The notes under the pieces: model-generated
Told to the model about the DNA's origin: nothing
What the model saw: only the letters and a program-made list of their open reading frames with translations
Database searches by the model: none
Assembly: GCF_000407485.1 (NCBI RefSeq)
Contig: NZ_ASWD01000001.1
Location: 496,001-560,000 of the forward strand
DNA: 64,000 nt
DNA from: Enterococcus pallens ATCC BAA-351
GTDB lineage: Bacteria > Bacillota > Bacilli > Lactobacillales > Enterococcaceae
Reading direction: 5' to 3'
Program-made: the position numbers and the translations under genes
Part shown: one piece after another, positions 1 through 64,000 of the stretch
Layout of the letters: each line of letters starts with the position of its first letter
Numbering within the stretch: position 1 is the stretch's first letter

Positions 1-959
1 GCCAAATATAACCAAAAAACAGAGGTAATACCTAGTAGGATAAATGGTATAACCAACAATGAATAGCCTAAAGCTACAGTTTCGATTTTATTTTTAAGTC
101 CTCCCCAGGTGCTCATAACGGATCCCCCCAGCAGCATTCCCAAGGCAAATCCAATTTCAATGGTCGATAACTGCCACAAGCCATCATGAAACTTACGAGT
201 AATTTGCAAAGGTCCTAAATTCGATGCTGGCGTAGAAAATACGCTTCCCGCAAACCCTGCAACAATAAGTGCAATTAGAATTTTATGGGTACGCAAGTAA
301 TTTATACCTGTTTTTATTTCCTCGAAAACATTAATTTTCTTGACTTCTGCCGATTGCAGTAATGGAACTTTCACTTTGAAAAACATTGTAGTAATGCCAA
401 TTGCAGCTGTTACGAAATCAATCATAAGTATACCAGCCAAGGGTAAAACAGCAAGCAAAGCAGCTGCCAATGCTGGGCTTGCCAGCAGCATCACTGCCTG
501 AATGGTTTGGTCAACTCCATTAACACGTACCAGGTGTTTTTTAGGGGTAAGCTGTGGAATAATTGATGAAATTGCTGGCGTTTGAAATCCTTGTCCAACA
601 GAACGAATGAACGTGACTGCCAGCAGCAGGAGAATATTGTTCTCCATACGAATATTCACAAGCAGAATGATTGCCATCATCAAAGATACGACAGCTACAC
701 AGCTGTCTGATACGATGGCAAGCTTCTTTCGATTATAGTGATCAGCAAGTGCTCCCGCAAAAGGCATGACTAAAACCATCGGTAAAAGCCCGATACAGCT
801 CATTAATCCAATCATGGTTCCTGATTTTGTTGACAATGTTACATGCCAAATAATAGCATACTGTACCAACATCGTTCCGATCATTGAGATCGCTTGTGAG
901 GTTAGCAGGTATGCTATGTTTCTTTTCCAATTCTTTTCATCATAAATAGCTTTTGACAT
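1..959 (-). CDS. MFS drug-efflux-type transporter, 3' end cut by window edge
   Basis: A reading frame on the minus strand runs from ATG at 959 off the window edge (about 319 residues visible). The protein starts MSKAIYDEKNWKRN and has many hydrophobic segments. The loop GALADHYNRKKLAIVSD after TM2 matches the MFS motif A pattern (G..aDr.grr). The overall layout (about 9 TM segments seen) resembles the macrolide-efflux (Mef-like) MFS group, which exports small hydrophobic compounds by proton antiport. A GGGAGAG ribosome site sits 7 nt upstream. An in-frame ATG at 980 is less likely because the ribosome site would lie inside the coding region. Substrate is unknown. Confidence 0.85.
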   Translation of the reverse strand, partial: MSKAIYDEKNWKRNIAYLLTSQAISMIGTMLVQYAIIWHVTLSTKSGTMIGLMSCIGLLPMVLVMPFAGALADHYNRKKLAIVSDSCVAVVSLMMAIILLVNIRMENNILLLLAVTFIRSVGQGFQTPAISSIIPQLTPKKHLVRVNGVDQTIQAVMLLASPALAAALLAVLPLAGILMIDFVTAAIGITTMFFKVKVPLLQSAEVKKINVFEEIKTGINYLRTHKILIALIVAGFAGSVFSTPASNLGPLQITRKFHDGLWQLSTIEIGFALGMLLGGSVMSTWGGLKNKIETVALGYSLLVIPFILLGITSVFWLYL

Positions 960-1052
960 TTTTATTCTCTCCCTTTTCATATAAATGTATGTTCCTAACA
1001 ATTTATATGCCCAAAAGGGTTTTTCGGAGAATTTGTCCTAATTGCTGTTGAA

Positions 1053-1081
1053 ATAATATCACACTATAAATTATCTGACAA
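1053..1081 (-). promoter_or_regulatory. Sigma-A promoter of the MFS gene
   Basis: On the minus strand, TTGTCA (1081-1076) and TATTAT (1058-1053) are separated by exactly 17 bp, about 95 bp upstream of the MFS start. Confidence 0.6.
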
Positions 1082-1122
1082 GAGTAACAGTTAGACAAGA
1101 ACAACCAAATGTTGCTATTCCT

Positions 1123-1860
1123 TTATTTTTCAGTGTATTCATCTGTCTCAAACATTTCCTCTGGTACATCTTGCGAAATATTACTGATGATATAGAGCTG
1201 ATGATCCTCTTCAGGTGTATTTAGATTACTGACACCCACTCCGTAAAGCTGCGGCGTATCGTCTAAATAAAGCTTAATCACCTTTCCCTCACTGTTTTCA
1301 TATTGCAGAAAACGAAGCTCACGCTCATTTGCTAAGCGTTCTTTTCCACCATTGGTTCGCTTAAAGCCTCTCAGATCAAGATAATTCATCACTGCGACCC
1401 GATGCCAGCAACTACTCGTCAACTGCTCATCAGTAGAAAAAATAATTTCCTTATTGGGAACAGCAATTGCTTGAAAGGTTCCATCTTTGATAACTTCCTT
1501 GTGGTCAATTTTATCACTGACTTTTCCGGCAATTGATTCCAATTCATACGTTTGGTGAGCGGCTGCTGGTTGTTGAGGATCATAAACATATTTACCACGA
1601 ACATTATTCTCAACGGAAACGAACTTGTTGTATTGGTCAACCGTAAATTCTTCGTAATCAAAGCTGAACGCCTCGTTCTGATAAATCCATGCCAATAACG
1701 TTTCTGGATAATCAGCAATCAGCTGCTCCTTTTCATTTCGCTCATTGGTTTGACTGCTGGACTCTTTTTCATGCGTCATTTGAGTTGTCTTTTTTATTTG
1801 GCTACACCCACTAAGCATTACAACAATTACCACCATCATTGCCCATCTAATTTGCTTCAT
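1123..1860 (-). CDS. Predicted lipoprotein, unknown function
   Basis: The 245-residue protein starts with a lipoprotein signal: MKQIRWAMMVVIVVMLSGC, with Cys19 the likely lipidated residue (lipobox LSGC). A Ser/Glu/Asn-rich linker (about residues 20-45) follows and then a polar alpha/beta-like domain without membrane segments. It should be anchored to the outer face of the membrane. AAGGGG lies 6 nt before the ATG. The gene appears to be monocistronic. I do not recognise the family; the composition resembles small Enterococcus-type surface lipoproteins of unknown role. Confidence 0.8.
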   Translation of the reverse strand: MKQIRWAMMVVIVVMLSGCSQIKKTTQMTHEKESSSQTNERNEKEQLIADYPETLLAWIYQNEAFSFDYEEFTVDQYNKFVSVENNVRGKYVYDPQQPAAAHQTYELESIAGKVSDKIDHKEVIKDGTFQAIAVPNKEIIFSTDEQLTSSCWHRVAVMNYLDLRGFKRTNGGKERLANERELRFLQYENSEGKVIKLYLDDTPQLYGVGVSNLNTPEEDHQLYIISNISQDVPEEMFETDEYTEK

Positions 1861-1941
1861 TTTTTACCCCTTTTACGATCTTTTGTTAATTATACATTGC
1901 CTGTTTTAGTTTATATATAGATGACTACAGAAAAAAGCAAA

Positions 1942-1962
1942 AAAACTGATAGACACAGTTTT
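1942..1962 (-). terminator. Intrinsic terminator after oleate hydratase
   Basis: AAAACTG/CAGTTTT arms (7 bp, 7-nt loop) are followed on the minus strand by seven T residues, directly after the oleate hydratase stop codon. Confidence 0.6.
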
Positions 1963-1977
1963 CCTGCTTTTCTTTGC

Positions 1978-3750
1978 CTAAATCAAATGATTATCTTTCA
2001 AAATATCACTGATGTATGTTCCTTCTACCTTTTTCACAAAACCTTCTACCAGCTTGCGTTCCACAAATGGCATATCCATTTCAGTCAGTTTCTTTTTATC
2101 GGTTAGATAATACACGGAATTTGCCAGGGTGCGCAAATCATAGGCCGAAGCAAATACTTCTGGCACACCTCGTTCTACATCTAAAAGCTGATAAACAGCC
2201 TCCATGGCAGTACGTACCGAATATTCTGTCGTAAATACAGTATCTCGTTGCGTTTCAGCGAAGTTTCCAATAAAAGCTAAATTGGTTGAACCATTAGGAA
2301 TAACCAATGGTCGATCACCAGGTTCTCGCAGCATAAAGTACGAAGTAATAAACGGCATATAAACCGGAATCACTTTGCAAGAGTTCTCAGAGAAGCGTAC
2401 AATGTCATCTTCAGGTACTCCCAAGTGATACATCAGCTCCTGAACAATTTCTTTACCTGAACATTCTTCAATCGGCTTCTTAATGTAATTCCCTGGGGTA
2501 TTAGAAAGCAAACCATACACCCAGGTAACGGTCTGTTGATCCTTTTGTTCCTTAAAATGTGGTTGACGATGGGTCGCAAAGCTCATTAACCAGTTGGAAT
2601 CTTTAATAGTAATAATTCCGCCGGTAACAATATGCCCCGTCCGCAATTTTCTTTGCGTTAATCGACTAATGTATGGTTCAATGTCAAAGTTTTCCCACGT
2701 TACAGTTGCTGAAACAAACCAGCTTTCATCTGGCAAATTGTCGCAAAAGACTTCTGGATGACCAAATTCAGGTGATTGTTTAGCTAAATTTTTCCATAGA
2801 TTCCAGCTGCCGCCTAATTCATGAGTTATAGGCGCTGGTGTATTATGATCTCCTTCGGTGGAGCTTTCAGTAATGGAACCATTCGTAACAAAAACCAAGT
2901 CCTTTTGAGTTAATTCAATCGTTTCTGCATTGCCAGCCTTAGTCAAACTAATTTTTTTAGCCGTTTTGCTATCGGATTGAATATCGACCTCAATAGCTTC
3001 GATTTTAGTTTCGTATTGGAAATCTACACCTTGGTCCTCTAGGAAACTTAGTAACGGTTTCACCAATGACTCATATTGATTGTAGCGCGTAAATTTTAAA
3101 GCTGTAAAATCCGGCAGTCCTTTGATGTGATGAATGAAACGCATCACGTAGCGGCGCATTTCTATTGCTGAATGCCATTTTTCAAAGGCAAACATTGAAC
3201 ACCAGTACAGCCAAAAATTTGATGCAAAAAATTCTTCGCCAAAAACATCCTCTATCCGCTTACCAATTAATTGATCTTCTGAAGTCATAAAGAGTTCAAC
3301 CAATTCTCGTTGGGCTTTTTTCGACAATGTAAACTCTCCATCATCTTCAACTCGCTCTCCGCGATTATGGATAATCCGACAGTTGGAAGAATTAGGATCA
3401 TCATGGTCCAACCAATAAAATTCATCCAAAACCGAAGCATCCTCAACCTCTAATGAAGGGACCGAACGAAATAAATCCCATAAACATTCAAAATGATTTT
3501 CCATTTCTCGTCCACCACGAGTAACAAACCCATCATGTGGAATGAATTTACCATCTAGCGAACCACCAGAAAGGGATAATTCTTCAAAAATATGGATATG
3601 CTCCCCCTTCATATGCCCATCACGAATCAAAAATACAGCCGCCGCCAAACCAGCCAGACCCGCGCCTACAATATAAGCATTTTTATCATCGACACCTTCT
3701 GGTTTTCTGCTTTTGGCAAAGGCCTCGTAATTGCCATTTGTATATCTCAT
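1978..3750 (-). CDS. ohyA: Oleate hydratase (MCRA family)
   Basis: The 590-residue protein matches the myosin-cross-reactive-antigen family in length and motifs. An FAD-binding GAGLAGL (residues 29-35) begins the protein, FEE and GGSLDG follow around residues 55-67, and [16 protein letters not shown] and the C-terminal [10 protein letters not shown] stretch are typical of the family. These enzymes add water to the cis-9 double bond of unsaturated fatty acids, producing hydroxy fatty acids, and use FAD structurally. The frame is open for 33 codons upstream, but ATG 3750 has AAGGAGGG at a good distance and gives the family N-terminus [11 protein letters not shown]. It is probably cytoplasmic or membrane-peripheral, with a detoxification role by family knowledge. 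Confidence 0.93.
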
Positions 3751-3852
3751 TAGTAAAGCCCTCCTTCTTTTTATAACTCTCTTAAAGGGTAGCAGTATCC
3801 TTAATTTTAGACAAAAATTTGAACTCCAAATCAGTATGCTTTTTCGCATAAT

Positions 3853-3876
3853 AAAAAACAGCAGAAAAAGCTGCTG
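3853..3876 (-). terminator. Possible terminator in the 5' region of the oleate hydratase gene
   Basis: A short CAGCAG/CTGCTG stem with a 6-nt loop is followed on the minus strand by six T residues, about 100 nt upstream of the oleate hydratase ATG. It could stop incoming transcripts or act as a leader attenuator. Only 6 bp of stem makes this uncertain. Confidence 0.35.
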
Positions 3877-4004
3877 CTTGACTACTACCTAGCACACAAA
3901 ACCATTATCATTGGTAATTTCGAACTTTTAAAAAATAAAAATTTAGTTTTTAAATTCTAAAATTATTTATTCCCTCTTCTTTGTTGTTTATTTTCCTTCT
4001 CGTA

Positions 4005-4033
4005 TTGTGTTCGCACTAGCAATCGCCTATACT
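4005..4033 (+). promoter_or_regulatory. Promoter of the RpiR-type regulator
   Basis: TTGTGT (4005-4010) and TATACT (4028-4033) are separated by 17 bp, 30 bp before the start codon at 4063. Confidence 0.55.
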
Positions 4034-4062
4034 TTAAGCAAAGAAATAGTAGAGGTGAGCTT

Positions 4063-4908
4063 ATGTTATTAACCCAACGAATGAAAGATTATCCTTTTTC
4101 TCCCAACGAAAAAGTGGTGATAGATTTTATTTTAGAAAAAAAATCCTTGATTAAGGATTACTCTGTGAAAGCGATTGCCAACGAAACCTTTACTTCGCCG
4201 TCAATTTTGGTACAAATTGCCCAAAAATTGGACTGCGCCGGCTGGGTAGAATTCAAAGAAACCTTCTTAACAGAAATCAATTACCTGCAAAAACATTTCC
4301 AATCAATAGATGCTGATCATCCCTTTTATGTTAAAGATCCCTTGATGACGATTATTGACAAAATGGGGCAGCTGCATGTTGAAAGTATTCACGATACTCT
4401 TTCGCTGATTTCACACGATGAGCTTCATCAAGCTATTCGGATTATGGAAAGAAGCAAAAAAGTTCGGGTGTTTGCGGTAGACAATTTAAATTATGCAGGA
4501 GAAGAGTTTGTGTTTAAGCTTAGAAGGATCAATAAAGAAGCCGAAATTTCTGCAGATCCTTTTCATGATGCGGCTATGACGACTGATGCTGATTGTGCTA
4601 TCTGTCTTTCCTATTCTGGCGAAACCTCCGCCTTATTAAAATCAGTTAAGCTGCTAAAAGAGAACCATGTACCCATTATTGCCATTACTAGTATTGGTAA
4701 TAATCGCCTAGCTGAATGGGCTGACGTCGTCTTGAACACGACCACGCGAGAAACATCCTATTCCAAAATTGCCGACTTTTCTTCTCTAGCTTCGATTAAT
4801 TTTATTTTGGATACCATATATGCCTGCTATTTTTCGTTGAATTACCAGCAGAATTTAGATTATAAAATTCAAATTGCAGAAATTGTCGAGACAAAATGTG
4901 ATCAATAA
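4063..4908 (+). CDS. RpiR/MurR-family transcriptional regulator
   Basis: The 281-residue protein has an N-terminal RpiR-type helix-turn-helix (about residues 1-75, including YSVKAIANETFTSPSILVQIAQKLDCAGWVEF in two parts) and a C-terminal SIS sugar-phosphate-binding domain (about 125-265, with ICLSYSGETSALLKSVK as the phosphate-binding loop). Such proteins sense phosphorylated sugars and repress or activate catabolic genes. GAGGTGAG lies 4 nt before the ATG. No catabolic operon is adjacent: oleate hydratase is divergent and the Crp/Fnr gene convergent. The target is therefore not evident. Confidence 0.9.
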   Translation: MLLTQRMKDYPFSPNEKVVIDFILEKKSLIKDYSVKAIANETFTSPSILVQIAQKLDCAGWVEFKETFLTEINYLQKHFQSIDADHPFYVKDPLMTIIDKMGQLHVESIHDTLSLISHDELHQAIRIMERSKKVRVFAVDNLNYAGEEFVFKLRRINKEAEISADPFHDAAMTTDADCAICLSYSGETSALLKSVKLLKENHVPIIAITSIGNNRLAEWADVVLNTTTRETSYSKIADFSSLASINFILDTIYACYFSLNYQQNLDYKIQIAEIVETKCDQ

Positions 4909-4916
4909 CGACTTAT

Positions 4917-4958
4917 AAAACACGACTAATGGCATCGAAACTTCATTAGTCGTGTTTT
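4917..4958. terminator. Bidirectional terminator between RpiR and Crp/Fnr genes
   Basis: A perfect 15-bp inverted repeat (AAAACACGACTAATG, 4917-4931, with its complement at 4944-4958) flanked by A and T runs separates the convergent genes. The right arm contains the stop codon of the Crp/Fnr gene. Confidence 0.8.
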
Positions 4959-5614
4959 GATGCTGCTTCAGAAGAACGTGCCTGTAATTCTTCTTCTTCT
5001 AAAATCAAAAAGCTGTGATTTTCCCGCTCTAGAATTCCTTCTTCACACAAATTTTTCAATAAACGAAACATATGGCGATAGCTCATGCCAATTGTTGCGG
5101 CTACATCTGTCAAATTATCCTGAAAATATCCTTTGTATGCTCCCTGTAAAATATAAGAACACAGACGCTGTTCTCCAGTATAAAGAGCAGTTGAGACATA
5201 ATTTTGTGAGCTTAAAAGTAATTTTTCCGACAAACCTCGGGCTAAATGCTGAACAAAGGTTAAGTTTTCCAGTAAAAAATTACGTTGATGCTGATAAGGA
5301 ATCACCAAACACTCTACCGGAGATAGTGCTACTACTGAAGCGGTACCCGTATTCGTAGTACTTGCCAATTCCATATCGCCAATTAATCCACCTGACACAT
5401 AATAACTCAATACCAAATCTTTGCCATTTGAGGCAGTCGTACAAACTTTGGCTTTCCCAGAAACCAACATAATCAGGTGCTGATAAGGCTCCCCTTCATT
5501 ATGAATAGTTTCTCCTGCTTTGTACCAATGAATAAAACACCTGGTATCCATGTCCGAAAGACCATACTTTTCCAATAATTTTCGATGTACTTCTGTTAAT
5601 TGATAGTTTTCCAT
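4946..5614 (-). CDS. Crp/Fnr-family transcriptional regulator (YeiL-like)
   Basis: The 222-residue protein has an N-terminal cyclic-nucleotide-binding-like beta barrel (about 25-140, including IHNEGEPYQHLIMLVSGKAKV) and a C-terminal winged helix (about 150-215, DVAATIGMSYRHMFRLLKNL as recognition region). The canonical cAMP-contacting Arg-Ser pair is not evident, so the effector is probably not cAMP. Layout resembles E. coli YeiL. The start at 5614 has GGAGAA upstream; the 20 open codons further upstream cover the divergent promoter region and are not likely translated. A near-perfect 22-bp palindrome lies just upstream and suggests autoregulation. Confidence 0.85.
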   Translation of the reverse strand: MENYQLTEVHRKLLEKYGLSDMDTRCFIHWYKAGETIHNEGEPYQHLIMLVSGKAKVCTTASNGKDLVLSYYVSGGLIGDMELASTTNTGTASVVALSPVECLVIPYQHQRNFLLENLTFVQHLARGLSEKLLLSSQNYVSTALYTGEQRLCSYILQGAYKGYFQDNLTDVAATIGMSYRHMFRLLKNLCEEGILERENHSFLILEEEELQARSSEAASKHD

Positions 5615-5635
5615 CTTTTTTCTCCACTTTTTCTC

Positions 5636-5657
5636 AAGTATGACATATGTCCTACTT
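5636..5657. promoter_or_regulatory. 22-bp palindromic operator candidate (PrfA-box-like)
   Basis: AAGTA-T-GACATATGTC-C-TACTT is symmetric except for one pair (5641/5652). Its core, GACA-TA-TGTC, resembles the TTAACA-NN-TGTTAA box bound by PrfA-type Crp/Fnr proteins. It lies between the divergent Crp/Fnr gene and the small membrane-protein gene. Confidence 0.5.
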
Positions 5658-5702
5658 AGATTGCAAACAATCACTTACAATAGGGTCATGGAGGTGTTCA
5701 AT

Positions 5703-5930
5703 ATGTTTTATTTACTAGGATTATTGTTGCTAGTCGCCTTGATTATCTGGAGATATCAAACGAGTCAAATGAAGAAACGTGCTTATTTCCAACGAATTGA
5801 TGCTTACGAACATAAAAGACAAGAAGATATTTTAAACAGAGCCAAGTTAATGGCTGCTGAGCAAAAAGCTCATGCACAACATACAAGCAACAGCTACATT
5901 CAATCAGCCGCATTTAAAAAAACTGCCTAA
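5703..5930 (+). CDS. Small single-pass membrane protein
   Basis: The 75-residue product has an N-terminal hydrophobic helix (residues 2-17, MFYLLGLLLLVALIIW) followed by a charged, Gln/Lys-rich cytoplasmic tail. GGAGGTG sits 7 nt before the ATG at 5703. It is divergent from the Crp/Fnr gene and immediately upstream of the proC control region. The family is not recognised. The upstream in-frame ATG at 5640 falls in the operator and is not used here. Confidence 0.7.
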   Translation: MFYLLGLLLLVALIIWRYQTSQMKKRAYFQRIDAYEHKRQEDILNRAKLMAAEQKAHAQHTSNSYIQSAAFKKTA

Positions 5931-5966
5931 TAAAAAGGGCAATAGTAAAGCAAACCCCTTAGCTTT

Positions 5967-6000
5967 CCTCCTCTTTCTCGTTATAATGAGAAGGAGGAGG
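5967..6000 (+). promoter_or_regulatory. 13-bp hairpin holding the proC promoter -10 and Shine-Dalgarno
   Basis: The left arm at 5967-5979 (CCTCCTCTTTCTC) pairs with GAGAAGGAGGAGG at 5988-6000 over 13 bp with one G-T wobble. The right arm is the proC ribosome site. The 8-nt loop contains TATAAT (5982-5987). TTTTTTG follows, so the element also has intrinsic-terminator form for transcripts from the upstream small gene. A transcript started from the loop -10 would begin near 5994 and free the ribosome site. Confidence 0.6.
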
Positions 6001-6009
6001 TTTTTTGTT

Positions 6010-6789
6010 ATGAAAATTGGCTTTTTTGGTGCCGGTCACATGGGCACTGCGATGATTCAAGGCTTTATTGCTTCAGGAAAAGTTCAACCCGAAAATATTT
6101 TAGTTAAAGGTGGCCGAAGTAAAACCGCAGCTAATCGTCAAAAGGAATTGGGTTTTACTTTAATTGATCAATTAGAAGATTTAGCTGAGACTTCTCTGCT
6201 TATTGTAGCGGTGAATCCTGCGGCCGTTTTGCCAATCATTCAGTCCTTACCTGCTGCTGTAATTGAAAAGAAAATTCCTTTGGTTTCTGTAGCGGCTGGT
6301 GTTGATTTAGCAGAAATGGCGGAAGTCCTAGGAAAGGATTATCCGTTGTCTCACTGCATTCCCAACACACCTGTCTCAGTCAACGAAGGCGTTTTAGGCA
6401 TCTCTTATAGCGAACAATTAACTACAGATGACAAGGAAACGATTGATCAAAGACTGCAGCTGCTAGGAACATTGGTTGAAATCGATGAGCCTTTGTTAGG
6501 TATTGTTGGTTCAGTAGCTGGCTGTGGCCCAGCCTTTGTCGATCTGTTTATTGAAGCATTATCCGATGCCGGCGTTTTTTACGGTTTAAACCGCGACCTT
6601 TCTTACCAAATCGCCCAACAAATGATTAAAGGCGCTGCCGAATTGGCGCTGCAATCAAAGAAACATCCCGGCGAATTGAAAGACGGTGTCGCAACACCCG
6701 GCGGTACAACTATCAAAGGCGTTGTTGCTTTAGAAAAATACGGCTTTCGCAATGCAGTAATTGAAGGCGTTAAAGGAACTATGGAATAA
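6010..6789 (+). CDS. proC: Pyrroline-5-carboxylate reductase
   Basis: The 259-residue protein has the normal ProC length. It starts MKIGFFGAGHMGTAM with the Rossmann motif GAGHMG (NAD(P)H binding). The conserved catalytic and dimer region around residues 160-250 includes GSVAGCGPAFVDLFIEAL and the ProC signature VATPGGTTIKGV. It catalyses the last step of proline synthesis in the cytoplasm, reducing pyrroline-5-carboxylate. ATG 6010 is preceded by AAGGAGGAGG. The 46 open codons upstream overlap the previous gene and lack family similarity. A clear terminator follows, so it is monocistronic. Confidence 0.95.
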   Translation: MKIGFFGAGHMGTAMIQGFIASGKVQPENILVKGGRSKTAANRQKELGFTLIDQLEDLAETSLLIVAVNPAAVLPIIQSLPAAVIEKKIPLVSVAAGVDLAEMAEVLGKDYPLSHCIPNTPVSVNEGVLGISYSEQLTTDDKETIDQRLQLLGTLVEIDEPLLGIVGSVAGCGPAFVDLFIEALSDAGVFYGLNRDLSYQIAQQMIKGAAELALQSKKHPGELKDGVATPGGTTIKGVVALEKYGFRNAVIEGVKGTME

Positions 6790-6800
6790 TTGATTGTTCT

Positions 6801-6826
6801 GGCACTAAGGAAACTTAGTGCCTTTT
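6801..6826 (+). terminator. proC terminator
   Basis: GGCACTAAG/CTTAGTGCC (perfect 9-bp stem, GAAA loop) is followed by TTTT. Confidence 0.75.
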
Positions 6827-6845
6827 ATTATGGCTACAAAAAAAA

Positions 6846-6909
6846 TCACTAACTTGCTTTACATACTAGCTTGTTTAGCCTATGATTAACTTGTAAAGCA
6901 AGCTAGTGA
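6846..6909 (+). promoter_or_regulatory. padR promoter nested in an 18-bp inverted repeat
   Basis: The arms at 6846-6863 and 6892-6909 match at 17 of 18 positions. Between and within them lie TTTACA (6858-6863) and TATGAT (6881-6886), spaced 17 bp. The left arm covers the -35 box and the right arm covers the expected start site. This is the arrangement expected for PadR autorepression. Confidence 0.65.
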
Positions 6910-6922
6910 TTGAGGTGGAAAA

Positions 6923-7264
6923 ATGTCCGATAAAATTGATTCCCAAATGTTGAAAGGTGTCTTAACAGGAAGTATTTTACTTTTATTATCTAAAGAAGAA
7001 CTATACGGTTATGGACTAAGCAAAAGTTTAGACAGCTTTGGCTTCACCAATATTTCAAAAGGCACCATTTATCCTCTACTGCTTTCTCTAGAAAAGAAAA
7101 ATTTAATTAAGGGAAGCATGCGCGCTTCTGAAAACGGACCAAAAAGAAAATATTATGCTATCACTGAAGAAGGAACTGCTGAAAAAGAAAAATTTTTGGC
7201 TCAGTGGTCAGACTTAAAAAATAATATGGAACGAATAATTGAAGGAGTTGAGGGGAATGACTAA
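6923..7264 (+). CDS. PadR-family transcriptional repressor
   Basis: The 113-residue protein is a compact PadR winged helix. LTGSILLLLSKEELYGYGLS at about residues 13-32 and GTIYPLLLSLEKKNLI at about 51-66 are the family signatures (YGYG.. and GTIYP.L..LE). The tail after residue 90 is the short dimerisation helix of the small PadR class. GAGGTGG lies 5 nt before the ATG. The stop overlaps the next gene by 8 nt, so the membrane protein downstream is co-translated and is the likely target. The large inverted repeat upstream is the probable operator. Confidence 0.92.
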   Translation: MSDKIDSQMLKGVLTGSILLLLSKEELYGYGLSKSLDSFGFTNISKGTIYPLLLSLEKKNLIKGSMRASENGPKRKYYAITEEGTAEKEKFLAQWSDLKNNMERIIEGVEGND

Positions 7265-8072
7265 ATCTACATTGGAGGAAACTAACGCAGAGCTGCAAAA
7301 AGAACTGACAGCAGAAAATGAAAAATACTACGGGAATCTGTTAATTTATGTTAGAGCAAAATCAATGATCAGAGATAATCAGCAATCCGAAGAACTTTTA
7401 CTGGAAATATTGCAGGACCTTTTAGACGCACAAAATCAGGGAATTTCTGCTGAAGAATATTTTGGCAAAAATCCTAAACAAATTGCAGACGAAATTATTA
7501 AACAATTGCCGATAAAGCTACTAGATTTAGCGAAGGTAGTGCTAACCGGTCTAGTGACTTATCTTTTGATTATGTTTATACCAACTCTGATTGATCCAAC
7601 CAAAGGAATCGATTTAGGCCGTTACTTAATCGTGGGACTATTGACGGTTATTTTTGCCATCTTCATTTTGAAACTTCTAGGTCATAGTGTCTATTGTTAT
7701 CAGTCGAAAATCAGCAGCCTATTGTTTTACACATTCATTCTTGTAGGCTTAGTTTGTGGACTTCTCTTGATGATTTTCATCTCTACTCCTTTGGTGATTA
7801 CTTTAAATCGTACCACTGGAATCTTATTCATTTTGTTAACGGGTTTTATTCTTGTCGCCCTGTTTATTCGTGAAAAGGATAAAGCGCCTTGGATCCCCTT
7901 TATTCCTCTATTGTCGGTTTATTTGTTTGGTGGTATTTTGCTGCGTATCAATGATTTCTCCAGTTTTCTCAATTCTAAAACAGGACAATTGGTTATCGCG
8001 GCTTCGCTAATTGGGGCGCTATTTATTCAAGCCTTGCTAATGTTCCTATTAAATAGGAAGAAACGCGTCTAA
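7257..8072 (+). CDS. Multi-pass membrane protein paired with PadR (DUF1129-like)
   Basis: The 271-residue protein has a charged N-terminal domain of about 90 residues, then about six hydrophobic segments (roughly 95-265), and ends in a basic RKKRV tail. The N-terminal pattern (ENEKYYGNLLIYVRA, then EILQDLLDAQNQG) resembles DUF1129-type proteins common beside PadR regulators in Lactobacillales. I could not confirm the family. The start ATG at 7257 overlaps the padR stop and uses GAGGGG inside padR. A role in membrane-stress response is an inference from context. Confidence 0.75.
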   Translation: MTKSTLEETNAELQKELTAENEKYYGNLLIYVRAKSMIRDNQQSEELLLEILQDLLDAQNQGISAEEYFGKNPKQIADEIIKQLPIKLLDLAKVVLTGLVTYLLIMFIPTLIDPTKGIDLGRYLIVGLLTVIFAIFILKLLGHSVYCYQSKISSLLFYTFILVGLVCGLLLMIFISTPLVITLNRTTGILFILLTGFILVALFIREKDKAPWIPFIPLLSVYLFGGILLRINDFSSFLNSKTGQLVIAASLIGALFIQALLMFLLNRKKRV

Positions 8073-8093
8073 AAACGAAAGAAAGCAATAAAT

Positions 8094-8159
8094 AGAACCG
8101 AACGATTATTTGTGTAGATTCCTGTTTTAAGGAACCCTAACTTATAATCGTTCGGTTCT
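8094..8159. terminator. Bidirectional terminator-like inverted repeat
   Basis: Perfect 16-bp arms (AGAACCGAACGATTAT at 8094-8109 and its complement at 8144-8159) enclose a 34-nt loop that holds a small TTCC/GGAA hairpin. It separates the convergent membrane-protein and epimerase genes. Confidence 0.65.
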
Positions 8160-8165
8160 CTACTT

Positions 8166-8837
8166 TTAAACTGTGGCCTTTGCTAAATGTTCATTTAACA
8201 ACGCAACAGATTTCTTGATATCATCATCCAAGTTAAACAATCCACTGGAGCCCACAATCAAAATATCCGCTCCTGCTTCTAACATAACCGGATAAGTTTT
8301 CTCGTTGCAGGAACCGTCAATTTGAATTAAAAATGACAGGTTATTTTCCTCGCGATAATTCTTCAGCCAACGAACTTTGTCTAAACTCTCTACGATGAAT
8401 TTCTGTCCAGCAAACCCAGGGTCGACTGTCATCACCGTTACGATATCAATTAAATGAAGATAGTCTAAAATCAAATTCATCGGTGTCTCGGGGTTCAGAA
8501 CGACACCCATTTTTTTGCCTTGTGCGTTAATTGTTTGACTCACTCGAAAGGCATGACCATTTAGATGCTCCGCATGAATGCTGATTACTTCGACACCTAA
8601 ATTCAATAATGGTTCAACATATTCTACTGGATTTGTTACCATCAAATGCGCATCTAGTGGAATTTGAGTATGCGCTTGTAATTGTTCGATGAACCATGGT
8701 GATAGCGTCATATTGTTTACATAGTGTCCATCCATAATATCGATATGATAATAATCCATTACCGTATTTAAGTAAGCAATCTGTTCACTGAATTTACCTA
8801 AATCCATACACATTAGTGAAGGTGATAATTGTACCAT
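8166..8837 (-). CDS. alsE: D-allulose-6-phosphate 3-epimerase-like (ribulose-phosphate epimerase family)
   Basis: The 223-residue TIM-barrel protein aligns by eye with E. coli AlsE along its length: SPSLMCMDLGKF at the start, HIDIMDGHYVNNMTLSPWF, HLMVTNPVEY, VTVMTVDPGFAGQKFI and IQIDGSCNEKTY. It keeps the metal and catalytic residues of the family (His in HIDIMDGH, Asp in MDG and VDPG, His in HLMV). AlsE interconverts D-allulose-6-phosphate and fructose-6-phosphate. It is the last gene of the PTS operon. AAGGAGGAAAG precedes ATG 8837. Plain ribulose-5-phosphate epimerase activity cannot be excluded. Confidence 0.85.
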   Translation of the reverse strand: MVQLSPSLMCMDLGKFSEQIAYLNTVMDYYHIDIMDGHYVNNMTLSPWFIEQLQAHTQIPLDAHLMVTNPVEYVEPLLNLGVEVISIHAEHLNGHAFRVSQTINAQGKKMGVVLNPETPMNLILDYLHLIDIVTVMTVDPGFAGQKFIVESLDKVRWLKNYREENNLSFLIQIDGSCNEKTYPVMLEAGADILIVGSSGLFNLDDDIKKSVALLNEHLAKATV

Positions 8838-8850
8838 CAGCTTTCCTCCT

Positions 8851-9588
8851 TTAGTTAACCGATTGTCCACCGTCAACAACCATCTCGGCACCAGTCATAA
8901 AGCGTGACCCCTCTGTGGCTAGAAAAACAACTGCATCGGCAACCTCATCAGCTGTACTGATTCGATTGTGTAAAGGAATCCGCTGGCCCATTTCCTCCTT
9001 AGTGCGATCGGTAGCTTGAGCCGCATGTTCGGCCATTTGAGTATTGATATAAGCAGGATGTACGGAATTTACCCGAATACCTCGCGGTGCTAACTCGATT
9101 GCAGCAGCTTTCGTTAGTGCTGCCACTGCTCCTTTAGAAGCTGCATAAGCAATGCGGTTTTTTGATCCTAGAAAGGAAGCAATAGAAGCAGTGTTGATGA
9201 CACTGCTGCCGTCACCTAATAAAGGAAGCATTTCTTTAATTCCTAAAAACATACTTAATGTATTTACGGCCAGCGTTTTCTCCCACAGCTCAACCGTTGT
9301 ATCTTCAATCGTAGCAATTTTAAAAATTCCGGCATTGTTAAACAGTACATCCAACTTTTCTGCTTTTTCCTGAATAGTTGCTGCTGCTTTTTGCCAAGCC
9401 GCTTCATCAGTAACATCAAAACACATTGGGTAAATACTGCTGGAATCATAATTTTCTGCTAACAGATCCAAGCGTTTTTGATTGTTATCATTCACAAATA
9501 CCATAAAATCTTGATCAATCAATTTTTCCACGACGGCCTGTCCCAGACCGCCAGCGGCACCGGTAATCATTGCGGTTTTCTTTTTCAA
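8851..9588 (-). CDS. Short-chain dehydrogenase/reductase
   Basis: The 245-residue classical SDR has the cofactor motif TGAAGGLG (residues 9-16), NNAG (about 86-89), a catalytic Ser in INTASIASFLG and the YAASK catalytic pair (about 148-152). It ends with MTGAEMVVDGGQSV, as in 3-oxoacyl reductase/glucose dehydrogenase-type members. The initiation codon is TTG at 9588, with GAGGG 5 nt upstream. Gene order in the PTS operon suggests oxidation or reduction of a sugar or polyol intermediate. The substrate is unknown. Confidence 0.88.
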   Translation of the reverse strand: MKKKTAMITGAAGGLGQAVVEKLIDQDFMVFVNDNNQKRLDLLAENYDSSSIYPMCFDVTDEAAWQKAAATIQEKAEKLDVLFNNAGIFKIATIEDTTVELWEKTLAVNTLSMFLGIKEMLPLLGDGSSVINTASIASFLGSKNRIAYAASKGAVAALTKAAAIELAPRGIRVNSVHPAYINTQMAEHAAQATDRTKEEMGQRIPLHNRISTADEVADAVVFLATEGSRFMTGAEMVVDGGQSVN

Positions 9589-9599
9589 ACTATTTCCCT

Positions 9600-10154
9600 C
9601 TATTCTAAATTGGCATGATTAGCTTTCATTTCGTCAAAGGTCAAGCCTTTTTCCGCCATCAGTTGCAAGGTTAATACATCATGGAACAATAATAAGCCTT
9701 GCTCGAATACTGTGGTCATCGGTTGAATTGACGTAAAAGCCTGTGAACTTTTTGATGGACTCTCGAATTGGACAATGACATCCGCCAGCTGAGCAATTGA
9801 ACTTGTTGGATTAGACGTCAGATGAACAATGCGCGCATCAAAGCGTTTAGCTTTTTTAGCAATTTCTAACGGGATCACTGATTCACCCGAACCGCTGCCT
9901 ACCACTAATAAATCCTGACTGGTAATCGGTGGTTCATTTAAATCCCCCACCATATGGCAATGAATATCCAGATGTGTCAATCGCTTTACAGTAGCCTCCA
10001 ACGCCAGCCGAACCCGTCCTACACCGATAAAGAAAACTTTTTCTGCCTGTAGAAGTTCCATGGCATAACTGTCTATCTGTTCTTGAGAAACCTTACTTAA
10101 CAGATGACTTAACTCTTCTATCACTGCCTGACTATTTTCATAATAAGTCTTCAT
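9600..10154 (-). CDS. 6-phospho-3-hexuloisomerase-like SIS protein
   Basis: The 184-residue single-domain SIS protein has the length and layout of HxlB (PHI). FIGVGRVRLALEATVKRLTHL (in two halves at about 42-62) and the phosphate loop LVVGSGSGESVIPLEIAKKAK (about 83-103) are typical. PHI interconverts D-arabino-3-hexulose-6-phosphate and fructose-6-phosphate. No HPS (HxlA) partner is adjacent, so a formaldehyde-fixing role is unlikely. Here it probably handles a ketohexose phosphate produced by the neighbouring dehydrogenase. The start overlaps the GatD-like gene by 17 nt. Confidence 0.85.
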   Translation of the reverse strand: MKTYYENSQAVIEELSHLLSKVSQEQIDSYAMELLQAEKVFFIGVGRVRLALEATVKRLTHLDIHCHMVGDLNEPPITSQDLLVVGSGSGESVIPLEIAKKAKRFDARIVHLTSNPTSSIAQLADVIVQFESPSKSSQAFTSIQPMTTVFEQGLLLFHDVLTLQLMAEKGLTFDEMKANHANLE

Positions 10155-11190
10155 GAACCATCAACACCTTATTGTAAAATTCTTTTTTCTCATGAACCAT
10201 ATCAAAGGCTGCTATCAGTTCTTCAATTGGCACTTTGTGGGTAATTAACGGAGACAAATTCAAGCTTCCATCGGCAATAGCCTGGGCGGTTACTCGCCAC
10301 TCATTTTTAGGAATTTTATCATAAACACTGTTAAACATGCCGACAATCGTGCCCTCTTTTCGCATAAATTGATCGTATGTTTTTTGCTTTAGTGTCATAT
10401 CAGAATGAGGATTGCCTAACAATACTACGCGACCAAATGCGCGTATGGATTGGACACATTGATCAAAGGCTGCACTGGAGCCAGTTGCTTCCACAGCTAT
10501 ATCCGCCAATTTTCCGCCTAAAGTTTCTTTGATGAATTCTTCTGCCGAAACTTCCCCACTGTTGCAAACAAATTCAAAGCCCAGCTCTTTAGCAAAATCA
10601 ACCTTTGTCTGATCAATATCGGCTAGTAAAACCTTTCCCGCCCCGTTGATTTTGGCCCACTGTGCAACCATTACTCCAATTGGGCCAGCTCCAAAAATGA
10701 CAATTGAATCACCTAAGGTTACCTGAGCTTTATTAACAACATGCTGAGCAACCGTTGCTGGTTCCACCATCGCACCTTCTTCAAAGCTGACCTGATCTTC
10801 CAAAAGCACTAAATTAAACACCGGAACTGCCAAATACTCTTCAAAGCCGCCATCTGTGCGTGAACCAAAATAATTATAGTTGGTACATTGCGCATAATTT
10901 CCCGACTGGCAAAACTCACATTGGTTGCAGGGAAGTAACGGAAAAACAGCAGCTTTTCTGCCTAAATAGCTTTCCTCAACCTCGTCACCCAAAGCTACAA
11001 TTTCACCCGAAAATTCATGACCTAAAACGGTTGGAAAATGGTAAGACCCAGTAACAAAAGTACGGGGAATATCTGAACCGCAAATTCCACAAGCCATAAT
11101 TTTTAACAGCACCTCGCCTTTTTTAGGCGAGGGCTTTTCTTTTTCTACTAAAGTTAATTGACCAATGGAAACTAATTCAACTGCTTTCAT
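10138..11190 (-). CDS. Zinc-dependent polyol-phosphate dehydrogenase (GatD-like)
   Basis: The 350-residue medium-chain dehydrogenase contains the catalytic zinc region (ACGICGSDIPR, GHEFSGEIVALG), the structural zinc cysteines (CNQCEFCQSGNYAQC) and the NAD-binding GAGPIGVMVAQ. FGSRTDGGFEEYLAVP and PLLPC match E. coli galactitol-1-phosphate 5-dehydrogenase GatD closely. It should oxidise a phosphorylated hexitol with NAD+. It follows the PTS IID gene after 12 nt, has GAAGGAGG upstream, and so likely acts on the product of the PTS. Exact polyol unknown. Confidence 0.88.
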   Translation of the reverse strand: MKAVELVSIGQLTLVEKEKPSPKKGEVLLKIMACGICGSDIPRTFVTGSYHFPTVLGHEFSGEIVALGDEVEESYLGRKAAVFPLLPCNQCEFCQSGNYAQCTNYNYFGSRTDGGFEEYLAVPVFNLVLLEDQVSFEEGAMVEPATVAQHVVNKAQVTLGDSIVIFGAGPIGVMVAQWAKINGAGKVLLADIDQTKVDFAKELGFEFVCNSGEVSAEEFIKETLGGKLADIAVEATGSSAAFDQCVQSIRAFGRVVLLGNPHSDMTLKQKTYDQFMRKEGTIVGMFNSVYDKIPKNEWRVTAQAIADGSLNLSPLITHKVPIEELIAAFDMVHEKKEFYNKVLMVHEDLL

Positions 11191-11202
11191 TAAATCCTCC
11201 TT

Positions 11203-12033
11203 CTATCCTTCAGGAATTCCCAGCACGCCAAGATAAGCTAATGCAATTCCTAGGACAAAAATGATCAAGATGATCAGATTGATATTTACTTTCTTTCGAA
11301 CTAACCAATATACCAGCATCGTAATTCCCAACGGCACCAAGCCTGGCATTAAAGCATTGATTACCTGCTCTTGAACGTTTAGCTCTACTCCTTTAATATT
11401 TAAAATCAGCGGAATTACCACATTCACCCGTGAAGCGGTCATACAACCGACTACCATCAACCCAATCATACTGAAAATTTCCGTCAATCGAGCAATTGTA
11501 CCTTCACGCAGCATGGTTAAAATAAAGGATTTTCCTTTTTGATAACCTAAACGATACATGTTCCAACCAAAACCGATTAAGCAGGCTTTATAGGCAATCT
11601 CAAAAAAGATTGGACCTACATAGCTGCCATCAATCGCTAATGAACAAGCAATCCCAGCCAAAATCGGATACACTATTCCTTGACTGACTGTGTCTCCAAT
11701 CCCAGCGATTGGCCCCATTAAACCTGTACGAAGTGAATTAATTGTTTCATCCGTAATATCCTCAGCACCATTTGCCCTTTGTTCCTCCATCGCTGCAGCT
11801 ACACCAGGAATCATAGTCCCAATAAAAGAAGGCTCTGTATTGTAAAAGACAAAATACTTCTTTAATTCCTTGACTTGTCTTTCCTTGTCATCGGGATACA
11901 GCTTGCGAATTACTGGAACCATGGCATTCGCTTGACCTAGAGCCTGCAGACGTTCATAGTTGTAGGCAGTCTCACTGGAATAAGTTAACGCCCAGTTTTT
12001 CAACATCTCTTTCTTCGTTAATTTCACTTCCAT
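11203..12033 (-). CDS. PTS mannose-family IID component
   Basis: The 276-residue protein matches EIID of mannose/sorbose-type phosphotransferase systems: TKKEMLKNWALTYSSETAYNYERLQALG at the N-terminus (in parts), FNTEPSFIGTMIPGVAAAMEEQ, and LMGPIAGIGDTVSQGIVYPILAGIACSLA, followed by C-terminal membrane segments. With IIC it forms the membrane translocon. The ATG directly abuts the IIC stop codon, and AAAGGAG lies inside IIC. Confidence 0.95.
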   Translation of the reverse strand: MEVKLTKKEMLKNWALTYSSETAYNYERLQALGQANAMVPVIRKLYPDDKERQVKELKKYFVFYNTEPSFIGTMIPGVAAAMEEQRANGAEDITDETINSLRTGLMGPIAGIGDTVSQGIVYPILAGIACSLAIDGSYVGPIFFEIAYKACLIGFGWNMYRLGYQKGKSFILTMLREGTIARLTEIFSMIGLMVVGCMTASRVNVVIPLILNIKGVELNVQEQVINALMPGLVPLGITMLVYWLVRKKVNINLIILIIFVLGIALAYLGVLGIPEG

Positions 12034-12792
12034 CTATGATTGCTCCTTTCCAGCAGGTTTCATATCTAAGAAACCAGTGTTGTAGAAAACAAAACCCAGA
12101 ATTGCGGCAATCGCAGTGATCGCCATTACGTCCAATTTTAAATAAACGGCCAAAATAAAACCTAAAAAGAAAAATGGCATAATCTTTTTGTTCCCCATGA
12201 AGCTGATCAGCATAGCAATCCCTAATGCGGGCATGATCGCTCCCACAACCTGCATTGCTGTAACAAACGAATCAGGAATCATGTTTAACAAGTTCTGCAT
12301 CGGTTCAGCACCAAAATAAACTAAAATGAAAGCTGGAATTCCGGTAATGACAAAGTTTAAAATTCCTGAGGGTACATAATTCATCATTCGCATCGCACGA
12401 ATGTTGCCGTTATCTAAGAATTTTTCGGCCTGGTGAACCCATAACGCATTGATTGACATAGTCAGCTGGAAGGTCAAAATTCCGAACAAACTAAATGGAA
12501 CAGCAAAGGTGACTGCCAAGCTTGGATCAGCACCAGATAAAATAGTCATTGCTGTACCAAATACAGCTGCAACTGGTAAGTTTCCGGGCATCGTTCCACC
12601 AGCAGTAATCCAACCGAGATAAGCCAGGTTGATATATGCAGCTGCCTGCATCCCCATTAGCGGTTCTCCCATCGCCAAAGCTACTAAGAAACCTGACCAA
12701 ATCGGATAAAGCCAAGATCGAGTGATTAAATGACTAGGCCACCAGTTACAAACAGTTGAAATAATGGCAACTAAAATTGCGGATAGTAACAT
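12034..12792 (-). CDS. PTS mannose-family IIC component
   Basis: The 252-residue hydrophobic protein has about 7-8 membrane segments and the family region GEPLMGMQAAAYINLAYLGW, AGGTMPGNLPVAAVFGTA. It forms the sugar channel with IID. AAGGAGGAG is 6 nt before the ATG. Placement between IIB and IID is canonical. Confidence 0.95.
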   Translation of the reverse strand: MLLSAILVAIISTVCNWWPSHLITRSWLYPIWSGFLVALAMGEPLMGMQAAAYINLAYLGWITAGGTMPGNLPVAAVFGTAMTILSGADPSLAVTFAVPFSLFGILTFQLTMSINALWVHQAEKFLDNGNIRAMRMMNYVPSGILNFVITGIPAFILVYFGAEPMQNLLNMIPDSFVTAMQVVGAIMPALGIAMLISFMGNKKIMPFFFLGFILAVYLKLDVMAITAIAAILGFVFYNTGFLDMKPAGKEQS

Positions 12793-12821
12793 TTTTTCTC
12801 CTCCTTTTTAAGCTATGCTAT

Positions 12822-13298
12822 TTACAGATACTTGGAAAGATCCGTTTCCTTTTGGTCGGGAATAATATGAATGACCACTGGAATTTTTCGATCAATCATT
12901 CGCTTGAATACTGCTCGTTCTTCCTCGGAAGCGGAAATATTCTTGTATAATACTCGTCTTTCTGCTTTTGCGCCCATTCCTCCAACAACCAACTTATCAA
13001 TTGCGATGCCATTTTCCAGAAGCTGTTCAATCACTGTCGGTCCCTTAACTAAAATAATTAAACGTTTGTCATTGTCTCCCTGCTGATTTAAAAACGCCAC
13101 CGCATCTGCTAACCCCTTAACCACAATATCGATGCCATTTGGCGCCGACATTTTCAACACTTCTCGCATAAACTCATCTTTGGCAACCTCATCATCAATA
13201 ATCAAAATTTGATTGGCTCGTGTTTTTTTCACCCAGGCAGTCATCACCTGCCCGTGAATTAAGCGATCATCAATTCTGGTTAATACAATCTCACTCAT
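12822..13298 (-). CDS. PTS mannose-family IIB component
   Basis: The 158-residue cytoplasmic protein carries the IIB phosphorylation site in LTRIDDRLIHGQVMTAW, with His14 as the likely phosphohistidine. IIA phosphate is passed to this His and then to the incoming sugar. ATG 13298 follows the IIA stop by one base and gives the expected N-terminus MSEIVLTRIDDR. The longer frame from 13325 overlaps IIA and is rejected. Confidence 0.95.
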   Translation of the reverse strand: MSEIVLTRIDDRLIHGQVMTAWVKKTRANQILIIDDEVAKDEFMREVLKMSAPNGIDIVVKGLADAVAFLNQQGDNDKRLIILVKGPTVIEQLLENGIAIDKLVVGGMGAKAERRVLYKNISASEEERAVFKRMIDRKIPVVIHIIPDQKETDLSKYL

Positions 13299-13299
13299 G

Positions 13300-13716
13300 T
13301 CAATCCTTCCTCTCCATCGTCTCAAAAAGTTCCTTAATACCTTCTTTACCTACCGTTTGAATATATTGAGCCAGCTGATCCAGCTCCATGGTTTCACGAC
13401 TGCAAATTGCCTCGATTACCATCGGCAAATTCACCCCAGTTACAGATCGATAATTTACCTTTCCTTTTAATAGATGATAGTTTTGAGCGGTCACATTGTA
13501 TGGGCTTGCACCAAAGATGTCGCAAAATACTAATACCCCTTCCCCTTGATCCAACATCTGTATTTTTTCTGCCGCTGCTTCTTTGAAATCTTCAATACTT
13601 GTTTCATGAAAGAGTCCTAATGAATCAATGTTTTCCGCTTTTCCTGAAATCAACTCCGAGGCTGACAAGTAGCCCTTAGCCAGCTCACCATGAGTCATGA
13701 TCAATAGTCCAATCAT
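13300..13716 (-). CDS. PTS mannose-family IIA component
   Basis: The 138-residue protein starts MIGLLIMTHGELAKGYLSA. His9 in MTHGELA is the HPr-phosphorylated residue of EIIA-Man. VFCDIFGASPYNVTAQN is the second family signature. It is the first gene of the operon, directly behind the sigma-54 promoter, with GAGGAGGTGAAAGG before the ATG. Confidence 0.95.
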   Translation of the reverse strand: MIGLLIMTHGELAKGYLSASELISGKAENIDSLGLFHETSIEDFKEAAAEKIQMLDQGEGVLVFCDIFGASPYNVTAQNYHLLKGKVNYRSVTGVNLPMVIEAICSRETMELDQLAQYIQTVGKEGIKELFETMERKD

Positions 13717-13740
13717 CCTTTCACCTCCTCACTTCTAATA

Positions 13741-13758
13741 AAGCAAGCCCTGTGCCAA
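13741..13758 (-). promoter_or_regulatory. Sigma-54 (-24/-12) promoter of the PTS operon
   Basis: Reading the minus strand, TTGGCAC (13758-13752), five bases, then TTGCTT (13746-13741) match the RpoN consensus TGGCAC-N5-TTGCW. It is 25 bp before the IIA start. The adjacent LevR-type activator, with its intact sigma-54 contact motif, makes this the expected promoter. Confidence 0.9.
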
Positions 13759-13774
13759 CTTTGTGAACAACACT

Positions 13775-13823
13775 AAAAAAGCCATAAAACAGCCTTTTAT
13801 CTCATTGGCTGTTTCGTGGCTTT
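13775..13823 (-). terminator. Terminator of the LevR-type activator gene
   Basis: Arms at about 13778-13794 and 13807-13823 pair with two mismatches and are followed on the minus strand by six T residues. It isolates the PTS operon from readthrough. Confidence 0.75.
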
Positions 13824-13848
13824 AGCTTTATCTGTCTTTTCCATTTAT

Positions 13849-13899
13849 GTGTGCTGTAAGGTTTTATTAGTGTGCTGGCGATCCTTCCTATGTGTGCTG
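13849..13899. repeat. Three helically phased GTGTGCTG repeats: activator binding site candidates
   Basis: GTGTGCTG occurs at 13849-13856, 13870-13877 and 13892-13899, spaced 21 and 22 bp (two helical turns), 90-145 bp upstream of the -24 box. This is the expected position of the LevR-type activator's upstream sites. The third copy abuts the activator gene's stop codon. Confidence 0.7.
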
Positions 13900-16425
13900 T
13901 TAAACAGTCATTTCCGAATTCACTTCAATCAGCTCCATTAAAAAGCTGATTTCGCTATCTTCAATTGAGATAGCAAACCGATTCTCAATCGGTATCAGCA
14001 TTTCCCGAAGATAAGCATGCAAGCTAGGATTTTGCTGAATAATTCGCTTCGTTTCTTCTCGGAGAAACTGTTCCTTGCGAATCGCCCGCTCCAGCATGCT
14101 GCTGGTATGGAATAAAAACTTAATCCAAAAATCCTCATAATGATCAATCTGATACTGTTCACAAATTTTCCTGGCTTCAATCTCCAATAAATCATAAATA
14201 GCAGCACCATCTAAAAAAATCAGGCTCTCTTCCAAAATACAGATGATTTTACTGCGGCGATCCTCTTCAAAAATTCCACTGCTTTCTTCCAAACTCTTTT
14301 CTTGAAATTCCTGCACACTATTTCCAATATAGCCGCTTTGTTCGACAATATCCTCAGCGAGCTTCCGTAAAGTCATTTTGGGCAGCAAAGATTTTCTTGT
14401 TGCTTCAATTGCCATCGGTGTGGTTACCATTTTGATCGTTTCAGTAGCAATTCCGGTTTTCTTGCTAATGATGTCACCGAACATATTCAGCGAACCCATG
14501 TCGCTAAGGATAACTACCCCTTTTCCTTGATCAAGCTTTTGAACAATCGCGGTTGCCTTTTCCAAAGTTTCCCCGACGGATTGCGAAAGCGGCATATTGA
14601 GCCCCACTGCATGTTCGACATTCAACAATTGATTGGCAGTTGCTGCAAAATCTGTCGCAGCAGCGTTGCCATGGGTTAGAATGAGCACACCAATTTTTTT
14701 CTCCGTGTATTTCTCACTCATTGCCTTCAAATACAATGAGATAAAATACTTTTCACTTTCCGGTAATTCCACCTCTAACTGTTTCGAAATTTCTGTGCAG
14801 ATATGCTCAGCTACCTCCAATTCCTTTTCCAGCTCAAAGTCATTTTGGCGCTTATGCTCTAAAAATGTGTTGTCCCGGAAAGAATACCCTTCAGAAATTT
14901 TTTCGATTAACGTATCCAAATGCAGGGCCAAGCTTTTAATATTGCTTTCGTCTAAATGGTAATGATTGACCTGTGCGATTTTTTTCAAAATATTGACCGT
15001 GACCTCGTAATTTTTGCGAGAAACAATTTTGAAAATGGGCTGCTGGCGATTTTGCTGCTTTTCCGCCAGCTCTTGTGTTTTCCCGTGGATAATCGTTTTT
15101 AATGGTGAGAGTGTGCCTTTGCCTTCCAGATAACGTTGATAAGTTTCCAAAACATCGTGTGACACACTTTCTTCCTCATCCACTAATAAAAACGGATCGG
15201 CATTTTTCTCCTGCTGAGGTGTAAAAACCAATTCATCGATTTTTAACAGCTTCAGCTTTTCCCGCATTTGCTGATCATTCATTTCATTGGAATGAGCATA
15301 ATAAAATTGATCAATCAAATAGGTGGATAGGTGAGAAAGCTTCACCTGAACGGTTTCCTGCTGATTAGAAATACTGTCGACTAACGCATTCGCACATAAC
15401 AATTGCACATCATTCTTGATCTGTCCAATATTCCCTACTGGATCATATTGCAGGAAGAAACGAACAACATCTTCATTGACCTGCAGTCTGCGATTGATTT
15501 TTTTAGATTCCTGTTCAAAGCAGAAATAAATCAGCTTAATTTTTTCTGTTAAGCCACGTTCCTTCACACTAGGCATATTAATAGTCAATGGAATTCGTCG
15601 CAAAAAAGTCGCCAAAATGGTTCCCTGAATTTCTTCCGTTGTCGCTCCAATGATCAGAACTTGAACCTTGCGGGGCTTAGCTGATTCCCCTAAACGATAA
15701 TATTCTCCTCGATCCATTATGGAAAACAACATTTCCTGGCCTTCTGGTGGTAAGCGATGAATTTCATCCAGAAACAAGATTCCTTGGTTAGCAGTCTCAA
15801 TCAATCCCGCTTTATCCGTCTCAGCTCCAGTAAAGGCCTGCTTCACATGTCCAAACAAATGATCTAGCAGCAAATGGGGATTATTGGAATAATCCGCACA
15901 GTTGAAAACCACATAAGGTGCCCCTTCAATCAAAGTTCCTACTCGCTCAGCATATTGATACATAAAGCGAGCAAAGGTCGTTTTGCCCGATCCAGAAGGT
16001 CCTGTCAAAAGCGTGTGTAGTCCATTGGGGGGATAAAGTAAGGCTGCTTTTGCCTGACGAATCGCATTTTCCAGTGAGCCATCGTAGCCAATTAATTCAG
16101 TAAATGGATAATCAGCTGGCAGCGTAGGTTCTTCTGACAGCAGCGAGTTTTTCATTTCCTCAAAATCAAGCTCATCGTTAGCAATAATTTTATATCCAAC
16201 TGCTTTTTCTACTAGTTCCTTTGTAAGAAAATAAACAGGTCTGCCAGAAAATTTCAATACCTTTCCTTCCTCAGCCAACCTGTTTAAATCACGACTAACA
16301 TTGTAGCGTGCAATATGTAATTCTTCAGAAATTTTTGTAGAATCTAGTTTTACCTGCTCTTCGCCCGCAATAAATTTTGCCGTTTGTTCAGTAATAAAGT
16401 CAAAAATAATTTCTTTTCTCCCCAT
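13900..16425 (-). CDS. levR: LevR-family sigma-54-dependent PTS operon activator
   Basis: The 841-residue protein has an N-terminal winged helix (about 25-60, ISEELHIARYNVSRDLNRL), an AAA+ sigma-54 interaction domain (Walker A GPSGSGKTTFA at 142-152, sigma-54 contact loop QAFTGA at about 196-201, Walker B ILFLDEIHRLP), a PRD, an EIIA-Man-like domain (VLILTHGNAAATDFA) and a C-terminal PRD. PTS phosphorylation of the PRD and EIIA-like domains controls activity in this family. It should activate the adjacent PTS operon through the phased repeats. ATG 16425 has AGGGGG upstream; the frame extends 41 codons further without a ribosome site. The symbol denotes family, not a fructose/levan substrate. 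Confidence 0.93.
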   Translation of the reverse strand: MGRKEIIFDFITEQTAKFIAGEEQVKLDSTKISEELHIARYNVSRDLNRLAEEGKVLKFSGRPVYFLTKELVEKAVGYKIIANDELDFEEMKNSLLSEEPTLPADYPFTELIGYDGSLENAIRQAKAALLYPPNGLHTLLTGPSGSGKTTFARFMYQYAERVGTLIEGAPYVVFNCADYSNNPHLLLDHLFGHVKQAFTGAETDKAGLIETANQGILFLDEIHRLPPEGQEMLFSIMDRGEYYRLGESAKPRKVQVLIIGATTEEIQGTILATFLRRIPLTINMPSVKERGLTEKIKLIYFCFEQESKKINRRLQVNEDVVRFFLQYDPVGNIGQIKNDVQLLCANALVDSISNQQETVQVKLSHLSTYLIDQFYYAHSNEMNDQQMREKLKLLKIDELVFTPQQEKNADPFLLVDEEESVSHDVLETYQRYLEGKGTLSPLKTIIHGKTQELAEKQQNRQQPIFKIVSRKNYEVTVNILKKIAQVNHYHLDESNIKSLALHLDTLIEKISEGYSFRDNTFLEHKRQNDFELEKELEVAEHICTEISKQLEVELPESEKYFISLYLKAMSEKYTEKKIGVLILTHGNAAATDFAATANQLLNVEHAVGLNMPLSQSVGETLEKATAIVQKLDQGKGVVILSDMGSLNMFGDIISKKTGIATETIKMVTTPMAIEATRKSLLPKMTLRKLAEDIVEQSGYIGNSVQEFQEKSLEESSGIFEEDRRSKIICILEESLIFLDGAAIYDLLEIEARKICEQYQIDHYEDFWIKFLFHTSSMLERAIRKEQFLREETKRIIQQNPSLHAYLREMLIPIENRFAISIEDSEISFLMELIEVNSEMTV

Positions 16426-16514
16426 AGAACAACCCCCTTTTATTATCCACATTGTACACAGTCGAGTAAGCTCTTTCAACTCCCTTTTTTTAATTTCAAA
16501 ACTACTAAAAGGAA

Positions 16515-16539
16515 AAAGCGTCCTCAAATAGGACGCTTT
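16515..16539 (-). terminator. Terminator of the XRE-type regulator
   Basis: AAAGCGTCCT/AGGACGCTTT forms a perfect 10-bp stem with a 5-nt loop, followed on the minus strand by TTTTT. Confidence 0.8.
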
Positions 16540-16561
16540 ATCTTCCAAATATCTAATAACT

Positions 16562-17125
16562 TCACGTTAGAAAACTAATAATTCCCAAATAATTCAATAC
16601 AGTTAAAACAACACAACAGCTGGTAATTCCTAAAGAGAGTGTCAAAAAAACTTGGATGACTCGATGAATTGATCGTTGAATTTGACCTTCAGCTTTCTCA
16701 TAAAAATTTTTGATATAAATAACAACCATCCAAACTACAACTACAACAGCAGACAGCTGAAGTAAAATATCTGCCGATAATAAAACGACCCCATTTTGAA
16801 CTTGCAATCCATTAAAAGGTAAAGTTAAAATTGAAAACGTCGATGCTGCTAAACAAATGATCAACAAAAAGATGCCTTTTGAAATCAATTGATTCACAGT
16901 TGTATCCTCCTTGATTTTTTTCATCAGCTGCGGGTCTCCTTTTATTAAGTAATCCAATGATAGGTCAAAAAGTAAGCTAATTTCAATTAGCATAGAAACA
17001 TCCGGCAGACTTTTTCCGGTCTCCCAATTAGAAATCGTTTGTCTTGAAATATGCAGTTGATCAGCCACTTGTTGTTGAGTCAACTTCAACTTTTTTCGGT
17101 GTTCTTTCAAAATTTCTCCAACCAT
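16562..17125 (-). CDS. XRE-type helix-turn-helix regulator with membrane tail
   Basis: The 187-residue protein has an N-terminal HTH (LTQQQVADQLHISRQTISNWETGKSLP, about residues 14-40 in parts) and three hydrophobic helices in the C-terminal half (about 85-185). It is therefore a membrane-tethered regulator. ATG 17125 has AAAGGAGGAT upstream. Two GCTTGCAA direct repeats in its promoter region are candidate binding sites. Targets are unknown. The ABC-F gene lies upstream on the same strand but is separated by a terminator. Confidence 0.85.
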   Translation of the reverse strand: MVGEILKEHRKKLKLTQQQVADQLHISRQTISNWETGKSLPDVSMLIEISLLFDLSLDYLIKGDPQLMKKIKEDTTVNQLISKGIFLLIICLAASTFSILTLPFNGLQVQNGVVLLSADILLQLSAVVVVVWMVVIYIKNFYEKAEGQIQRSIHRVIQVFLTLSLGITSCCVVLTVLNYLGIISFLT

Positions 17126-17162
17126 GACGATATCCTCCTTTACTACAAGCGTAAAGGCAAAA

Positions 17163-17193
17163 GCTTGCAATGACTAGCAATTCTCGCTTGCAA
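17163..17193. repeat. GCTTGCAA direct repeats upstream of the XRE gene
   Basis: GCTTGCAA occurs at 17163-17170 and 17186-17193 (23-bp period), with a related GCTTGTCAA just beyond at about 17205-17213. They are possible operator copies for the XRE-type regulator. Confidence 0.4.
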
Positions 17194-17272
17194 ACGCCTT
17201 GAAGGCTTGTCAAAATACGTTGACATCTTATATTTATTCTGACGGATGAAAAATGAAAAGTAAACAAAAAAA

Positions 17273-17296
17273 GACGATCTAAGTGAATAGATCGCC
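17273..17296 (-). terminator. Terminator of the ABC-F gene
   Basis: CGATCTA/TAGATCG with flanking pairs forms a 7-9 bp stem, followed on the minus strand by seven T residues. Confidence 0.75.
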
Positions 17297-17311
17297 CTCC
17301 AATTTTATCTA

Positions 17312-18838
17312 TTATTCTTCGCCTAAAACAATTACCCGATCCACAAAATCTTCGTAAAAACCATTTTCGTGAGAAACGACGACAACTGTGCCTGGAAATT
17401 TCTCCAAAGCCAGCTGTAAATTCTCTTTGGTTGCTTGATCGATATGGTTTGTTGGTTCATCGAGAATTAGGAAGTTGCTTTTAATCATCGTCATGTCAGC
17501 CAGCTTTACTTTTGTTTGTTCTCCACCACTGAGAGTTTTTAAGCTTTGCTGAGCTAGCTGACTGCTAAGACCTGAACGAGATAGCTGACGACGAAGCTCT
17601 TTGTTATTGGCCTTTGGATAACGATTGCTTAAATACTGAAACGGGGTTTCCAAAGGATTTTCCCAAGCTAATTCCTGAGAAAAATAATTGATCTTCGTGT
17701 GGTTAGGAAAATGGAAGCTGCCACCTAACGCCGGAATTTCACCGATCAAAGTTTTGATCAACGTCGATTTACCAATACCATTAAACCCGCGCAAAGCAAC
17801 CTTTTCGCCATAACGAATAGTTAATTGTAATGGTGCTAATAATGGTTTGTCGTAGCCGACTAACAGCTCATCCGTTTCCAAAGCCAAGGTCGTTACTAGC
17901 GGTACTGGCTCGAACACAATGTTTGGCGTTGGTGCATCTGATGGTGGTGTCAAACGCTCGACCTTCGCCAATTGTTTTTCCCGACTTTTCGCCATGGTTG
18001 AACGAGAACCCGCTTTGTATTTCCGAATATATTCTTCCGTTTTCTTGATATGTGTTTGTTGAGCCTCATATTGGCGCATGTATGTTTCCGCCCGCAATTC
18101 CTTTTGCTTCGATGCTTTTTCCAAATTTCCGGTATATTTGGTGAGCTGTCCAAATTCAATATCCATGATATGTGTCGTTACAGCGTTTAAGAAATCTTGG
18201 TCATGAGAAACGACTAAGAACGTTCCTGGGAAATCCTTTAAGAAATCCGTCAACCAATGTACATGATCATCATCTAAATGGTTGGTGGGCTCATCCAGAA
18301 TTAACAAATCTGGTTTTTCCAACAGCAATTTAGCTAAAAGAATTTTTGAACGCTGTCCTCCACTCAAATTCTTCAGGGGACTATCCATACCAAGAATATT
18401 AATTCCTAATCCAGTAGCCAATTCATCGATCAAGGTATTCATTTGATAAAACTCGCCTTGGTCTAGTTCGTTTTGCAGCTTGCCAGCTCGTTCTAACAAC
18501 CTGTCATCCATATCGGTGGCATAGTCTTCGTACAATTTGATAATCTCTGCTTCCTTGGCAATATCTTCAGCAAAGGCCGTTTGCAGAAACTCTTGAATGG
18601 TTAAGGTTTCATCCACATTTACATACTGGTCCAAGTAGCCCACATGAAATTTAGGGGAAACGACAATTTGTCCCTCATCCGGCAAAATTTCACCAGTAAT
18701 AATCTTAATCAAAGTACTTTTGCCAGCACCATTCCGACCAATTAGGCCCACATGTTCACCTTTATTAATTTGCGCATTAATTTTTTCATACAGCAGCTTA
18801 TCGCCAAACTGCTGAGTAATATCTACTAAATTCATCAT
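17312..18838 (-). CDS. ABC-F ATPase (YfmM/YkpA-like ribosome-associated factor)
   Basis: The 508-residue soluble protein has two ATP-binding cassettes: Walker A GRNGAGKST (about 36-44) and GFNGIGKST, signatures LSGGQRSK and LSGGEQTK, and Walker B LLILDEPTNHLDD and FLILDEPTNHID. A charged linker (ETYMRQYEAQQTHIKKTEEY, about 245-300) joins them. No membrane segments are present, as in ABC-F proteins that act on the ribosome. The sequence looks closest to B. subtilis YfmM. A drug-resistance role is possible but not shown. AAGGAG lies 11 nt before the ATG. A second ATG directly follows. Confidence 0.9.
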   Translation of the reverse strand: MMNLVDITQQFGDKLLYEKINAQINKGEHVGLIGRNGAGKSTLIKIITGEILPDEGQIVVSPKFHVGYLDQYVNVDETLTIQEFLQTAFAEDIAKEAEIIKLYEDYATDMDDRLLERAGKLQNELDQGEFYQMNTLIDELATGLGINILGMDSPLKNLSGGQRSKILLAKLLLEKPDLLILDEPTNHLDDDHVHWLTDFLKDFPGTFLVVSHDQDFLNAVTTHIMDIEFGQLTKYTGNLEKASKQKELRAETYMRQYEAQQTHIKKTEEYIRKYKAGSRSTMAKSREKQLAKVERLTPPSDAPTPNIVFEPVPLVTTLALETDELLVGYDKPLLAPLQLTIRYGEKVALRGFNGIGKSTLIKTLIGEIPALGGSFHFPNHTKINYFSQELAWENPLETPFQYLSNRYPKANNKELRRQLSRSGLSSQLAQQSLKTLSGGEQTKVKLADMTMIKSNFLILDEPTNHIDQATKENLQLALEKFPGTVVVVSHENGFYEDFVDRVIVLGEE

Positions 18839-18943
18839 AACTTTTCTATCTCCTTATTTACTGTTTCATTCTAGTGCAGGAAAACATCACCGATTCTAAC
18901 AGCTATTTCGTGCATATGTGCATGCTGCGAAAAGCAAGACTAA

Positions 18944-19049
18944 CAAAAAAACCGCAGACAACAGCAATTGTCTGCAGCTACAACGTCTTTTTCCAAATCG
19001 AAAACACCAAGCACGACAAATAAAACTGCCTATTTCGGGCGTTTTCGAT
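18944..19049 (-). promoter_or_regulatory. ABC-F leader: intrinsic terminator and upstream hairpin (attenuator candidate)
   Basis: Between the leader promoter and the ABC-F start, the minus strand holds a hairpin with arms at 19049-19038 and 19008-18997 (ATCGAAAACGCC paired with GGTGTTTTCGAT), then a terminator (GCAGACAA at 18975-18968 with TTGTCTGC at 18961-18954, then seven T). TTGTCGTGC at about 19018-19010 could pair with the terminator arm as an antiterminator. The layout is that of translation-responsive attenuators found before several ABC-F genes. Confidence 0.65.
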
Positions 19050-19086
19050 GAAGTCTCAACCTTTATTGTATGCCCCTAACAATGCT

Positions 19087-19149
19087 TCATCGTATCCATT
19101 TGTTAAGAGCTGATTTTCTTGTAAATCTAAAATAGTAATCGTAAATCAT
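19087..19149 (-). CDS. Leader peptide (20 aa) of the ABC-F gene
   Basis: ATG 19149 opens a 20-codon ORF starting MIYDYYFRFTRK and ending KWIR, with AGAGGG 8 nt upstream and the transcription start about 17 nt before. It precedes the attenuator hairpins. Ribosome stalling in such peptides is how antibiotic-responsive ABC-F leaders work in known cases. For this one it is inferred from layout. Confidence 0.55.
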   Translation of the reverse strand: MIYDYYFRFTRKSALNKWIR

Positions 19150-19173
19150 CAGATGTTCCCTCTTTCGCCAAGA

Positions 19174-19202
19174 ATCATAACATGTTAGAAGGAAAGTGTC
19201 AA
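19174..19202 (-). promoter_or_regulatory. Leader promoter of the ABC-F gene
   Basis: TTGACA (19202-19197) and TATGAT (19179-19174) are separated by exactly 17 bp on the minus strand. The predicted start near 19167 gives a leader of about 330 nt before the ABC-F start codon. Confidence 0.8.
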
Positions 19203-19449
19203 AAAGATGGGGGAGTTTTTGGGAAAGTAGCTTTATTAAACTACTAATTACTTAATCTATAAATACCTATCCCATCCCTTCTATATAATTGCTTCAATGA
19301 ACAATTACTACTTTTTATGTCCCTCATTACTTGCTTCAAAGAGTTAGACGAATATGATTTTTCCTGATTATCATCCTAAATCGGATACCCATTAATCTCC
19401 AAAGCTATTGTGGGTAAATTTATCTTTATGCTTAATAAAGTAAAATGGA
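19203..19449. other. Intergenic stretch without recognised features
   Basis: This AT-rich stretch between the ABC-F promoter and the LPXTG-gene terminator shows no convincing ORF, repeat or RNA. Confidence 0.5.
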
Positions 19450-19472
19450 CTCTCTTTGAAAACCAAAGAGAG
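19450..19472 (-). terminator. Terminator of the LPXTG gene
   Basis: CTCTCTTTG/CAAAGAGAG forms a perfect 9-bp stem with a 5-nt loop just past the stop codon. The minus-strand tail is CCATTTTACTTT, a weak T-run. Confidence 0.65.
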
Positions 19473-19487
19473 CTCACATTTTTACTA

Positions 19488-22130
19488 TTAATCAAATTTT
19501 TTCCTACTCTTTAAAAACGCACCTGCCAAAGCAACACCAAGGGTTGAAATACCTATCAACGATAAAACGAAAGATCCTTTTTCCCCTGTCTGAGGGAGTC
19601 CTTTAGTTTCCGTTGCTCCTTGTGTATTAACGTGACTGTATTTATCTACGTTTACAGTTTTTACTTTCCCATTATTTGATTCTTTGCCAGTATTTTTTGG
19701 TGCTGAATTATTCTGACCGCCATCATCTGCATTTTTGTTATCAGAATTAGTATCTTTATCTTTTGTTCCATTATTGTTGGCGTTGCCTGCATTGTTGTTG
19801 GTTCCGCCATTGTTACCTGCTCCTGAGTTGTTTCCATTATTCGATCCGTTGTTGCCAGAACCATTATTGCCGCTATTTCCATTATTTCCGTTATTACCAC
19901 TGTCGTCTTTTTTGACTAGTTCACTCATTGCTGTCTGTAGTGTTTCCGTCAGCCAGTCTAGCCATGATTGACTAACTTCCTCTGGATAAGTTCCGTCAAT
20001 TATCGCTTGTAAAAATTCATTGACAGGCGTTTCACCAATTGCTTGATCCGCAAGAATTTGCTGCATCTTCTTCCATGATTCTGGTGTATAATCGGCTTCC
20101 TTCAGTCCATTAAACTGATTCATCGCTTCTTTTGCCTTTGAAAAATCTTCTGCTGGATCTTCTCTTTTAACAACTGAATAGCCACTGCCAGTTTTATATC
20201 CTTGACGAATAACTGAAATATCCCTACGACCTTCCCCATGGAAAATGATTCCTTCGTCAGTAATAATATCTTGATCGTTGCCAGTAGAGATTATATAATC
20301 ATTTTTATTCAAATAAAGGTTCTCATAAGTACCATCCGAATAATAAAGTTGCATCATGAAACTTGAGAATGGTGCAAGTTCCCCATCAAAAGACATTCCT
20401 GGGTAAGGGACTAAGTTTATACCGGTTAAACTTTTAGTTCCGTCGTTGCGGACTAAGTTTCTACGAGCATCCACCATACCTTGATAAGCTGTGAATAATT
20501 CTCTTTCATAGGCACCATGATCTTTTGTTTCTTGTTCCAATAGTGTTTTTGTGTTCAAATATTCTTGATCAAATAACTGTTTGGATGCACTGGTATAGCT
20601 AGTTGTATCTTGATAAATGTCTTGCAATGAATCAAAAATCTCTTTGATACGATGTTGTATTTTTTCTCCATACATAAAGTAATGGTCAATAAAATTCAGG
20701 TGCATTCCCCCTAAAGGTTGCGATAAAAGATCTATTTCCTTCTGAGAAATATCTGTACGATTTCTAATTTCTAAATAATCCTGATAGATGCTGTTCCAAG
20801 CCTCCCAGTCACTCCACCATTGAAAATGATCATAAATATCTTTTAATTGAACATATGCTTCATAATCTGCGAGAGAAGCATCATACTTAGACCAATCTAA
20901 TTCACCTGCTTCAAAAACAGCTGTTAAGGTTATATCTTGACGTATCTCTGTTCCGTGACCAGCAAGCCACTCTTGATTTTCTGTACGCCATCCAACAAAT
21001 CGATGTCCTGCAGCTGGAGTAACCGTAGGCAATTCATCGTAAGATAAATAGTAGCCTGTTTTTCTTTCAATTGGATTAGCATCTGACAATAGTCCATTTC
21101 CCTCAACTGCAAAAGAAATGGTGGAATATGTTACTGGTGCCCGTTGATCAACAATTAATGTAACATTATATTTTGCATCGCCAATTTCATAGATAATAGG
21201 CTGTCCATTACGTCCACCGGTTCCTTCTACAGGATAATCAGAGTCATAATCCCAAGCATACCAATAAAACTCATCGGAATCTTCATTCGGGAACGTACAT
21301 GAGATGTACCCCACTTCCCAACCATCTTCATCATATATATTGAAGCTGTAGCTTTCCCCGTTGGAGCTAATATAAGGGGGAGTCTCAGTTGTACGAAAAG
21401 TAGCAGAATAATTCTTTGGAACAATTTTTCGATAGTTAAACTGAATTCGAATCGCTTCATTCATTTCAACTCCACCAGGTGTTACAGTGTACGCTTTATT
21501 CTGATAATCAGTTGTTACCATAGAATGTGGATCGTTAATCGCAGGAAAGGTTGTTGCTACTGTGTAGCCTGCTATTTCTGGTGCCGTAATTGTCTTTGAT
21601 TCATTGACAGGTACTTGAAATGTTTGTTCATATAATGTGTTGTTCTTATTGTCGGCGCACCATAAAATTACGTTTACCATACCAACTTTGGGTGCATTTT
21701 CTTCTGTTTCTTCTTCAGGTTCAAATTCATTTTCTTGAACTTGAACTGTGGCAGTATCACTAGTAATGGATTCTTGTTCTGCCGGTTCAGCAACCACTAC
21801 TTCCTGAGCAGCATTACTTTCCGAAGTAGAAACTTCTGCTTCTGCTTCTTCAATAACGGAAACTTCAGGTGTTTCTGGTTTAGCTTCTGGCTCTTGTACG
21901 GCTGGTGCTTCTAATGGTGCAGGATCAGGATTGAGCAAAGTATTTCCTGTTAAATCTGCTGTCTCGGCAGTTGCTTCCACCGGAGTAACTTCTTCAGCCA
22001 TTACACTTACTGAACCTAATACCATTGGACAAAGTAAGGTTACAACTGTGGTTACTTGATAAAAGCACTTATTCCGTTTGTTTTGTACTATTTTTTTCTT
22101 GTGGTAACGCATCATTCGTGTGTTTTTCAT
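19488..22130 (-). CDS. LPXTG cell-wall-anchored surface protein
   Basis: The 880-residue protein has a long basic signal peptide (MKNTRMMRYHKKKIVQNK, hydrophobic VTTVVTLLCPMVLGSVSVMA, cleavage near AEE), an acidic Thr/Glu/Pro-rich stalk (about 50-155), a MucBP-like segment (about 158-245), an InlB-type repeat-like segment (NGLLSDANPIERKTGYY, WRTENQEWLAGHGTEI, about 335-405), helical regions, a FIVAR-like region (YTPESWKKMQQIL, about 680-750), a low-complexity Asn/Gly tract (about 760-830) and an LPQTG sorting signal with a hydrophobic helix and a KSRKKFD tail. It should be attached to peptidoglycan by sortase. The divergent neighbour is a STAND ATPase. Its signal peptide and FIVAR region resemble the LPXTG protein on the integrated element. 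Confidence 0.92.
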   Translation of the reverse strand: MKNTRMMRYHKKKIVQNKRNKCFYQVTTVVTLLCPMVLGSVSVMAEEVTPVEATAETADLTGNTLLNPDPAPLEAPAVQEPEAKPETPEVSVIEEAEAEVSTSESNAAQEVVVAEPAEQESITSDTATVQVQENEFEPEEETEENAPKVGMVNVILWCADNKNNTLYEQTFQVPVNESKTITAPEIAGYTVATTFPAINDPHSMVTTDYQNKAYTVTPGGVEMNEAIRIQFNYRKIVPKNYSATFRTTETPPYISSNGESYSFNIYDEDGWEVGYISCTFPNEDSDEFYWYAWDYDSDYPVEGTGGRNGQPIIYEIGDAKYNVTLIVDQRAPVTYSTISFAVEGNGLLSDANPIERKTGYYLSYDELPTVTPAAGHRFVGWRTENQEWLAGHGTEIRQDITLTAVFEAGELDWSKYDASLADYEAYVQLKDIYDHFQWWSDWEAWNSIYQDYLEIRNRTDISQKEIDLLSQPLGGMHLNFIDHYFMYGEKIQHRIKEIFDSLQDIYQDTTSYTSASKQLFDQEYLNTKTLLEQETKDHGAYERELFTAYQGMVDARRNLVRNDGTKSLTGINLVPYPGMSFDGELAPFSSFMMQLYYSDGTYENLYLNKNDYIISTGNDQDIITDEGIIFHGEGRRDISVIRQGYKTGSGYSVVKREDPAEDFSKAKEAMNQFNGLKEADYTPESWKKMQQILADQAIGETPVNEFLQAIIDGTYPEEVSQSWLDWLTETLQTAMSELVKKDDSGNNGNNGNSGNNGSGNNGSNNGNNSGAGNNGGTNNNAGNANNNGTKDKDTNSDNKNADDGGQNNSAPKNTGKESNNGKVKTVNVDKYSHVNTQGATETKGLPQTGEKGSFVLSLIGISTLGVALAGAFLKSRKKFD

Positions 22131-22502
22131 TTTTAACTCCTTTTTAATACCCTTTTTTTGTATTTGTAAAGCTTTTTTATGATACTCTCCGCTTGCTAAA
22201 AATAGTCTAAAAACGAATCCTAATCTATTTTCTAAATTTTAAAAATCGAAGAGTTCGATTAATTTTATCATTAATAATAAAAAGTCATACTATCAAAATT
22301 ACCGATAAACGAGTAAATTTTTCCACCCTTTAAAACACTGATAAATCAACGTTTTTTCGAAAAAAATAAGAGTTTTCGTTTTTATTGGGATTTTTTGAAT
22401 TAATTGAACAGATTTCAAAATTGCTTGATTTTTTTATATTTTGCTTTACATTATAAAGTAAAGAGATCATTCGTTTACGCATTTGAAAGGCAGGTTTTCG
22501 TT
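22131..22502. other. Divergent intergenic control region (LPXTG / STAND)
   Basis: The 372 bp are very AT-rich. On the plus strand TTGATT (about 22435-22440), 18 bp, then CATTAT precede the STAND start, and CTTTAC/GTAAAG is an inverted repeat around 22443-22462. On the minus strand the LPXTG gene has AAAAGGAG before ATG 22130; its promoter is not clear. No small gene was found. Confidence 0.45.
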
Positions 22503-25229
22503 ATGTCAGATAACGCACGTCAAATGAGAAAAATCCGAAGTAAAATAGCTTATAATCTTATAAAATTGATTCCAAATGTCAAGTTGCTCACTGATGATTA
22601 TTTTTCAGTTTCTGAATCGACAATTATTGATTGTCGAGCCGGTAGAGCAAACCCTAGTAAGGGAACGATGCGGCTTTTGCTTCCAAGAATTAAACTCGTA
22701 TATCAAGAAAATTATTATGACGCAGACAAAGAAAACTTGGCTGAAATGAGATCTTTGCTGAATAATTTCAATCAAGATCTAATGGCACTTGGAGTCTTTG
22801 CTCAGTCTAATGAACCAAAATACATCGAGCCTGATGAAAATATTTGTAAACAATTGATTCCGTATTGTCTAAATCTAATCGAATATGATCGGTTGTCAGT
22901 TCCTTACTGGCTAACTTACCGGCCGGATGATCAAAAGAAATTGTCCTTCCCTCCTTATCTATCTCCTAGTAAAATGAAAGGTCAGATTATTATTGGTCGA
23001 GAAAAAGAATGTGAGGAGATCCATCAGTTGTTGAATACATGTAAGGATCCTATTTACTTGTATTCCATGGCAGGTCTTGGGAAAACCACTATAGTACAAA
23101 AATATGTGAGAGTATATTCTGATCGGCTGGATCTGATGATTTCTGTTCCTTCTAGCTCTAAAAATGTTTGTTACGATGTTTTAAATGAATTAGCTCCTGA
23201 ACAGCTGAATTATTCAAACGACAATAGTACTGGCAAGAATATCATTAAAGCCTTATACAAATTTGCAGAAGGTATGAAAAACTATGAGAAACAAGTACTT
23301 TTGATAATCGACAATCTTGATTCAGATGATCAATTATTCTCAATTGACCATCTGAAACCGTTAAGAGACATCGGCTGGAAAATTCTTATCACTACTCGAA
23401 TTACAAACGAGGCAATTGCCAGCAAAACGATTTACGAAATTAAGCATTTATCTGAAGAAAATTGTATACGACTATTTAATTATTATTATTTTGATAATGA
23501 AGCTAAACAAGAGCTTTTCCCCAACCAAGAAAAGAAGTTAAGAAAACTACTAAAAATCCTGAAATACCACACGTATTTGACTCAATTAGTAGCACAGGTA
23601 GGAAAAAGTTCAGGTGCTGATATTTCCGAATTGCTAGACACAATTGTTGAAAAAAAAACGAATACCTTGAAATTGGATGGTATCCTAGATGCCAAAGTTT
23701 ATGATAAGCGAGAACATAAAAATCGAAAAATTCGAAATATCATTTTAACTTTAATTAATATGAGCAAACTAGATAAGAATGAAAAACGAATACTAGGTTA
23801 TTTTACTCTGATGCCTGATACTCCTTCAAGCCAGCAACTATTGATCCAATGGATGTCGGATGAAAAAGAATTATTGCCGATTCCGCTGTGTACTGTTCTT
23901 ACGGGTCTCTGTGAGAAGAGCTTGCTATTGAAGGGGAATTCAGGAGATCGAGAGTATAAATGCCATAGTCTTGTTCAAAATGCACTAACCATGGACAAGG
24001 AAACGAAGGACTCTTTTGACTACTTACCCTTTATAAAAAATGTGACGCAATACTTGAATTTTCCTTATGACGGTGTGGAACGAACAGATATTTTCAAAAA
24101 CTTACCTAATCTTTCTGTGATTCTAGCAAAATATAATGAAGAAACGAAAGAACGTTATCAGTTAATTAAACAATATCTTTCTTGTTGCATTTATTTTGGC
24201 TGCTGCAACACAGAATGCCTTGAATACAAGGAAGAAATGCTAAATCTGTTTAATAAATTTTATTCAACAGAATCTGAGAATTACCAGTTGGAAAAAATTA
24301 TTTGCCAATATATTAACAACGAAACATACTTTCAAGCCTCGAATGAAATAGGCAAAGCTTCAAAAGTCAGAAAAATGCGGATGATAACGGCTGAAGCTGC
24401 CAAAAGCTATTATGAAGAAAAACCTTTATTGTGTATACGGATTAATCAAATGTATGCAAGTTCTCTAAATCGAGATGGGGAATTCGAAGAAGCATTAAAA
24501 TTACTAAATGAACAGGAAAAAAATATTCAATTTGCTCTACAACAGAAGGATCTTTCAAATACTGACGAATGGAATTATGCACTCTTTAGAAATTATGAAT
24601 TGCTAGGCATAGTTAGCAACGCCCAATGGTTGGATGATAAGTCGAAATCTTTAGAGGAGATCCTAACTATTCGAAAAAAATATTTAAAAATTGGCAAAAC
24701 TTTTTTGACAAAAGATTCTTATAAATTACGCTCCTGTTATAATGACTTAGGAATGACTTATCTCTATATGTATGATGAGAAAAAAGATGATTCACTCTTA
24801 AACGAGGCTGAGCATTATTTGCAACTTTCCTACCAAATAGCGGTTGAGCGTTACGGCGAAAATTCCAGCCAGTGTATTACAGCAACTAAAAACGTTGCAA
24901 GCTTATTTATACGAAGATATGATTTTGCAAAAGCCAAAATGTATGCCACGATCGCCTATATGTTAAGAAAAAGCAAAACAAACTCAGATTCAACCCGCGG
25001 ACTTATGATAGATGCTCGATTTTTAGGTTTAATTCATTTAAAAGAGTTTCAGCATCAGACAACAAAAGAGCGCTCCTTGTTAGAAAAGGCACTCGAGTAC
25101 TCCAAAGAAGCACTCGAAATTTCAGAGCGTTTACATGCAGGTGAGGATAATCGAGACAGCAGACGAAATCGTGCAAGGATTCAAGAAATTGAACAAGAAA
25201 TTGATTATTTTGATAATTCTCAAGAATAA
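22503..25229 (+). CDS. STAND (NB-ARC-type) NTPase with N-terminal HTH-like region and C-terminal TPR-like repeats
   Basis: The 908-residue cytoplasmic protein has a possible HTH (about 10-60, DDYFSVSESTIIDCRAG), a nucleotide-binding domain from about 160 (Walker A YSMAGLGKTTI at 187-197, Walker B QVLLIIDNLDSDD at 264-276, sensor-like KILITTR at 293-299), a winged-helix/lid region, and a long helical C-terminal half with tetratricopeptide-like units (EFEEALKLLNEQEKNI, LNEAEHYLQLSYQIAVERYG, EKALEYSKEALEISERLH). STAND proteins act as ATP-dependent sensors in transcription control (MalT/AfsR type) or in anti-phage defence. Divergence from the LPXTG gene favours a regulator. ATG 22503 has GAAAGGCAGG upstream. 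Confidence 0.85.
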   Translation: MSDNARQMRKIRSKIAYNLIKLIPNVKLLTDDYFSVSESTIIDCRAGRANPSKGTMRLLLPRIKLVYQENYYDADKENLAEMRSLLNNFNQDLMALGVFAQSNEPKYIEPDENICKQLIPYCLNLIEYDRLSVPYWLTYRPDDQKKLSFPPYLSPSKMKGQIIIGREKECEEIHQLLNTCKDPIYLYSMAGLGKTTIVQKYVRVYSDRLDLMISVPSSSKNVCYDVLNELAPEQLNYSNDNSTGKNIIKALYKFAEGMKNYEKQVLLIIDNLDSDDQLFSIDHLKPLRDIGWKILITTRITNEAIASKTIYEIKHLSEENCIRLFNYYYFDNEAKQELFPNQEKKLRKLLKILKYHTYLTQLVAQVGKSSGADISELLDTIVEKKTNTLKLDGILDAKVYDKREHKNRKIRNIILTLINMSKLDKNEKRILGYFTLMPDTPSSQQLLIQWMSDEKELLPIPLCTVLTGLCEKSLLLKGNSGDREYKCHSLVQNALTMDKETKDSFDYLPFIKNVTQYLNFPYDGVERTDIFKNLPNLSVILAKYNEETKERYQLIKQYLSCCIYFGCCNTECLEYKEEMLNLFNKFYSTESENYQLEKIICQYINNETYFQASNEIGKASKVRKMRMITAEAAKSYYEEKPLLCIRINQMYASSLNRDGEFEEALKLLNEQEKNIQFALQQKDLSNTDEWNYALFRNYELLGIVSNAQWLDDKSKSLEEILTIRKKYLKIGKTFLTKDSYKLRSCYNDLGMTYLYMYDEKKDDSLLNEAEHYLQLSYQIAVERYGENSSQCITATKNVASLFIRRYDFAKAKMYATIAYMLRKSKTNSDSTRGLMIDARFLGLIHLKEFQHQTTKERSLLEKALEYSKEALEISERLHAGEDNRDSRRNRARIQEIEQEIDYFDNSQE

Positions 25230-25235
25230 AACAGA

Positions 25236-25285
25236 AGTCCAATTGAGAGGATGTAATATAAACCTCAACTGGACTTACTTTTTTT
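25236..25285 (+). terminator. Terminator of the STAND gene
   Basis: AGTCCAATTGAG (25236-25247) pairs with CTCAACTGGACT (25264-25275), followed by a run of seven T at 25279-25285. Confidence 0.75.
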
Positions 25286-25291
25286 AAGATG

Positions 25292-25951
25292 TTAAAGTTC
25301 CCATCCTTCTTTAGCCATCGCCATTTCCCAAAAAGCATACTCCATCCTACTGCTAATCACAAAAGCCTCTATCATCTGTTGCTGTTCATCTTTTCCACTT
25401 GCTTCATACAATCGGTCCAAAGCTGCTCGTTCTTTCAGAATTCCTTGGGCTGCTTCTTCACCTGAATAAGTTTCGATCCATCGCTGATATAATGGATTTG
25501 GTGATCCAGATTGAATTAGTCGAACTCCGATTTCTTGATATAACCAAGCGCATGGCAGCATTCCAGCAAAGGCTGCGTTAGGTGTGCCGTCAATCAACTG
25601 ACGATACATATGAGAAACATAGTGATAAGCGGTTGGTGCGATCGGTGTTTCAGCGATCTCTTTTTCAGTGATGTTTAGTTCGTTGAAAAAATCTTCACGA
25701 ACTGCAATTTCTCCTAAACGAAGATTTTCCGCGTTTTCTCTCAGCAAGGCCTTCACCTCTTGATCAGTTGTTTGATCAGCGATTAATTCATAAAGCTTGC
25801 TGAAGTGTTCCAAGTAATAACGATCCTGCAATAAATAGAAACGAAAAATTTCTGGTGACAAAGTTCCATCCCCGATCGCATGAACAAATGGATGAACAAA
25901 ACTTTCTTCCCAATAAGGTGCTGCCTCTTTACGTGCGATTTCTGTAAACAT
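25292..25951 (-). CDS. tenA: Thiaminase II / aminopyrimidine aminohydrolase
   Basis: The 219-residue all-helical protein matches TenA: HPFVHAIGDGTLSPEIFRFYLLQDRYYLEHFSKLY (in segments, residues about 19-53) and ACAWLYQEIG-like GMLPCAWLYQEIGVRL, where Cys and Glu are the family catalytic positions, and the C-terminal FVISSRMEYAFWEMA. It salvages the pyrimidine of degraded thiamin. ATG 25951 has GGAGGA 5 nt upstream. The upstream THI-box riboswitch and terminator place it under TPP repression. It is alone, without thiM/thiD/thiE nearby. Confidence 0.93.
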   Translation of the reverse strand: MFTEIARKEAAPYWEESFVHPFVHAIGDGTLSPEIFRFYLLQDRYYLEHFSKLYELIADQTTDQEVKALLRENAENLRLGEIAVREDFFNELNITEKEIAETPIAPTAYHYVSHMYRQLIDGTPNAAFAGMLPCAWLYQEIGVRLIQSGSPNPLYQRWIETYSGEEAAQGILKERAALDRLYEASGKDEQQQMIEAFVISSRMEYAFWEMAMAKEGWEL

Positions 25952-26030
25952 TCGTATCCTCCACATTCATTTTTAGTCAAAAAAAACTCCTCAAAGTAAG
26001 TTCACTAAGAGAAGTTTGCTAAAAAAGCAA

Positions 26031-26063
26031 AAACAAAACCCGACCACAAAAAAGCGATCGGGT
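26031..26063 (-). terminator. Riboswitch-controlled terminator before tenA
   Basis: ACCCGA (26063-26058) pairs with TCGGGT (26043-26038) on the minus strand, followed by TTTGTTTTTG. It lies between the TPP aptamer and tenA, where the expression platform is expected. Confidence 0.7.
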
Positions 26064-26091
26064 ACAATGACGGTTTCTACATAAAAAAATG

Positions 26092-26169
26092 CTACACAAG
26101 TCCCTGCGTCAGTACTAACTGTTTCAGGTTCAATGGGTATAATCTCAGCTTCAAAAGCACCCCTAGTGT
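26092..26169 (-). promoter_or_regulatory. TPP (THI-box) riboswitch
   Basis: The minus strand carries the conserved aptamer landmarks in order: GGGGTGC, CTGAGA, ATACCC, TGAACCTGA, and GACGCAGGGA, closed by an ACACTAG/CTTGTGT P1 helix. It is about 140 nt upstream of tenA, with an intervening intrinsic terminator, so TPP binding should stop transcription. Confidence 0.93.
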
Positions 26170-26685
26170 TCTTATTCGATTAATAAAAGTATAACATACC
26201 TTTTAGCAAAAAACGACCATTGCTAGTTTTCTTTTGTCAAATTTCTCCATCAAAGTCTAGCTGTGGGCGATATTGGTCGACCTATGAATCCTATTATAAA
26301 TGGTTAGCTATTGTACGTCGATTTATCATTCTGCTTTTCCGAAACCTGAAATCTCGCTTCCATAACAACTCTCTGATTCACTTTTAAAAAAGTAAACCTA
26401 ATTAACAGTAAGCGCTTAACACACTGTTTTATCAATGCTTTCAAATTTTAAATTTAAGGTAAACTTTTATAAAAGATGATCAAATAATAGAAATAGAGAG
26501 CCTCCTGTTATTATCCCCAACAGCATAGCATTTCCTCCTACGTTATCTCTTAAACCAAGTTTACTTCTTATTAAATAGCTATAGTTCTTTCTGTCCAAAA
26601 CGGTCAGTTCTGAGGCTTAAACCGACAGTTTCTTTTTCTCCTCAAATACTGTGTCGTATACACTACATTCTAAGCAAATTGCTAA
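26170..26685. other. Long intergenic stretch between riboswitch and cyclodeaminase-family gene
   Basis: Apart from the 19-aa candidate ORF, I see one cre-like palindrome (GTAAGCGCTTAAC, about 26410-26422), with no obvious gene to control, and nothing else coding. Confidence 0.4.
26467..26526 (-). CDS. Candidate 19-aa hydrophobic peptide
   Basis: ATG 26526 is preceded by GTAGGAGG at 7-8 nt and encodes MLLGIITGGSLFLLFDHLL. A possible promoter (TTGGAC-N17-TTTAAT) lies further upstream on the minus strand. The short hydrophobic peptide could be a type I toxin, a leader or chance. No complementary RNA gene was identified. Confidence 0.3.
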   Translation of the reverse strand: MLLGIITGGSLFLLFDHLL

Positions 26686-26718
26686 CAAAAAAAAGCAAGC
26701 TCCATTACGGAAACTTGC
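26686..26718 (-). terminator. Terminator of the cyclodeaminase-family gene
   Basis: GCAAGCTCC (26695-26703) pairs with GGAAACTTGC (26709-26718), allowing an internal mismatch, and the minus strand continues with eight T. Confidence 0.75.
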
Positions 26719-26726
26719 CTTTCTAT

Positions 26727-27710
26727 TTAATCAGGAATCTCAGTACCTAAGCCTTTTTCACGGGCTTTTTCAACAATTTGTCCTGCTACTACTAAATCCA
26801 GCACTGCCGTACCTACTGATTTGAAAATAGTAATTTCTTGGTCCGAGGTACGTCCTTCAACCTCACCTAACAAAATTTGCCCCAACTCACCTGAATATTT
26901 GTCCTTAGGAATGTATTCTTCCTTCAACGGAGTAATGAAATCTCCTGCTGCATTCAACACGCCTTCTGTGGTATCGAAAATAACTCGGTCTGCTCGTTTG
27001 ATTAATTCTTTAGGAATCTCAAACATACTTGGAGTGAAAGAGCCGATTCCATTGATATGAGCCCCATCCTTAACCCAAGCTGATTCAAAGGTTGGTTCAT
27101 TGGAAGGAGTGGCTGTAGTAATGATGTCAGCTCCTTCAACACATTCACGGCTGGTTTTTGTTGGAATTAAACGAACGGTACAATCTTTTTGACGGGCCTT
27201 TGCAAAGGCTTCTGCCCGGTTTTGATCTAAGTCAAAGATTCGAACTTCTTCTAGAGGTCGTGCAGCCATCATCGCCTCAAGTTGTTTCTCCGCCTGACCA
27301 CCTGTTCCGATCAATGCGCCGATTTTGGCATCCTTTCTAGCAAGAATATCCGTGGCTACCCCTTGTACAGCACCTGTACGTAACTGAGTTAAATAAGTAC
27401 CGTCCACCATAGCATTTACCATACCGGTCTTTGGATCCATCACGATCATTGTTCCAGTTACACTAGGCAGGCCTCTTTCAATATTATGCAAATAAGTTGA
27501 GACGATTTTAACACCTAAAGCTGGTTTCTCACCGCCAATGTAAGCAGGCATATATGAGCTGACACCATTCTCTTCACGGATATCAACATTTGTTCGCAAC
27601 GGTGCATTCGTTTCCCCTTTTGAAAAGATCATCAAGGCTTGCTTATCTGCCTCCACCGCATCCTTCATAGTAAAGGTTTTTATGATATCATCCTTTGTTA
27701 AAAACAGCAT
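26727..27710 (-). CDS. Ornithine cyclodeaminase / mu-crystallin family enzyme
   Basis: The 327-residue protein has the family N-terminal substrate domain (DAVEADKQALMIFSKGETNAP, PLRTNVD, SYMPAYIGGEKPALGVKIVS, in parts) and a Rossmann NAD(P) domain (ALIGTGGQAEKQLEAMM, residues about 134-150; later HINGIGSFTPSMFEIP). Members act as ornithine cyclodeaminase, alanine dehydrogenase or pyrroline-2-carboxylate reductase; the sequence alone does not decide. ATG 27710 is used because AAGGAG is 8 nt upstream. The GTG three codons earlier overlaps that site. It is monocistronic. Confidence 0.85.
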   Translation of the reverse strand: MLFLTKDDIIKTFTMKDAVEADKQALMIFSKGETNAPLRTNVDIREENGVSSYMPAYIGGEKPALGVKIVSTYLHNIERGLPSVTGTMIVMDPKTGMVNAMVDGTYLTQLRTGAVQGVATDILARKDAKIGALIGTGGQAEKQLEAMMAARPLEEVRIFDLDQNRAEAFAKARQKDCTVRLIPTKTSRECVEGADIITTATPSNEPTFESAWVKDGAHINGIGSFTPSMFEIPKELIKRADRVIFDTTEGVLNAAGDFITPLKEEYIPKDKYSGELGQILLGEVEGRTSDQEITIFKSVGTAVLDLVVAGQIVEKAREKGLGTEIPD

Positions 27711-27861
27711 ACTTTTCACTCCTTGTTATATTAATGAGATTATTCACCTCATGGTTCCATTAATTAAACAACAAAAAATCTAAACACCTTAAAAAGTTAA
27801 AATCACGAATACTTAAGTACCCGTGTTTATTCAGATCTTGCTAGCAAACACTCGTATATTT

Positions 27862-28080
27862 TCACCTTGTTATCATCAAATAAGCAATAGCTGGTACATA
27901 AATTAAAAACTGCTCTAAAATAACTAAAACCGCACCAATTTTAAATCCAATCGGCAAATTTTGCCACAATAAATAAATACCAGAAATAATTCCTAGAAAA
28001 GGTAACGGAAAGAAAAAGGAAATGGCTAAAATGATGATCGCAGCAATTCGCTGCTTGTCGTCATACGTAAGATTAAACAT
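27862..28080 (-). CDS. Small two-TM membrane protein
   Basis: The 72-residue product starts MFNLTYDDKQRIAAI and has two hydrophobic helices (about 11-35 and 45-70). AGGAGG is 7 nt before ATG 28080. The longer frame to 28149 has no ribosome site. It is unrelated to its neighbours and the function is unknown. Confidence 0.65.
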   Translation of the reverse strand: MFNLTYDDKQRIAAIIILAISFFFPLPFLGIISGIYLLWQNLPIGFKIGAVLVILEQFLIYVPAIAYLMITR

Positions 28081-28213
28081 GGCCAAACCTCCTAAAGGCG
28101 TTTCTTTAATTATAGCATGATGAGAAACACCGCCAAAGTTTAATTCCATGAAAAACCATTGGTAAATCAGTGGTTTCCTATAGATTTTAGCTATAGATTG
28201 TCTAACTATAAAA

Positions 28214-28251
28214 AATAAGCCGAACGGTTACTTTAACACGTTCAGCTTATT
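28214..28251 (-). terminator. Terminator of the MFS-GH43 operon
   Basis: AATAAGCCGAACG and CGTTCAGCTTATT pair over 13 positions with one mismatch, followed on the minus strand by a TTTTTT run. Confidence 0.75.
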
Positions 28252-28319
28252 GCAACTAGTTAGTTTGTCTTGATATTTTTCATAAAGTCTTTTTATCAGC
28301 TAGAGAATATCATGCGAAA

Positions 28320-29291
28320 TTAGCTTAATACCTTTTCCCGATAAGCCACTGGTTCACCGAAATCAGGGAATCCATCTTTATCCCAAGTAAAGACTTGTGC
28401 ATTAGCATGGCGATTAGGATTGTCTAAGGGATCACCTGCTTTATTTTTTTCTGGTCGAGCATGAAAAATCAGTACATCTTCTGTGTCCTCTTCGTTGCGA
28501 GTGAACGAATTATGTCCAGGTCCATACTGTGAATTTTTTTCTGATGAGGTAAAAACAGGCTCTTTACTCTTATGCCAAGAAAAACCATCCAACAAATCAC
28601 TATCAGCATCCGCCCACAAAAGTCCCATCGCATAATTTTCGTCCGTTGCACTGCCTGAATAAGTAATGAAAATTTTATTGTTTCGCTTAATGACAGCTGG
28701 GCCTTCATTTACCCAGAAGCCAATCTTTTCCCAATCGTATTCAGGAATGGCCAATAGTGTCTGTTTGCCTTTTAAGGTCCAAGGATTTTCCATTTCCGAA
28801 ATATACAGATTAGAATTTCCCGGAATACGCGGGTCAAGCTGCGCCCAAACATAAAACAATCTTCCTTGATGTTCAAAGGTTGTTGCATCTAAACTGAAGC
28901 TTTCAAATTGTGTCTTAATTTGCCCTTTTTCTTTCCAGCATCCTTCTAAGGGATTGGCACTATCGTTTTCGATCACAAACATCCGGTGATGATGATACTG
29001 ATCGCGAATTTCACTATGATCACTTGCCGCAAAGTAAACATACCATTTATTGTTAATATAATGGATTTCTGGTGCCCAAATCAGTTCACTCATAATTCCG
29101 GTATCATGTGCCTGCCAAATCGTTTTGGTTTCTGCTTTTCCAAGGTCATTTATGTTTTTTGCTCTTCGCAGCTCTAAGGTCTGATAGCCTGGAACTGAAC
29201 CCATAAAATAGTAATAGCCATCTGTATGCTTGTATACCCAAGGATCGGCTCTTTCCAAAACGATAGGATTATTGTATTGTTGTGTACTCAT
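28320..29291 (-). CDS. Glycoside hydrolase family 43 enzyme
   Basis: The 323-residue protein without signal peptide has the five-bladed-propeller GH43 motifs and likely catalytic triad: Asp16 (ERADPWVY), Asp135 (SLDATTFEH) and Glu196 (WVNEGPAV). GH43 enzymes release arabinose or xylose from oligosaccharides. Being cytoplasmic and downstream of an oligosaccharide-type MFS carrier, it should cleave imported arabino- or xylo-oligosaccharides. ATG 29291 has TTGGAGGAAT upstream. It is 19 nt downstream of the MFS gene's stop, in one operon with a cre-like site. Confidence 0.9.
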   Translation of the reverse strand: MSTQQYNNPIVLERADPWVYKHTDGYYYFMGSVPGYQTLELRRAKNINDLGKAETKTIWQAHDTGIMSELIWAPEIHYINNKWYVYFAASDHSEIRDQYHHHRMFVIENDSANPLEGCWKEKGQIKTQFESFSLDATTFEHQGRLFYVWAQLDPRIPGNSNLYISEMENPWTLKGKQTLLAIPEYDWEKIGFWVNEGPAVIKRNNKIFITYSGSATDENYAMGLLWADADSDLLDGFSWHKSKEPVFTSSEKNSQYGPGHNSFTRNEEDTEDVLIFHARPEKNKAGDPLDNPNRHANAQVFTWDKDGFPDFGEPVAYREKVLS

Positions 29292-29310
29292 TTGATTATT
29301 CCTCCAAATT

Positions 29311-30576
29311 TCAGGCGGCATCTGCTGCCGTTGTTTTTACTTTTTCTGTTTTTTGATCATTTTTTAGAGTAAAGATACTCACAACCGTTATGAAAAGAAC
29401 GATTGCAGATAATAAGAAGTACGTTTGATGAAAGCCGATGGAGTCATACAGTCTACCACACACGGTCGAAAAAACAAATACTGACACTTGTTTGGCGAAG
29501 TTTGATCCCAGCATGTAGATCGTTGCATAAAGCTTACGATCAAAGGTATTAGCAATGTATTTCATAATGGACACCAATAATAATGGCATTTCTAATCCAG
29601 CCAGAATGCGGAAAAAGATCAGCAACTGATAATTCGGCGCAAGAGCGCTTCCAAAGATCCGAATAAAAGTAATAAATCCAAAAATGATTAATCCTCTTTT
29701 CGCTCCAATCTTGTTAATGATATACGGCATTGGAATCATTAACAGCAATTCTAAGCCTACCTGAGCTGAAGCCATGTAACTGTAAATAATCGTTCCGCTG
29801 TTGGCGTTTTCAAAAAAACTTTGGAAATACACGATAAACTGCTGATCAAATACATCATAAATAGCCGCAGCTCCAATGTAGAACAAGGCCAATGCCCAGA
29901 AGTTTCTAATTTTGAAAATGGACAGAATAGTTTTTTTGTCCAATTTGCTGTCTTCTTCTGTCTTGGCAGGTACTTCCTCTTCGGTTACGTCTACCTTGTC
30001 GAAAAAAATAACTAAAATAGAAAGGATCGTTGCAGCTGCAGAGCATGCCCAGAAAATAGCTGTGGGATTCCAAACAAATAAGCGTCCAGCTACTAATGTT
30101 GCTGTAATTCCAGCAAGTGAGCCGCCCATCCGAGAGTGACCATATTCAAAATTATTTACCCAGCTGGCACGCTCAATATATTGTTCAATCACACCCACGC
30201 CGCCATTTAACACAAAGCTTAGATATAAGCCTGCAAATGCGATACCCAAATACATGTTTACATCCAGCATTGGCAGGAAGAGCCATTGGAAAAATGGGCC
30301 GATAAAAATTGCACTTAAAGAAATTGTCGCTAACAAGGTCTTTTTAAATTTCAACCGATCAGATAAAATCCCAAAAACAGGTTGAAAAAGCAAAGAAATT
30401 CCTGCCATTAAAGAAAATAGCAAGCCTGCCTCTGTTCCGCGAAGCCCTGCAACTCGTTCTAACCATAACGTTAAATAACCGTAAATAACCGCCCAAGAAA
30501 AGAAATAAGAAAAATGGGTACCGGCAAAACTCCAAAAGTGTTTCTTTTGACTGTTCATCTTTTTATTACTAACCAT
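29311..30576 (-). CDS. MFS oligosaccharide:H+ symporter-like transporter
   Basis: The 421-residue protein has 12 predicted membrane segments. N-terminal HFWSFAGTHFSYFFSWAVIYGYLTLWL (in parts) and FGILSDRLKFKK in the TM2-3 loop resemble the LacY/RafB oligosaccharide:H+ symporter group. It probably imports the GH43 substrate. ATG 30576 follows AAGGGAG. It is the first gene of the operon behind a consensus promoter, with a cre-like box in the leader and a divergent ArsR-like regulator. Confidence 0.85.
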   Translation of the reverse strand: MVSNKKMNSQKKHFWSFAGTHFSYFFSWAVIYGYLTLWLERVAGLRGTEAGLLFSLMAGISLLFQPVFGILSDRLKFKKTLLATISLSAIFIGPFFQWLFLPMLDVNMYLGIAFAGLYLSFVLNGGVGVIEQYIERASWVNNFEYGHSRMGGSLAGITATLVAGRLFVWNPTAIFWACSAAATILSILVIFFDKVDVTEEEVPAKTEEDSKLDKKTILSIFKIRNFWALALFYIGAAAIYDVFDQQFIVYFQSFFENANSGTIIYSYMASAQVGLELLLMIPMPYIINKIGAKRGLIIFGFITFIRIFGSALAPNYQLLIFFRILAGLEMPLLLVSIMKYIANTFDRKLYATIYMLGSNFAKQVSVFVFSTVCGRLYDSIGFHQTYFLLSAIVLFITVVSIFTLKNDQKTEKVKTTAADAA

Positions 30577-30617
30577 GATTTTCTCCCTTAACATATTTAT
30601 TAATCCAAACTGTAAAG

Positions 30618-30631
30618 AGAAAGCGCTTTTC
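30618..30631. promoter_or_regulatory. cre-like catabolite-control site
   Basis: GAAAGCGCTTTTC fits the CcpA cre pattern (TGWAANCGNTNWCA) at most positions. It lies just downstream of the predicted transcription start of the MFS-GH43 operon, a roadblock position. Confidence 0.65.
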
Positions 30632-30643
30632 TATTACGAGTTC

Positions 30644-30672
30644 ATCATAATCCATAAAAAAGGCTTTGTCAA
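30644..30672 (-). promoter_or_regulatory. Promoter of the MFS-GH43 operon
   Basis: TTGACA (30672-30667) and TATGAT (30649-30644) are 17 bp apart on the minus strand. Confidence 0.8.
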
Positions 30673-30801
30673 TCATATTTTTATTAATCATGAAATATTT
30701 TTCGTCCTTAAATCAGCTTTTACATTAACCTTTATAGCTTGAATTTTCTCCTGTTTCATGTATCATTAAGGTAATTGTTAATCCAAAGGAGGTTTCACTT
30801 C

Positions 30802-31695
30802 ATGCAATTAGATATCTCTAACGATTCGCTACCTGTCTATGAAGCATTGGCAAGTGCTGTTCGTTTAAAAATTATTCAACTTTTATCCAGCAACAAAATG
30901 AGTGTGAAAGAACTAGCTACAGAGCTAGGTTTAAGCAGCGCGATAGTAACCATGCATGTGAAAAAATTAGAAACAGCAGGCTTGATAAGTACCGACCGTT
31001 TGGGGAGATCCAAGGTGTCTAGCTTGAAGGTTGATTCTATTACTGTCAATTTTCCCAAAAAAATCTATACTGCTTATAAAACATTAAGTACGGCTATTCC
31101 AATTGGACAATATACGAATTTTTCGATTAAGGCTCCCTGTGGCTTAGCTACGTCAGAAGACTTTATCGGCATTAATGATCACCCAAAATATTTTATGGAT
31201 CCAAAGCGGATGAATGCTCAGATTTTGTGGTTTACGCAAGGTTTCATTGAGTATCAAATTCCCAATTTACTGGAAGAAGATCAGCAGTTGGAAATGATGG
31301 AAATTTCCATGGAGATCGCTTCAGAGTTTCCTTTTTCCAACAACAATTGGCCTTCAGATATCACTTTTTCTTTAAATAATAAGTATTTAGGAACCTGGAC
31401 CTCTCCAGGTGATTTTTCGGATATTCGAGGTAAAAATAATCCTGACTGGTATCCGGATAATTTGAATCAATACGGATTGCTTAAAACGATTCGCATTTTG
31501 GAGCACGGAACCTATATGGAAGGCGAACCAATGTCGGATACTAAAATAACTGATTTTGCTTCACCGGAGAATCAATTGTGGACGTTGCGGATTGAGGTAA
31601 AAGAGGATGCTGAACACGTGGGTGGCTGCACGATTTATGGGAAGCATTTTGGCAACCACGATCAGGACATTGACTTAACTTTATTTTATAGTTAA
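30802..31695 (+). CDS. ArsR-like winged-helix regulator with C-terminal beta-rich domain
   Basis: The 297-residue protein has an ArsR-type HTH (YEALASAVRLKIIQLLSSNK, VKELATELGLSSAIVTMHVKKLETAGLI in parts, about 9-65) and a large C-terminal domain rich in Trp, Asp and aromatic residues, suggestive of sugar binding. GGAGG is 8 nt before ATG 30802. It is divergent from the MFS-GH43 operon, which it probably controls. This HTH plus carbohydrate-sensor architecture is known beside hemicellulose-utilisation genes, but the family was not named with certainty. Confidence 0.8.
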   Translation: MQLDISNDSLPVYEALASAVRLKIIQLLSSNKMSVKELATELGLSSAIVTMHVKKLETAGLISTDRLGRSKVSSLKVDSITVNFPKKIYTAYKTLSTAIPIGQYTNFSIKAPCGLATSEDFIGINDHPKYFMDPKRMNAQILWFTQGFIEYQIPNLLEEDQQLEMMEISMEIASEFPFSNNNWPSDITFSLNNKYLGTWTSPGDFSDIRGKNNPDWYPDNLNQYGLLKTIRILEHGTYMEGEPMSDTKITDFASPENQLWTLRIEVKEDAEHVGGCTIYGKHFGNHDQDIDLTLFYS

Positions 31696-31701
31696 AAAGA
31701 C

Positions 31702-31741
31702 AGCAGCAGCTATTTAGTTCCTATGACTAATAGCTGCTGCT
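31702..31741. terminator. Bidirectional terminator
   Basis: AGCAGCAGCTATT (31702-31714) and its complement (31729-31741) form a 13-bp stem between two convergent genes. Confidence 0.75.
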
Positions 31742-31759
31742 TTGTTATTTAAATCGGGA

Positions 31760-32665
31760 CTAATCTTCTGCTAAAAAGGTCTCTACATTTTTGATTACTT
31801 TTTGTGCTAAACGTACCTTGGCCATTGAAGTTAATCCTGCACTGTGATCCCCGGCAAAAACATTTGTACGCGCTGCTACTGCTTCACCGATTCCGGCGAC
31901 GGTATCGCTAAAAGCATAGGTTCCCGGCAATTCCAGCCAGTCAGCCAGAGCAGCAACATCATGAGAGGGTGCAATAGAAAGATTCATTACTATTTTCCCA
32001 GGACCAATTTTTTGAAATTGCTCAGATTCCAGCAGAATAACATTTTTGTTTAGCGCGGTAATCACGATATCTACCTGAGCTAATAAGTCGTTCAACGGAT
32101 AATAGGCCATCGTTAATTTTTCTTCTAGTTCAGGCTTACGAGTGCGGCTATAATAGGAAACCTCTGCCCCGAAAAAATGAAGAGCTTCAGATACCAGTGA
32201 GCCCACAGTTCCCATGCCGATAACCCCAACTTTAACCCCAGTTAATTCCATCGGTTCATCTTTCCACATGGCTTCTCCTCGACCTTGAAGCAAGCGAACC
32301 AACTCGCTGATGACATATTCTCGAACACCTTCATCGCCATAATCACGAATTCCAGTAACTACAATTCCCATTTTTTCAGCCGTCAGAATATCAACGTTGG
32401 CACTTTCTGGTGAATACAAGCTGCAGCACATGCCGATATAGCGAATATTGGGACAGGCTTCTAAAATAGTTTGATTAATGAAGCTGGTAAAGCTCAGCAT
32501 GACGCAATCAGCATCGCTAATTCGGCGAATAATTTCAGCTTCATCACTAGGAATATCTTCATAGAAAACTGTTTCTTCCGCGTACGTCTTTAATTTTTCA
32601 TCCCATTCAGATAATAATTTAGTTGGCTCAATGGCAACCATTTTTCTAAACCGTGTCTTGTGCAT
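31760..32665 (-). CDS. D-isomer-specific 2-hydroxyacid dehydrogenase family protein
   Basis: The 301-residue protein has the two-domain D-2-hydroxyacid dehydrogenase fold: an N-terminal flavodoxin-like half (DADCVMLSFTSFINQTIL, NIRYIGMC) and a Rossmann half with GVIGMGTVGSLV (about 153-164). LNKNVILLESEQFQKIGPG and MNLSIAP follow the family order. The usual catalytic Arg in the VxxR/N motif around 233 is not clear (NLSIAPSHD replaces the typical N.aRG.lvD), so activity is uncertain. ATG 32665 has GGGGAGGAT upstream. It is monocistronic. Confidence 0.8.
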   Translation of the reverse strand: MHKTRFRKMVAIEPTKLLSEWDEKLKTYAEETVFYEDIPSDEAEIIRRISDADCVMLSFTSFINQTILEACPNIRYIGMCCSLYSPESANVDILTAEKMGIVVTGIRDYGDEGVREYVISELVRLLQGRGEAMWKDEPMELTGVKVGVIGMGTVGSLVSEALHFFGAEVSYYSRTRKPELEEKLTMAYYPLNDLLAQVDIVITALNKNVILLESEQFQKIGPGKIVMNLSIAPSHDVAALADWLELPGTYAFSDTVAGIGEAVAARTNVFAGDHSAGLTSMAKVRLAQKVIKNVETFLAED

Positions 32666-32735
32666 AAAATCCTCCCCTTCTTACCAACCCATCATATCGT
32701 GTAGTCAATAACGGAGTCAAACAGAAATGAAGAGA

Positions 32736-33437
32736 TTAGATAATTGCTTGATTCCGCTCTTTGGTAGTTTCTTGACTAATCTCTTCCACAGGTTCTTCCC
32801 AACCGTCAGCAGTTTGCAGATAATACCCCTGTCCCCAAACGGTTATAATTCGGTACCAATCAGACTGATATCGTTCAATCTTTTCCCGAACATGTTTAAC
32901 TAGATTTGACACATGGCATAGTCGAGATGCTGTAGGCTCCCCCTCCCACAAATATAACGAAATATCTTCCTTGGATACGATTTCTCCCTCTGCTTCTTTT
33001 AAACAATTCAAAAGCTTTTTCTCCATTTTAGATAAATAAAAGTTTATGTCTTGTACTTCCTTCTTACCAGCATGAAGAAACGATTGTTCATTAACCACTC
33101 GTTTCTTCAATTTTGCCACTGCAGCAAGCTTGTTTCCCATTTCCTCTACATCCCACTCTGGATCAATTATACCTTCAAAAATACCATTCAAGGTAATCGA
33201 TTCATCACAAGTAATTTTCATGATAGGAACCTTAAAGCTTAACAGTTTCTTGGCAATGATTATTTGCTGATCAGCTGGCAAGGTATCGCTTAAAAGAATG
33301 ACATCAAAAAAGCGCACCATCGTCAATGATTCAGTCAAAAGTGCTTGACTGATAAATACCTCATACCCCAATAGATGAAACTGCTCCTCCATCATTTTCT
33401 CTCTAAAAATACAGTTTGTTAGTACAAGAATTTTCAT
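32736..33437 (-). CDS. OmpR-type winged-helix regulator with degenerate receiver domain
   Basis: The 233-residue protein has an N-terminal receiver-like domain (MKILVLTNCIFREKMM, VILLSDTLPADQQ) and a C-terminal Trans_reg_C winged helix (SRLCHVSNLVKHVREKIE, then YRIITVWGQGYYLQT). The acidic pair normally found after the first beta strand is absent and the phospho-acceptor position is doubtful. No histidine kinase is adjacent. It is thus an orphan, perhaps phosphorylation-independent regulator. AAGGAGAAAATAGAA precedes the ATG. Confidence 0.82.
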   Translation of the reverse strand: MKILVLTNCIFREKMMEEQFHLLGYEVFISQALLTESLTMVRFFDVILLSDTLPADQQIIIAKKLLSFKVPIMKITCDESITLNGIFEGIIDPEWDVEEMGNKLAAVAKLKKRVVNEQSFLHAGKKEVQDINFYLSKMEKKLLNCLKEAEGEIVSKEDISLYLWEGEPTASRLCHVSNLVKHVREKIERYQSDWYRIITVWGQGYYLQTADGWEEPVEEISQETTKERNQAII

Positions 33438-33534
33438 TTCTATTTTCTCCTTTCCTTGGGTTAAATTCCCTACTATAAACTACGCATTCTTTTCAAATTT
33501 ATTTTTTATTTGCTTATTTTTTTGCAAAATAAAA

Positions 33535-33556
33535 AAGCAGGAAAGTATCCCTGCTT
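33535..33556 (-). terminator. Terminator of the ABC exporter operon
   Basis: AAGCAGG/CCTGCTT forms a 7-bp stem followed on the minus strand by TTTTTATTTT. Confidence 0.7.
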
Positions 33557-33569
33557 CACTGATAGCCAG

Positions 33570-34286
33570 TTATTCCCATTTGAAAAATTTGAAGGCAATT
33601 GCTGTCCCTACTAACGTAATAAGCATTAACAAAACTACAATAGCTGGAATTTGTGCCTGCTCTTGAAAAGTTATTGCTTTAAGCAGTTTGATCCCTTGAG
33701 TCAAAGGCAGGACACTCGCAATTTTTTGCAGGCCCTTTGGCAGAATCTCAAACGGTACTGTAGCTCCAGAAAGAAAAAACATCGGAAAAAACACGGCTGA
33801 ATTGATTGCCCCAGTGGCCTTTTCACTAGGAGAAAGACTAGCAATAATTAAGCCAATCGCATGGACTGACAGCATTACTAACAAATAGGCTGGAATGAAG
33901 GTTAACCAACTTCCTTGATAATGAAAATCGAAAGCTACAGTGAGTAGTGCAAAAATTAAAAGCATCGACACCAAGCTGAGAGTAAAGCAAAATAACAAGT
34001 GAGCCAACAGTAGTTGAATCGGACTTATGGGAGTTACCTGATACCATTTCAAGATTTTGCGTTCCCGATAAGAGGATAGCGCTAATGGCAATCCCATAAC
34101 CCCCGCCGAACAAATACCAACAGTAGTTACCGAGGCAAATATTCGATTCAACGCAGGATTGCTATCCTCCATAAAAGCCATAAGTACAACAATCCCTATC
34201 GGTACAAACAGACCAAATATGACTGATGACATTTCACGAATGGACAGCTTTGCTTCTGATTTATACAACAACCAAAATGTTTTCAT
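33570..34286 (-). CDS. ABC-2-type transporter permease
   Basis: The 238-residue protein has about six hydrophobic segments and the ABC-2 pattern, with FFPMFFLSGATVPFEILPKGLQKIASVLPLTQ (in halves) near residue 160-190 typical of drug or lipid exporters. ATG 34286 follows the ATPase gene's stop with only a base between and uses GGAGGAAT. It pairs with the ATPase upstream, which is interrupted by the integrated element. In this configuration the permease has no intact partner or its own promoter. Confidence 0.88.
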   Translation of the reverse strand: MKTFWLLYKSEAKLSIREMSSVIFGLFVPIGIVVLMAFMEDSNPALNRIFASVTTVGICSAGVMGLPLALSSYRERKILKWYQVTPISPIQLLLAHLLFCFTLSLVSMLLIFALLTVAFDFHYQGSWLTFIPAYLLVMLSVHAIGLIIASLSPSEKATGAINSAVFFPMFFLSGATVPFEILPKGLQKIASVLPLTQGIKLLKAITFQEQAQIPAIVVLLMLITLVGTAIAFKFFKWE

Positions 34287-34287
34287 C

Positions 34288-34890
34288 CTACAATTCCTCC
34301 CCAATTAATGAAATAAACGCTTCATCCATACTTTTTTGACCACTCCGTGCAACCACCTCATTCACAGTCCCACGTTCAATCTCCTGTCCAGCCTTAATTA
34401 CCAAAATTTCATCGCAAAGAATTTCCACTTCATCCATGTAATGAGAAGTTAAAAAAATTGTTACTCCCTGTTCTTTTAATAGTTTCAGGTAGCGCCATAC
34501 TTCTCGTCTAGCCATCGGATCCAACCCCGTCGTCAGCTCATCCAAGAAAATAATTTCCGGATTTCCCATTGCTGCCAGTAGAATACATAATTTCTGTTTT
34601 TCTCCACCAGACAGTGTCTGAAGAAAGGCCTCCTTTTTGTCTGTCAATCCGAACTCCTGCAGTCCTTTTTCCCAGTTAATGGGATTGCGGTATAAGGAAT
34701 GAGTGATTTCACAAATCTCTTTTACTTTTAATTGTCCTTGAAAGGCAGATTCCTGAAATTGTACACCCACACGTTGGAATAAAGTTTTTCTCTCTTTACG
34801 GGGATCCTTGCCCAACACTCGAATTCCATCCGCCTGACTGCTTTTCGTGCCTAGGATACAATCAATTGTGGTGGATTTTCCTGCGCCATT
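34288..34890 (-). pseudogene. ABC exporter ATPase, C-terminal part (split by insertion)
   Basis: The chromosomal part begins exactly inside Walker A: NGAGKSTTIDCILG, then the signature LSGGEKQKL and Walker B EIIFLDELTTGLDP (Leu replaces the usual Pro after DE). About the first 38 residues are missing and lie 11.4 kb away at 46338-46459. The frame stays open into the element as far as ATG 34947, adding MGAFFFIIKF and similar residues, but that start has no ribosome site and no Walker A glycine-rich start. A functional ATPase is unlikely while the element is present. Confidence 0.9.
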
Positions 34891-34908
34891 AGGCACTGAA
34901 ACATAAAG
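34886..34908. other. attL: left end of the integrated element
   Basis: Core CCATT (34886-34890) ends the chromosomal Walker A codons. The element starts AGGCACTG and has AAACATAAAG at 34899-34908, the exact inverted complement of CTTTATGTTT near the right end. Confidence 0.85.
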
Positions 34909-34959
34909 AAGAAAAATAAACTTAATAATAAAAAAGAACGCGCCCATAAAATGTAGTTA

Positions 34960-34992
34960 AAAGCCTGTAACCCTCACCGTTATAGGCTTTTT
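34960..34992 (+). terminator. Terminator at the left edge of the element
   Basis: AAAGCCTGTAAC and GTTATAGGCTTT pair with one mismatch, followed by TTTTT on the plus strand. Confidence 0.65.
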
Positions 34993-35074
34993 CTTGTGTA
35001 TTCTTTTAGGTTTTTATCCCTTTTAGTTTTACCATTAGTATGTACCATAAAATAATACAATGGAGGTTTAGAGA

Positions 35075-35746
35075 ATGGTAGAACAAAGAGAAAAAGTAAA
35101 GGAACTGGAAAGTCTCATAAAGAGCAACACTGTTTTGAGGATTGGCTACGCTCGCACTAGTACCCTAGATCAAAACTTAGGGCTTGAGGTGCAACTAGAA
35201 GCCTTAAGAGATTGTGACGTGGTATTTTCAGAACAGCAGTCAGGTAGCAAAGACAATCGGGAGGAGTTTAACAAAGCAATTACTTTAGCCAAAGAGTTAG
35301 CTAAGCAGAAACAACAGGTATATTTTACCGTATACAAAATGGATAGATTAGGTAGAAAAACCTCAACCTTACTTAGGACCATTGAGGAACTAAAAGACCA
35401 CGGTATAGAATTTGTTAGCATAAAGGAAAGCATAGACACTTCAACCCCCACTGGTGTATTAATGTACCAATTACTTGGTATATTCTCTGAATTTGAACTC
35501 AACAATTTACGGCAACGAACTAAAGACGGACTAGCTCAAGCCAAGAAGAACGGCAAGAAATTAGGCAACCAAGGACTTGACCCTAAGCTTGAAAGAAAAA
35601 TAATTGATATGTATACACTCAATACTATACCAATTTCTCTTATTGCTAAAAGATTAAAAGTATGTGAATCAACTATCTATAATGTAGCCCGACGCAATGG
35701 GCTTTCACGGCGAAATAATGCAAAAGTTCCTTTAAATATGGAATAA
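35075..35746 (+). CDS. Small serine recombinase (resolvase/invertase type)
   Basis: The 223-residue protein has the resolvase catalytic domain: IGYARTSTLDQN with the likely nucleophile Ser29, DRLGRKTSTLLRTIEELKDHGIEF (in parts) and FSEFELNNLRQRTKDGLAQAK. A C-terminal HTH (PISLIAKRLKVCESTIYNVARR) follows. GGAGG is 9 nt before the ATG. It is at the left end of the element, far from the large integrase. It more likely resolves multimers or inverts DNA than integrates the element. A palindrome (35778-35795) just downstream may be its binding site. Confidence 0.9.
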   Translation: MVEQREKVKELESLIKSNTVLRIGYARTSTLDQNLGLEVQLEALRDCDVVFSEQQSGSKDNREEFNKAITLAKELAKQKQQVYFTVYKMDRLGRKTSTLLRTIEELKDHGIEFVSIKESIDTSTPTGVLMYQLLGIFSEFELNNLRQRTKDGLAQAKKNGKKLGNQGLDPKLERKIIDMYTLNTIPISLIAKRLKVCESTIYNVARRNGLSRRNNAKVPLNME

Positions 35747-35777
35747 ACTATGTTATGATTTTGTTAACCTTTACTAT

Positions 35778-35795
35778 ACCGAACGAACGTTCGGT
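35778..35795. repeat. ACCGAACG-AA-CGTTCGGT palindrome
   Basis: Perfect 8-bp arms around AA, flanked by CCTTTAC/GTAAAGG-like sequence, lie between the resolvase gene and the adhesin leader. An extra AACGTTCG half-site occurs at about 35899-35906. It is a candidate operator or recombination site. Confidence 0.55.
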
Positions 35796-35829
35796 AAAGG
35801 TATAAAAGAGATATTAGCACTTATTAGCT

Positions 35830-35876
35830 AAACGCTGATTTTATAGGGATTACTCCTTATAAGATTGGCGTTTTTT
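35830..35876 (+). terminator. Terminator after the resolvase / before the adhesin gene
   Basis: AACGCTGATTTTATAGG pairs with CCTTATAAGATTGGCGTT (several wobbles), followed by TTTTTT. Confidence 0.65.
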
Positions 35877-36008
35877 GCTATGTTTTAATACGTTTATTTA
35901 ACGTTCGTCTGGTGCAGTTAGTAGGAATACTTTAAGCGAGGTGAGTTTTACTTATATATCCAAACAAAGCACTTTAACAAAAGACGATATAAGGAGCGTG
36001 AAAAAGTC

Positions 36009-37706
36009 TTGAAACAAACCCGTATGGAGAGACATGAAGAAAAGATTAGGGCTACTATTAGAAGAAACAAACGACTTATTACCTTAACAACTCTTGTAGG
36101 TTTAGTTTGCCCTGCAACACTCGGCACAATCCAAGCTTTAGCAGATGAAACCGCACCAACAACTGAACAAACCGCCGAGCCTGTTACCGAGCCTGTAGCT
36201 GAACCCGTTACTGAAACTCAACCAACCGAAGCTATTACACCAGAACAAACGACTAACACTTTAAGCCAAGAGCCTGTCACACCAGAGGCAGAAGTTATTG
36301 AGTCAGAACAACCAGTTACCACTGAGGAAACTCAACCAGTAGTATCAACTGAAACCGTACAAGCCCAAGCGCCTGTAAATAATGTAGCGCAAGCTCAAGC
36401 TGTTACACCACTAAGCAACCCAACTGTAGTAGCAGAATACAGAACTAAACTAGCTGGCTACCAAGCTCAAGCAAGCCAGTTAGTGGCAGATGGAGCTACG
36501 GCAGACCAAATGACAACTATCAACGCTTTACTTTCCGCTTTTGAAATCAATATCAATAACTACGAAAATGATATTGGTGATGTGCCTGCAGTTTGGTTGG
36601 CGGATATCGATCATGGTATCGTTCCAGCACTTGAAGACGAAATTCAAAGAGTAAAAGACGAACTAGCAAACAATCCTGGTGAGGTATCTGTAACAGGAGT
36701 TACGATATCGTCGATGCCAGAAATGGCTGTTGGTAAAACCTACCAGTTAACAGTAACTGTAATGCCAGAAAATGCTACAAACAAGAACGTTACCTTTACT
36801 AGTAGTAACCCTAGCGTGGCTACAGTAGATGCTAATGGTCTTGTTACAGGTGTTGCAGAAGGAGAATTCACTATTACTGCTACGACTGCTGATGGAGGCT
36901 TCACTGCCTCATCTCATGGTGTTGTCTATCCAGACGATGATATACCAATGAAAGATTTTGACTATACAGCAGTTTTAGCGGCTATCGCTCGTTATGATGC
37001 AATGGTTGAAAATGAATACACCCCAGAGTCATGGAAGGCAATGGAAGCTGAGATGATTAATAATGATAGTAAATTACATTTAATTGACTATCTAAGACAG
37101 CTACCAGAAGCTGAGGGTACCGTTCCGTCTGGTTATGCAAATCAGTTTCAAACTGATTTAAATGCTTACGCCGCTAAGGCTCAATCCATTATGGATTTAG
37201 CTATTAAGAAAGATGTGACGCCACCTAAGGATGTAGACAAATCAGGACTGGAAGAAGCCATTAAGAACGGCGATGATAAAATCACCGAAGGTGGCTGGAA
37301 AGATACTGGTGACCTTGAAACTGCGCTTGAAGATGGCAAGAAAGTCCTTAACGACGACAAAGCCACTCAAGCCCAAGTAAATGAAGCAGTTAAGAATATT
37401 AATGACGCAATAGATGCCCTAGCCAAGAAAGATGACGGCAATAACGGCGGAAATGGCAACGACAACAACGGTAACGACAATGGCTCTAACTCAAGCAATG
37501 GAGCTAATGGCGGTACTGGAAATAGTTCAAATAAAACTAACACTACTAACCTAAACAACCAATCTAAACAAACAAGTAACGCTGGTAACTCTAACAAAGA
37601 CAATCTACCGTTAACTGGTGACTCTACCACAAACGGCTTACTTGCTGGCTTATCTATGGTTGGTCTTTCTCTGGTTGCTTTAGTTAAGAGGAAAAGGAAA
37701 GCTTAA
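36009..37706 (+). CDS. LPXTG surface adhesin-like protein on the element
   Basis: The 565-residue protein starts at TTG 36009 (MKQTRMERHEEK), with AAGGAG 12-13 nt upstream. The start matches the chromosomal LPXTG protein's MKNTRM. It has a signal peptide (TTLVGLVCPATLGTIQALA, cleavage near ADE), a Thr/Glu/Pro-rich stalk (about 40-140), a BIG2-type Ig domain (VTGVTISSMPEMAVGKTYQL, ATVDANGLVTGVAEG, about 220-300), two FIVAR-like regions (YTPESWKAMEAEM; GWKDTGDLETALEDGKKVL), an Asn/Gly linker and an LPLTGDS sorting signal with RKRKA tail. It should be wall-anchored by host sortase and may aid adhesion or mating contact. Confidence 0.92.
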   Translation: MKQTRMERHEEKIRATIRRNKRLITLTTLVGLVCPATLGTIQALADETAPTTEQTAEPVTEPVAEPVTETQPTEAITPEQTTNTLSQEPVTPEAEVIESEQPVTTEETQPVVSTETVQAQAPVNNVAQAQAVTPLSNPTVVAEYRTKLAGYQAQASQLVADGATADQMTTINALLSAFEININNYENDIGDVPAVWLADIDHGIVPALEDEIQRVKDELANNPGEVSVTGVTISSMPEMAVGKTYQLTVTVMPENATNKNVTFTSSNPSVATVDANGLVTGVAEGEFTITATTADGGFTASSHGVVYPDDDIPMKDFDYTAVLAAIARYDAMVENEYTPESWKAMEAEMINNDSKLHLIDYLRQLPEAEGTVPSGYANQFQTDLNAYAAKAQSIMDLAIKKDVTPPKDVDKSGLEEAIKNGDDKITEGGWKDTGDLETALEDGKKVLNDDKATQAQVNEAVKNINDAIDALAKKDDGNNGGNGNDNNGNDNGSNSSNGANGGTGNSSNKTNTTNLNNQSKQTSNAGNSNKDNLPLTGDSTTNGLLAGLSMVGLSLVALVKRKRKA

Positions 37707-37770
37707 AAGGAATAACTAAGAATAACGCACTACAGAAACATTTAACAAAACTAAATACTAGCAACAAAAT

Positions 37771-37806
37771 AAGCCTTGTCGCGATTAACAGCGACAGGGC
37801 TTTTTC
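37771..37806 (+). terminator. Terminator of the adhesin gene
   Basis: AAGCCTTGTCGC and GCGACAGGGCTT form a 12-position stem with one wobble and an 8-nt loop, followed by TTTTT. Confidence 0.8.
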
Positions 37807-37831
37807 TATGCAATTTTAGGGTAAAGAAAAA

Positions 37832-37861
37832 ACACTATCTGGTTATTCATCCAGATAGTGT
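37832..37861 (-). terminator. Terminator whose loop carries the stop codon of the 94-aa gene
   Basis: ACACTATCTGG/CCAGATAGTGT is a perfect 11-bp stem. The 8-nt loop contains the TAA stop (37845-37843), and six T follow on the minus strand. Confidence 0.8.
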
Positions 37862-38127
37862 GTTAGGTACGGTGTTTCTTTAATTTTATTTGCCCAGTAT
37901 TCTGCCTTGTCTTTTTCAATATGAAGTCTGTCGCTCAGAGTTCTACGTCCTTCAAATGCAGTTTGGATAGCGTCAACGCTAAAATCAGCTTCAATCATTC
38001 TTTTGTAGACGTTGTAATCACAAATTTCGCGCCATCTGGTGCGTTCTGCGATAACCTCTCTTTCAACAAATTCTCTAACTTCATCAGCGGTATACATTTT
38101 GTCTTCTTGCAAGCCTTCAATTCTCAT
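37843..38127 (-). CDS. Hypothetical 94-aa element protein
   Basis: The charged soluble protein (MRIEGLQEDKMYTADEVREF, ending YLTHYLDE) has predicted helices and no recognised domain. ATG 38127 has AAAGGAGAG 7 nt upstream. It is transcribed from a perfect-consensus promoter through a leader with mutually exclusive hairpins, and ends in a terminator overlapping its stop codon. Such tight control suggests a regulatory or toxic product, but this is inference. Confidence 0.75.
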   Translation of the reverse strand: MRIEGLQEDKMYTADEVREFVEREVIAERTRWREICDYNVYKRMIEADFSVDAIQTAFEGRRTLSDRLHIEKDKAEYWANKIKETPYLTHYLDE

Positions 38128-38157
38128 AATAAATCTCTCCTTTATCAAGTCTAATTG

Positions 38158-38270
38158 ATATGCTCGCAGAAAAACCCACGAGCATATGAGTTATGCACGT
38201 GGGGCAAAATCAAATTATTAAATTACAAAAACACTGGCTGTATTATACTACAAAAACGTTGTTTTGTCAA
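38158..38270 (-). promoter_or_regulatory. Consensus promoter plus terminator/antiterminator leader
   Basis: TTGACA (38270-38265), 17 bp, TATAAT (38247-38242) is a perfect promoter. The leader can fold as a terminator (CCCACG-T-GCAT paired with ATGC-T-CGTGGG, then TTTTT) or as a competing stem (ATATGCTCG at 38187-38179 with CGAGCATAT at 38166-38158). The two share CATATGCTCG, so only one can form. It is either an attenuator of the 94-aa gene or a small RNA of about 65 nt. Confidence 0.7.
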
Positions 38271-38285
38271 TGTTTGTCAGTGGTT

Positions 38286-39440
38286 TCAGTCGTTGAAATC
38301 AAAAGGTTTGTTAGTTATTATATGGGCGTTGTCATATAAACTATTTACCTGATTACTTATTTGTGCGATGTTGGTAAATTTGTTTAGACCATTACAAGGG
38401 AAGTCTTTTGCTTGTCCGACTTTTGCCGAAAATCTTATATAGGCGTTACCTCCCGATTGATAGCCACCGATATTCATGCCGGTGTTACTTATTAAATCAT
38501 CATTTACAGATATGCCGTTTGGATTGGTTGTATTATATAGAACTGTGCTTCCTTTCACATAGATTAAATTATCAGGAAGTATGTCTCTAACAACTAAGTT
38601 ATTGACTTTCAACTCTCCCACAAGAATATCATTTATTTTTACATCGCCTTTATTCTCAACTTTTATTTGAAAATGAATTAGTTCGTTTTCGTCGGCTTCA
38701 ATGGTTTTACTCCAATGCTTATCAGTATCTTTTCTAACTGTATTTTCTATTAATAAGCCCGTCTTTAATTCAGGCTTAAATTTCTCTAAATAATGTTCGT
38801 CTGGTTTCTTTTCGTATTTATCTAATTCTTGATCGGGAAGAAATACAATTTTTTGGTCGCTATAGATTGGTTGTTCATTATTTTTTTCTATAGTTACTTT
38901 TTCATTCTTTGTAGCTTTACGATTCTTGACAGACTTTCTTTTTTTCTTTGCGGTATGTGTATTTTGACTTAACTCTTTAACACTAAAAATTATTAGCTCA
39001 CATAAAAAATCTTCAAAATCTGTATAGCTTAGCAATTTTTCTTTTCGTTTAACTAATTCAGGATTACTTGATTTTTCAATCTCTTGCTTTAATCGTTGCT
39101 CTAAATCGTCAGCGTTTTTCTCTAAATTTAGATAACAAAAGACCTCATCAGTCATTTCTGCCTTGATATTTATAGCAGTAAAATCACTAGTTGCTAACTC
39201 ATTACCATATTTAGCTGGTAGCTTATCCGTTCTTCTTAATATTGTTTTTGCGAAGTCTTCTGAAATAGAACCACCATTTTCAATTTCTGTTTTCCAGTCT
39301 TTCTTAAATTGTCGGCTATCACTTTTTACTTTCTTAAAAATTATTCCTGTAAAAGCAACTAAAAAACGTTGATTATTTCCTCCACTTTTATACTCATTCA
39401 ATATCTTAAAAAGCGTAACAAAGTCAAAATCCTGTTCCAT
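38286..39440 (-). CDS. Cytoplasmic element protein with C-terminal DUF11-like Ig domain
   Basis: The 384-residue protein has no signal peptide or membrane segment. The N-terminal part (about 1-150) is helical and charged (MEQDFDFVTLFKILNEYKSG, TDFEDFLCELIIFSVKEL). A Lys-rich linker (TAKKKRKSVKNRKATKNEK, about 160-180) follows. The C-terminal part (about 245-375) resembles DUF11 domains: HFQIKVENKGDVKINDILV, VRDILPDNLIYVKGSTVLYN, YIRFSAKVG. DUF11 domains are normally on secreted proteins, so a cytoplasmic one is odd. The promoter has four iterons next to it. Function unknown. Confidence 0.8.
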   Translation of the reverse strand: MEQDFDFVTLFKILNEYKSGGNNQRFLVAFTGIIFKKVKSDSRQFKKDWKTEIENGGSISEDFAKTILRRTDKLPAKYGNELATSDFTAINIKAEMTDEVFCYLNLEKNADDLEQRLKQEIEKSSNPELVKRKEKLLSYTDFEDFLCELIIFSVKELSQNTHTAKKKRKSVKNRKATKNEKVTIEKNNEQPIYSDQKIVFLPDQELDKYEKKPDEHYLEKFKPELKTGLLIENTVRKDTDKHWSKTIEADENELIHFQIKVENKGDVKINDILVGELKVNNLVVRDILPDNLIYVKGSTVLYNTTNPNGISVNDDLISNTGMNIGGYQSGGNAYIRFSAKVGQAKDFPCNGLNKFTNIAQISNQVNSLYDNAHIITNKPFDFND

Positions 39441-39473
39441 ACCGAAAACACCCCGTTAAATATGTTTAGTTAT

Positions 39474-39503
39474 AGTATAGTCGCAAGAATAGCTTTAAAT
39501 CAA
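39474..39503 (-). promoter_or_regulatory. Promoter of the DUF11-like gene
   Basis: TTGATT (39503-39498), 18 bp, TATACT (39479-39474) on the minus strand, about 35 bp before the start codon. Confidence 0.65.
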
Positions 39504-39518
39504 TGTTTTTTGTGTTTT

Positions 39519-39558
39519 ACTCCCCATTTACTCCCCGAAAACTCCCCGTTTGCTCCCC
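39519..39558. repeat. Four 11-bp-spaced iterons (ACTCCCC)
   Basis: ACTCCCC occurs at 39519-39525, 39530-39536 and 39541-39547, and GCTCCCC at 39552-39558. The period is exactly 11 bp, one helical turn. The array is 16 bp upstream of the -35 box of the DUF11-like gene and also upstream of the plus-strand transfer-like genes. It could be an activator array or a replication/transfer protein binding site. Confidence 0.75.
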
Positions 39559-39640
39559 AGAACTCATAAAATTCTGTGGCAATATGTGGTTAAGCCAATC
39601 GCGAAAAGCTTAACACCTTAAACAAGAAAGTGGTGAGAAA

Positions 39641-39727
39641 AATGTTAGTTCATCTTTTAGTATTTAGCCCCTATTTTATTATTATGATTTGTTCAATCAT
39701 TTACATTTGGAGATTGAACAAGTCATA
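39641..39727 (+). CDS. Candidate 28-aa membrane peptide (Fst/type I toxin-like)
   Basis: ATG 39641 has GGTGAG 5 nt upstream and encodes MLVHLLVFSPYFIIMIC followed by an Ile-rich stretch and the basic end WRLNKS. One hydrophobic helix with a proline near the start and a basic tail is the pattern of Fst/Ldr-type toxins. A strong hairpin follows at 39741-39778. An antisense antitoxin RNA was not identified, so a chance ORF or leader is possible. Confidence 0.4.
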
Positions 39728-39740
39728 AAGTTACCAACTA

Positions 39741-39778
39741 AATTTAGGCATAAGTTAAGACGTCGACTTATTCCTAAA
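39741..39778. repeat. 14-bp inverted repeat (hairpin) after the small peptide ORF
   Basis: ATTTAGGCATAAGT (39741-39754) pairs with ACTTATTCCTAAAT (39765-39778) at 13 of 14 positions around a 10-nt loop. There is no T-run, so it is not a typical terminator. It may be part of a transfer origin or an RNA stability element. Confidence 0.5.
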
Positions 39779-39832
39779 TGTTCACTATATAAGCTTAAAT
39801 AAATCAAATACATCTATTAGGAGGAAACTACC

Positions 39833-40129
39833 ATGAACCAAACAGAAAATACCCCAAAAATTATATTGCCAGGAGACGCAGAATTTAATGTTATGCCCCT
39901 AAACCAACAGTTAGCCGTGAGAACCGATACTTTGCGAGCAGTTCAAAAGATGAACCGTCAACTGAACACTAACAATACTCGTCAAATTTTGACTATGGAT
40001 GCCCTAAATAAGGTCAGTAGTATATCACTTTTGGAGTTGGAATTGTGTATGCAAAATGAACATGCTAAAGACCGACTAAAGTACATTGCTGACTATTTCA
40101 CTTTTCTATGCGCCCAAGACTTGCTTTAA
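39833..40129 (+). CDS. Hypothetical 98-aa element protein
   Basis: The soluble protein (MNQTENTPKIILPGDAEFN, ending FTFLCAQDLL) has two likely helices and no recognised domain. AGGAGGAAACTACC precedes the ATG. It heads the run of plus-strand genes leading to the VirD4/HerA-like ATPase, so a transfer or maintenance role is plausible by position only. Confidence 0.75.
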   Translation: MNQTENTPKIILPGDAEFNVMPLNQQLAVRTDTLRAVQKMNRQLNTNNTRQILTMDALNKVSSISLLELELCMQNEHAKDRLKYIADYFTFLCAQDLL

Positions 40130-40147
40130 GAAAGGAGAAATTAAATT

Positions 40148-40423
40148 ATGTCTGAAAACATCGCTTTTACTATCGCTATGATAGTGTTGTCCTTTTTGCT
40201 AACAATGGCGCTCAAGAGTATCCATGATTATTTTAAATATAGAGTGCTTAAGAAGAAAGAGACTAAGACTCAAAACATCCAAAGAAGACAGCCCCAATAC
40301 ACCGACGACGAAATAAGAACTGCTCAGTATTTAGAGCAGAAAGCCGAACTAGACAAACGTTACTATGTATTTCGTCAACTCATGCACCACCACGCCACTA
40401 AGTACCATGACCGACGACCCTAA
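40148..40423 (+). CDS. Hypothetical 91-aa single-pass membrane protein
   Basis: A hydrophobic N-terminal helix (IAFTIAMIVLSFLLTMAL, about 5-22) is followed by a basic, Gln-rich cytoplasmic tail. AAAGGAG lies 9-10 nt before the ATG. It is 18 nt after the previous gene and likely cotranscribed. Family not recognised. Confidence 0.75.
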   Translation: MSENIAFTIAMIVLSFLLTMALKSIHDYFKYRVLKKKETKTQNIQRRQPQYTDDEIRTAQYLEQKAELDKRYYVFRQLMHHHATKYHDRRP

Positions 40424-40492
40424 ACCACGTATAAGCCCACCAAACACTAGACCCACGCAATAAACAACCTCTAACACCCTCACCATAAATAT

Positions 40493-40522
40493 GGCGCTAA
40501 TTCAAACTCACGAGTTAGCGCC
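40493..40522. repeat. GGCGCTAA/TTAGCGCC hairpin before a 57-aa gene
   Basis: Perfect 8-bp arms with a 14-nt loop lie just upstream of the AAGGAGTG ribosome site of the next small gene. It might modulate its translation. There is no T-run. Confidence 0.5.
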
Positions 40523-40545
40523 CATCATTAAAGGAGTGATTATCT

Positions 40546-40719
40546 ATGACACCTCAAAAAACTATTCCCAAAAGTACCTACAAGAACGCTGAACTATATC
40601 GCTACAAATTGCAATTAGAGGACGAAATAAAGGCAAACCCACTTTCTGAACTTAGTAGACAATTCTATAAATCCATGATTCGTCCATACGTTGAAAAAGA
40701 GCCAGAGATACCGCCATAA
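40546..40719 (+). CDS. Hypothetical 57-aa element protein
   Basis: ATG 40546 has AAGGAGTG 8-9 nt upstream. The soluble product (MTPQKTIPKSTYKNAELYRY, ending KEPEIPP) has helical, charged character (LQLEDEIKANPLSELSRQFY). Family not recognised. Good ribosome site and position in the gene run support it being real. Confidence 0.65.
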   Translation: MTPQKTIPKSTYKNAELYRYKLQLEDEIKANPLSELSRQFYKSMIRPYVEKEPEIPP

Positions 40720-40727
40720 GAAAAGCC

Positions 40728-40746
40728 TGTTGTGCATTACACAACA
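40728..40746. repeat. TGTTGTG-CATTA-CACAACA hairpin
   Basis: A perfect 7-bp stem with a 5-nt loop lies in a 190-bp non-coding gap of the element. Short perfect hairpins followed by unpaired sequence are typical of nicking sites, but no consensus nick site was recognised. Confidence 0.45.
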
Positions 40747-40849
40747 TCGAGAAAATGCGTTATGGAATTTTTCAGCAACCCTAATAAATCAAACAAAAAA
40801 GTGTCTTATCGTTTGGTTTTTAAACTGTTGAAAAGATTGTGCTTTTGCT

Positions 40850-40867
40850 TAATTTAAGCTTAAATTA
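40850..40867. promoter_or_regulatory. 18-bp perfect palindrome, possible operator
   Basis: TAATTTAAGCTTAAATTA is a perfect palindrome centred on AAGCTT, about 45 bp before the small membrane protein gene at 40912. Confidence 0.45.
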
Positions 40868-40911
40868 GCAACGTCATTAAGCAAAGAAATGAAAGGAGTT
40901 GTAAATGAGAA

Positions 40912-41124
40912 ATGACAAAAAAAGACGACAAAGACAAGGACGTGACCCCGCCCATGAAAAAACTGGTAAACAATATCATTTTGTTTGTGCTGGCGTGCTG
41001 GTTACTAAGAATTGGCATTGCCATGTTAGCCGAAATCTGGTTACCGCTTTTATTCCTAGCTATATTCGTCGTATGTTTGACGATTGGCTGGCGAATCAGA
41101 AAAGCCAAAAAAGATTGGTGGTGA
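40912..41124 (+). CDS. Hypothetical 70-aa membrane protein
   Basis: The frame at 40912 encodes a basic N-terminus (MTKKDDKDKDVTPPMKK) and two adjacent hydrophobic helices (about 19-58) ending RKAKKDWW. AAAGGAG is 13 nt before this ATG but only 6 nt before an overlapping ATG at 40905 in another frame, whose product is polar and low in membrane character. I favour the 40912 frame on protein quality. Its stop lies just before the start of the ATPase gene. Confidence 0.65.
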   Translation: MTKKDDKDKDVTPPMKKLVNNIILFVLACWLLRIGIAMLAEIWLPLLFLAIFVVCLTIGWRIRKAKKDWW

Positions 41125-41128
41125 GAAA

Positions 41129-43363
41129 ATGACAAAGCGCAATTTTCATGAACTGACCTTTAAACAAGTCTACTGGCAACGTGAGATTGACTTTCTAAAG
41201 GTAACGGAGCTAATCGGGGCTATGGCTACCCAAGAACCACGCAAGCCGATTATCTGGGAAATTAGAAGCCCTAAGGACAGTGAAGCTATTAGGTATTTTT
41301 TAGGAGCTGAAAGAAGCGAGTTTAACCGCCTTGAAAAGCTATTTCGTGGTTATGGTAGTGTAGATTTTTCAGTGCCTTTAAAAGCAAGTACCGATAAGCG
41401 AACGCCCGTTAAGCTATGTAAAAAGCTATCCGTCAACCAACCGATGTTATCGCTTAAAATATCTGATAATACCGCCTTATGTCGGGCTGTTCTGTCAACG
41501 TTGGCACAAGTAGATAAAGAAGATGAACTAGTGTTACAAATTGTGTTAGGTGGCACGCTTGCCCCTCGTTCTGTTAATCGACAAATTCCAGAGCCTAACC
41601 CCTCGTGGTGGTCAATCCTTTCTGGCAATGTGCCAATAGCGACTAACGAAATCAGAAACTCAGTTAAAGCTAAAACTGAAAGCTTTCAGCTTAATACGGT
41701 TATTCGTCTAGGTGTGAGTGCTAAAGACCAAGCCAAGCAACAGAGTTACATTTTAAGCCTGTTTTCAGCCCTCAAGACGCTGGAAGCAATCGGCGTGAAA
41801 CTTTACTTGCAAAATGAAGAAACTGACCGCCTAAACCTTGCTAAAGCCCCGTGGCGGTATTCCCAAAAGTTAAGCGTCAAAGAAATGGCAAATTTGTTTA
41901 TGTTGCCGACTGGTGACGGCTCGTTTTTAGGCGTGCGTGATGTGACTCAAAAAATATTATTGCCACCTCGAAACATGACTAACCCTACTAAGAACGTGCG
42001 AGCTTTTGGCGAAACCTTAAACGATGACCCCACCCAGCGCAAGCTATTACATTTAAGCGCTCAAGACGCTCTTAAAGGCATGATGATCGCTGGCGTGATT
42101 GGCTCTGGTAAATCGGCACTAATCGAGAGGTTATGTGTTGAGGACGCTAAAAACGGACAAGGCTTAATCCTGGTTGACCCGAAATACAGTCTAGCGTCCT
42201 CACTGGTTGAAAAGCTACCAGAACACCGTTTAAAAGATGTGGTTGTAATGGATTTAGGCAATCCAAGCAACAAGTTTATTGGTATCAATCCTTTACAAAG
42301 TTTGCATAATAACCGTAACCCTGAATTAGTAGCAGAAAGTATTCTTGCGTCGTTTAAATCTTTATTCGCGGACACGTGGGGCGTCTACAGTGAAGATATT
42401 TTACAATCCGCAATCCTGACCCTTGCTAAGAACAAAAATACCACTCTGTTACATCTGCCAATCTTACTCAACAACGCCAGTTTTAGAAAGAAAATGACCG
42501 CTAACCTAGATGATAAGTTAGGACTGGAAACTTACTGGAGCTATTTCAACAGTCTTTCAGACGGCGAACGTAACAAGCAGTTAGCCCCCGTTATGAACAA
42601 ACTAAGAGTTTTACTCATGCGTCCAGCATTAAAAGGACTACTCGGACAGCCAAACCCTAAGTTTTCACTGGAAGATGTTTTCAGTAAAAATCGAATATTA
42701 ATTATCCCCCTCAACTCTGGGGTAGTCGGTCAAACAGTAGCCGAATTAGCAGGCAGTTTACTAATTAACCAGATATTCGATATTGCCATGAAACGCGCTG
42801 AAATCCCAGAACACAAAAGAAAGCCTGTCGTGATGTATATAGACGAGGTGCATAATTTCTTGAATCGGTCTGGGGCTGACTTAGAAAGTATGTTGTCACT
42901 TACCAGAGGTTTAGGGCTAGGCACAGTGCTAGCATTCCAGAATTTAAAACAGCTTTCGCCGTCACTCAAAGAAACCATCTTTTCAAATTGTCGATCCAAA
43001 GTAATCTTTGGAACTCCAAACAAAAAAGACGCTGCCGAGTATAGCGACCTGACAGCGTCCGTGTGTGAAGCAAGCCATTTTATGAACCTGCCTCAATTTC
43101 AATTTTATACCACCTTGAGCAGAAAAGAAATTGCTAATGTTTGGATTAGCGGAAAAACATATGTTCCCCTACCCAGTAAACGCCAGCCAGCCGATGTCTT
43201 TATGCAAAGTACCGAAAAATATGGCGTCGAACTTTCTGAAATTGAAAAGTCGTATATTGACCTAATCGAAAAAAATGATACCGAGTTAGATTTTAAAGAT
43301 AACATCGAACCCAATTTAAATATTGGAAGAGCCAAAAGAAAAGTAACCAAAAAAGACGAATAA
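41129..43363 (+). CDS. VirD4/TraG-HerA-like ATPase
   Basis: The 744-residue protein has an N-terminal region of about 300 residues without membrane helices and then a motor domain: Walker A AGVIGSGKSALIERL (about 321-335), ILVDPKYSLASSLVEKL, Walker B VVMYIDEVHNFL (about 566-577), and the TraG/TraD-type MLSLTRGLGLGTVLAFQNLKQL, IFSNCRSKVIFGT. Such ATPases couple DNA to conjugation channels or pump DNA. The two-TM protein encoded just upstream could supply the membrane anchor. ATG 41129 has GGTGGTGAG upstream. No relaxase or VirB4/VirB6 homologue is seen in the element. Confidence 0.88.
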   Translation: MTKRNFHELTFKQVYWQREIDFLKVTELIGAMATQEPRKPIIWEIRSPKDSEAIRYFLGAERSEFNRLEKLFRGYGSVDFSVPLKASTDKRTPVKLCKKLSVNQPMLSLKISDNTALCRAVLSTLAQVDKEDELVLQIVLGGTLAPRSVNRQIPEPNPSWWSILSGNVPIATNEIRNSVKAKTESFQLNTVIRLGVSAKDQAKQQSYILSLFSALKTLEAIGVKLYLQNEETDRLNLAKAPWRYSQKLSVKEMANLFMLPTGDGSFLGVRDVTQKILLPPRNMTNPTKNVRAFGETLNDDPTQRKLLHLSAQDALKGMMIAGVIGSGKSALIERLCVEDAKNGQGLILVDPKYSLASSLVEKLPEHRLKDVVVMDLGNPSNKFIGINPLQSLHNNRNPELVAESILASFKSLFADTWGVYSEDILQSAILTLAKNKNTTLLHLPILLNNASFRKKMTANLDDKLGLETYWSYFNSLSDGERNKQLAPVMNKLRVLLMRPALKGLLGQPNPKFSLEDVFSKNRILIIPLNSGVVGQTVAELAGSLLINQIFDIAMKRAEIPEHKRKPVVMYIDEVHNFLNRSGADLESMLSLTRGLGLGTVLAFQNLKQLSPSLKETIFSNCRSKVIFGTPNKKDAAEYSDLTASVCEASHFMNLPQFQFYTTLSRKEIANVWISGKTYVPLPSKRQPADVFMQSTEKYGVELSEIEKSYIDLIEKNDTELDFKDNIEPNLNIGRAKRKVTKKDE

Positions 43364-43443
43364 TTTTTGTCTTTTCGGTTGTCTCATCGTGCATACGAAC
43401 ACGAGTTTCTTAAAGGTGTGACAACTCACTTTATACAAATTAA

Positions 43444-43499
43444 GGGAGGCGACTCACCCCGCATTTCTACTAATTTTTAAATACGCGGGGCGACCTCCC
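43444..43499 (+). repeat. Interrupted GC-rich hairpin before the replication-relaxation gene
   Basis: GGGAGG (43444-43449) pairs with CCTCCC (43494-43499), and CCCCGC (43457-43462) with GCGGGG (43485-43490), with a small internal loop and an AT-rich apical loop. It ends just before the TAGGAGGAG ribosome site. It is a candidate transfer/replication origin or a translational control element. Confidence 0.6.
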
Positions 43500-43519
43500 A
43501 TAGGAGGAGCGAACCAATC

Positions 43520-44365
43520 ATGACAAAAGAACAAAACGAACGCATAAGTCGGCAGTACCTTATAGACCTATCGGCACGACTGGACTCGCAAAATTTTGAG
43601 ATTTTACGAACGATTTATAAATTTAAATTCATGACCGCCAGCCAATTACAACGAATTTTCTTTACCAAAAGTAGTAACAATGCCAATAATCTACGGACGT
43701 GTAACAGACGCTTAAAGAAGCTACAAAGCTATGGAGTTATTGATTGTCTAATTCATCGGATTGGAGGGGCGAGAGCTGGAAGCAGAGGAAAAGTCTGGGT
43801 TATCAGTTCGGCAGGGTTTCAGCTATTAAAATTGGATAGCGATTTACAGTTAAAAGCTAATCGAAAACGTTTAATGGAGCCTAGCATTTTATTCCTAGAA
43901 CACACGCTGACGATTTCAGAAGCTTATACCAAACTAATCGAACTAGACCACCAAAAGAAAATTGAACTGCTAGAAGTCCAGCATGAACCCCGTTGCTGGC
44001 GGACGTATTCAGAAAAAGGTGTAGCCACCTATTTAAAGCCCGATTTATATGTAAGTCTCGCTTTAGATGAATATGTTGACCACTATTTTCTAGAGCTTGA
44101 TAGAGCCACAGAGCCACCGTCAAAGTGTATTGTGAAAGCAAAACAGTATATCGCCTATGCTAACAGTGCTGTGGAACAACGGCAAAATGAAAATGGTGTT
44201 TTCCCGTTTGTGGTGTGGATCGTGCCAAACGAAAAACGCCGTGAACAACTAACCCGTTATATCCGTTATGAGCTACCAAAAGCCGAAATGCTGTTTAGGG
44301 TTATTACAATGGCAGAGTTTGAAACTTTAATTGCTGGAGACAGTGAAGAAAGCGCAGGTGTTTAA
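43520..44365 (+). CDS. Replication-relaxation family protein
   Basis: The 281-residue protein has a winged helix at the N-terminus (ILRTIYKFKFMTASQLQRIFF, LRTCNRRLKKLQSYGVID in the Replic_Relax pattern, about 20-80) followed by an alpha/beta region (RGKVWVISSAGFQLLKL; DYLPDLYVSLALDEYVDHYFLELDR-like around 175-200, as KPDLYVSLALDEY, HYFLELDRAT). The family is linked to plasmid replication or mobilisation accessory functions. GGAGGAGCG lies 9-10 nt before the ATG. Confidence 0.88.
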   Translation: MTKEQNERISRQYLIDLSARLDSQNFEILRTIYKFKFMTASQLQRIFFTKSSNNANNLRTCNRRLKKLQSYGVIDCLIHRIGGARAGSRGKVWVISSAGFQLLKLDSDLQLKANRKRLMEPSILFLEHTLTISEAYTKLIELDHQKKIELLEVQHEPRCWRTYSEKGVATYLKPDLYVSLALDEYVDHYFLELDRATEPPSKCIVKAKQYIAYANSAVEQRQNENGVFPFVVWIVPNEKRREQLTRYIRYELPKAEMLFRVITMAEFETLIAGDSEESAGV

Positions 44366-44552
44366 AAACGAAAACCAAGAAAAGAACAATCAACCTAAAA
44401 TACCGCCCTACACTATCGACCAATCGGGACAAAAAATCTACCGTTATCAGTGTGGAGAAACAACAATTTTTGTGAAGTATAAAGCTGATGGCGAAAGCCT
44501 TGAAACCCTGTTGCTAAAGCATTTTATTGGTGTGATTAATGCTGAAAAATAA
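44331..44552 (+). CDS. TnpW-like small element protein
   Basis: The 73-residue product overlaps the previous gene by about 35 nt. Its C-terminal half (YRYQCGETTIFVKYKADGES, LETLLLKHFIGVINAEK) resembles TnpW-type transposon proteins found just before large serine recombinases. The start is uncertain: TTG 44331 is shown, but GTG 44343 near GGAG is also possible. Function unknown. Confidence 0.65.
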   Translation: MLETVKKAQVFKNENQEKNNQPKIPPYTIDQSGQKIYRYQCGETTIFVKYKADGESLETLLLKHFIGVINAEK

Positions 44553-44605
44553 CCCTAAATATGGTAAAATAGATGTATGGGCGCGTTCTAAGGAGGACTT
44601 AGAAA

Positions 44606-46273
44606 ATGGAACAACTTAGAACCGCAAATCATAGAACATTGACAACTAAAAAAGTGTGGAAAGTCGCAATTTACTTGCGACTTTCTCAAGAAGATGGCAA
44701 AGACGAAAGCCAAAGTATTACCAATCAAAGAAAGCTAGTTTTTGATTATCTAAACAATAATTTTACTGGTTTGTTTGAAGTAATCGACACTTATATTGAT
44801 GACGGTATTAGCGCCATGAACGCCGTACATCGCCCCGAGTTTTTACGTATGATTTCAGATGTAAAAAGTGGACGAGTAGACACGGTCATTTGTAAAAGCT
44901 TGTCACGTGCTTTTCGTAATTCTGGCGACCAATCGGAATATTTGAGAGTGTTTTTTCCACAATATAGTACACGATTTATCACGATTGATACGCCACATAT
45001 GGACACTTTCCTAGAACCTGAAAAAGCTTTTGCGATGGACGTTGGTTTTTATGGTACATTCAATGAAAGCTATCCTCTGATGATTTCAGCCGAGATTAAA
45101 AAGACAATGAAGATGATGAGAGAAAAAGGCGAGTTTTCTTCTAGTTTTGCCCCATACGGTTATCTAAAAGGCAATACGGAAGAAACCCGACACCAGTTCT
45201 TTATTGACGAGGAAGCGGCGGAAATTGTGCGTAAAATCTTTCATTGGTACGTGTATGACGGCATGACTATGCTAGGAATTGTTAGAAAGCTTAATTCTTT
45301 AGGTATTCTTTGCCCTACCGACCACAAGAAGAAACTTGGCTTAAAATACGAAAGTAGGCACAAACAATTAAGTGGACGCTGGGGCATTTCAACAGTTGCT
45401 AGAATTCTCAAAAATGAGTCCTATTTAGGTCATATGGTACAAGGCAAGCAAAGAATTGTTAGCCCAATCCTAAAAAAATCGATGGAAGTACCCAGAGAAC
45501 AATGGATTATCGTAAAAGATACCCATGTTCCAATTATCGAACAAAGTTTGTTCGATAAGGCTATGGCTCAACAGGAGAAACGACACCGACCACAAAAAAA
45601 CACCCATGAAATTGACCTGTTTTCTGGATTTTTGAAATGTGCTGATTGTAATATGCGTATGCACTATAGACGTCACGACAAGAATACTGTTGCTGGAAAA
45701 AAAGTTTACAAGTATTACGCCTGTTCTACGTACACAATGCAATCTAAAGAAGCTTGTACCAATCACAATATCAAGTATGAAGTGTTACAAGAAGCCGTTT
45801 TGTTAGCTATTCAGAACCAAATCAAAATTGTGGAAGATTTAAAGCAAATCCTAGATACAGCAAAACGTAAAAAGATTATCGCAAAGCAAACTAATAGTTC
45901 TCAAAAGAGATTAGCTAAAAGGCAAAAAGAGTTATTAGAAGCTGAAAGAATTTCAGAAAGCTTGTATATTGATTGGAAAACCGAGGTTTTAACTAAAGAA
46001 GAATACATTCGTATGAAGTCGTCTTTTGAGGAAAAAATTTCACACTTAAAACAAATTATTGAGAGTATTCAAAAAGAAATCGAGAAACAACAACAGGCTA
46101 ATGATATTATCGAGCCTTATCTTGATACCTTTCTTGAATACAAAAATGCTAAAGAACTAACCCGTGCTATGCTAATTGACTTAGTAGAAAAGATTTATAT
46201 TCATGAGGATAAAAATATCACGATTGAATTTAAGTCCGCAGATATTTACGAAAGAATAGTTAGCAAGTGCTAA
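44606..46273 (+). CDS. Large serine recombinase (element integrase)
   Basis: The 555-residue protein has a resolvase catalytic domain (KVAIYLRLSQEDGKDES, Ser27 the likely nucleophile; CKSLSRAFRNSGDQSEYLR), a Recombinase domain (GYLKGNTEETRHQFFIDEE; GRWGISTVARILKNESYLGH), a zinc ribbon (CADCNMRMHY with a second Cys pair, CSTYTMQSKEAC) and a C-terminal coiled coil. It should catalyse attP x attB integration and, with a helper, excision. AAGGAGGAC precedes the ATG. The gene is adjacent to the right end, as usual. Confidence 0.95.
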   Translation: MEQLRTANHRTLTTKKVWKVAIYLRLSQEDGKDESQSITNQRKLVFDYLNNNFTGLFEVIDTYIDDGISAMNAVHRPEFLRMISDVKSGRVDTVICKSLSRAFRNSGDQSEYLRVFFPQYSTRFITIDTPHMDTFLEPEKAFAMDVGFYGTFNESYPLMISAEIKKTMKMMREKGEFSSSFAPYGYLKGNTEETRHQFFIDEEAAEIVRKIFHWYVYDGMTMLGIVRKLNSLGILCPTDHKKKLGLKYESRHKQLSGRWGISTVARILKNESYLGHMVQGKQRIVSPILKKSMEVPREQWIIVKDTHVPIIEQSLFDKAMAQQEKRHRPQKNTHEIDLFSGFLKCADCNMRMHYRRHDKNTVAGKKVYKYYACSTYTMQSKEACTNHNIKYEVLQEAVLLAIQNQIKIVEDLKQILDTAKRKKIIAKQTNSSQKRLAKRQKELLEAERISESLYIDWKTEVLTKEEYIRMKSSFEEKISHLKQIIESIQKEIEKQQQANDIIEPYLDTFLEYKNAKELTRAMLIDLVEKIYIHEDKNITIEFKSADIYERIVSKC

Positions 46274-46322
46274 ACACCTAAAATATAGGATAAGGTTATA
46301 TCTGCCCTTGTCCTATATTCCT

Positions 46323-46342
46323 CTTTATGTTTTACTCCCATT
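46323..46342. other. attR: right end of the integrated element
   Basis: CTTTATGTTT (46323-46332) is the inverted partner of the left-end arm. The core CCATT is at 46338-46342 and the ABC ATPase N-terminal codons resume directly after it. Confidence 0.85.
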
Positions 46343-46459
46343 GTGTCCCAGCAGACCAAAAATACTGCCTCTTTTTACTGTGAAGCTTAGCTGGTTTACT
46401 ACTATGCGGCTGCCAAATTTTTTGTTAAGATTTTTTACAATAATTGCCTGATCTGTCAT
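46325..46459 (-). pseudogene. ABC exporter ATPase, N-terminal part (split by insertion)
   Basis: ATG 46459, with AGGAGGGG 5 nt upstream, encodes MTDQAIIVKNLNKKFGSR, then LSFTVKRGSIFGLLGHNG, the start of an ABC ATPase up to Walker A. It then runs into the element (SKT) and stops at 46325. Joined to 34890 it would restore GLLGHNGAGKST. It is too short for the general ORF criteria but clearly the gene's authentic start, with promoter and divergent MerR regulator. Confidence 0.92.
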
Positions 46460-46508
46460 TTTTTCCCCTCCTATCATTGAATGAATTCTTAGTATAGCGG
46501 GAAAATAG

Positions 46509-46565
46509 ACCTTGGTGGCTTAGTGGAGGGTAGCCTTTGTTGAAATTATTTGATAAAGTTAAAAT
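46509..46565. promoter_or_regulatory. Divergent promoter region of MerR gene and split ABC operon
   Basis: On the plus strand TTGTTG (46537-46542), 17 bp, TAAAAT (46560-46565) form the MerR-gene promoter. ACCTTGG (46509-46515) and TGGAGGGT (46524-46531) form an imperfect dyad of the kind MerR proteins bind. TATACT on the minus strand near 46491-46496 could be the -10 box of the ABC operon. Confidence 0.55.
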
Positions 46566-46586
46566 GAATAGGACAGGAGGACAGAA

Positions 46587-47339
46587 ATGACCTATTACAC
46601 TTCGGAGGTTGCTAAATTAGTTGGTCTGCATCCTAATACGATTCGGCGATATGAAGAATGGGAATTAATCCCCAAACCCCAACGAGCAGCTAATGGTTAT
46701 CGAATGTTTACTCAATATCATGTAGAACTAATTCGCTTGGCTCGGATAGCCTTCCAAATCGAGGTACTGCAATCGGGCTTGCGGAGAAAGATGGTAGATG
46801 TCATTAAAGCTTTGGCGCTTTATGATTTTGAAGCTGCTGGACAGCTGATTATGGATTATCAGCGCTTAGCCGATCAAGAAATTACTCAGGCACATGAAGC
46901 GATTGAAATTGTTGAAGAAATAATTAACAATAATACGGCTAAAGATAAACATGAAACTTTAACTCGTAGTGACGCAGCGGAGTATTTAGGCGTGACCGTT
47001 GATGCGTTGCGTAATTGGGAGCTTAATGGTTTGTTGACGGTTAAAAGAAGTGCCAATCGTTATCGTATATACAATCAGGAAGATTTAAAACGATTGAAGA
47101 TTATTCGGACCTTGCGAGGTGCCAATTACTCACTGGAAGCCATTCTTCGTTTGCTGCTAACCATGGATCAAAAACGTGTTTCTTCTATTAAAGAAGTTTT
47201 GGATACCCCTAAGCCAGATGAAGATATCGTTGCAGTTTGTGACCAGCTGCTAACTTCATTGGAGCAGGCAAAGAAAAATGCTGTAGCTATTATGAAGAGA
47301 ATTGACGATTTAGAGCAAATTGACCGATTCACTCAGTAA
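46587..47339 (+). CDS. MerR-type regulator with two tandem DNA-binding domains
   Basis: The 250-residue protein has a MerR HTH at residues 1-70 (YYTSEVAKLVGLHPNTIRRYEEWELIPKP in parts) and a second at about 120-190 (LTRSDAAEYLGVTVDALRNWELNGLL, YRIYNQEDLKRLKIIRTLRGANYS), separated and followed by helices. Classic MerR proteins have one HTH and dimerise. Here one chain may bind both half-sites or two operators. AGGAGGACAG is before the ATG. It is divergent from the ABC exporter and probably activates it when a ligand binds. Confidence 0.88.
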   Translation: MTYYTSEVAKLVGLHPNTIRRYEEWELIPKPQRAANGYRMFTQYHVELIRLARIAFQIEVLQSGLRRKMVDVIKALALYDFEAAGQLIMDYQRLADQEITQAHEAIEIVEEIINNNTAKDKHETLTRSDAAEYLGVTVDALRNWELNGLLTVKRSANRYRIYNQEDLKRLKIIRTLRGANYSLEAILRLLLTMDQKRVSSIKEVLDTPKPDEDIVAVCDQLLTSLEQAKKNAVAIMKRIDDLEQIDRFTQ

Positions 47340-47430
47340 GAATCAAGTGATTAGATAACCTCGAAATATTGAATAGCCAAGTTGCATTATTAGGAAGGTT
47401 TCTTTTTTAATGAGCATATGGAGGTAGCTT

Positions 47431-47649
47431 ATGTTCTTTTCATTAGTAGTTGTTCTCATTATTTTCATTTTACTAATTTGTTTGAGTTTTCCCTGGGCAG
47501 TAAAGCAATGGAGAGCAACGAAAGATATTAAAGCAACAACTATACTTTTTTTATTGATGAAATACGTATTTTTACTGCTAGGAATTTTAGCTTTAACCTA
47601 TATCATTGCTGTTGTATTACTAGGAGCTATGGGGCACTTGTCCCATTAG
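47431..47649 (+). CDS. Small two-TM membrane protein
   Basis: The 72-residue product has two hydrophobic segments (about 2-22 and 40-66) separated by a basic loop (KQWRATKDIK). GGAGGTAGC lies 4-5 nt before the ATG. It follows the MerR gene by 90 bp and may be cotranscribed. Function unknown. Confidence 0.7.
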   Translation: MFFSLVVVLIIFILLICLSFPWAVKQWRATKDIKATTILFLLMKYVFLLLGILALTYIIAVVLLGAMGHLSH

Positions 47650-47661
47650 GTACGACAAAAA

Positions 47662-47697
47662 ATCTCTTAAACGATTTGCTGCTACCGTCTAAGAGAT
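47662..47697. terminator. Terminator between convergent genes
   Basis: ATCTCTTA (47662-47669) pairs with TAAGAGAT (47690-47697). A and T runs at the outer edges suit either direction. Confidence 0.65.
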
Positions 47698-47704
47698 CTT
47701 GTAA

Positions 47705-48715
47705 TTAGTTGTGTTTTCTAATCAGCAGTTTAGTAACCACTAAGACAAGGAGGAGCATACCCCACTTTTTACCTGCATTCTTTCTGTGTGAGTATGGCCC
47801 AGGTTTCCGATCGACTTGGCGCCAATGATACTCTAGTTTATTTTGTGGATTGTTCCATTCCTTTGCCAATTTCTTTCGTAAGGGATAATCTAAACGACTT
47901 GGCGGCAAGCTATCCAATCGTCGATGCGCATCATCGTTGCGATCCGCATAATTAAAGGATTCACCGTTTAGAATCTGCTGCTGAAAATAGTGCCATTCTG
48001 CATAGGTAGGATATCGTTCCTTATAATAGAAGAAATCCGTTATTACCCTCCCAGCTTCATCCATCTCTAATACATTCCACTGACTGACAAAATGTCCTTT
48101 TGTGTCCAAAATAAATTCTGAATGAAAATCTGGAGTCAGCCGTTTACGATTCTCATTTCCTGTAGAATAATGGCTTTGGTATTTATTATGGAACCTTGCT
48201 CGCTCAGCCAGCAGCTTTTGTCCACCTAGTCCACCTGCTTTTTTCGGGCTGCGAACGTAAGCAGCTAAGGCGGATTCATCTGTTTGACCAGGTTGTTTAA
48301 AGTGACTGCGGATATACTGGATATTTTGCCGATCGAAATACATTCGCAGTTGATGTACACGGGCATCATTCAAAACTTCTCCCTGATAAGCCTGTTGAAT
48401 TGTCTTAGCCAACAAGCTTAAAAAATCAGCATGGGGTGCCAACTCTGGATCAATTTTGTAAGGACCGTGAAGCTGTAAGGTTCCCTCTTCCAATTGCGCA
48501 CCTAACTGCTCTAGTAACAGGACTACCTTTTCACCAGCAGTCTGATTGGATGCACGAAACATCTTAGTATAAATTGCTGACCCTACTAAACGGCTTTGCT
48601 TCAAGAGCTCTTCTTCTTTTTCACGAGCTTCTTTTAGCGGCAAACTATGAATTGCTCGGGTTATTACACTTGAAAGGGTACGTTGAGCCGCTTCGTCCCA
48701 AATAATTGGTTTCAT
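47705..48715 (-). CDS. Hypothetical protein, possibly DUF3114 family
   Basis: The 336-residue soluble protein ends in a short hydrophobic helix and basic tail (WGMLLLVLVVTKLLIRKHN), so it may be tail-anchored. It is rich in Tyr, Arg and His (LTPDFHSEFILDTKGHFVS, YPTYAEWHYFQQQILNGESF). The layout resembles DUF3114 proteins of streptococci and enterococci, which I cannot verify. AAGGAGAGCAACAA precedes the ATG. No operon partner. Confidence 0.7.
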   Translation of the reverse strand: MKPIIWDEAAQRTLSSVITRAIHSLPLKEAREKEEELLKQSRLVGSAIYTKMFRASNQTAGEKVVLLLEQLGAQLEEGTLQLHGPYKIDPELAPHADFLSLLAKTIQQAYQGEVLNDARVHQLRMYFDRQNIQYIRSHFKQPGQTDESALAAYVRSPKKAGGLGGQKLLAERARFHNKYQSHYSTGNENRKRLTPDFHSEFILDTKGHFVSQWNVLEMDEAGRVITDFFYYKERYPTYAEWHYFQQQILNGESFNYADRNDDAHRRLDSLPPSRLDYPLRKKLAKEWNNPQNKLEYHWRQVDRKPGPYSHRKNAGKKWGMLLLVLVVTKLLIRKHN

Positions 48716-48742
48716 TTGTTGCTCTCCTTCCCTATTTCCATC

Positions 48743-48789
48743 AAAAGAACTATGCTTATGCTAGAAATCAGCATGAACATAGCTCTTTT
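48743..48789 (-). terminator. Terminator of the Fe-S-biogenesis-like gene
   Basis: AAAAGAACTATG pairs with CATAGCTCTTTT (one mismatch), with a second internal ATGCT/AGCAT stem. Confidence 0.55.
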
Positions 48790-48793
48790 GCTT

Positions 48794-49144
48794 TTAACTA
48801 AAAAAGTAATTTTTCAATTTGATGTTGCTGTCTATTGGTTGATTATCACTTATTAATTGAAAGCTGTTCAAACGTGGATCAAAATCCATCGTAACTTCAT
48901 CAATTAAAAGTGGTGCAGCTTCTTCAGAAGTATAAACAGTGAAGGTTGAATTTTCCATCGGTACTAAGTTGGCGTCGACATCTGCAAATAAAGGAATAAT
49001 TTGGAACTGACTTCCTTTAGCACAGGAATGGTCGCTCATAGCTAAGGCTTCTACCTCTTCGTTTAAAGCAATAACAAAAGCTTTGTCATCTCCGACTTTT
49101 TGCAATAACACTTCAGCTGCTTGATCAGATACAACGATTTCCAT
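48794..49144 (-). CDS. Iron-sulfur cluster biosynthesis (HesB/IscA-like) family protein
   Basis: The 116-residue protein starts MEIVVSDQAAEVLLQKV and continues FVIALNEEVEALAMSDHSCAKGSQFQIIP, in the pattern of the Lactobacillales 'iron-sulfur cluster biosynthesis family' proteins. Only one Cys is present, not the three of IscA, so metal binding is doubtful. ATG 49144 has AGGAGGAGGAAAC upstream. The longer start at 49165 overlaps the ribosome site. Confidence 0.65.
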   Translation of the reverse strand: MEIVVSDQAAEVLLQKVGDDKAFVIALNEEVEALAMSDHSCAKGSQFQIIPLFADVDANLVPMENSTFTVYTSEEAAPLLIDEVTMDFDPRLNSFQLISDNQPIDSNIKLKNYFFS

Positions 49145-49294
49145 TTTGTTTCCTCCTCCTAACAAAAACTTGATTGATAAGAATGCTTACATTCCTTTAG
49201 TGTAGTCTGTTGAAATATGAAAAGTAAGGATTTTCAACTGATTAATTCCACCTCTGCTGATGGCAGTTCCTGTTGGTAAAATTAAACAATTTAA

Positions 49295-50197
49295 TTATCG
49301 AACCACTTTACCATATCGTGGAGTAGAAACATAGGTTACTGTTTTTCGTTGTTTATAGGTTGGTAATCTTGAAAAGGCCGTTTTCTTGGCATATTTTAAA
49401 TAGTATCCCTTGATAGGTGCAGTAAATTCATCACTCCAAGGTTTCACATGCCCAGAATAATGGATGATACTTGGTGCCTTGCGAGTTTCTTCATAGGCTT
49501 TCTCACCAGCTGGATCAGGATGTTCTACTTCCTTCTTCATAATATAACTTTGTGCATTCCATTTTGGATGTAGAGGAAGCCATTGGTCATGCAAAATTGC
49601 GTTTAAAGCATCTTGGTCATGGAATTTCAACTTTTCTGGATTATTTTTGATGTAGTCTAATACTCGCATCGTGATGTTTTCATCCAGCCATTTTTTCACA
49701 TTAATCAGCATCAAACCTGAATTGAAATACAATTTAGAATTCGTTTCAATTCCCATTAATTCTAGACGGTTATGGAAGCCAGCATCTTCTACTGCTGCCA
49801 AGGTATAGTTGCCAAGGTCCATTTCCCACAGTTCACAAATATCGTTTACTGCGATCATATCACAGTCTAGATACAATAGCTTATCGACTTTCTTGCCTCG
49901 GAATAATTCTGGAATGGCAATTCTGAAGTAAGCCGTTTGAGGAATCCGGTCACTTTCAACTACATTTTTGAAATACTTTTTGTTGATGTTCAAGAAATGC
50001 AAGGTCGCTTCATAATCTGCTATCGTGTCCAGCATTAGTTGTTTACTCTTATAATCAATGTTATCGTCAATCACATAAAAATCAAAGGTTGCTTGTTTAT
50101 TTTCACAGTTCTCTAAGATTGAGACAAACAGGGCAGAAACATGAGGTGCAAAGGCTGCATTACTGCTTGAAACAATCGTAATTCTCTCTTTACTCAT
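49295..50197 (-). CDS. Glycosyltransferase family 8 protein (second of pair)
   Basis: The 300-residue GT8 enzyme has IVSSSNAAFAPHVSALFVSILEN at the N-terminus, the DxD metal motif as LYLDCDMIAV (about 103-112), FNSGLMLINVKKW, HDQDALNAIL and IIHYSGHVKPW. These are hallmarks of UDP-sugar-using retaining transferases. The start overlaps the preceding gene's stop by one base (TAATG), so the two are translationally coupled. Targets (glycolipid, wall polymer or glycoprotein) are unknown. Confidence 0.9.
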   Translation of the reverse strand: MSKERITIVSSSNAAFAPHVSALFVSILENCENKQATFDFYVIDDNIDYKSKQLMLDTIADYEATLHFLNINKKYFKNVVESDRIPQTAYFRIAIPELFRGKKVDKLLYLDCDMIAVNDICELWEMDLGNYTLAAVEDAGFHNRLELMGIETNSKLYFNSGLMLINVKKWLDENITMRVLDYIKNNPEKLKFHDQDALNAILHDQWLPLHPKWNAQSYIMKKEVEHPDPAGEKAYEETRKAPSIIHYSGHVKPWSDEFTAPIKGYYLKYAKKTAFSRLPTYKQRKTVTYVSTPRYGKVVR

Positions 50198-51048
50198 TAT
50201 GCTTTCACCGCTTTCTTAAAAATACTATCTGCTAACAAATCCATGTAAGCTTCTTGATAAGGATGTCCTTCTAAGGTATTCCAAGGCTTGTCATGTCCGG
50301 TAAAGTGAACAATGGAGGGTTCCTCGTTACCTTCTTTGTATAATTCTTCGTACCATGAATTAGGTGCTGGATGTCGATCAAAAATCAACGACGACTGCAT
50401 ATTCCATTTAGGATGCAGTGGTGCCCAATCTTCATACAAAACAGCATTTAAGGCATCTTGATCATGATAAATGATGCGATCGCCGTGGTTCTTTAAGAAA
50501 TCGATGGTTTTTTCCGTAATCTGACGATCATTCCATCGATTAATATCAATTACCATAACGCCTGAGTTAAAGTAGTAATCCTCGGAATCAATTCCTAAAC
50601 GCTCTAACGCCTTAGTTTGTCCCGGGTCAATAACCGCTCCAATCGTTTTTTGTTTTAAATCCTGCTGATAAAGCTCAGTCACATCATCTAAAATTAATGT
50701 GTCAGCATCGATATAAAGCACTTTCTCATAGTCGTATTTTTTCAAAATTTTAGGTAAGGAAATGCGGTAGTAAGCGGTCGTGGTAATGTGATCGCTGACT
50801 AAGAAGTCTTCATATACTTGACCATCAACGGTTAAGTATTGAATGGTTGCCTTGTCTGATTTATTCTGAACTGTTTCATTCAGTTTGTCTTTACTGGCTT
50901 CAGATATTTCATCGTCAATTACATAAATATTCAATGAAACCTCCTCTGACACATGGTCCAATAAAGAACTTAGCATCACGCTCAGGTAAGGAGCGTAATT
51001 CTCATCGGATGCTGTTACCACAGGAATAACGTTTTTTTTGTGGAACAT
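50197..51048 (-). CDS. Glycosyltransferase family 8 protein (first of pair)
   Basis: The 283-residue paralogue has VVTASDENYAPYLSVMLSSLL, the DxD as LYIDADTLILDDV, FNSGVMVIDINRW, HDQDALNAVLYEDW and IVHFTGHDKPW. The pair appears to derive from a tandem duplication. The ATG at 51048 follows a TAGGAGTGATAGTAT ribosome region. It may modify the same acceptor in sequential steps with its partner. Confidence 0.9.
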   Translation of the reverse strand: MFHKKNVIPVVTASDENYAPYLSVMLSSLLDHVSEEVSLNIYVIDDEISEASKDKLNETVQNKSDKATIQYLTVDGQVYEDFLVSDHITTTAYYRISLPKILKKYDYEKVLYIDADTLILDDVTELYQQDLKQKTIGAVIDPGQTKALERLGIDSEDYYFNSGVMVIDINRWNDRQITEKTIDFLKNHGDRIIYHDQDALNAVLYEDWAPLHPKWNMQSSLIFDRHPAPNSWYEELYKEGNEEPSIVHFTGHDKPWNTLEGHPYQEAYMDLLADSIFKKAVKA

Positions 51049-51357
51049 ATACTATCACTCCTATTTAGTTAGATTTTTTTCTTCCTTCTATCATGTTTCT
51101 ATAACATACACTAGACCCTATCGAATCTTTTAGCAAAAAAATTGCTTGTTATCCCTGTCATTTTGTCACAAAAATTGGAAATAATTGATTGAATAGATGT
51201 TTTTTAGCGGTATCATAGTATTTAAAATTTCTTAAACATTTAAGAAACGTTCTTGCTTTAAAACATGTTCTTTGTCATTATTGAGCATTAAACTTCTCAA
51301 ATGAAAAAAATTAGACTACTCTTAAAATAGAATATTTTTTAAAGAGGATGGATAAAT
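51049..51357. other. Divergent intergenic region GT8 / HAD with a 20-bp palindrome
   Basis: TTTCTTAAA-CA-TTTAAGAAA (51228-51247) is a perfect-arm palindrome, a possible operator. Promoters were not assigned with confidence. No further ORF. Confidence 0.45.
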
Positions 51358-52167
51358 ATGAAATTAACAGCAATCGATCTTGATGGCACGTTACTGGATC
51401 ACTCAGGAAAAATTCCTGAGAAAAATCAGGAGGCTCTGCATGCGTTTGACCAGCAGGGGGGCATTGTTGTGTTAGCAACTGGACGATCGATTCTTTCTGT
51501 TAAAAAGGTTTTTGCTCAGCTTTCTATGAACGGCTATGTGCTAGCCTCCAATGGTGCCTACATTGCTCAGGTTAAGCAGGGGGAAACGACTTCTGTCCTG
51601 AAGCGCTTTGACATTCCGATTAAAACCATCAACCAAGCCTTCCAACTAGCTGAAGAAGTAGGCGTAACAATTGTCGCAAGTCGCGAAACGCAAGATGATC
51701 GAATTACGTTCGAGACTGCTCCAGTTGAAGTGGATAGTCCCTACTATGCCCAATTCCATTTAAAGGACTCATCGACAAAGACTTTGCTGAAGCAGGTTAA
51801 CGATGGAACGATCAGCTATTTCAAGTTGGCTTTTAATGATACCGACGTAGACAAGCTGGCAACTTTGCGGCAAAAGTTTGACACGGCTGGCATTCGTTCA
51901 GTTTATACGGATGTTCACTGGCTGGAGGTTATGGCCGATGGTGTAAACAAAGGCACTTCCCTTTCCTTCCTGGCTGATTATCTGCACATTGACCCAGAAG
52001 AAGTTGTTGCTTTTGGTGATCAGGAAAATGACATTGAAATGCTGAAGGTCAGCGGTGTTGGGGTTGCGATGGATAATGCTTTGGAGCCGGTTAAGGCTAT
52101 TGCTCAACAAATAACCACTTCTAATGAAGAAGCGGGCGTAGCTGAAGTTTTAGAAGAATATTTGTAA
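51358..52167 (+). CDS. Cof-type HAD-family phosphatase
   Basis: The 269-residue protein has HAD motif I DLDGTLLD (residues 7-14), motif II LATGRS (about 40-45), the C2-type cap and motif IV VAFGDQENDIEML (about 217-229), as in Cof/YidA sugar-phosphate or flavin-mononucleotide phosphatases. AAAGAGGATGG is upstream of the ATG. A strong palindromic terminator follows. Confidence 0.92.
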   Translation: MKLTAIDLDGTLLDHSGKIPEKNQEALHAFDQQGGIVVLATGRSILSVKKVFAQLSMNGYVLASNGAYIAQVKQGETTSVLKRFDIPIKTINQAFQLAEEVGVTIVASRETQDDRITFETAPVEVDSPYYAQFHLKDSSTKTLLKQVNDGTISYFKLAFNDTDVDKLATLRQKFDTAGIRSVYTDVHWLEVMADGVNKGTSLSFLADYLHIDPEEVVAFGDQENDIEMLKVSGVGVAMDNALEPVKAIAQQITTSNEEAGVAEVLEEYL

Positions 52168-52178
52168 AGACAACGAAA

Positions 52179-52207
52179 GAGGACAATCCGCGGATTGTCC
52201 TCATTTT
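52179..52207. terminator. Palindromic terminator after the HAD gene
   Basis: GAGGACAATCCG is followed directly by its perfect complement (52179-52202), then ATTTTG. Confidence 0.7.
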
Positions 52208-52210
52208 GAT

Positions 52211-52588
52211 TTATTCGACGTATAAGGTAATGAATTTAGCATGAGTGACCGCTGTTACATTCACAGTTTGATTATGCAGGGTTAGTTCTGCTAAGCTTTC
52301 TTCCTTCAGATTTACCTGCTCCACTTTTTTTACTTCCTGCTTAAAGTGAATACTTGCCTGGCAGTCTTCCTTCAGACGTCCATTATACAAACGGATAATG
52401 TAGCCTTTTCTAGTTTCAGCCTTCTTAACCACACTTAGTGTCAAATCTCCTGCGACTTCTGCCAAGCTATAGTTCGTTGGTAATGTTCGTGCTTCGTCCC
52501 CCAAGGTAAAGTTCAAACGAGAATTTAGAAACTCCGCAAATTGATACAGCTGGACAGGAGTAACAGCAGACTTCGCAACATTTGCACG
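52211..52588 (-). pseudogene. C-terminal remnant of a GH38 alpha-mannosidase
   Basis: The frame translates as SAVTPVQLYQFAEFLNSRLNF, then LGDEARTLPTNYSLAEVAGDL, resembling the C-terminal beta domain of MngB-type alpha-mannosidases. The catalytic domain is missing. The frame is open back to 52588 and then meets the stop codon of the small membrane gene at 52589-52591 in the same phase. This looks like a deletion scar that fused the two. Confidence 0.75.
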
Positions 52589-52810
52589 TTAACCCTCAAT
52601 TTTGGAGTAACGATAAAAGGAACCGGCTGCTCCAGCCAGCACTAGTCCAATAATCATAATGGACATGTGGTTGCCTGCCCTTTCTGCGTGAACATTCAGC
52701 TTCTTTTCAAAACTTTGTTGAGACGAAATTTGATTGGCAGTGTCATGTGCAATGGTTAAAATTCCAAGCATAAATCCCACTAGTAACAAGATCAGTATAA
52801 GTTTCTTCAT
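52589..52810 (-). CDS. Small two-TM membrane protein
   Basis: The 73-residue product has an N-terminal helix (LILILLLVGFMLGILTIA), a polar middle and a second helix (MSIMIIGLVLAGAAGSFY). AGGAGC lies 8 nt before ATG 52810. Its stop codon borders the GH38 remnant in frame, so its C-terminus could itself be altered by the deletion. Unknown function. Confidence 0.6.
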   Translation of the reverse strand: MKKLILILLLVGFMLGILTIAHDTANQISSQQSFEKKLNVHAERAGNHMSIMIIGLVLAGAAGSFYRYSKIEG

Positions 52811-53234
52811 TTGGGTTGCTCCTAACATTTAGATATACCAATTACCCCTCCAACTGTTTCAACTACAAGTGAAGCCTTACAATCACACTTATTCTATTCA
52901 AAGAAAAAAGCAGTGTATCTGTAAAAATAAATAAACCACTTTTTACACTATTTCTCAATGATTTTGCTTAAAGAAACCAGTTAAATGAAGCTTTTGATTC
53001 AAACAATACTCCTACCACCTCCGTGCCAACGTTCAAACTGAGAAGAGAAAAGCACTCTTCTCTGTTTAATTGTTTGTACTATTTACAACCAACACAGCTA
53101 TCACCTTTCAGAGTTATTTTGGCTAATAATGACAAATAGAAAAATAACTCTTCATGCAAATAGACTATCCACAATTTCATGTTTAAATGATAAACTAGTA
53201 ATATGATTACCAGTTGCGAAAGAAGTGAGCCCCG
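52811..53234. other. Intergenic stretch
   Basis: 424 AT-rich bases hold no convincing ORF or RNA. A possible -10 (TATGAT, about 53202-53207) lies before the plus-strand gene at 53235. Confidence 0.4.
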
Positions 53235-54326
53235 GTGGAAGTACTTTATAAATATGATGCTAAGTATCCAGCTTTGAAGGAAGAGTTAACCGAACGAATA
53301 AATAAAGGTGAACATCCTTGTAAAGTTGCTTTATACGCCTCCAAACAGATTTTGCTAGCTATCGTTACAGGAAAAAAATATCTGGATGATGAAGATGCCA
53401 GTGATTTCTCTTTCTTCTTATACAGTATTACAAAAATTAAGTTATCTCCCAAATTCGACATTAAAGGCGAACTGGAGGATTTTTTTGATTTAATGCTTTT
53501 GTATTATCTTTTTATCGAGCATTTAGATTATATGCAGGACTTTCCTGACACGGTCTGCTGGGTACCCGGCTTGACCCGCGGCCAAAGAAGAATCATGTTA
53601 ACTTGGCCCAGAACATTTATCTTGAGCTTGTTTGAAGTCACGCAACAAGATGAACACTTTGTCTACAAAGATTTGAATACCAGAAAGCTGCATATAATAG
53701 ATGCAGCTGCATCTGATATTCATTTGAGCATTGACGAAAATAAAAAAGACACTGTATTGGCCTTGATTGTTCCAATTGGAGAAACTTATTTGTCAACACA
53801 GCCGATTTATTATCAAATGGATGATGTTGCTCTTGCTGATGCAAAGTGGATAAATCTATATGAAGAAAGCGGCTATGAAGCGAGCTATGATTATTGTGAT
53901 GACCTTTTAAGACGCTATTATGAGGATTTTAAAATTAGCAAACGTTGTGAGGAGAAACAGCAATTGACGCGGAATTTATCGAAAGATCCTGATTTTTATC
54001 CAGCCAACCGAATTCTGAAGGAAACCGATCATGCATTGGCGCAGCGACTATTGAGGCAGCATGAATTCTTCCGAAGGTTTGAACACTTGGAACAAGCTGA
54101 AAAACTATTGGCTAAAGTCATCAGTACATTGCCACAACTGTTTCATCCTTATGCCAATGCCTATGATTTAATTGAAGCACTGCGGCTTTTATTTGTTGGT
54201 GAGGTTTTTACCGCCGATGAGTTGAGAGACAGCTCCGCTGAAGCACCAATTTTCTGGTATAGCTTGATTTGTCAGAGTCTACCAGAAGAGGTAAAAGCGC
54301 TTAAAAGCTATATTATTCCTGAATAA
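53235..54326 (+). CDS. Hypothetical 363-aa soluble protein
   Basis: Starts at GTG 53235 (MEVLYKYDAKYPALKEELTE) with a weak AGTGAG upstream; no better ATG is near. The protein has no signal peptide or membrane segment and is rich in acidic and aromatic residues (DFFDLMLLYYLFIEHLDYMQ). No domain is recognised. It is monocistronic, ends at a bidirectional terminator, and the reading frame uses normal codons for the region. Confidence 0.7.
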   Translation: MEVLYKYDAKYPALKEELTERINKGEHPCKVALYASKQILLAIVTGKKYLDDEDASDFSFFLYSITKIKLSPKFDIKGELEDFFDLMLLYYLFIEHLDYMQDFPDTVCWVPGLTRGQRRIMLTWPRTFILSLFEVTQQDEHFVYKDLNTRKLHIIDAAASDIHLSIDENKKDTVLALIVPIGETYLSTQPIYYQMDDVALADAKWINLYEESGYEASYDYCDDLLRRYYEDFKISKRCEEKQQLTRNLSKDPDFYPANRILKETDHALAQRLLRQHEFFRRFEHLEQAEKLLAKVISTLPQLFHPYANAYDLIEALRLLFVGEVFTADELRDSSAEAPIFWYSLICQSLPEEVKALKSYIIPE

Positions 54327-54358
54327 GCTAACGAAGATCAGCAAAAAGACCCCATACG

Positions 54359-54394
54359 AAAAAGCAGTTTATCAATACGACAAACTGCTTTTTC
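54359..54394. terminator. Bidirectional terminator
   Basis: GAAAAAGCAGTTT and AAACTGCTTTTTC pair over 12-13 bp with flanking A/T runs, between the hypothetical gene and opuCD. Confidence 0.8.
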
Positions 54395-54422
54395 ATATTT
54401 TTGACAAGTCAGAAATTTCAGC

Positions 54423-55040
54423 TTATTTCATTAACCAGTTAAACAGCCCTTCCATCCCTAAGGCAATGACTACACATAAAAACGCGCCCACAAAGATAAT
54501 CGGTTCACCGCCAGTAATGTTGATTCCTCTAAGAATGATATCACCTAAGCCGCCAGCTCCGACAAAAGAACCAATTGTAGTAATCCCCACTGAAATGACT
54601 AAAGCATTTCTAATTCCGGCTAGAATAACCGGTGCTGCCAGCGGAATTTTGATTAAATACAGCACTTGAAATCGACTCATGCCAATCCCGCGGGCACTGT
54701 CGATGTAGACCGGATCAACATTATTCAATCCAACATAAGTATTGTTTACAATTGGCAGCAGTGAATACAAGACAACTGTCGCAATGACTGTGTTTTTCCC
54801 AAGCCCCATTAAAATCAGCAAAATCGTCAGCATACCAATGGACGGAATTGTCTGGACCACATTGATAAAGCCAATCACAAAGGTTGCCGCCTTTTTATTG
54901 TCGGATAGAAAAATACCAATGGGAAAACCAATTAGACAGGTTAACACCACTCCAACGATAGAAATGTAAATGTGACTTAAGAACTGGCTAATAATATACG
55001 AGGAGTTATCACTCAAGTAATTCATTAAATTCTGGATCAT
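54423..55040 (-). CDS. opuCD: Osmoprotectant ABC transporter permease
   Basis: The 205-residue protein has about five TM segments and the permease EAA-like loop (DSARGIGMSRFQVLYLIKIPLAAPVILAG in parts). VVQTIPSIGMLTILL matches OpuCB/OpuCD. Its start overlaps opuCC by 4 nt. It is the last gene of the four-gene operon and probably forms the channel as a heterodimer with the other permease. Confidence 0.9.
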   Translation of the reverse strand: MIQNLMNYLSDNSSYIISQFLSHIYISIVGVVLTCLIGFPIGIFLSDNKKAATFVIGFINVVQTIPSIGMLTILLILMGLGKNTVIATVVLYSLLPIVNNTYVGLNNVDPVYIDSARGIGMSRFQVLYLIKIPLAAPVILAGIRNALVISVGITTIGSFVGAGGLGDIILRGINITGGEPIIFVGAFLCVVIALGMEGLFNWLMK

Positions 55041-55948
55041 TGGGTTTCCTCCTCAAAATAATGATGGGCCTCTAAAAATTGGCGGGCAATTAATGCGGGC
55101 TCCAACAGCTGACTATCCGATTCATCATTCATCCGCTGCATCGCTTCCGTGTCAATTGTATTTTCCAGACGTTCCAACAGTTCCTTCAGCTCCGGATTTT
55201 TCTTTAAGGCTTGATCAGAAACTACTAGACTACAGGTATAAGGTGGGAAAAACTGCCGATCATCCTCCAGCATCACTAAGTCATAGCTGCCTACTCGACC
55301 ATCCGTAGAGTAACCTAGAATGACATCCAACTCATTGGCAACCAAAGCATCATACAGCAACCCTACCTGCATCGGATAGACTCGTTTAAAGCGAGTATCG
55401 TATTCTTCAGTGTAGGCTTGATAGCCGTCGCCCTCTCGTTTGTACCAGGTTTGATCGGTTCCTAAGCTAAACTGATCTGCACATTTTTGCAGGTCACTTA
55501 CCTTGGACAGCTGGTACTTCTCAGCAGTTTCTTTGGTTACCATGAAGGTAAATTGATTGGAAAAACCATAGCTTGGAAACCATTCAAAGTTGTAACGTTT
55601 TTGAAATTCGTCTTGAACAATTGTTAAAGCTTTATCCGGATCTTTTTCAATCGGTAAATTCAAGGTTCCCACTAGATCCGTTCCCGTATAGCGCGTCGAA
55701 GCAATATCCAGATCTCCTCGCTCCATGGCTGCATGCATCAGATTGGCAGAAGCTAAATTATTCAAATAGACGACCTCTTTGTCGGTAGAATGCTTCAAAA
55801 ATTCCACCACGATATTGCCTAAAATCTGCGATTCTGAGGTTACGCCGCCGCTCACCGTGATTTGATCCTTGCGATGAGAAACATTGGAAAAGACAAATAG
55901 ACCAAACAAGGCAATAAACAGGAGAAAGACACTAATTTTCTTTTTCAT
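55037..55948 (-). CDS. opuCC: Osmoprotectant ABC transporter substrate-binding protein
   Basis: The 303-residue protein contains the OpuAC/QAT-type fold: ITVSGGVTSESQILGNIV, LASANLMHAAMERGDLDIAS, YTGTDLVGTL and VYPMQVGLLYDAL, VILGYSTDGRVGSYDLVMLEDD. It binds glycine betaine, carnitine, choline or a related compound. The N-terminal hydrophobic segment (VFLLFIALFGLFVFS) lacks the lipobox Cys usual in the family, so it may be held by an uncleaved anchor. GTGAGGAATGTAG precedes the ATG. Confidence 0.9.
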   Translation of the reverse strand: MKKKISVFLLFIALFGLFVFSNVSHRKDQITVSGGVTSESQILGNIVVEFLKHSTDKEVVYLNNLASANLMHAAMERGDLDIASTRYTGTDLVGTLNLPIEKDPDKALTIVQDEFQKRYNFEWFPSYGFSNQFTFMVTKETAEKYQLSKVSDLQKCADQFSLGTDQTWYKREGDGYQAYTEEYDTRFKRVYPMQVGLLYDALVANELDVILGYSTDGRVGSYDLVMLEDDRQFFPPYTCSLVVSDQALKKNPELKELLERLENTIDTEAMQRMNDESDSQLLEPALIARQFLEAHHYFEEETQ

Positions 55949-55957
55949 CTACATTCC

Positions 55958-56581
55958 TCACCCTCGATCCACTGCTAAATGACCTTCAACATAACGCAAA
56001 ACAGCATCGGTTCCTAAAGCCAAAAGCGTAATGGGAATTGTCCCCATCATAATCAAATCCATGCGATACAAGGTTAACCCATTGAAAATAAAATCGCCCA
56101 AACCGCCGGCCCCAATGTAAGCAGCCAACGTCGTCCAGGAAATTACGTAAACTGCTGAGACCTTAATTCCGGAAATAATTACACTGGAGGCTAAAGGCAG
56201 CTCAATTTGCAACAGCCGCTGCCACTTCGACATGCCCATACCTTTAGCTGCGTCCAAATAAGTTGCGTCAACAGACTGAATCCCTACATAGGTATTGCGT
56301 AAAATCGGCAGCAGCGAATACAAAAACAATGCGGCAATTGCCGGTACTTTACCGATTCCTAGAAAGGGCACCATGATCGACAGCAGTGCCAAAGAGGGAA
56401 TCGTTTGAAAAAAACCTACTATATTAATAATCGTTTCTGAGCCTTTTTTGATTCGAGTTAATAAAGCGCCCAGTGGTACTGCTACTAGCGTTCCTAAAAG
56501 AATAGCGCTAAAAGAGATATAAAAATGCTCCCATAATTTCAAAAGAATTTCGATCCCATATTGCTTCCAAAAAATTTCCAT
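55958..56581 (-). CDS. opuCB: Osmoprotectant ABC transporter permease
   Basis: The 207-residue permease has GFFQTIPSLALLSIMVPFLG and DAAKGMGMSKWQRLLQIELP, parallel to its partner. ATG 56581 is preferred because AGGTG lies 6 nt upstream, although a GTG three codons earlier abuts opuCA. It is the second gene of opuCABCD. Confidence 0.9.
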   Translation of the reverse strand: MEIFWKQYGIEILLKLWEHFYISFSAILLGTLVAVPLGALLTRIKKGSETIINIVGFFQTIPSLALLSIMVPFLGIGKVPAIAALFLYSLLPILRNTYVGIQSVDATYLDAAKGMGMSKWQRLLQIELPLASSVIISGIKVSAVYVISWTTLAAYIGAGGLGDFIFNGLTLYRMDLIMMGTIPITLLALGTDAVLRYVEGHLAVDRG

Positions 56582-56590
56582 CTGCTTCAC

Positions 56591-57703
56591 CTACTTCAGC
56601 TTGTCGTAAATCAAGGACACCAAAGAAGATCGGGTCAAGATTCCCACAAGACAATTTTCATCATCAACCACCGGCAGATATTTCAGCTCCATATTAAACA
56701 ACGGATCCACTACATCTGACAGCTTCTCATTTTGATTGACACTGGCAGTCTCCGTACGCATGATTTCATAAATGTTGGCAGCTTTATTAATGTTGCGATC
56801 GACATCCTTAATATCAATGAAGCCTTTTAAGTGCTGTTCATCGTCCACCACCAGCAAGGTATCGACTTTTTTGTGGGTCATTTGGCGAATCGCTTCAACG
56901 ATCGATTTGCTTAAAGAGATGGCTTCGACTTGAGACTTCATCAGATCCACTACTCGCAGCTCATTTTCCACATAGGTTTGTTTTTTTCGTTTGCCCAACA
57001 GCTCATCCACAAAGGAGTTGGCTGGTTTTTGGATGATATTGCTTGGTGTGTCGTACTGCACTACTTTTCCGTGATCCATAATAATAATTTTGTCTGCCAG
57101 CTTTATAGCTTCTTCCATATCATGGGTGACAAAAACCACTGTCTTTTGCATCTCCTGCTGCAGCCGTTTAATCATCTCCTGTAAAGCATCTCGGGTGATA
57201 GGATCAAGGGCGCCAAAGGGTTCATCCATTAAAATAATGTCCTGATCGGCGGCAAGTGCTCGAATTACTCCGATTCTTTGCTGCTGTCCGCCGGAAAGAT
57301 TTTTCGGTTTGCGCTCTAAATAATCCAACGGCAGCTCCACCCGCTCAATCAGTCTTTCTGCGATGCCCTGCTTTTGGCTATCCGTCCATTTCAACAGCTT
57401 AGGAACAATCATAATATTCTCGCGAATAGTCAGATGGGGAAACAGTCCAATGTTTTGAATCACATAGCCGATTTTCCGCCGCAATTCATCCTCATTTAGA
57501 CTGGTAGTCTCTTTTCCATTAATTTTGATACTGCCGCTGGAAGGTTCCACCATCCGGTTAATCATCCGCAATAAGGTGGTTTTTCCGCTGCCGCTGGTAC
57601 CAATCACACAGATAAACTGATTGTCTTCAATCGTCAGATTCAACCGTTCAACTGCTGCTGGTGCATTTCCGTATTTTTTCTCCACCTCAATAAACTCAAT
57701 CAT
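56591..57703 (-). CDS. opuCA: Osmoprotectant ABC transporter ATPase with CBS domains
   Basis: The 370-residue protein has Walker A GTSGSGKTT (about 35-43), the signature LSGGQQQRIGV, Walker B DIILMDEPFGALDP, and two C-terminal CBS motifs (about 255-365, LLVVDDEQHLKGFIDIKDVD; LPVVDDENCLVGILTRSSLV). CBS domains in OpuA-type ATPases sense ionic strength. AAGGGGCAG precedes the ATG. It is the first gene of the operon. Strong terminators of the upstream kinase operon separate it from that operon. Confidence 0.93.
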   Translation of the reverse strand: MIEFIEVEKKYGNAPAAVERLNLTIEDNQFICVIGTSGSGKTTLLRMINRMVEPSSGSIKINGKETTSLNEDELRRKIGYVIQNIGLFPHLTIRENIMIVPKLLKWTDSQKQGIAERLIERVELPLDYLERKPKNLSGGQQQRIGVIRALAADQDIILMDEPFGALDPITRDALQEMIKRLQQEMQKTVVFVTHDMEEAIKLADKIIIMDHGKVVQYDTPSNIIQKPANSFVDELLGKRKKQTYVENELRVVDLMKSQVEAISLSKSIVEAIRQMTHKKVDTLLVVDDEQHLKGFIDIKDVDRNINKAANIYEIMRTETASVNQNEKLSDVVDPLFNMELKYLPVVDDENCLVGILTRSSLVSLIYDKLK

Positions 57704-57727
57704 TTAGCTGCCCCTTCCCGAATCCTG

Positions 57728-57823
57728 TTTAAAAAAGCTTTTCGAACTGGTGAACAAGTTGGAAAAGCTTTTTTAAATGACAAAAAGGCTAAAGCCGCTG
57801 GGGGCTGTTAGTCCTTTTTGTCA
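57728..57823 (-). terminator. Tandem terminators after the FGGY-kinase operon
   Basis: First on the minus strand: 11-bp arms TGACAAAAAGG (57778-57788) and complement (57813-57823) around a GC-rich inner hairpin. Second: perfect 16-bp arms at 57728-57743 and 57762-57777 with a TTTTTT stretch. Together they end the catabolic operon before opuCA. Confidence 0.8.
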
Positions 57824-57835
57824 CTACTTTCTTTG

Positions 57836-59278
57836 CTATGCTTCTGGATGCAATATGGCAAAGGTCTTTTCTAAAATTTTGTCCGTATGAGTCGTCAAGC
57901 TTTGATAAACTTCTTCATTTAATCGCTTGTATATCTCAACATTTTCTGGAATCGGTGTAAAGACGTCCTTCACCTTCACCATCTTTTCCACCGCTTCTTC
58001 GTAAGTATTATAAATACCTAAGCCAACTGCTGCATTAATTGCTGCCCCGACACTAGCACTGCCATTAACCACATTGCGTTTAACCGGCAGATTGAACACG
58101 TCCGCAAAAATCTGCATCAACAAATCACTATTCGATCCACCGCCAGTCACGATCACTTCATCAATGGTTTTCCCTAATTCCTCTGTCATATTGGTCACAT
58201 TGTTTTTCATGGTATAAGCAATACCTTCTAAAATCGACCGATACATATAACGATAGTCGTGATGGGCATTAAAGCCGATCATCACACCTCGCTTGTAGGG
58301 CTCCCAAGGATTAGCCAGCCAATCTAAAACAGTCATTAAGCCATCACTGCCGGCTGGAACATTCTGGGCCTGTTCGTTCAAGTATTCTTCTTCGGAAATG
58401 CCCTGATAATTGGAGCGAATACTGATTTTTTCACCTAATAAATCCTTGAACCAGGATACCGTCCACATCCCACGACGAATTCCGTATCCTTCATAGGCAT
58501 ATTTTCCCGGAATCGAAGACATTATTCCCCAATAATTTACGGGATTGTCCGGCATTTCCGTTCCAGTCACCATACTGCTAATGTACGTTCCCAAGGAGAC
58601 AAAGGCACTCGTGTCGCGAATCAGTCCCGCGCCTAAGCCTTCTACCGCCTTATCGCTGGTTGTCGCAAACAACGGCAGTCCTGCCGGCAGTCCCGTTTTC
58701 TGACTGGCTTCTTCTGTAATGTATCCCAGCACATCTCCGGGTTTTACTGGATCAAACAGCATTTCCCGCGGCAGGTTGTAGTTTTCCAACACCTCTGGAT
58801 CAGTTGACCAATCCCAGTTGGCATAATCCACCGGCCATTGTCCAAAGTGATTGCCGATATTGTCTTTAAATTCTCCAGTCAACCGATGAGTCAAGTAACC
58901 ATTGGTTGAGGTTACATATTGCACCTCTGGATTATCCTGAACATGCGGACTAGCGGTTCGTTTGTCCATCCAGCTGATAATCGGCTGAGCCAATGAACCA
59001 TCCTTTTTCAACAGTACTCGGCAGCAGCGAATGGAGCCTAAACCAATCCCGACGATATTTTCTTTACGAATCCCAAACTGCTCCATTGCTTTTTGCGAAG
59101 CTGCACACAACGATTCCCACAGGTCATCGCCAGGATGCTCCACTACCACACCTTCAGAAAGATGCATCGGTCGCAGATTTTCTTTGCCTTCTCCTACTAC
59201 ATTTCCTTCCAAATCGAAAATCACAATTTTGGTACTTTGGCTGCCGCCGTCAATACCGACAATATATTTCTTTTCCAT
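57836..59278 (-). CDS. FGGY-family carbohydrate kinase
   Basis: The 480-residue protein starts MEKKYIVGIDGGSQSTKIVIFD, the FGGY N-terminal ATP motif, and has IISWMDKRT (substrate region), GLFATTSDKAVEGLGAG-like LPLFATTSDKAVEG and C-terminal EVIVTGGGSNSDLLMQIFADV with VNGSASVGAAINAA. Xylulokinase-like, but the substrate (pentulose, hexulose or polyol) is not determined. ATG 59278 has AAGGAG upstream. It is the last gene of an operon with an ETF-linked oxidase and an SDR and thus should phosphorylate the oxidised product. Confidence 0.9.
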   Translation of the reverse strand: MEKKYIVGIDGGSQSTKIVIFDLEGNVVGEGKENLRPMHLSEGVVVEHPGDDLWESLCAASQKAMEQFGIRKENIVGIGLGSIRCCRVLLKKDGSLAQPIISWMDKRTASPHVQDNPEVQYVTSTNGYLTHRLTGEFKDNIGNHFGQWPVDYANWDWSTDPEVLENYNLPREMLFDPVKPGDVLGYITEEASQKTGLPAGLPLFATTSDKAVEGLGAGLIRDTSAFVSLGTYISSMVTGTEMPDNPVNYWGIMSSIPGKYAYEGYGIRRGMWTVSWFKDLLGEKISIRSNYQGISEEEYLNEQAQNVPAGSDGLMTVLDWLANPWEPYKRGVMIGFNAHHDYRYMYRSILEGIAYTMKNNVTNMTEELGKTIDEVIVTGGGSNSDLLMQIFADVFNLPVKRNVVNGSASVGAAINAAVGLGIYNTYEEAVEKMVKVKDVFTPIPENVEIYKRLNEEVYQSLTTHTDKILEKTFAILHPEA

Positions 59279-59321
59279 GAAGTTCTCCTTCACTCAATAG
59301 ATTTTTGATTGCAGTCTGTTG

Positions 59322-60098
59322 TTAGCGCACTAAGAAGCCGCCATCAACAGTCAGGATATGACCATTTACAAAATGAGAAGCCTCTGAAGCTAAGAAGACT
59401 GTTGCTCCCATTAAATCAGCCACATCTCCCCAACGTCCTTCTGGTGTATGGTCCACAATCCATTTATTGCGTTCAGGATCATCAATCGATGCTTGAGCTA
59501 CCGCTGTTTTGAAGTAGCCTGGTGCAATTCCGTTTACTTGAATATTGTATTGCGCCAATTCGTCACAATAAGCTTTGGTTAAACCAGCCAAGCCATGTTT
59601 AGAGGCCGCATATGCTGGTGCCCATTGACCGCCTAAGAAAGAGAACAAGGAACAAATGTTGATGATTTTACCGCTCTTTTGTGGAATCATTACTTTAGCT
59701 GCCTCATGACTCATATCAAAAGCTGCTGTTAGATTAATGCTGATGGTTGGGTCCCATTTATCGCGACCATAGCTTAAGACATCATCGCAAGGACAAATTC
59801 CAGCACAGTTAACCAAAATGTCCACTGAACCAAACTCTTTGACACAGGTATCAATAATTTCTTGCGGCACACCGTCTTTCGTGATATCAGCGTGCATGTA
59901 GAAGGTTTTCGCGCCTCGCTCCTGCAGCGTTTGATTAAACGCTTCATCATCTGGCATAATTGACGGCATAAAGATATTCGCTCCAGCCTCCGCTAAAGCC
60001 AACGAAAATGCTTGACCCAAGCCAGTGTTTCCGCCAGTGACAATCGCGTTTTTTCCTTCAATTGCGAACATACCCATGTTAAAGTCTTTAATTTCCAT
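59322..60098 (-). CDS. Short-chain dehydrogenase (gluconate/deoxygluconate dehydrogenase-like)
   Basis: The 258-residue SDR has TGGNTGLG (about 20-27), NCAG (about 101-104), a catalytic Ser in NICSLFSFLG and YAASK (about 165-169), and ends HILTVDGGFLVR. It resembles 2-deoxy-D-gluconate/gluconate 5-dehydrogenases. AAGGT lies 6-7 nt before the ATG. It is between etfA and the kinase and should interconvert a keto sugar and its alcohol with NAD(P). Confidence 0.9.
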   Translation of the reverse strand: MEIKDFNMGMFAIEGKNAIVTGGNTGLGQAFSLALAEAGANIFMPSIMPDDEAFNQTLQERGAKTFYMHADITKDGVPQEIIDTCVKEFGSVDILVNCAGICPCDDVLSYGRDKWDPTISINLTAAFDMSHEAAKVMIPQKSGKIINICSLFSFLGGQWAPAYAASKHGLAGLTKAYCDELAQYNIQVNGIAPGYFKTAVAQASIDDPERNKWIVDHTPEGRWGDVADLMGATVFLASEASHFVNGHILTVDGGFLVR

Positions 60099-60153
60099 TT
60101 TTTTACCTTCTCTTCTTTATATTTTGAAGCGGCTGCTTCAATTTTTTACTAAA

Positions 60154-61080
60154 TTACTGGTTTAACCGTGCCGTCAGTCTCTCGGCAAATTCCGCGGCAT
60201 CACCGATTACACTAATGTTAGCTAAATAATTCATCGGAGCACCCTTGTCTGTATTGACCGAAATGATGTCCGTCACATTTTTCAGTCCTTCCACATGCTG
60301 CATTGAGCCATAAATGCCTAAGGCCAGATAAAGTTGTGGACTGACCGTTTTACCGGACTGCCCCACCTGAATTTCTCGCGGGGCTCGATTTTGCTCCACC
60401 AGCGGTTTGGAGACAGCTACGGCTCCATTTAGCTGGTGGGCTAATTCAGTGAGTTGTTTTACCTCGGCGCTATAGCCTGCTCCCGCTGAGACTAATACCT
60501 TGGCCTCACGAATATCTTGATTTTTGGCTTGTTCCTCAACCGCCAGCACTTCGATTGACGACGCTTTCAATTCTGTCACAGGAAAATCAATACGCTCTGG
60601 GATCTTTGAAAGCTCTTTGGCATGAAAAACATTTGGATGTACACTGGCCATAATTGGCGTGGAATCACAAAGGATACTTGCCAATATATTGCCGGAAAAA
60701 GCTGGTCGAATTAGCTTGCGACCCTTCTCATCCACTTCAATCGCTGTAATATCTGCCACTAACCCGGCTCTCAAGCGCATCGCCAATCTCGGTGCCACCA
60801 TTCGGCCAAAATCCGTCGCCAAAATAATTACACTGTCAAAGTGCCAGTTGTTTTGAACCTGTTCTAAAATATCCGTCACTACCCGACTATCTCTTGTTTG
60901 AATGGTCGGATCATCGACACAAATCAATGAATCGAAGCCTTTCAGTTCTTTGTTCGGCAAATTTATGCCTAGACCGAATACTTCTAATTCATCCTCACCC
61001 GCCAGTCGTCTAGCAGCTTCAATCAGATCCACGGAGTAATTGACGGCCTCTTGATCAATCAAAATGAGTGCTTTAAACAT
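60154..61080 (-). CDS. etfA: Electron transfer flavoprotein alpha subunit
   Basis: The 308-residue protein has the EtfA N-terminal half (LILIDQEAVNYSVDLIEAAR) and the C-terminal FAD domain (REIQVGQSGKTVSPQLYLALGIYGSMQHVEGLKNV in parts; ISVNTDKGAPM). Two deviations from the usual motif are seen: SAGAG replaces GGRG, losing the conserved Arg, and GIYGSMQH replaces GISGAIQH. FAD contacts may therefore differ. ATG overlaps the etfB stop (TAATG). It takes electrons from the adjacent FAD-linked oxidase. Confidence 0.9.
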   Translation of the reverse strand: MFKALILIDQEAVNYSVDLIEAARRLAGEDELEVFGLGINLPNKELKGFDSLICVDDPTIQTRDSRVVTDILEQVQNNWHFDSVIILATDFGRMVAPRLAMRLRAGLVADITAIEVDEKGRKLIRPAFSGNILASILCDSTPIMASVHPNVFHAKELSKIPERIDFPVTELKASSIEVLAVEEQAKNQDIREAKVLVSAGAGYSAEVKQLTELAHQLNGAVAVSKPLVEQNRAPREIQVGQSGKTVSPQLYLALGIYGSMQHVEGLKNVTDIISVNTDKGAPMNYLANISVIGDAAEFAERLTARLNQ

Positions 61081-61868
61081 TACAAGTACCCCTTTTCTGT
61101 TAAAAATTGGACCACTGTTTCAATTCCCGCATCATCCACTGCAACTTCCTGGTTTTCCACCTTCGTTCGTTTAGCCACTATATTTTTAATTACTTTAGTG
61201 GGTGAACCTTTACGACCAATCTCATCTTGAGCAAGCTTTAGCTCTTCGTTTGTTACTAGAGAGAATTGAGCATCGACATTTTTGTCCATGTTTTCATATC
61301 TAACGAAGCCTAAACGCAAATTCATTTGATGGGTCACACTCAGCACACAAGGAGTTGGAATTTTTAAGCGGAAAACTCGTTCCTCCTGCACTGCTTTGGC
61401 GATTATATAGTCGCTAGCGGTTTCTTCAATTTCGGAAATATTGGAAAATTGATCAACTGCTAAAAGTTCGGCTACCTGTGGACCAATGTGCCCTGTGCCA
61501 CCATCTAAGGTGTGGGTCCCTGTAAGAATCAGATCATATTTCTGCTGAGACAAATAGCCGGCTAAAATAAAGCTGGTTGCCAACGAGTCGCTGCCGGCGA
61601 ACTGCCGATCATTTAACAAAACAGCCCGGTCAGCCCCTAAACGAATCAGATCCTTTAACTCCTTTTCCACCTTGGAAGGACCCATTGAAACAATCTCTAC
61701 CTCAACGGAAGGCTGCTGCTTCTTTTTTTGCAGCGCCCAAGCTACCGCATTGCGATCATCTGGATTTAAAATCAGCTTGGATTTTTCTCGATTGATTTTG
61801 TCCGTCTTGTAGTCATATTCAAATTGTTCTGTATCTGGAACGTATTTAATGAGACAAATAATTTTCAT
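61080..61868 (-). CDS. etfB: Electron transfer flavoprotein beta subunit
   Basis: The 262-residue protein has MKIICLIKYVPDTEQFEYD, LNPDDRNAVAWALQKKK, VSMGPSKVEKELKDLIRLGADRAVLL in parts and the nucleotide-binding GTHTLDGGTGHIGPQVAELL. It matches EtfB/FixA. Whether it belongs to the bifurcating group (a second FAD in EtfB) is not decided by eye. It is encoded 69 nt downstream of the oxidase gene with a hairpin between. Confidence 0.92.
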   Translation of the reverse strand: MKIICLIKYVPDTEQFEYDYKTDKINREKSKLILNPDDRNAVAWALQKKKQQPSVEVEIVSMGPSKVEKELKDLIRLGADRAVLLNDRQFAGSDSLATSFILAGYLSQQKYDLILTGTHTLDGGTGHIGPQVAELLAVDQFSNISEIEETASDYIIAKAVQEERVFRLKIPTPCVLSVTHQMNLRLGFVRYENMDKNVDAQFSLVTNEELKLAQDEIGRKGSPTKVIKNIVAKRTKVENQEVAVDDAGIETVVQFLTEKGYL

Positions 61869-61896
61869 CGTAACCGCTTCCTAACCTTTGGAAAAG

Positions 61897-61930
61897 TTCC
61901 TTCAAGAACGATGCTGCGTCCTTGAAGGAA
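61897..61930. repeat. 10-bp inverted repeat between oxidase and etfB genes
   Basis: TTCCTTCAAG (61897-61906) and CTTGAAGGAA (61921-61930) form a perfect stem with a 14-nt loop in the intergenic gap. The minus-strand tail CTTTTCC is weakly T-rich. It may attenuate, or mark an RNA-processing site. Confidence 0.5.
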
Positions 61931-61937
61931 AACGAAA

Positions 61938-63425
61938 CTATTTTTGATACTTGTAGCCTTCTTGAACTGGATAAATATTGCCGTAGTTCATAATTCCTTT
62001 TGGATCAAAGGCTTCTTTTAAGGTTTCCAGCATATAATAAGCTGATTGGTGCTCTTGCTTGGTCCACTCATTACGATACTTGCCGATTCCGTGATGGTGA
62101 CACATTGAGCCGCCTAGCTTCAGCGTTTCTTCTACAATAATTGCTTGAATTGGATGATGATAAATTCGCATTTCATCTTCTGGTTCGCAATTAATGTCGT
62201 AGTTGTAAACAAAGTACATGTTGGTTCCGTTAATGTAGCTATGAGAAGAATGTCCACCCAACATAGTTAAATCATTTGCCCGTGGATATTCATTGCGAAT
62301 CCGATCAATGACATTGTTGTAAATCTTAGTAATCGTTTCCCAATCAGCAGAAACCTCGGTAGTGTAGCCATCATGCTTGTCGTTGTCGATCATACCTTGC
62401 ACTTCGTCGTCGATGGTTTGCTGCGTCCAGTTTAATTGATTAAACCAGTTAGCAATCAGCTGACTATCTACTTGCTTGTAAATGCCATCCTTGAATTTTT
62501 CAACCGCTTCTTCAATGCCTTTACCGGTTGCTTCAACGATACCTTCAGGACCTTCCGCCATAAAAATCAGTACGCATTTTCCTTCATAGAAATGATAGAA
62601 GTGCTGACGCGCATCCTCCGGTGAATAGGTCCGAGCGACGGATGGACGGTAACCGTTAGTAATTACTTCCCGCAATACTTTGATTCCTGTTTCTACATCG
62701 TCAACTAGATAACCAAAGAATTTATTATTGTCTGGATAGTATTTGAATATCTTCACAGTCACTTCAGTAATGTAGCAAAGGGTTCCTTCGTTTCCAATCA
62801 CAATGTGACGAATATCTGGTCCGCCAGCACGACGGGAGACATTCTTAATGCGAGAAATGTGACCGTTCGGGAAAACACACTCTAAACCAACGACCATATC
62901 TTCAATTCCGCCATATAATGTTGAGAACTGACCAATCGAACGCGTCGATACTAAGCCGCCATATTGTGCCACTGGTTTTGATTGAGGAGAATGTCCGGTC
63001 GTATAACCGATCTTGCGTAATTCATCTTCCAAGTCCTGCAATCGAACACCAGCTTCCACTGTTGCTTGCATGTTGTAAGGATCAATTTTAATGATTTTGT
63101 TCATTTTTGAGCCATCAATAACTAAGGCCAAATCCTTCCAGTTTTCCAGGCCGCCTTCTGTCGCTGTTTTTCCGCTTCGAGGAATTACGTTGATGCCGTT
63201 CTCGTTGGCATACATCAATAGATTCTTAACTTCCTCAGCGTTCTTAGGATACACAACCGCGGTTGGTAATGGATTGTCCAATACTCGTTTCGCCTTGGCA
63301 TATTTGCGGTAGCGGTCAGAGGAAGCATCATATAACGCCTCATAATCGGTAACAATCTGATCTTCTGAAACAATTTTTTTCACATCTGCAACAATAGCTT
63401 CTTTTACTAATGTATCGGAATTCAT
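61938..63425 (-). CDS. FAD-linked oxidase (GlcD/alkyl-DHAP-synthase type, VAO family)
   Basis: The 495-residue protein has a PCMH-type FAD domain (PTAVVYPKNAEEVKNLLMYANENGINVIPRSGKTATEGGLE in parts, about 50-95; GHSPQSKPVAQYGGLVSTRSIGQFSTLYGGIEDMVVG in parts) and a C-terminal FAD-oxidase domain with GGSMCHHHGIGKYR (about 445-458), the His cluster seen in alkyl-DHAP synthase-like enzymes. It has no membrane segment or Fe-S motif. It heads an operon with etfBA, an SDR and an FGGY kinase, so it should oxidise an alpha-hydroxy compound or polyol and pass electrons to ETF. GGAGC lies 7-8 nt before the ATG. Confidence 0.9.
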   Translation of the reverse strand: MNSDTLVKEAIVADVKKIVSEDQIVTDYEALYDASSDRYRKYAKAKRVLDNPLPTAVVYPKNAEEVKNLLMYANENGINVIPRSGKTATEGGLENWKDLALVIDGSKMNKIIKIDPYNMQATVEAGVRLQDLEDELRKIGYTTGHSPQSKPVAQYGGLVSTRSIGQFSTLYGGIEDMVVGLECVFPNGHISRIKNVSRRAGGPDIRHIVIGNEGTLCYITEVTVKIFKYYPDNNKFFGYLVDDVETGIKVLREVITNGYRPSVARTYSPEDARQHFYHFYEGKCVLIFMAEGPEGIVEATGKGIEEAVEKFKDGIYKQVDSQLIANWFNQLNWTQQTIDDEVQGMIDNDKHDGYTTEVSADWETITKIYNNVIDRIRNEYPRANDLTMLGGHSSHSYINGTNMYFVYNYDINCEPEDEMRIYHHPIQAIIVEETLKLGGSMCHHHGIGKYRNEWTKQEHQSAYYMLETLKEAFDPKGIMNYGNIYPVQEGYKYQK

Positions 63426-63452
63426 TTAATTAGCTCCATTCATTATTTTTTC

Positions 63453-63480
63453 GGAAGCGCTTTTCCTAGGACTTAGTATA
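63453..63480 (-). promoter_or_regulatory. cre-like site and -10 box of the FAD-oxidase operon
   Basis: GGAAGCGCTTTTCC (63453-63466) contains the AAGCGCTT core of CcpA sites. It lies just downstream of TATACT (63480-63475 on the minus strand), a roadblock position. No good -35 box was found, which suggests activator dependence. Confidence 0.55.
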
Positions 63481-63546
63481 GAGACCTAAGCTCCACTTTA
63501 CATTAAAATTTAATTATATTTTCCTTAAATATTCACTCATAATAGG

Positions 63547-63572
63547 TAAATATGGAAAATTTTCCATATTTA
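63547..63572. promoter_or_regulatory. 26-bp perfect palindrome, operator candidate for the RpiR regulator
   Basis: The half-site TAAATATGGAAAA is followed directly by its exact complement. It lies midway between the divergent FAD-oxidase operon and the RpiR gene. Confidence 0.7.
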
Positions 63573-63634
63573 TTGCTTTGATCAGCTATTTTGTGCTATG
63601 CTGATCTTGTACTTTATAGTAGGTGGTGAGGAAA

Positions 63635-64000
63635 ATGCGTTTGCAATTGGATCGATTAAACGAGCTGGAAACCCAAATACATCAAAAGCTAAGCGAAATC
63701 AGTCAAGAACGGCCAACCATGACGATTACTGAAGCAGCTGAAGCAGCCGGCGTTTCTCCCTCAAAAATATCTAAGTTTGTAAAAAAGATCGGTTTTTCAG
63801 GTTATAAGGAATACTATCGCTTTTTAACTGGCAAAGAGTTAGTCAAGAAGAAAAAGCTGAACTCTGAATTTGCCAGAATTCAGGACTTTATGGAAAATTT
63901 CGACCACGAAACGGTCAGCTATCTGGCAGATCAGATCAAAACCCACGACAAAATTATTTTGTTTGGCTATGGTCCTACTAGTATTTGTATGGAATATTTT
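63635..64000 (+). CDS. RpiR-family regulator, cut by window edge
   Basis: About 122 residues are visible. They start MRLQLDRLNELETQIHQKLS and include the RpiR HTH (MTITEAAEAAGVSPSKISKF, VKKIGFSGYKEYYRFL) and the start of the SIS domain (IILFGYGPTSICMEYF). AGGTGGTGAG is upstream of the ATG. Divergent from the ETF-oxidase operon across the palindrome, it probably controls it in response to a phosphorylated intermediate. Confidence 0.85.
   Translation, partial: MRLQLDRLNELETQIHQKLSEISQERPTMTITEAAEAAGVSPSKISKFVKKIGFSGYKEYYRFLTGKELVKKKKLNSEFARIQDFMENFDHETVSYLADQIKTHDKIILFGYGPTSICMEYF

Follow-up and report, generated by a model that had tools for sequence, protein, structure and literature searches.

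Which compound is broken down by a gene set that joins an ETF to an SDR and an FGGY-family kinase in a lactic-type bacterium is the question raised by positions 57836-63425 of the window analysed here, the whole 64,000-nt stretch of DNA from Enterococcus pallens ATCC BAA-351 (NZ_ASWD01000001.1, 496,001-560,000, forward strand). The first-pass annotation had described an operon in which a FAD-linked oxidase might turn a polyol or sugar acid into a keto form, and had called the ETF-kinase coupling unexpected in a lactic-type bacterium. Our analyses uphold the operon-like layout, the apparently dedicated ETF, the divergent RpiR regulator and the cre-like site, but not an oxidase of the kinds common for sugars, polyols or hydroxy acids, the uniqueness of the locus or the plain substrate. 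The module probably serves the catabolism of a quaternary-ammonium (betaine-like) compound with a hydroxylated part, most plausibly of the glycerol type.

Layout and control of the operon

The five genes all lie on the minus strand, in the order and at the positions previously annotated. The first encodes an AGPS-like, FAD-linked oxidase of 495 aa, referred to here as OX (61938-63425; PF01565 FAD_binding_4 and PF02913 FAD-oxidase_C), and is followed by EtfB (61080-61868; PF01012), EtfA (60154-61080; PF01012 and PF00766), the SDR dehydrogenase (59322-60098; PF13561) and the FGGY kinase (57836-59293, GTG start; PF00370 and PF02782, both above gathering cut-offs). An in-frame internal ATG at 59278 gives the kinase an alternative span of 57836-59278. 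Since the intergenic gaps amount to 69, -1, 55 and 28 bp, a single transcription unit is plausible. A conserved terminator-like hairpin, AAGGACTAA..GCC..GGC..TTTAGCCTTTTT (57782-57816, minus strand), separates the kinase gene from the ABC operon. It is common to six of the seven relatives read with that gene order (L002, L003, L004, L005, L012 and L052); L013 carries a different hairpin there, and the pattern occurs once in the whole genome.

Divergently from OX, an RpiR-family regulator gene with an HTH_6 match starts at 63623 on the plus strand, as had been proposed, and runs past the window (63623-64000) to L069:5339 (complete gene L069:4623-5339). An MFS transporter gene follows it outside the window (L069:5655-6917). 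Genes for RpiR and MFS proteins occur in 50 and 51, respectively, of the 67 loci described below. A TATACT -10-like box (63475-63480) is closely followed by the cre-like (CcpA) site GGAAGCGCTTTTCC (63453-63466, minus strand), where transcription of the operon presumably starts. This site, already suggested before, is conserved: in an alignment of 16 upstream regions from Enterococcus and Vagococcus, read by eye and with that of E. pallens included, its core AGCGCTT is intact in 14 and diverges in L006 (AACGCTT) and L013 (AACGTTT); Lactococcus L062, likewise read by eye, lacks it. The presumed RpiR operator is the palindrome TGGAAAATTTTCCA (63553-63566). None of the 16 regions, again by eye, departs from it by more than two changes, and a search of the window that allowed one mismatch gave no second copy. 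The span annotated in the first pass omits the adjoining ABC importer (54423-57703), the RpiR gene and the MFS gene; transport was missed there, the MFS gene being outside its view.

Spread of the module and nature of its enzymes

With OX alone as query, 67 loci were recovered from public genomes, and the partner genes were then sought by tblastn. Matches to the SDR turned up in 66 of them and matches to the kinase in 65, the missing cases being at contig ends (L023 for both genes, L029 for the kinase). As the loci had been found by OX alone, the grouping of the three genes is more than chance. Hosts include Clostridia, Bacillus, Paenibacillus, Spirochaetes, Chloroflexi and others; within the locus DNA covered, 17 of the 67 loci show no ETF. 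In E. coli K-12, OX, SDR and kinase together find counterparts of 57-63% identity in YgcU (57%), YgcW (63%) and YgcE (60.5%). Given these loci from several phyla and the E. coli counterpart, the coupling of an ETF to the kinase is unique neither to E. pallens nor to lactic-type bacteria. The E. coli locus (ygcN-ygcO-ygcP-ygcQ-ygcR-ygcS-ygcU-ygcW-yqcE-ygcE), for which no function was found in the literature searched, shares with ours an MFS protein (YqcE, 30% identical to that of E. pallens) and flavoprotein genes, ygcQ and ygcR, that match EtfA and EtfB, although at merely 23-24% identity. It differs in its additional ygcN and ygcO, which we take to be FixC/FixX-like, and the anti-terminator gene ygcP, and the stretch read contains neither an OpuC nor a BCCT gene.

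By sequence, OX is closest to alkyl-DHAP synthase (AGPS; PDB 4bby, 2uuu) and not to lactate or glycolate dehydrogenases. Its domain pair is that of AGPS-like flavoenzymes of the VAO superfamily, and its best PDB match is AGPS 4bby (E 3.4e-50, 174 bits), followed by the putative oxidoreductase 3pm9 (98.5 bits) and the glycolate oxidase/D-lactate dehydrogenase 9qgz (92.8 bits); LctD reaches 73 bits. AGPS residues R419, Y578 and HHH correspond to R265, Y404 and H443-H445 of OX, invariant in 40 OX sequences; R419 and Y578 are mutated in PDB entries 4bc7 and 4bca, according to their titles. The score against NCBIfam TIGR00387 (glcD), 143.8 bits, lies below the cut-off of 567.9. H-x6-H and E-H-G, presumably the metal-binding motif of GlcD/LctD D-2-hydroxy-acid dehydrogenases, are present in 4/4 and 3/4 neighbouring GlcD-like OX2 paralogues, respectively; OX has not preserved them and carries HHHG instead (motif HHHGIGK). 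This loss makes it unlikely that OX acts on lactate or glycolate only, an outcome that the first-pass annotation, if there were also no link to the kinase substrate, would have taken as fatal to its proposal. In fold comparison OX gave Z 32.5 with mLDHD (D-lactate dehydrogenase), 30.2 over 456 residues with AGPS and 30.1 with LctD. AGPS is a redox-neutral synthase; OX departs from it in having Gln148 at the position of Asp303 (counted by hand on the alignment), invariant His392/His395, an ETF partner and an operon of catabolic type.

The closest solved relatives of the ETF are of the bifurcating type, more clearly for EtfB than for EtfA. The best PDB matches of EtfB (5ol2, 4kpu, CarD, 7koe and LctB, 137-102 bits, others at most 48) are all proteins that we take to be bifurcating-type ETFs, as is LctC, the best match of EtfA (135 bits), whose assignment is less clear because 1efv still reaches 108 bits. 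The second ETF pair of the genome adjoins an acyl-CoA dehydrogenase and a CoA-transferase, so the module ETF looks dedicated. The arrangement recalls LctBCD of Acetobacterium woodii (PDB 7qh2), with its FAD-oxidase, EtfB and EtfA partners, except that OX lacks the GlcD-type metal motif and that the E. pallens module adds an SDR and a kinase.

The SDR is nearest to the KduD and gluconate 5-dehydrogenase families, yet below their cut-offs, the KduD equivalog included. The kinase reached no NCBIfam equivalog cut-off (best XylB, 188.8 vs 380.25 bits), and its model gave Z 33-39 with glycerol, xylulose, gluconate and AI-2 kinases among the matches listed (best 50). A G3P-antiterminator family protein is encoded at 11/67 loci, which, with the annotated anti-terminator ygcP, is a hint of glycerol. 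The GlpK-GlpD/GlpO glycerol pathway likewise combines an FGGY kinase with a FAD dehydrogenase, whereas the module has another flavoenzyme family, an ETF acceptor and betaine transporters.

Betaine-type transporters at the loci

Directly downstream of the module in E. pallens, on the same strand, lies an OpuC-type ABC importer (betaine/choline/carnitine), composed of a ProV/OpuCA-like ATPase with CBS domains (56591-57703; PF00005; TIGR01186, 379.4 bits over a cut-off of 326.6), an OpuB/C-type permease (55958-56590; PF00528), an OpuBC/OpuCC-like binding protein (55037-55948; PF04069, OpuAC) and a second permease (54423-55040; PF00528). The binding protein matches 3ppn (glycine betaine/carnitine/choline-binding) with 314 bits and 6eyg with 297 bits. 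Its Tyr87, Tyr127, Tyr191 and Tyr213, candidate positions of an aromatic cage for quaternary ammonium, align with tyrosines of both, but NTY is NQF; some Enterococcaceae have Phe in place of Tyr191, and distant OpuAC proteins of other loci do not keep the tyrosines.

An OpuC-type binding protein occurs in 24 and a BCCT carrier (PF02028) in 20 of the 67 loci, never both, so that 44 have one or the other; about nine of the remaining 23 are short contigs. The association of these transporters with the module is non-random: BCCT lies at the module locus in 17/45 genomes against 0.34 expected, and OpuAC in 15/45 against 0.78, or 9/39 against 0.65 with Enterococcaceae and Lactococcus collapsed. Among 13 genomes with a single BCCT match of at least 300 bits, it is the module-locus gene in seven. 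The slot after the kinase is held by MFS (8) or BCCT (4) genes in OX-FGGY-X loci and by ProV (9), BCCT (7) or MFS (3) in SDR-FGGY-X loci, the rest being other genes or contig ends; a BCCT gene can thus take the place of the MFS transporter. On the OX tree the ABC label requires at least 9 changes and the BCCT label at least 13, of which 6 and 8 are forced by starred branches. In OpuC/OpuB and BCCT osmoprotectant uptake such transporters stand alone, whereas here they are tied to a catabolic gene set.

Candidate substrate and competing explanations

Because the module is repeatedly paired with betaine importers, we infer a betaine-like substrate rather than an ordinary sugar. The compound would enter through the OpuC-type system in E. 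pallens and through a BCCT or MFS carrier at other loci, and would be oxidised by the NAD-linked SDR and by OX, whose electrons may pass to its own ETF and, by way of a bifurcating-type ETF, probably to NAD, while the kinase would phosphorylate the hydroxyl part. The leading specific candidate is a deacylated betaine-lipid head group, glyceryl-trimethylhomoserine, whose glycerol ether OX might open, sending triose phosphate into glycolysis, the betaine part being exported or degraded. Seven Bacillus-type genomes carry, beside a BADH-like ALDH at the module locus, an aspartase-like lyase in which the amine-contacting Asn142 is Ser/Ala and Met321 is Phe in all seven; the pair could convert released homoserine betaine, by way of N,N,N-trimethylaspartate and a trimethylamine-lyase reaction, to fumarate and trimethylamine. 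The full scheme, in which a catabolic AGPS-type enzyme acts as an ETF-linked oxidative etherase, kinase and SDR yield triose phosphate, and ygcUWE is the K-12 version, is a tentative and rather doubtful proposal; such a pathway was not met in the literature searched, and no gene for lipid head-group release was recognised.

Several observations speak against a betaine substrate, namely the 23 loci and the K-12 locus devoid of both transporter types, the 17 without ETF, the cage tyrosines that distant OpuAC proteins do not keep, the fold of OX, somewhat nearer to D-lactate dehydrogenase than to AGPS, and the restriction of the ALDH/lyase pair to one Bacillus-type clade; the BCCT and OpuC genes could also be for osmoprotection only. 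On that last assumption, and in line with the first-pass scheme, OX and SDR might work as an oxidation-reduction pair and isomerise an ordinary polyol, aldonate or rare sugar, the product being trapped by the kinase. The family relations of the SDR, the polyols and ketoses that FGGY kinases take as substrates, the RpiR, cre-like and MFS elements typical of sugar operons and the 23 loci favour such a route, which we nevertheless consider unlikely, as the repeated, mutually exclusive OpuC/BCCT association and the replacement of MFS in its slot are unexpected for a plain sugar, and the AGPS-like oxidase and ALDH-lyase neighbours do not fit it.

That, under stress, the module produces or recycles a compatible solute of the polyol-betaine kind instead of drawing carbon from it would agree with OpuC and BCCT being classical osmolyte importers; it is improbable in view of the cre-like site and presumed operator, which point to carbon-source control, and of a kinase, ETF-linked oxidase and Bacillus-type lyase that are degradative in type. 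Very improbable, finally, is a D-2-hydroxy-acid dehydrogenase (lactate, glycolate, 2-hydroxyglutarate) with its ETF, LctBCD-like, joined by rearrangement to an unrelated kinase gene. The mLDHD fold score, the ETF relatives, the sub-threshold glcD match and the ranking of 3pm9 and 9qgz right after AGPS lend themselves to this explanation, but the missing metal motif and the joint presence of OX, SDR and kinase in nearly all loci oppose it.

A betaine-like substrate offers a testable substrate class for a gene set of several phyla, E. coli ygcU/ygcW/ygcE included. If its betaine-lipid form is true, the module would let its hosts use betaine lipids from algae, fungi and lower plants, would show glycerol ethers being cleaved biologically by an enzyme of the AGPS type and, in certain bacteria, would also release trimethylamine.

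The oxidase operon and its distribution

The five genes reported by the first-pass annotation, encoding a FAD-linked oxidase (referred to here as OX, 61938-63425, minus strand; it proved similar in sequence to alkyl-DHAP synthase, AGPS), EtfB, EtfA, an SDR and an FGGY kinase, were found in that order on the minus strand from 63425 to 57836, at the coordinates given for them, with intergenic gaps of 69, -1, 55 and 28 bp. The divergent RpiR-family regulator gene described beside OX is present, and an MFS transporter gene, also divergent, lies beyond the window end. The extent proposed for the operon was correct for the five genes and left out an OpuC-type ABC importer directly downstream (54423-57703), which begins 132 bp from the kinase gene with a conserved terminator-like hairpin between them. 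The cre-like site was likewise recovered upstream of OX, its core AGCGCTT being kept in 14 of 16 Enterococcus/Vagococcus sequences; this conserved site was picked by eye in the upstream alignment, a scan with a single fixed cre consensus being uninformative. The palindrome TGGAAAATTTTCCA, also upstream of OX, is kept in all 16 with at most two changes each.

Two hairpins stand in succession between the kinase gene and the ABC operon (57731-57816). One of them is terminator-like, its bulged stem being conserved; it was met again in six of the seven relatives read and may be a regulated terminator. Its single copy in the genome ruled out a genome-wide element. An action of GlpP on the hairpin was also discarded: the only PF04309 match of the genome sits elsewhere, and nothing tied the two. 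That match, the sole one of the genome to the G3P antiterminator family (L089/L090, G000:C2:674394-674912), lies away from this operon and upstream of a GlpA-like FAD dehydrogenase ORF assigned by eye.

A search of genome contigs with OX as the sole query recovered 67 loci, from Enterococcus, Vagococcus, Lactococcus, Clostridia, Bacillus and Paenibacillus relatives, Erysipelotrichaceae, Spirochaetes, Chloroflexi, Flavobacterium, Pseudovibrio and MAGs. The coupling of ETF to a kinase, regarded at first as unexpected in a lactic-type bacterium, is thus not peculiar to such bacteria, since several phyla carry the module. Co-occurrence of the genes was upheld by tblastn across these loci, 66 of the 67 having the SDR and 65 the kinase, and the missing ones falling at contig ends. 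A local ETF pair, whole or partial, was found in 48/67 by ORF clustering and in two more by tblastn (L023, L064), RpiR in 50/67 and MFS in 51/67. A gene for a SurE-family phosphatase comes after the kinase gene, or close to it, in five loci (L038:8147-8935, L017, L022, L049 and L065). The closest named relatives of OX belong to Enterococcus sp. 665A and 669A (98%) and E. rivorum (93%). Of 105 genomes from the window's own family, taken to be Enterococcaceae, 17 have OX at E <= 1e-100 (G106 at only 52% identity), and the module is accessory in the family; the genome studied here measures 5.44 Mb.

In E. coli K-12, YgcU, YgcW and YgcE share 57%, 63% and 60.5% identity with OX, the SDR and the kinase of the window, respectively, whereas YqcE of the same locus reaches 30% to the MFS protein and YgcQ/YgcR merely 23-24% to EtfA/EtfB. 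In the literature surveyed through titles and abstract openings, no published function was found for ygcU/ygcW/ygcE-type genes, nor did ETF with FGGY, BCCT with FGGY or the AGPS residues lead to a function for them. Three papers contain a small number of mentions of ygc genes (PMC3946193, PMC5493296, PMC10897898); 'ygc' is absent from the main text of a Citrobacter quaternary-amine paper, where the carnitine proteins are Cai/Fix (PMC12482172).

Flavoenzyme, electron carrier and kinase

Among PDB sequences OX matched AGPS (mammalian 4bby, 174 bits; 2uuu, 152 bits), followed by a putative oxidoreductase (3pm9, 98.5 bits) and a glycolate oxidase/D-lactate dehydrogenase (9qgz, 92.8 bits); LctD and D-2-hydroxyglutarate dehydrogenase scored 73 and 63 bits. 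Counted along the alignment, Arg419, Tyr578 and the HHH triplet of AGPS fall on R265, Y404 and H443-445 of OX, which are invariant in the 40-row alignment A1; Arg419 and Tyr578 are positions altered in PDB entries 4bc7 and 4bca, according to the entry titles. Alignment A2 had 25 rows, some kinase ends were re-set, and L058, L038 and L064 (stop codon inside the stretch), L070 (both alignments) and L044 and L047 (kinase) were omitted. The AlphaFold model of OX (pLDDT 84.9) superposed on mLDHD with Z 32.5 (rmsd 3.1, 433 aligned, 19% identity) and on AGPS with Z 30.2 (rmsd 3.0, 456 aligned, 25% identity). As the mLDHD match is somewhat better, the fold by itself gives AGPS no edge, and it is sequence and motifs that favour an affinity of OX with AGPS. 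Although the fold is slightly nearer mLDHD, a D-lactate/glycolate oxidase was rejected because the GlcD-type metal motif is gone from OX: H-x6-H and E-H-G, present in 4/4 and 3/4 copies of a GlcD-like neighbour paralogue (OX2), both fail to appear in it. OX2 follows OX, together with a different EtfB/EtfA pair, in L055, L056, L059 and L061, a clade that groups with E. coli YgcU in the OX tree (SH-aLRT 99, long branches).

EtfB matched 5ol2, 4kpu, CarD, 7koe and LctB, which we take to be of the bifurcating type, at 137-102 bits and the others at 48 bits or less; EtfA matched LctC best (135 bits), with a small margin over 1efv (108 bits). The second ETF pair of the genome lies with genes for an acyl-CoA dehydrogenase and for a family III CoA-transferase, so the ETF of the OX operon appears dedicated, and an ETF common to OX and this acyl-CoA dehydrogenase was set aside. 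Delivery through an ETF-quinone oxidoreductase was demoted, PF05187 having no match in the genome, where the equally silent E. coli control indicates that FixC-like proteins may escape this domain. We infer that electrons from OX and ETF would be passed on to NAD. The FGGY kinase model (pLDDT 90.1) gave Z of 33-39 to xylulose, glycerol, gluconate and AI-2 kinases among the 50 matches listed, so that its substrate is not readable from the fold.

Transporters beside the module

Of the 67 loci, 24 encode an OpuC-type binding protein and 20 a BCCT transporter (PF02028), one of the two being present in 44 loci and both together in none (a chance of 1.7e-5 by a naive calculation). On the incorrect premise that genomes are independent, BCCT stood at the locus in 17/45 genomes against 0.34 expected (matches of at least 300 bits, 78 in all), and where a genome had a single such match (13 genomes), it was the gene at the module in 7; the OpuAC domain was at the locus in 15/45 genomes against 0.78 expected, and in 9/39 against 0.65 when Enterococcaceae and Lactococcus were counted once. 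These counts were transcribed by hand. The 45 genomes of the BCCT search included G000, the window's own, and not that of L037; the 22 loci outside it were mainly near-duplicates or same-species copies, along with L032, L043, L047, L050, L058 and L066 (no BCCT seen) and L063 (with BCCT).

Under the same assumption of independence, the gene following SDR-FGGY was ProV in 9 loci, BCCT in 7 and MFS in 3, and that following OX-FGGY was MFS in 8 and BCCT in 4, the rest being other genes or contig ends. Two of these three families are known for quaternary ammonium compounds or similar zwitterions, and the sharing of one slot by three unrelated families suggests a single substrate. The OX tree offers a partial answer to non-independence. 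Its 61 rows include the window and YgcU (omitting L002, L003, L008-L011, L065, L067, L069 and rows below 430 aa), and with short-contig loci scored as 'none' it required at least 9 changes for the ABC label and at least 13 for BCCT, well-supported branches forcing 6 and 8, respectively; the transporter pairing was therefore repeatedly gained or lost. In L031 and L035 the OpuC-type binding protein adjoins a Cache-type histidine kinase and a sigma-54 response regulator (Pfam on the L031 genome copies).

Elsewhere in the same genome (L083:36-7349, G000:C4:233035-240348), there is a glycyl-radical enzyme nearest the choline TMA-lyase CutC but below its cut-off (701.8 against 1050 bits). Activase-like and MFS-like ORFs, both assigned by eye, come next, and then genes for a P5C-reductase-dimerisation protein and for a BCCT transporter; the set may represent a further quaternary-amine pathway.

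The candidate substrate

A G3P-responsive antiterminator family protein is encoded in 11/67 loci (PF04309 confirmed on L014); the E. coli ygc locus carries the annotated anti-terminator ygcP, and in the E. avium group the antiterminator gene precedes an SDR gene and the ABC genes in the same direction. Taken with the likeness of OX to AGPS and the membership of the kinase in the glycerol/xylulose kinase family, these genes suggest that the substrate has a glycerol-type moiety.

Hints at a betaine part come from four Bacillus-type loci in which an aspartase-like lyase is encoded along with a betaine-aldehyde-dehydrogenase-like ALDH. The lyase clade (54-100% identity, the next full-length match at 43%) was found in 7 of 32 genomes searched, namely 7/10 of the Bacillus-type OX clade and 0/22 others, leaving out two pieces (51% and 69% identity) of a further lyase-like sequence in G010. 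The ALDH adjoins the lyase in all seven, followed by a zinc ADH in four, and in G015, G020 and G023 OpuC-type genes are no more than about 5 kb away. In the aspartase AspB, as described in PMC11744663, His188 and Asn142 contact the amine group, and pocket positions Thr187, Met321, Lys324 and Asn326 were varied by design. The seven lyases have Ser or Ala for Asn142 and Phe for Met321, with Lys324 and Asn326 unchanged, and a paralogue (L086) retains Asn and Met at positions 142 and 321. The AspB numbers were placed tentatively on the lyase motif, where the spacing of 321/324/326 and 142/188 fits. His188 is Cys in the seven lyases and in an ordinary-looking paralogue alike, and is therefore not diagnostic. 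Read after the fact, the pocket changes might fit a bulkier, trimethylated aspartate. A Paenibacillus stretch of ~14 kb (L085:4631-18623) holds zinc ADH, ALDH, aspartase-like lyase, OpuC-type, response regulator, histidine kinase, RpiR and SDR genes, and in another lyase-bearing Bacillus-type genome a mandelate racemase/enolase-family protein adjoins OpuC-type genes (L084:9088-10233).

The reading that we favour, and consider somewhat probable, is that the module serves the uptake and catabolism of a quaternary amine bearing a glycerol or polyol part, which would be imported into the cell, oxidised by the SDR, and by OX with ETF, and trapped by the kinase. Counting against a betaine reading, 23/67 loci have neither OpuC-type nor BCCT genes, no ETF was seen in 17/67, and E. 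coli has no OpuC or BCCT gene at its ygc locus. Plain sugar or polyol catabolism, as the first-pass annotation proposed, agrees with the kinase family and leaves the recurrent OpuC-type and BCCT genes to be explained; we consider it unlikely. That the substrate is specifically a betaine-lipid head group, opened by ether cleavage, is the boldest reading, a tentative and rather doubtful extension. Such lipids are natural compounds with glycerol joined to betaine through an ether bond (PMC5063337), and homoserine betaine is also described as a free osmolyte (PMC13403184); titles and abstract openings of the literature surveyed reported no catabolism of either. The component families are known; the gene set they form, common to E. 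coli, is one for which no function was found, and the transporter evidence makes the substrate of the module directly testable.
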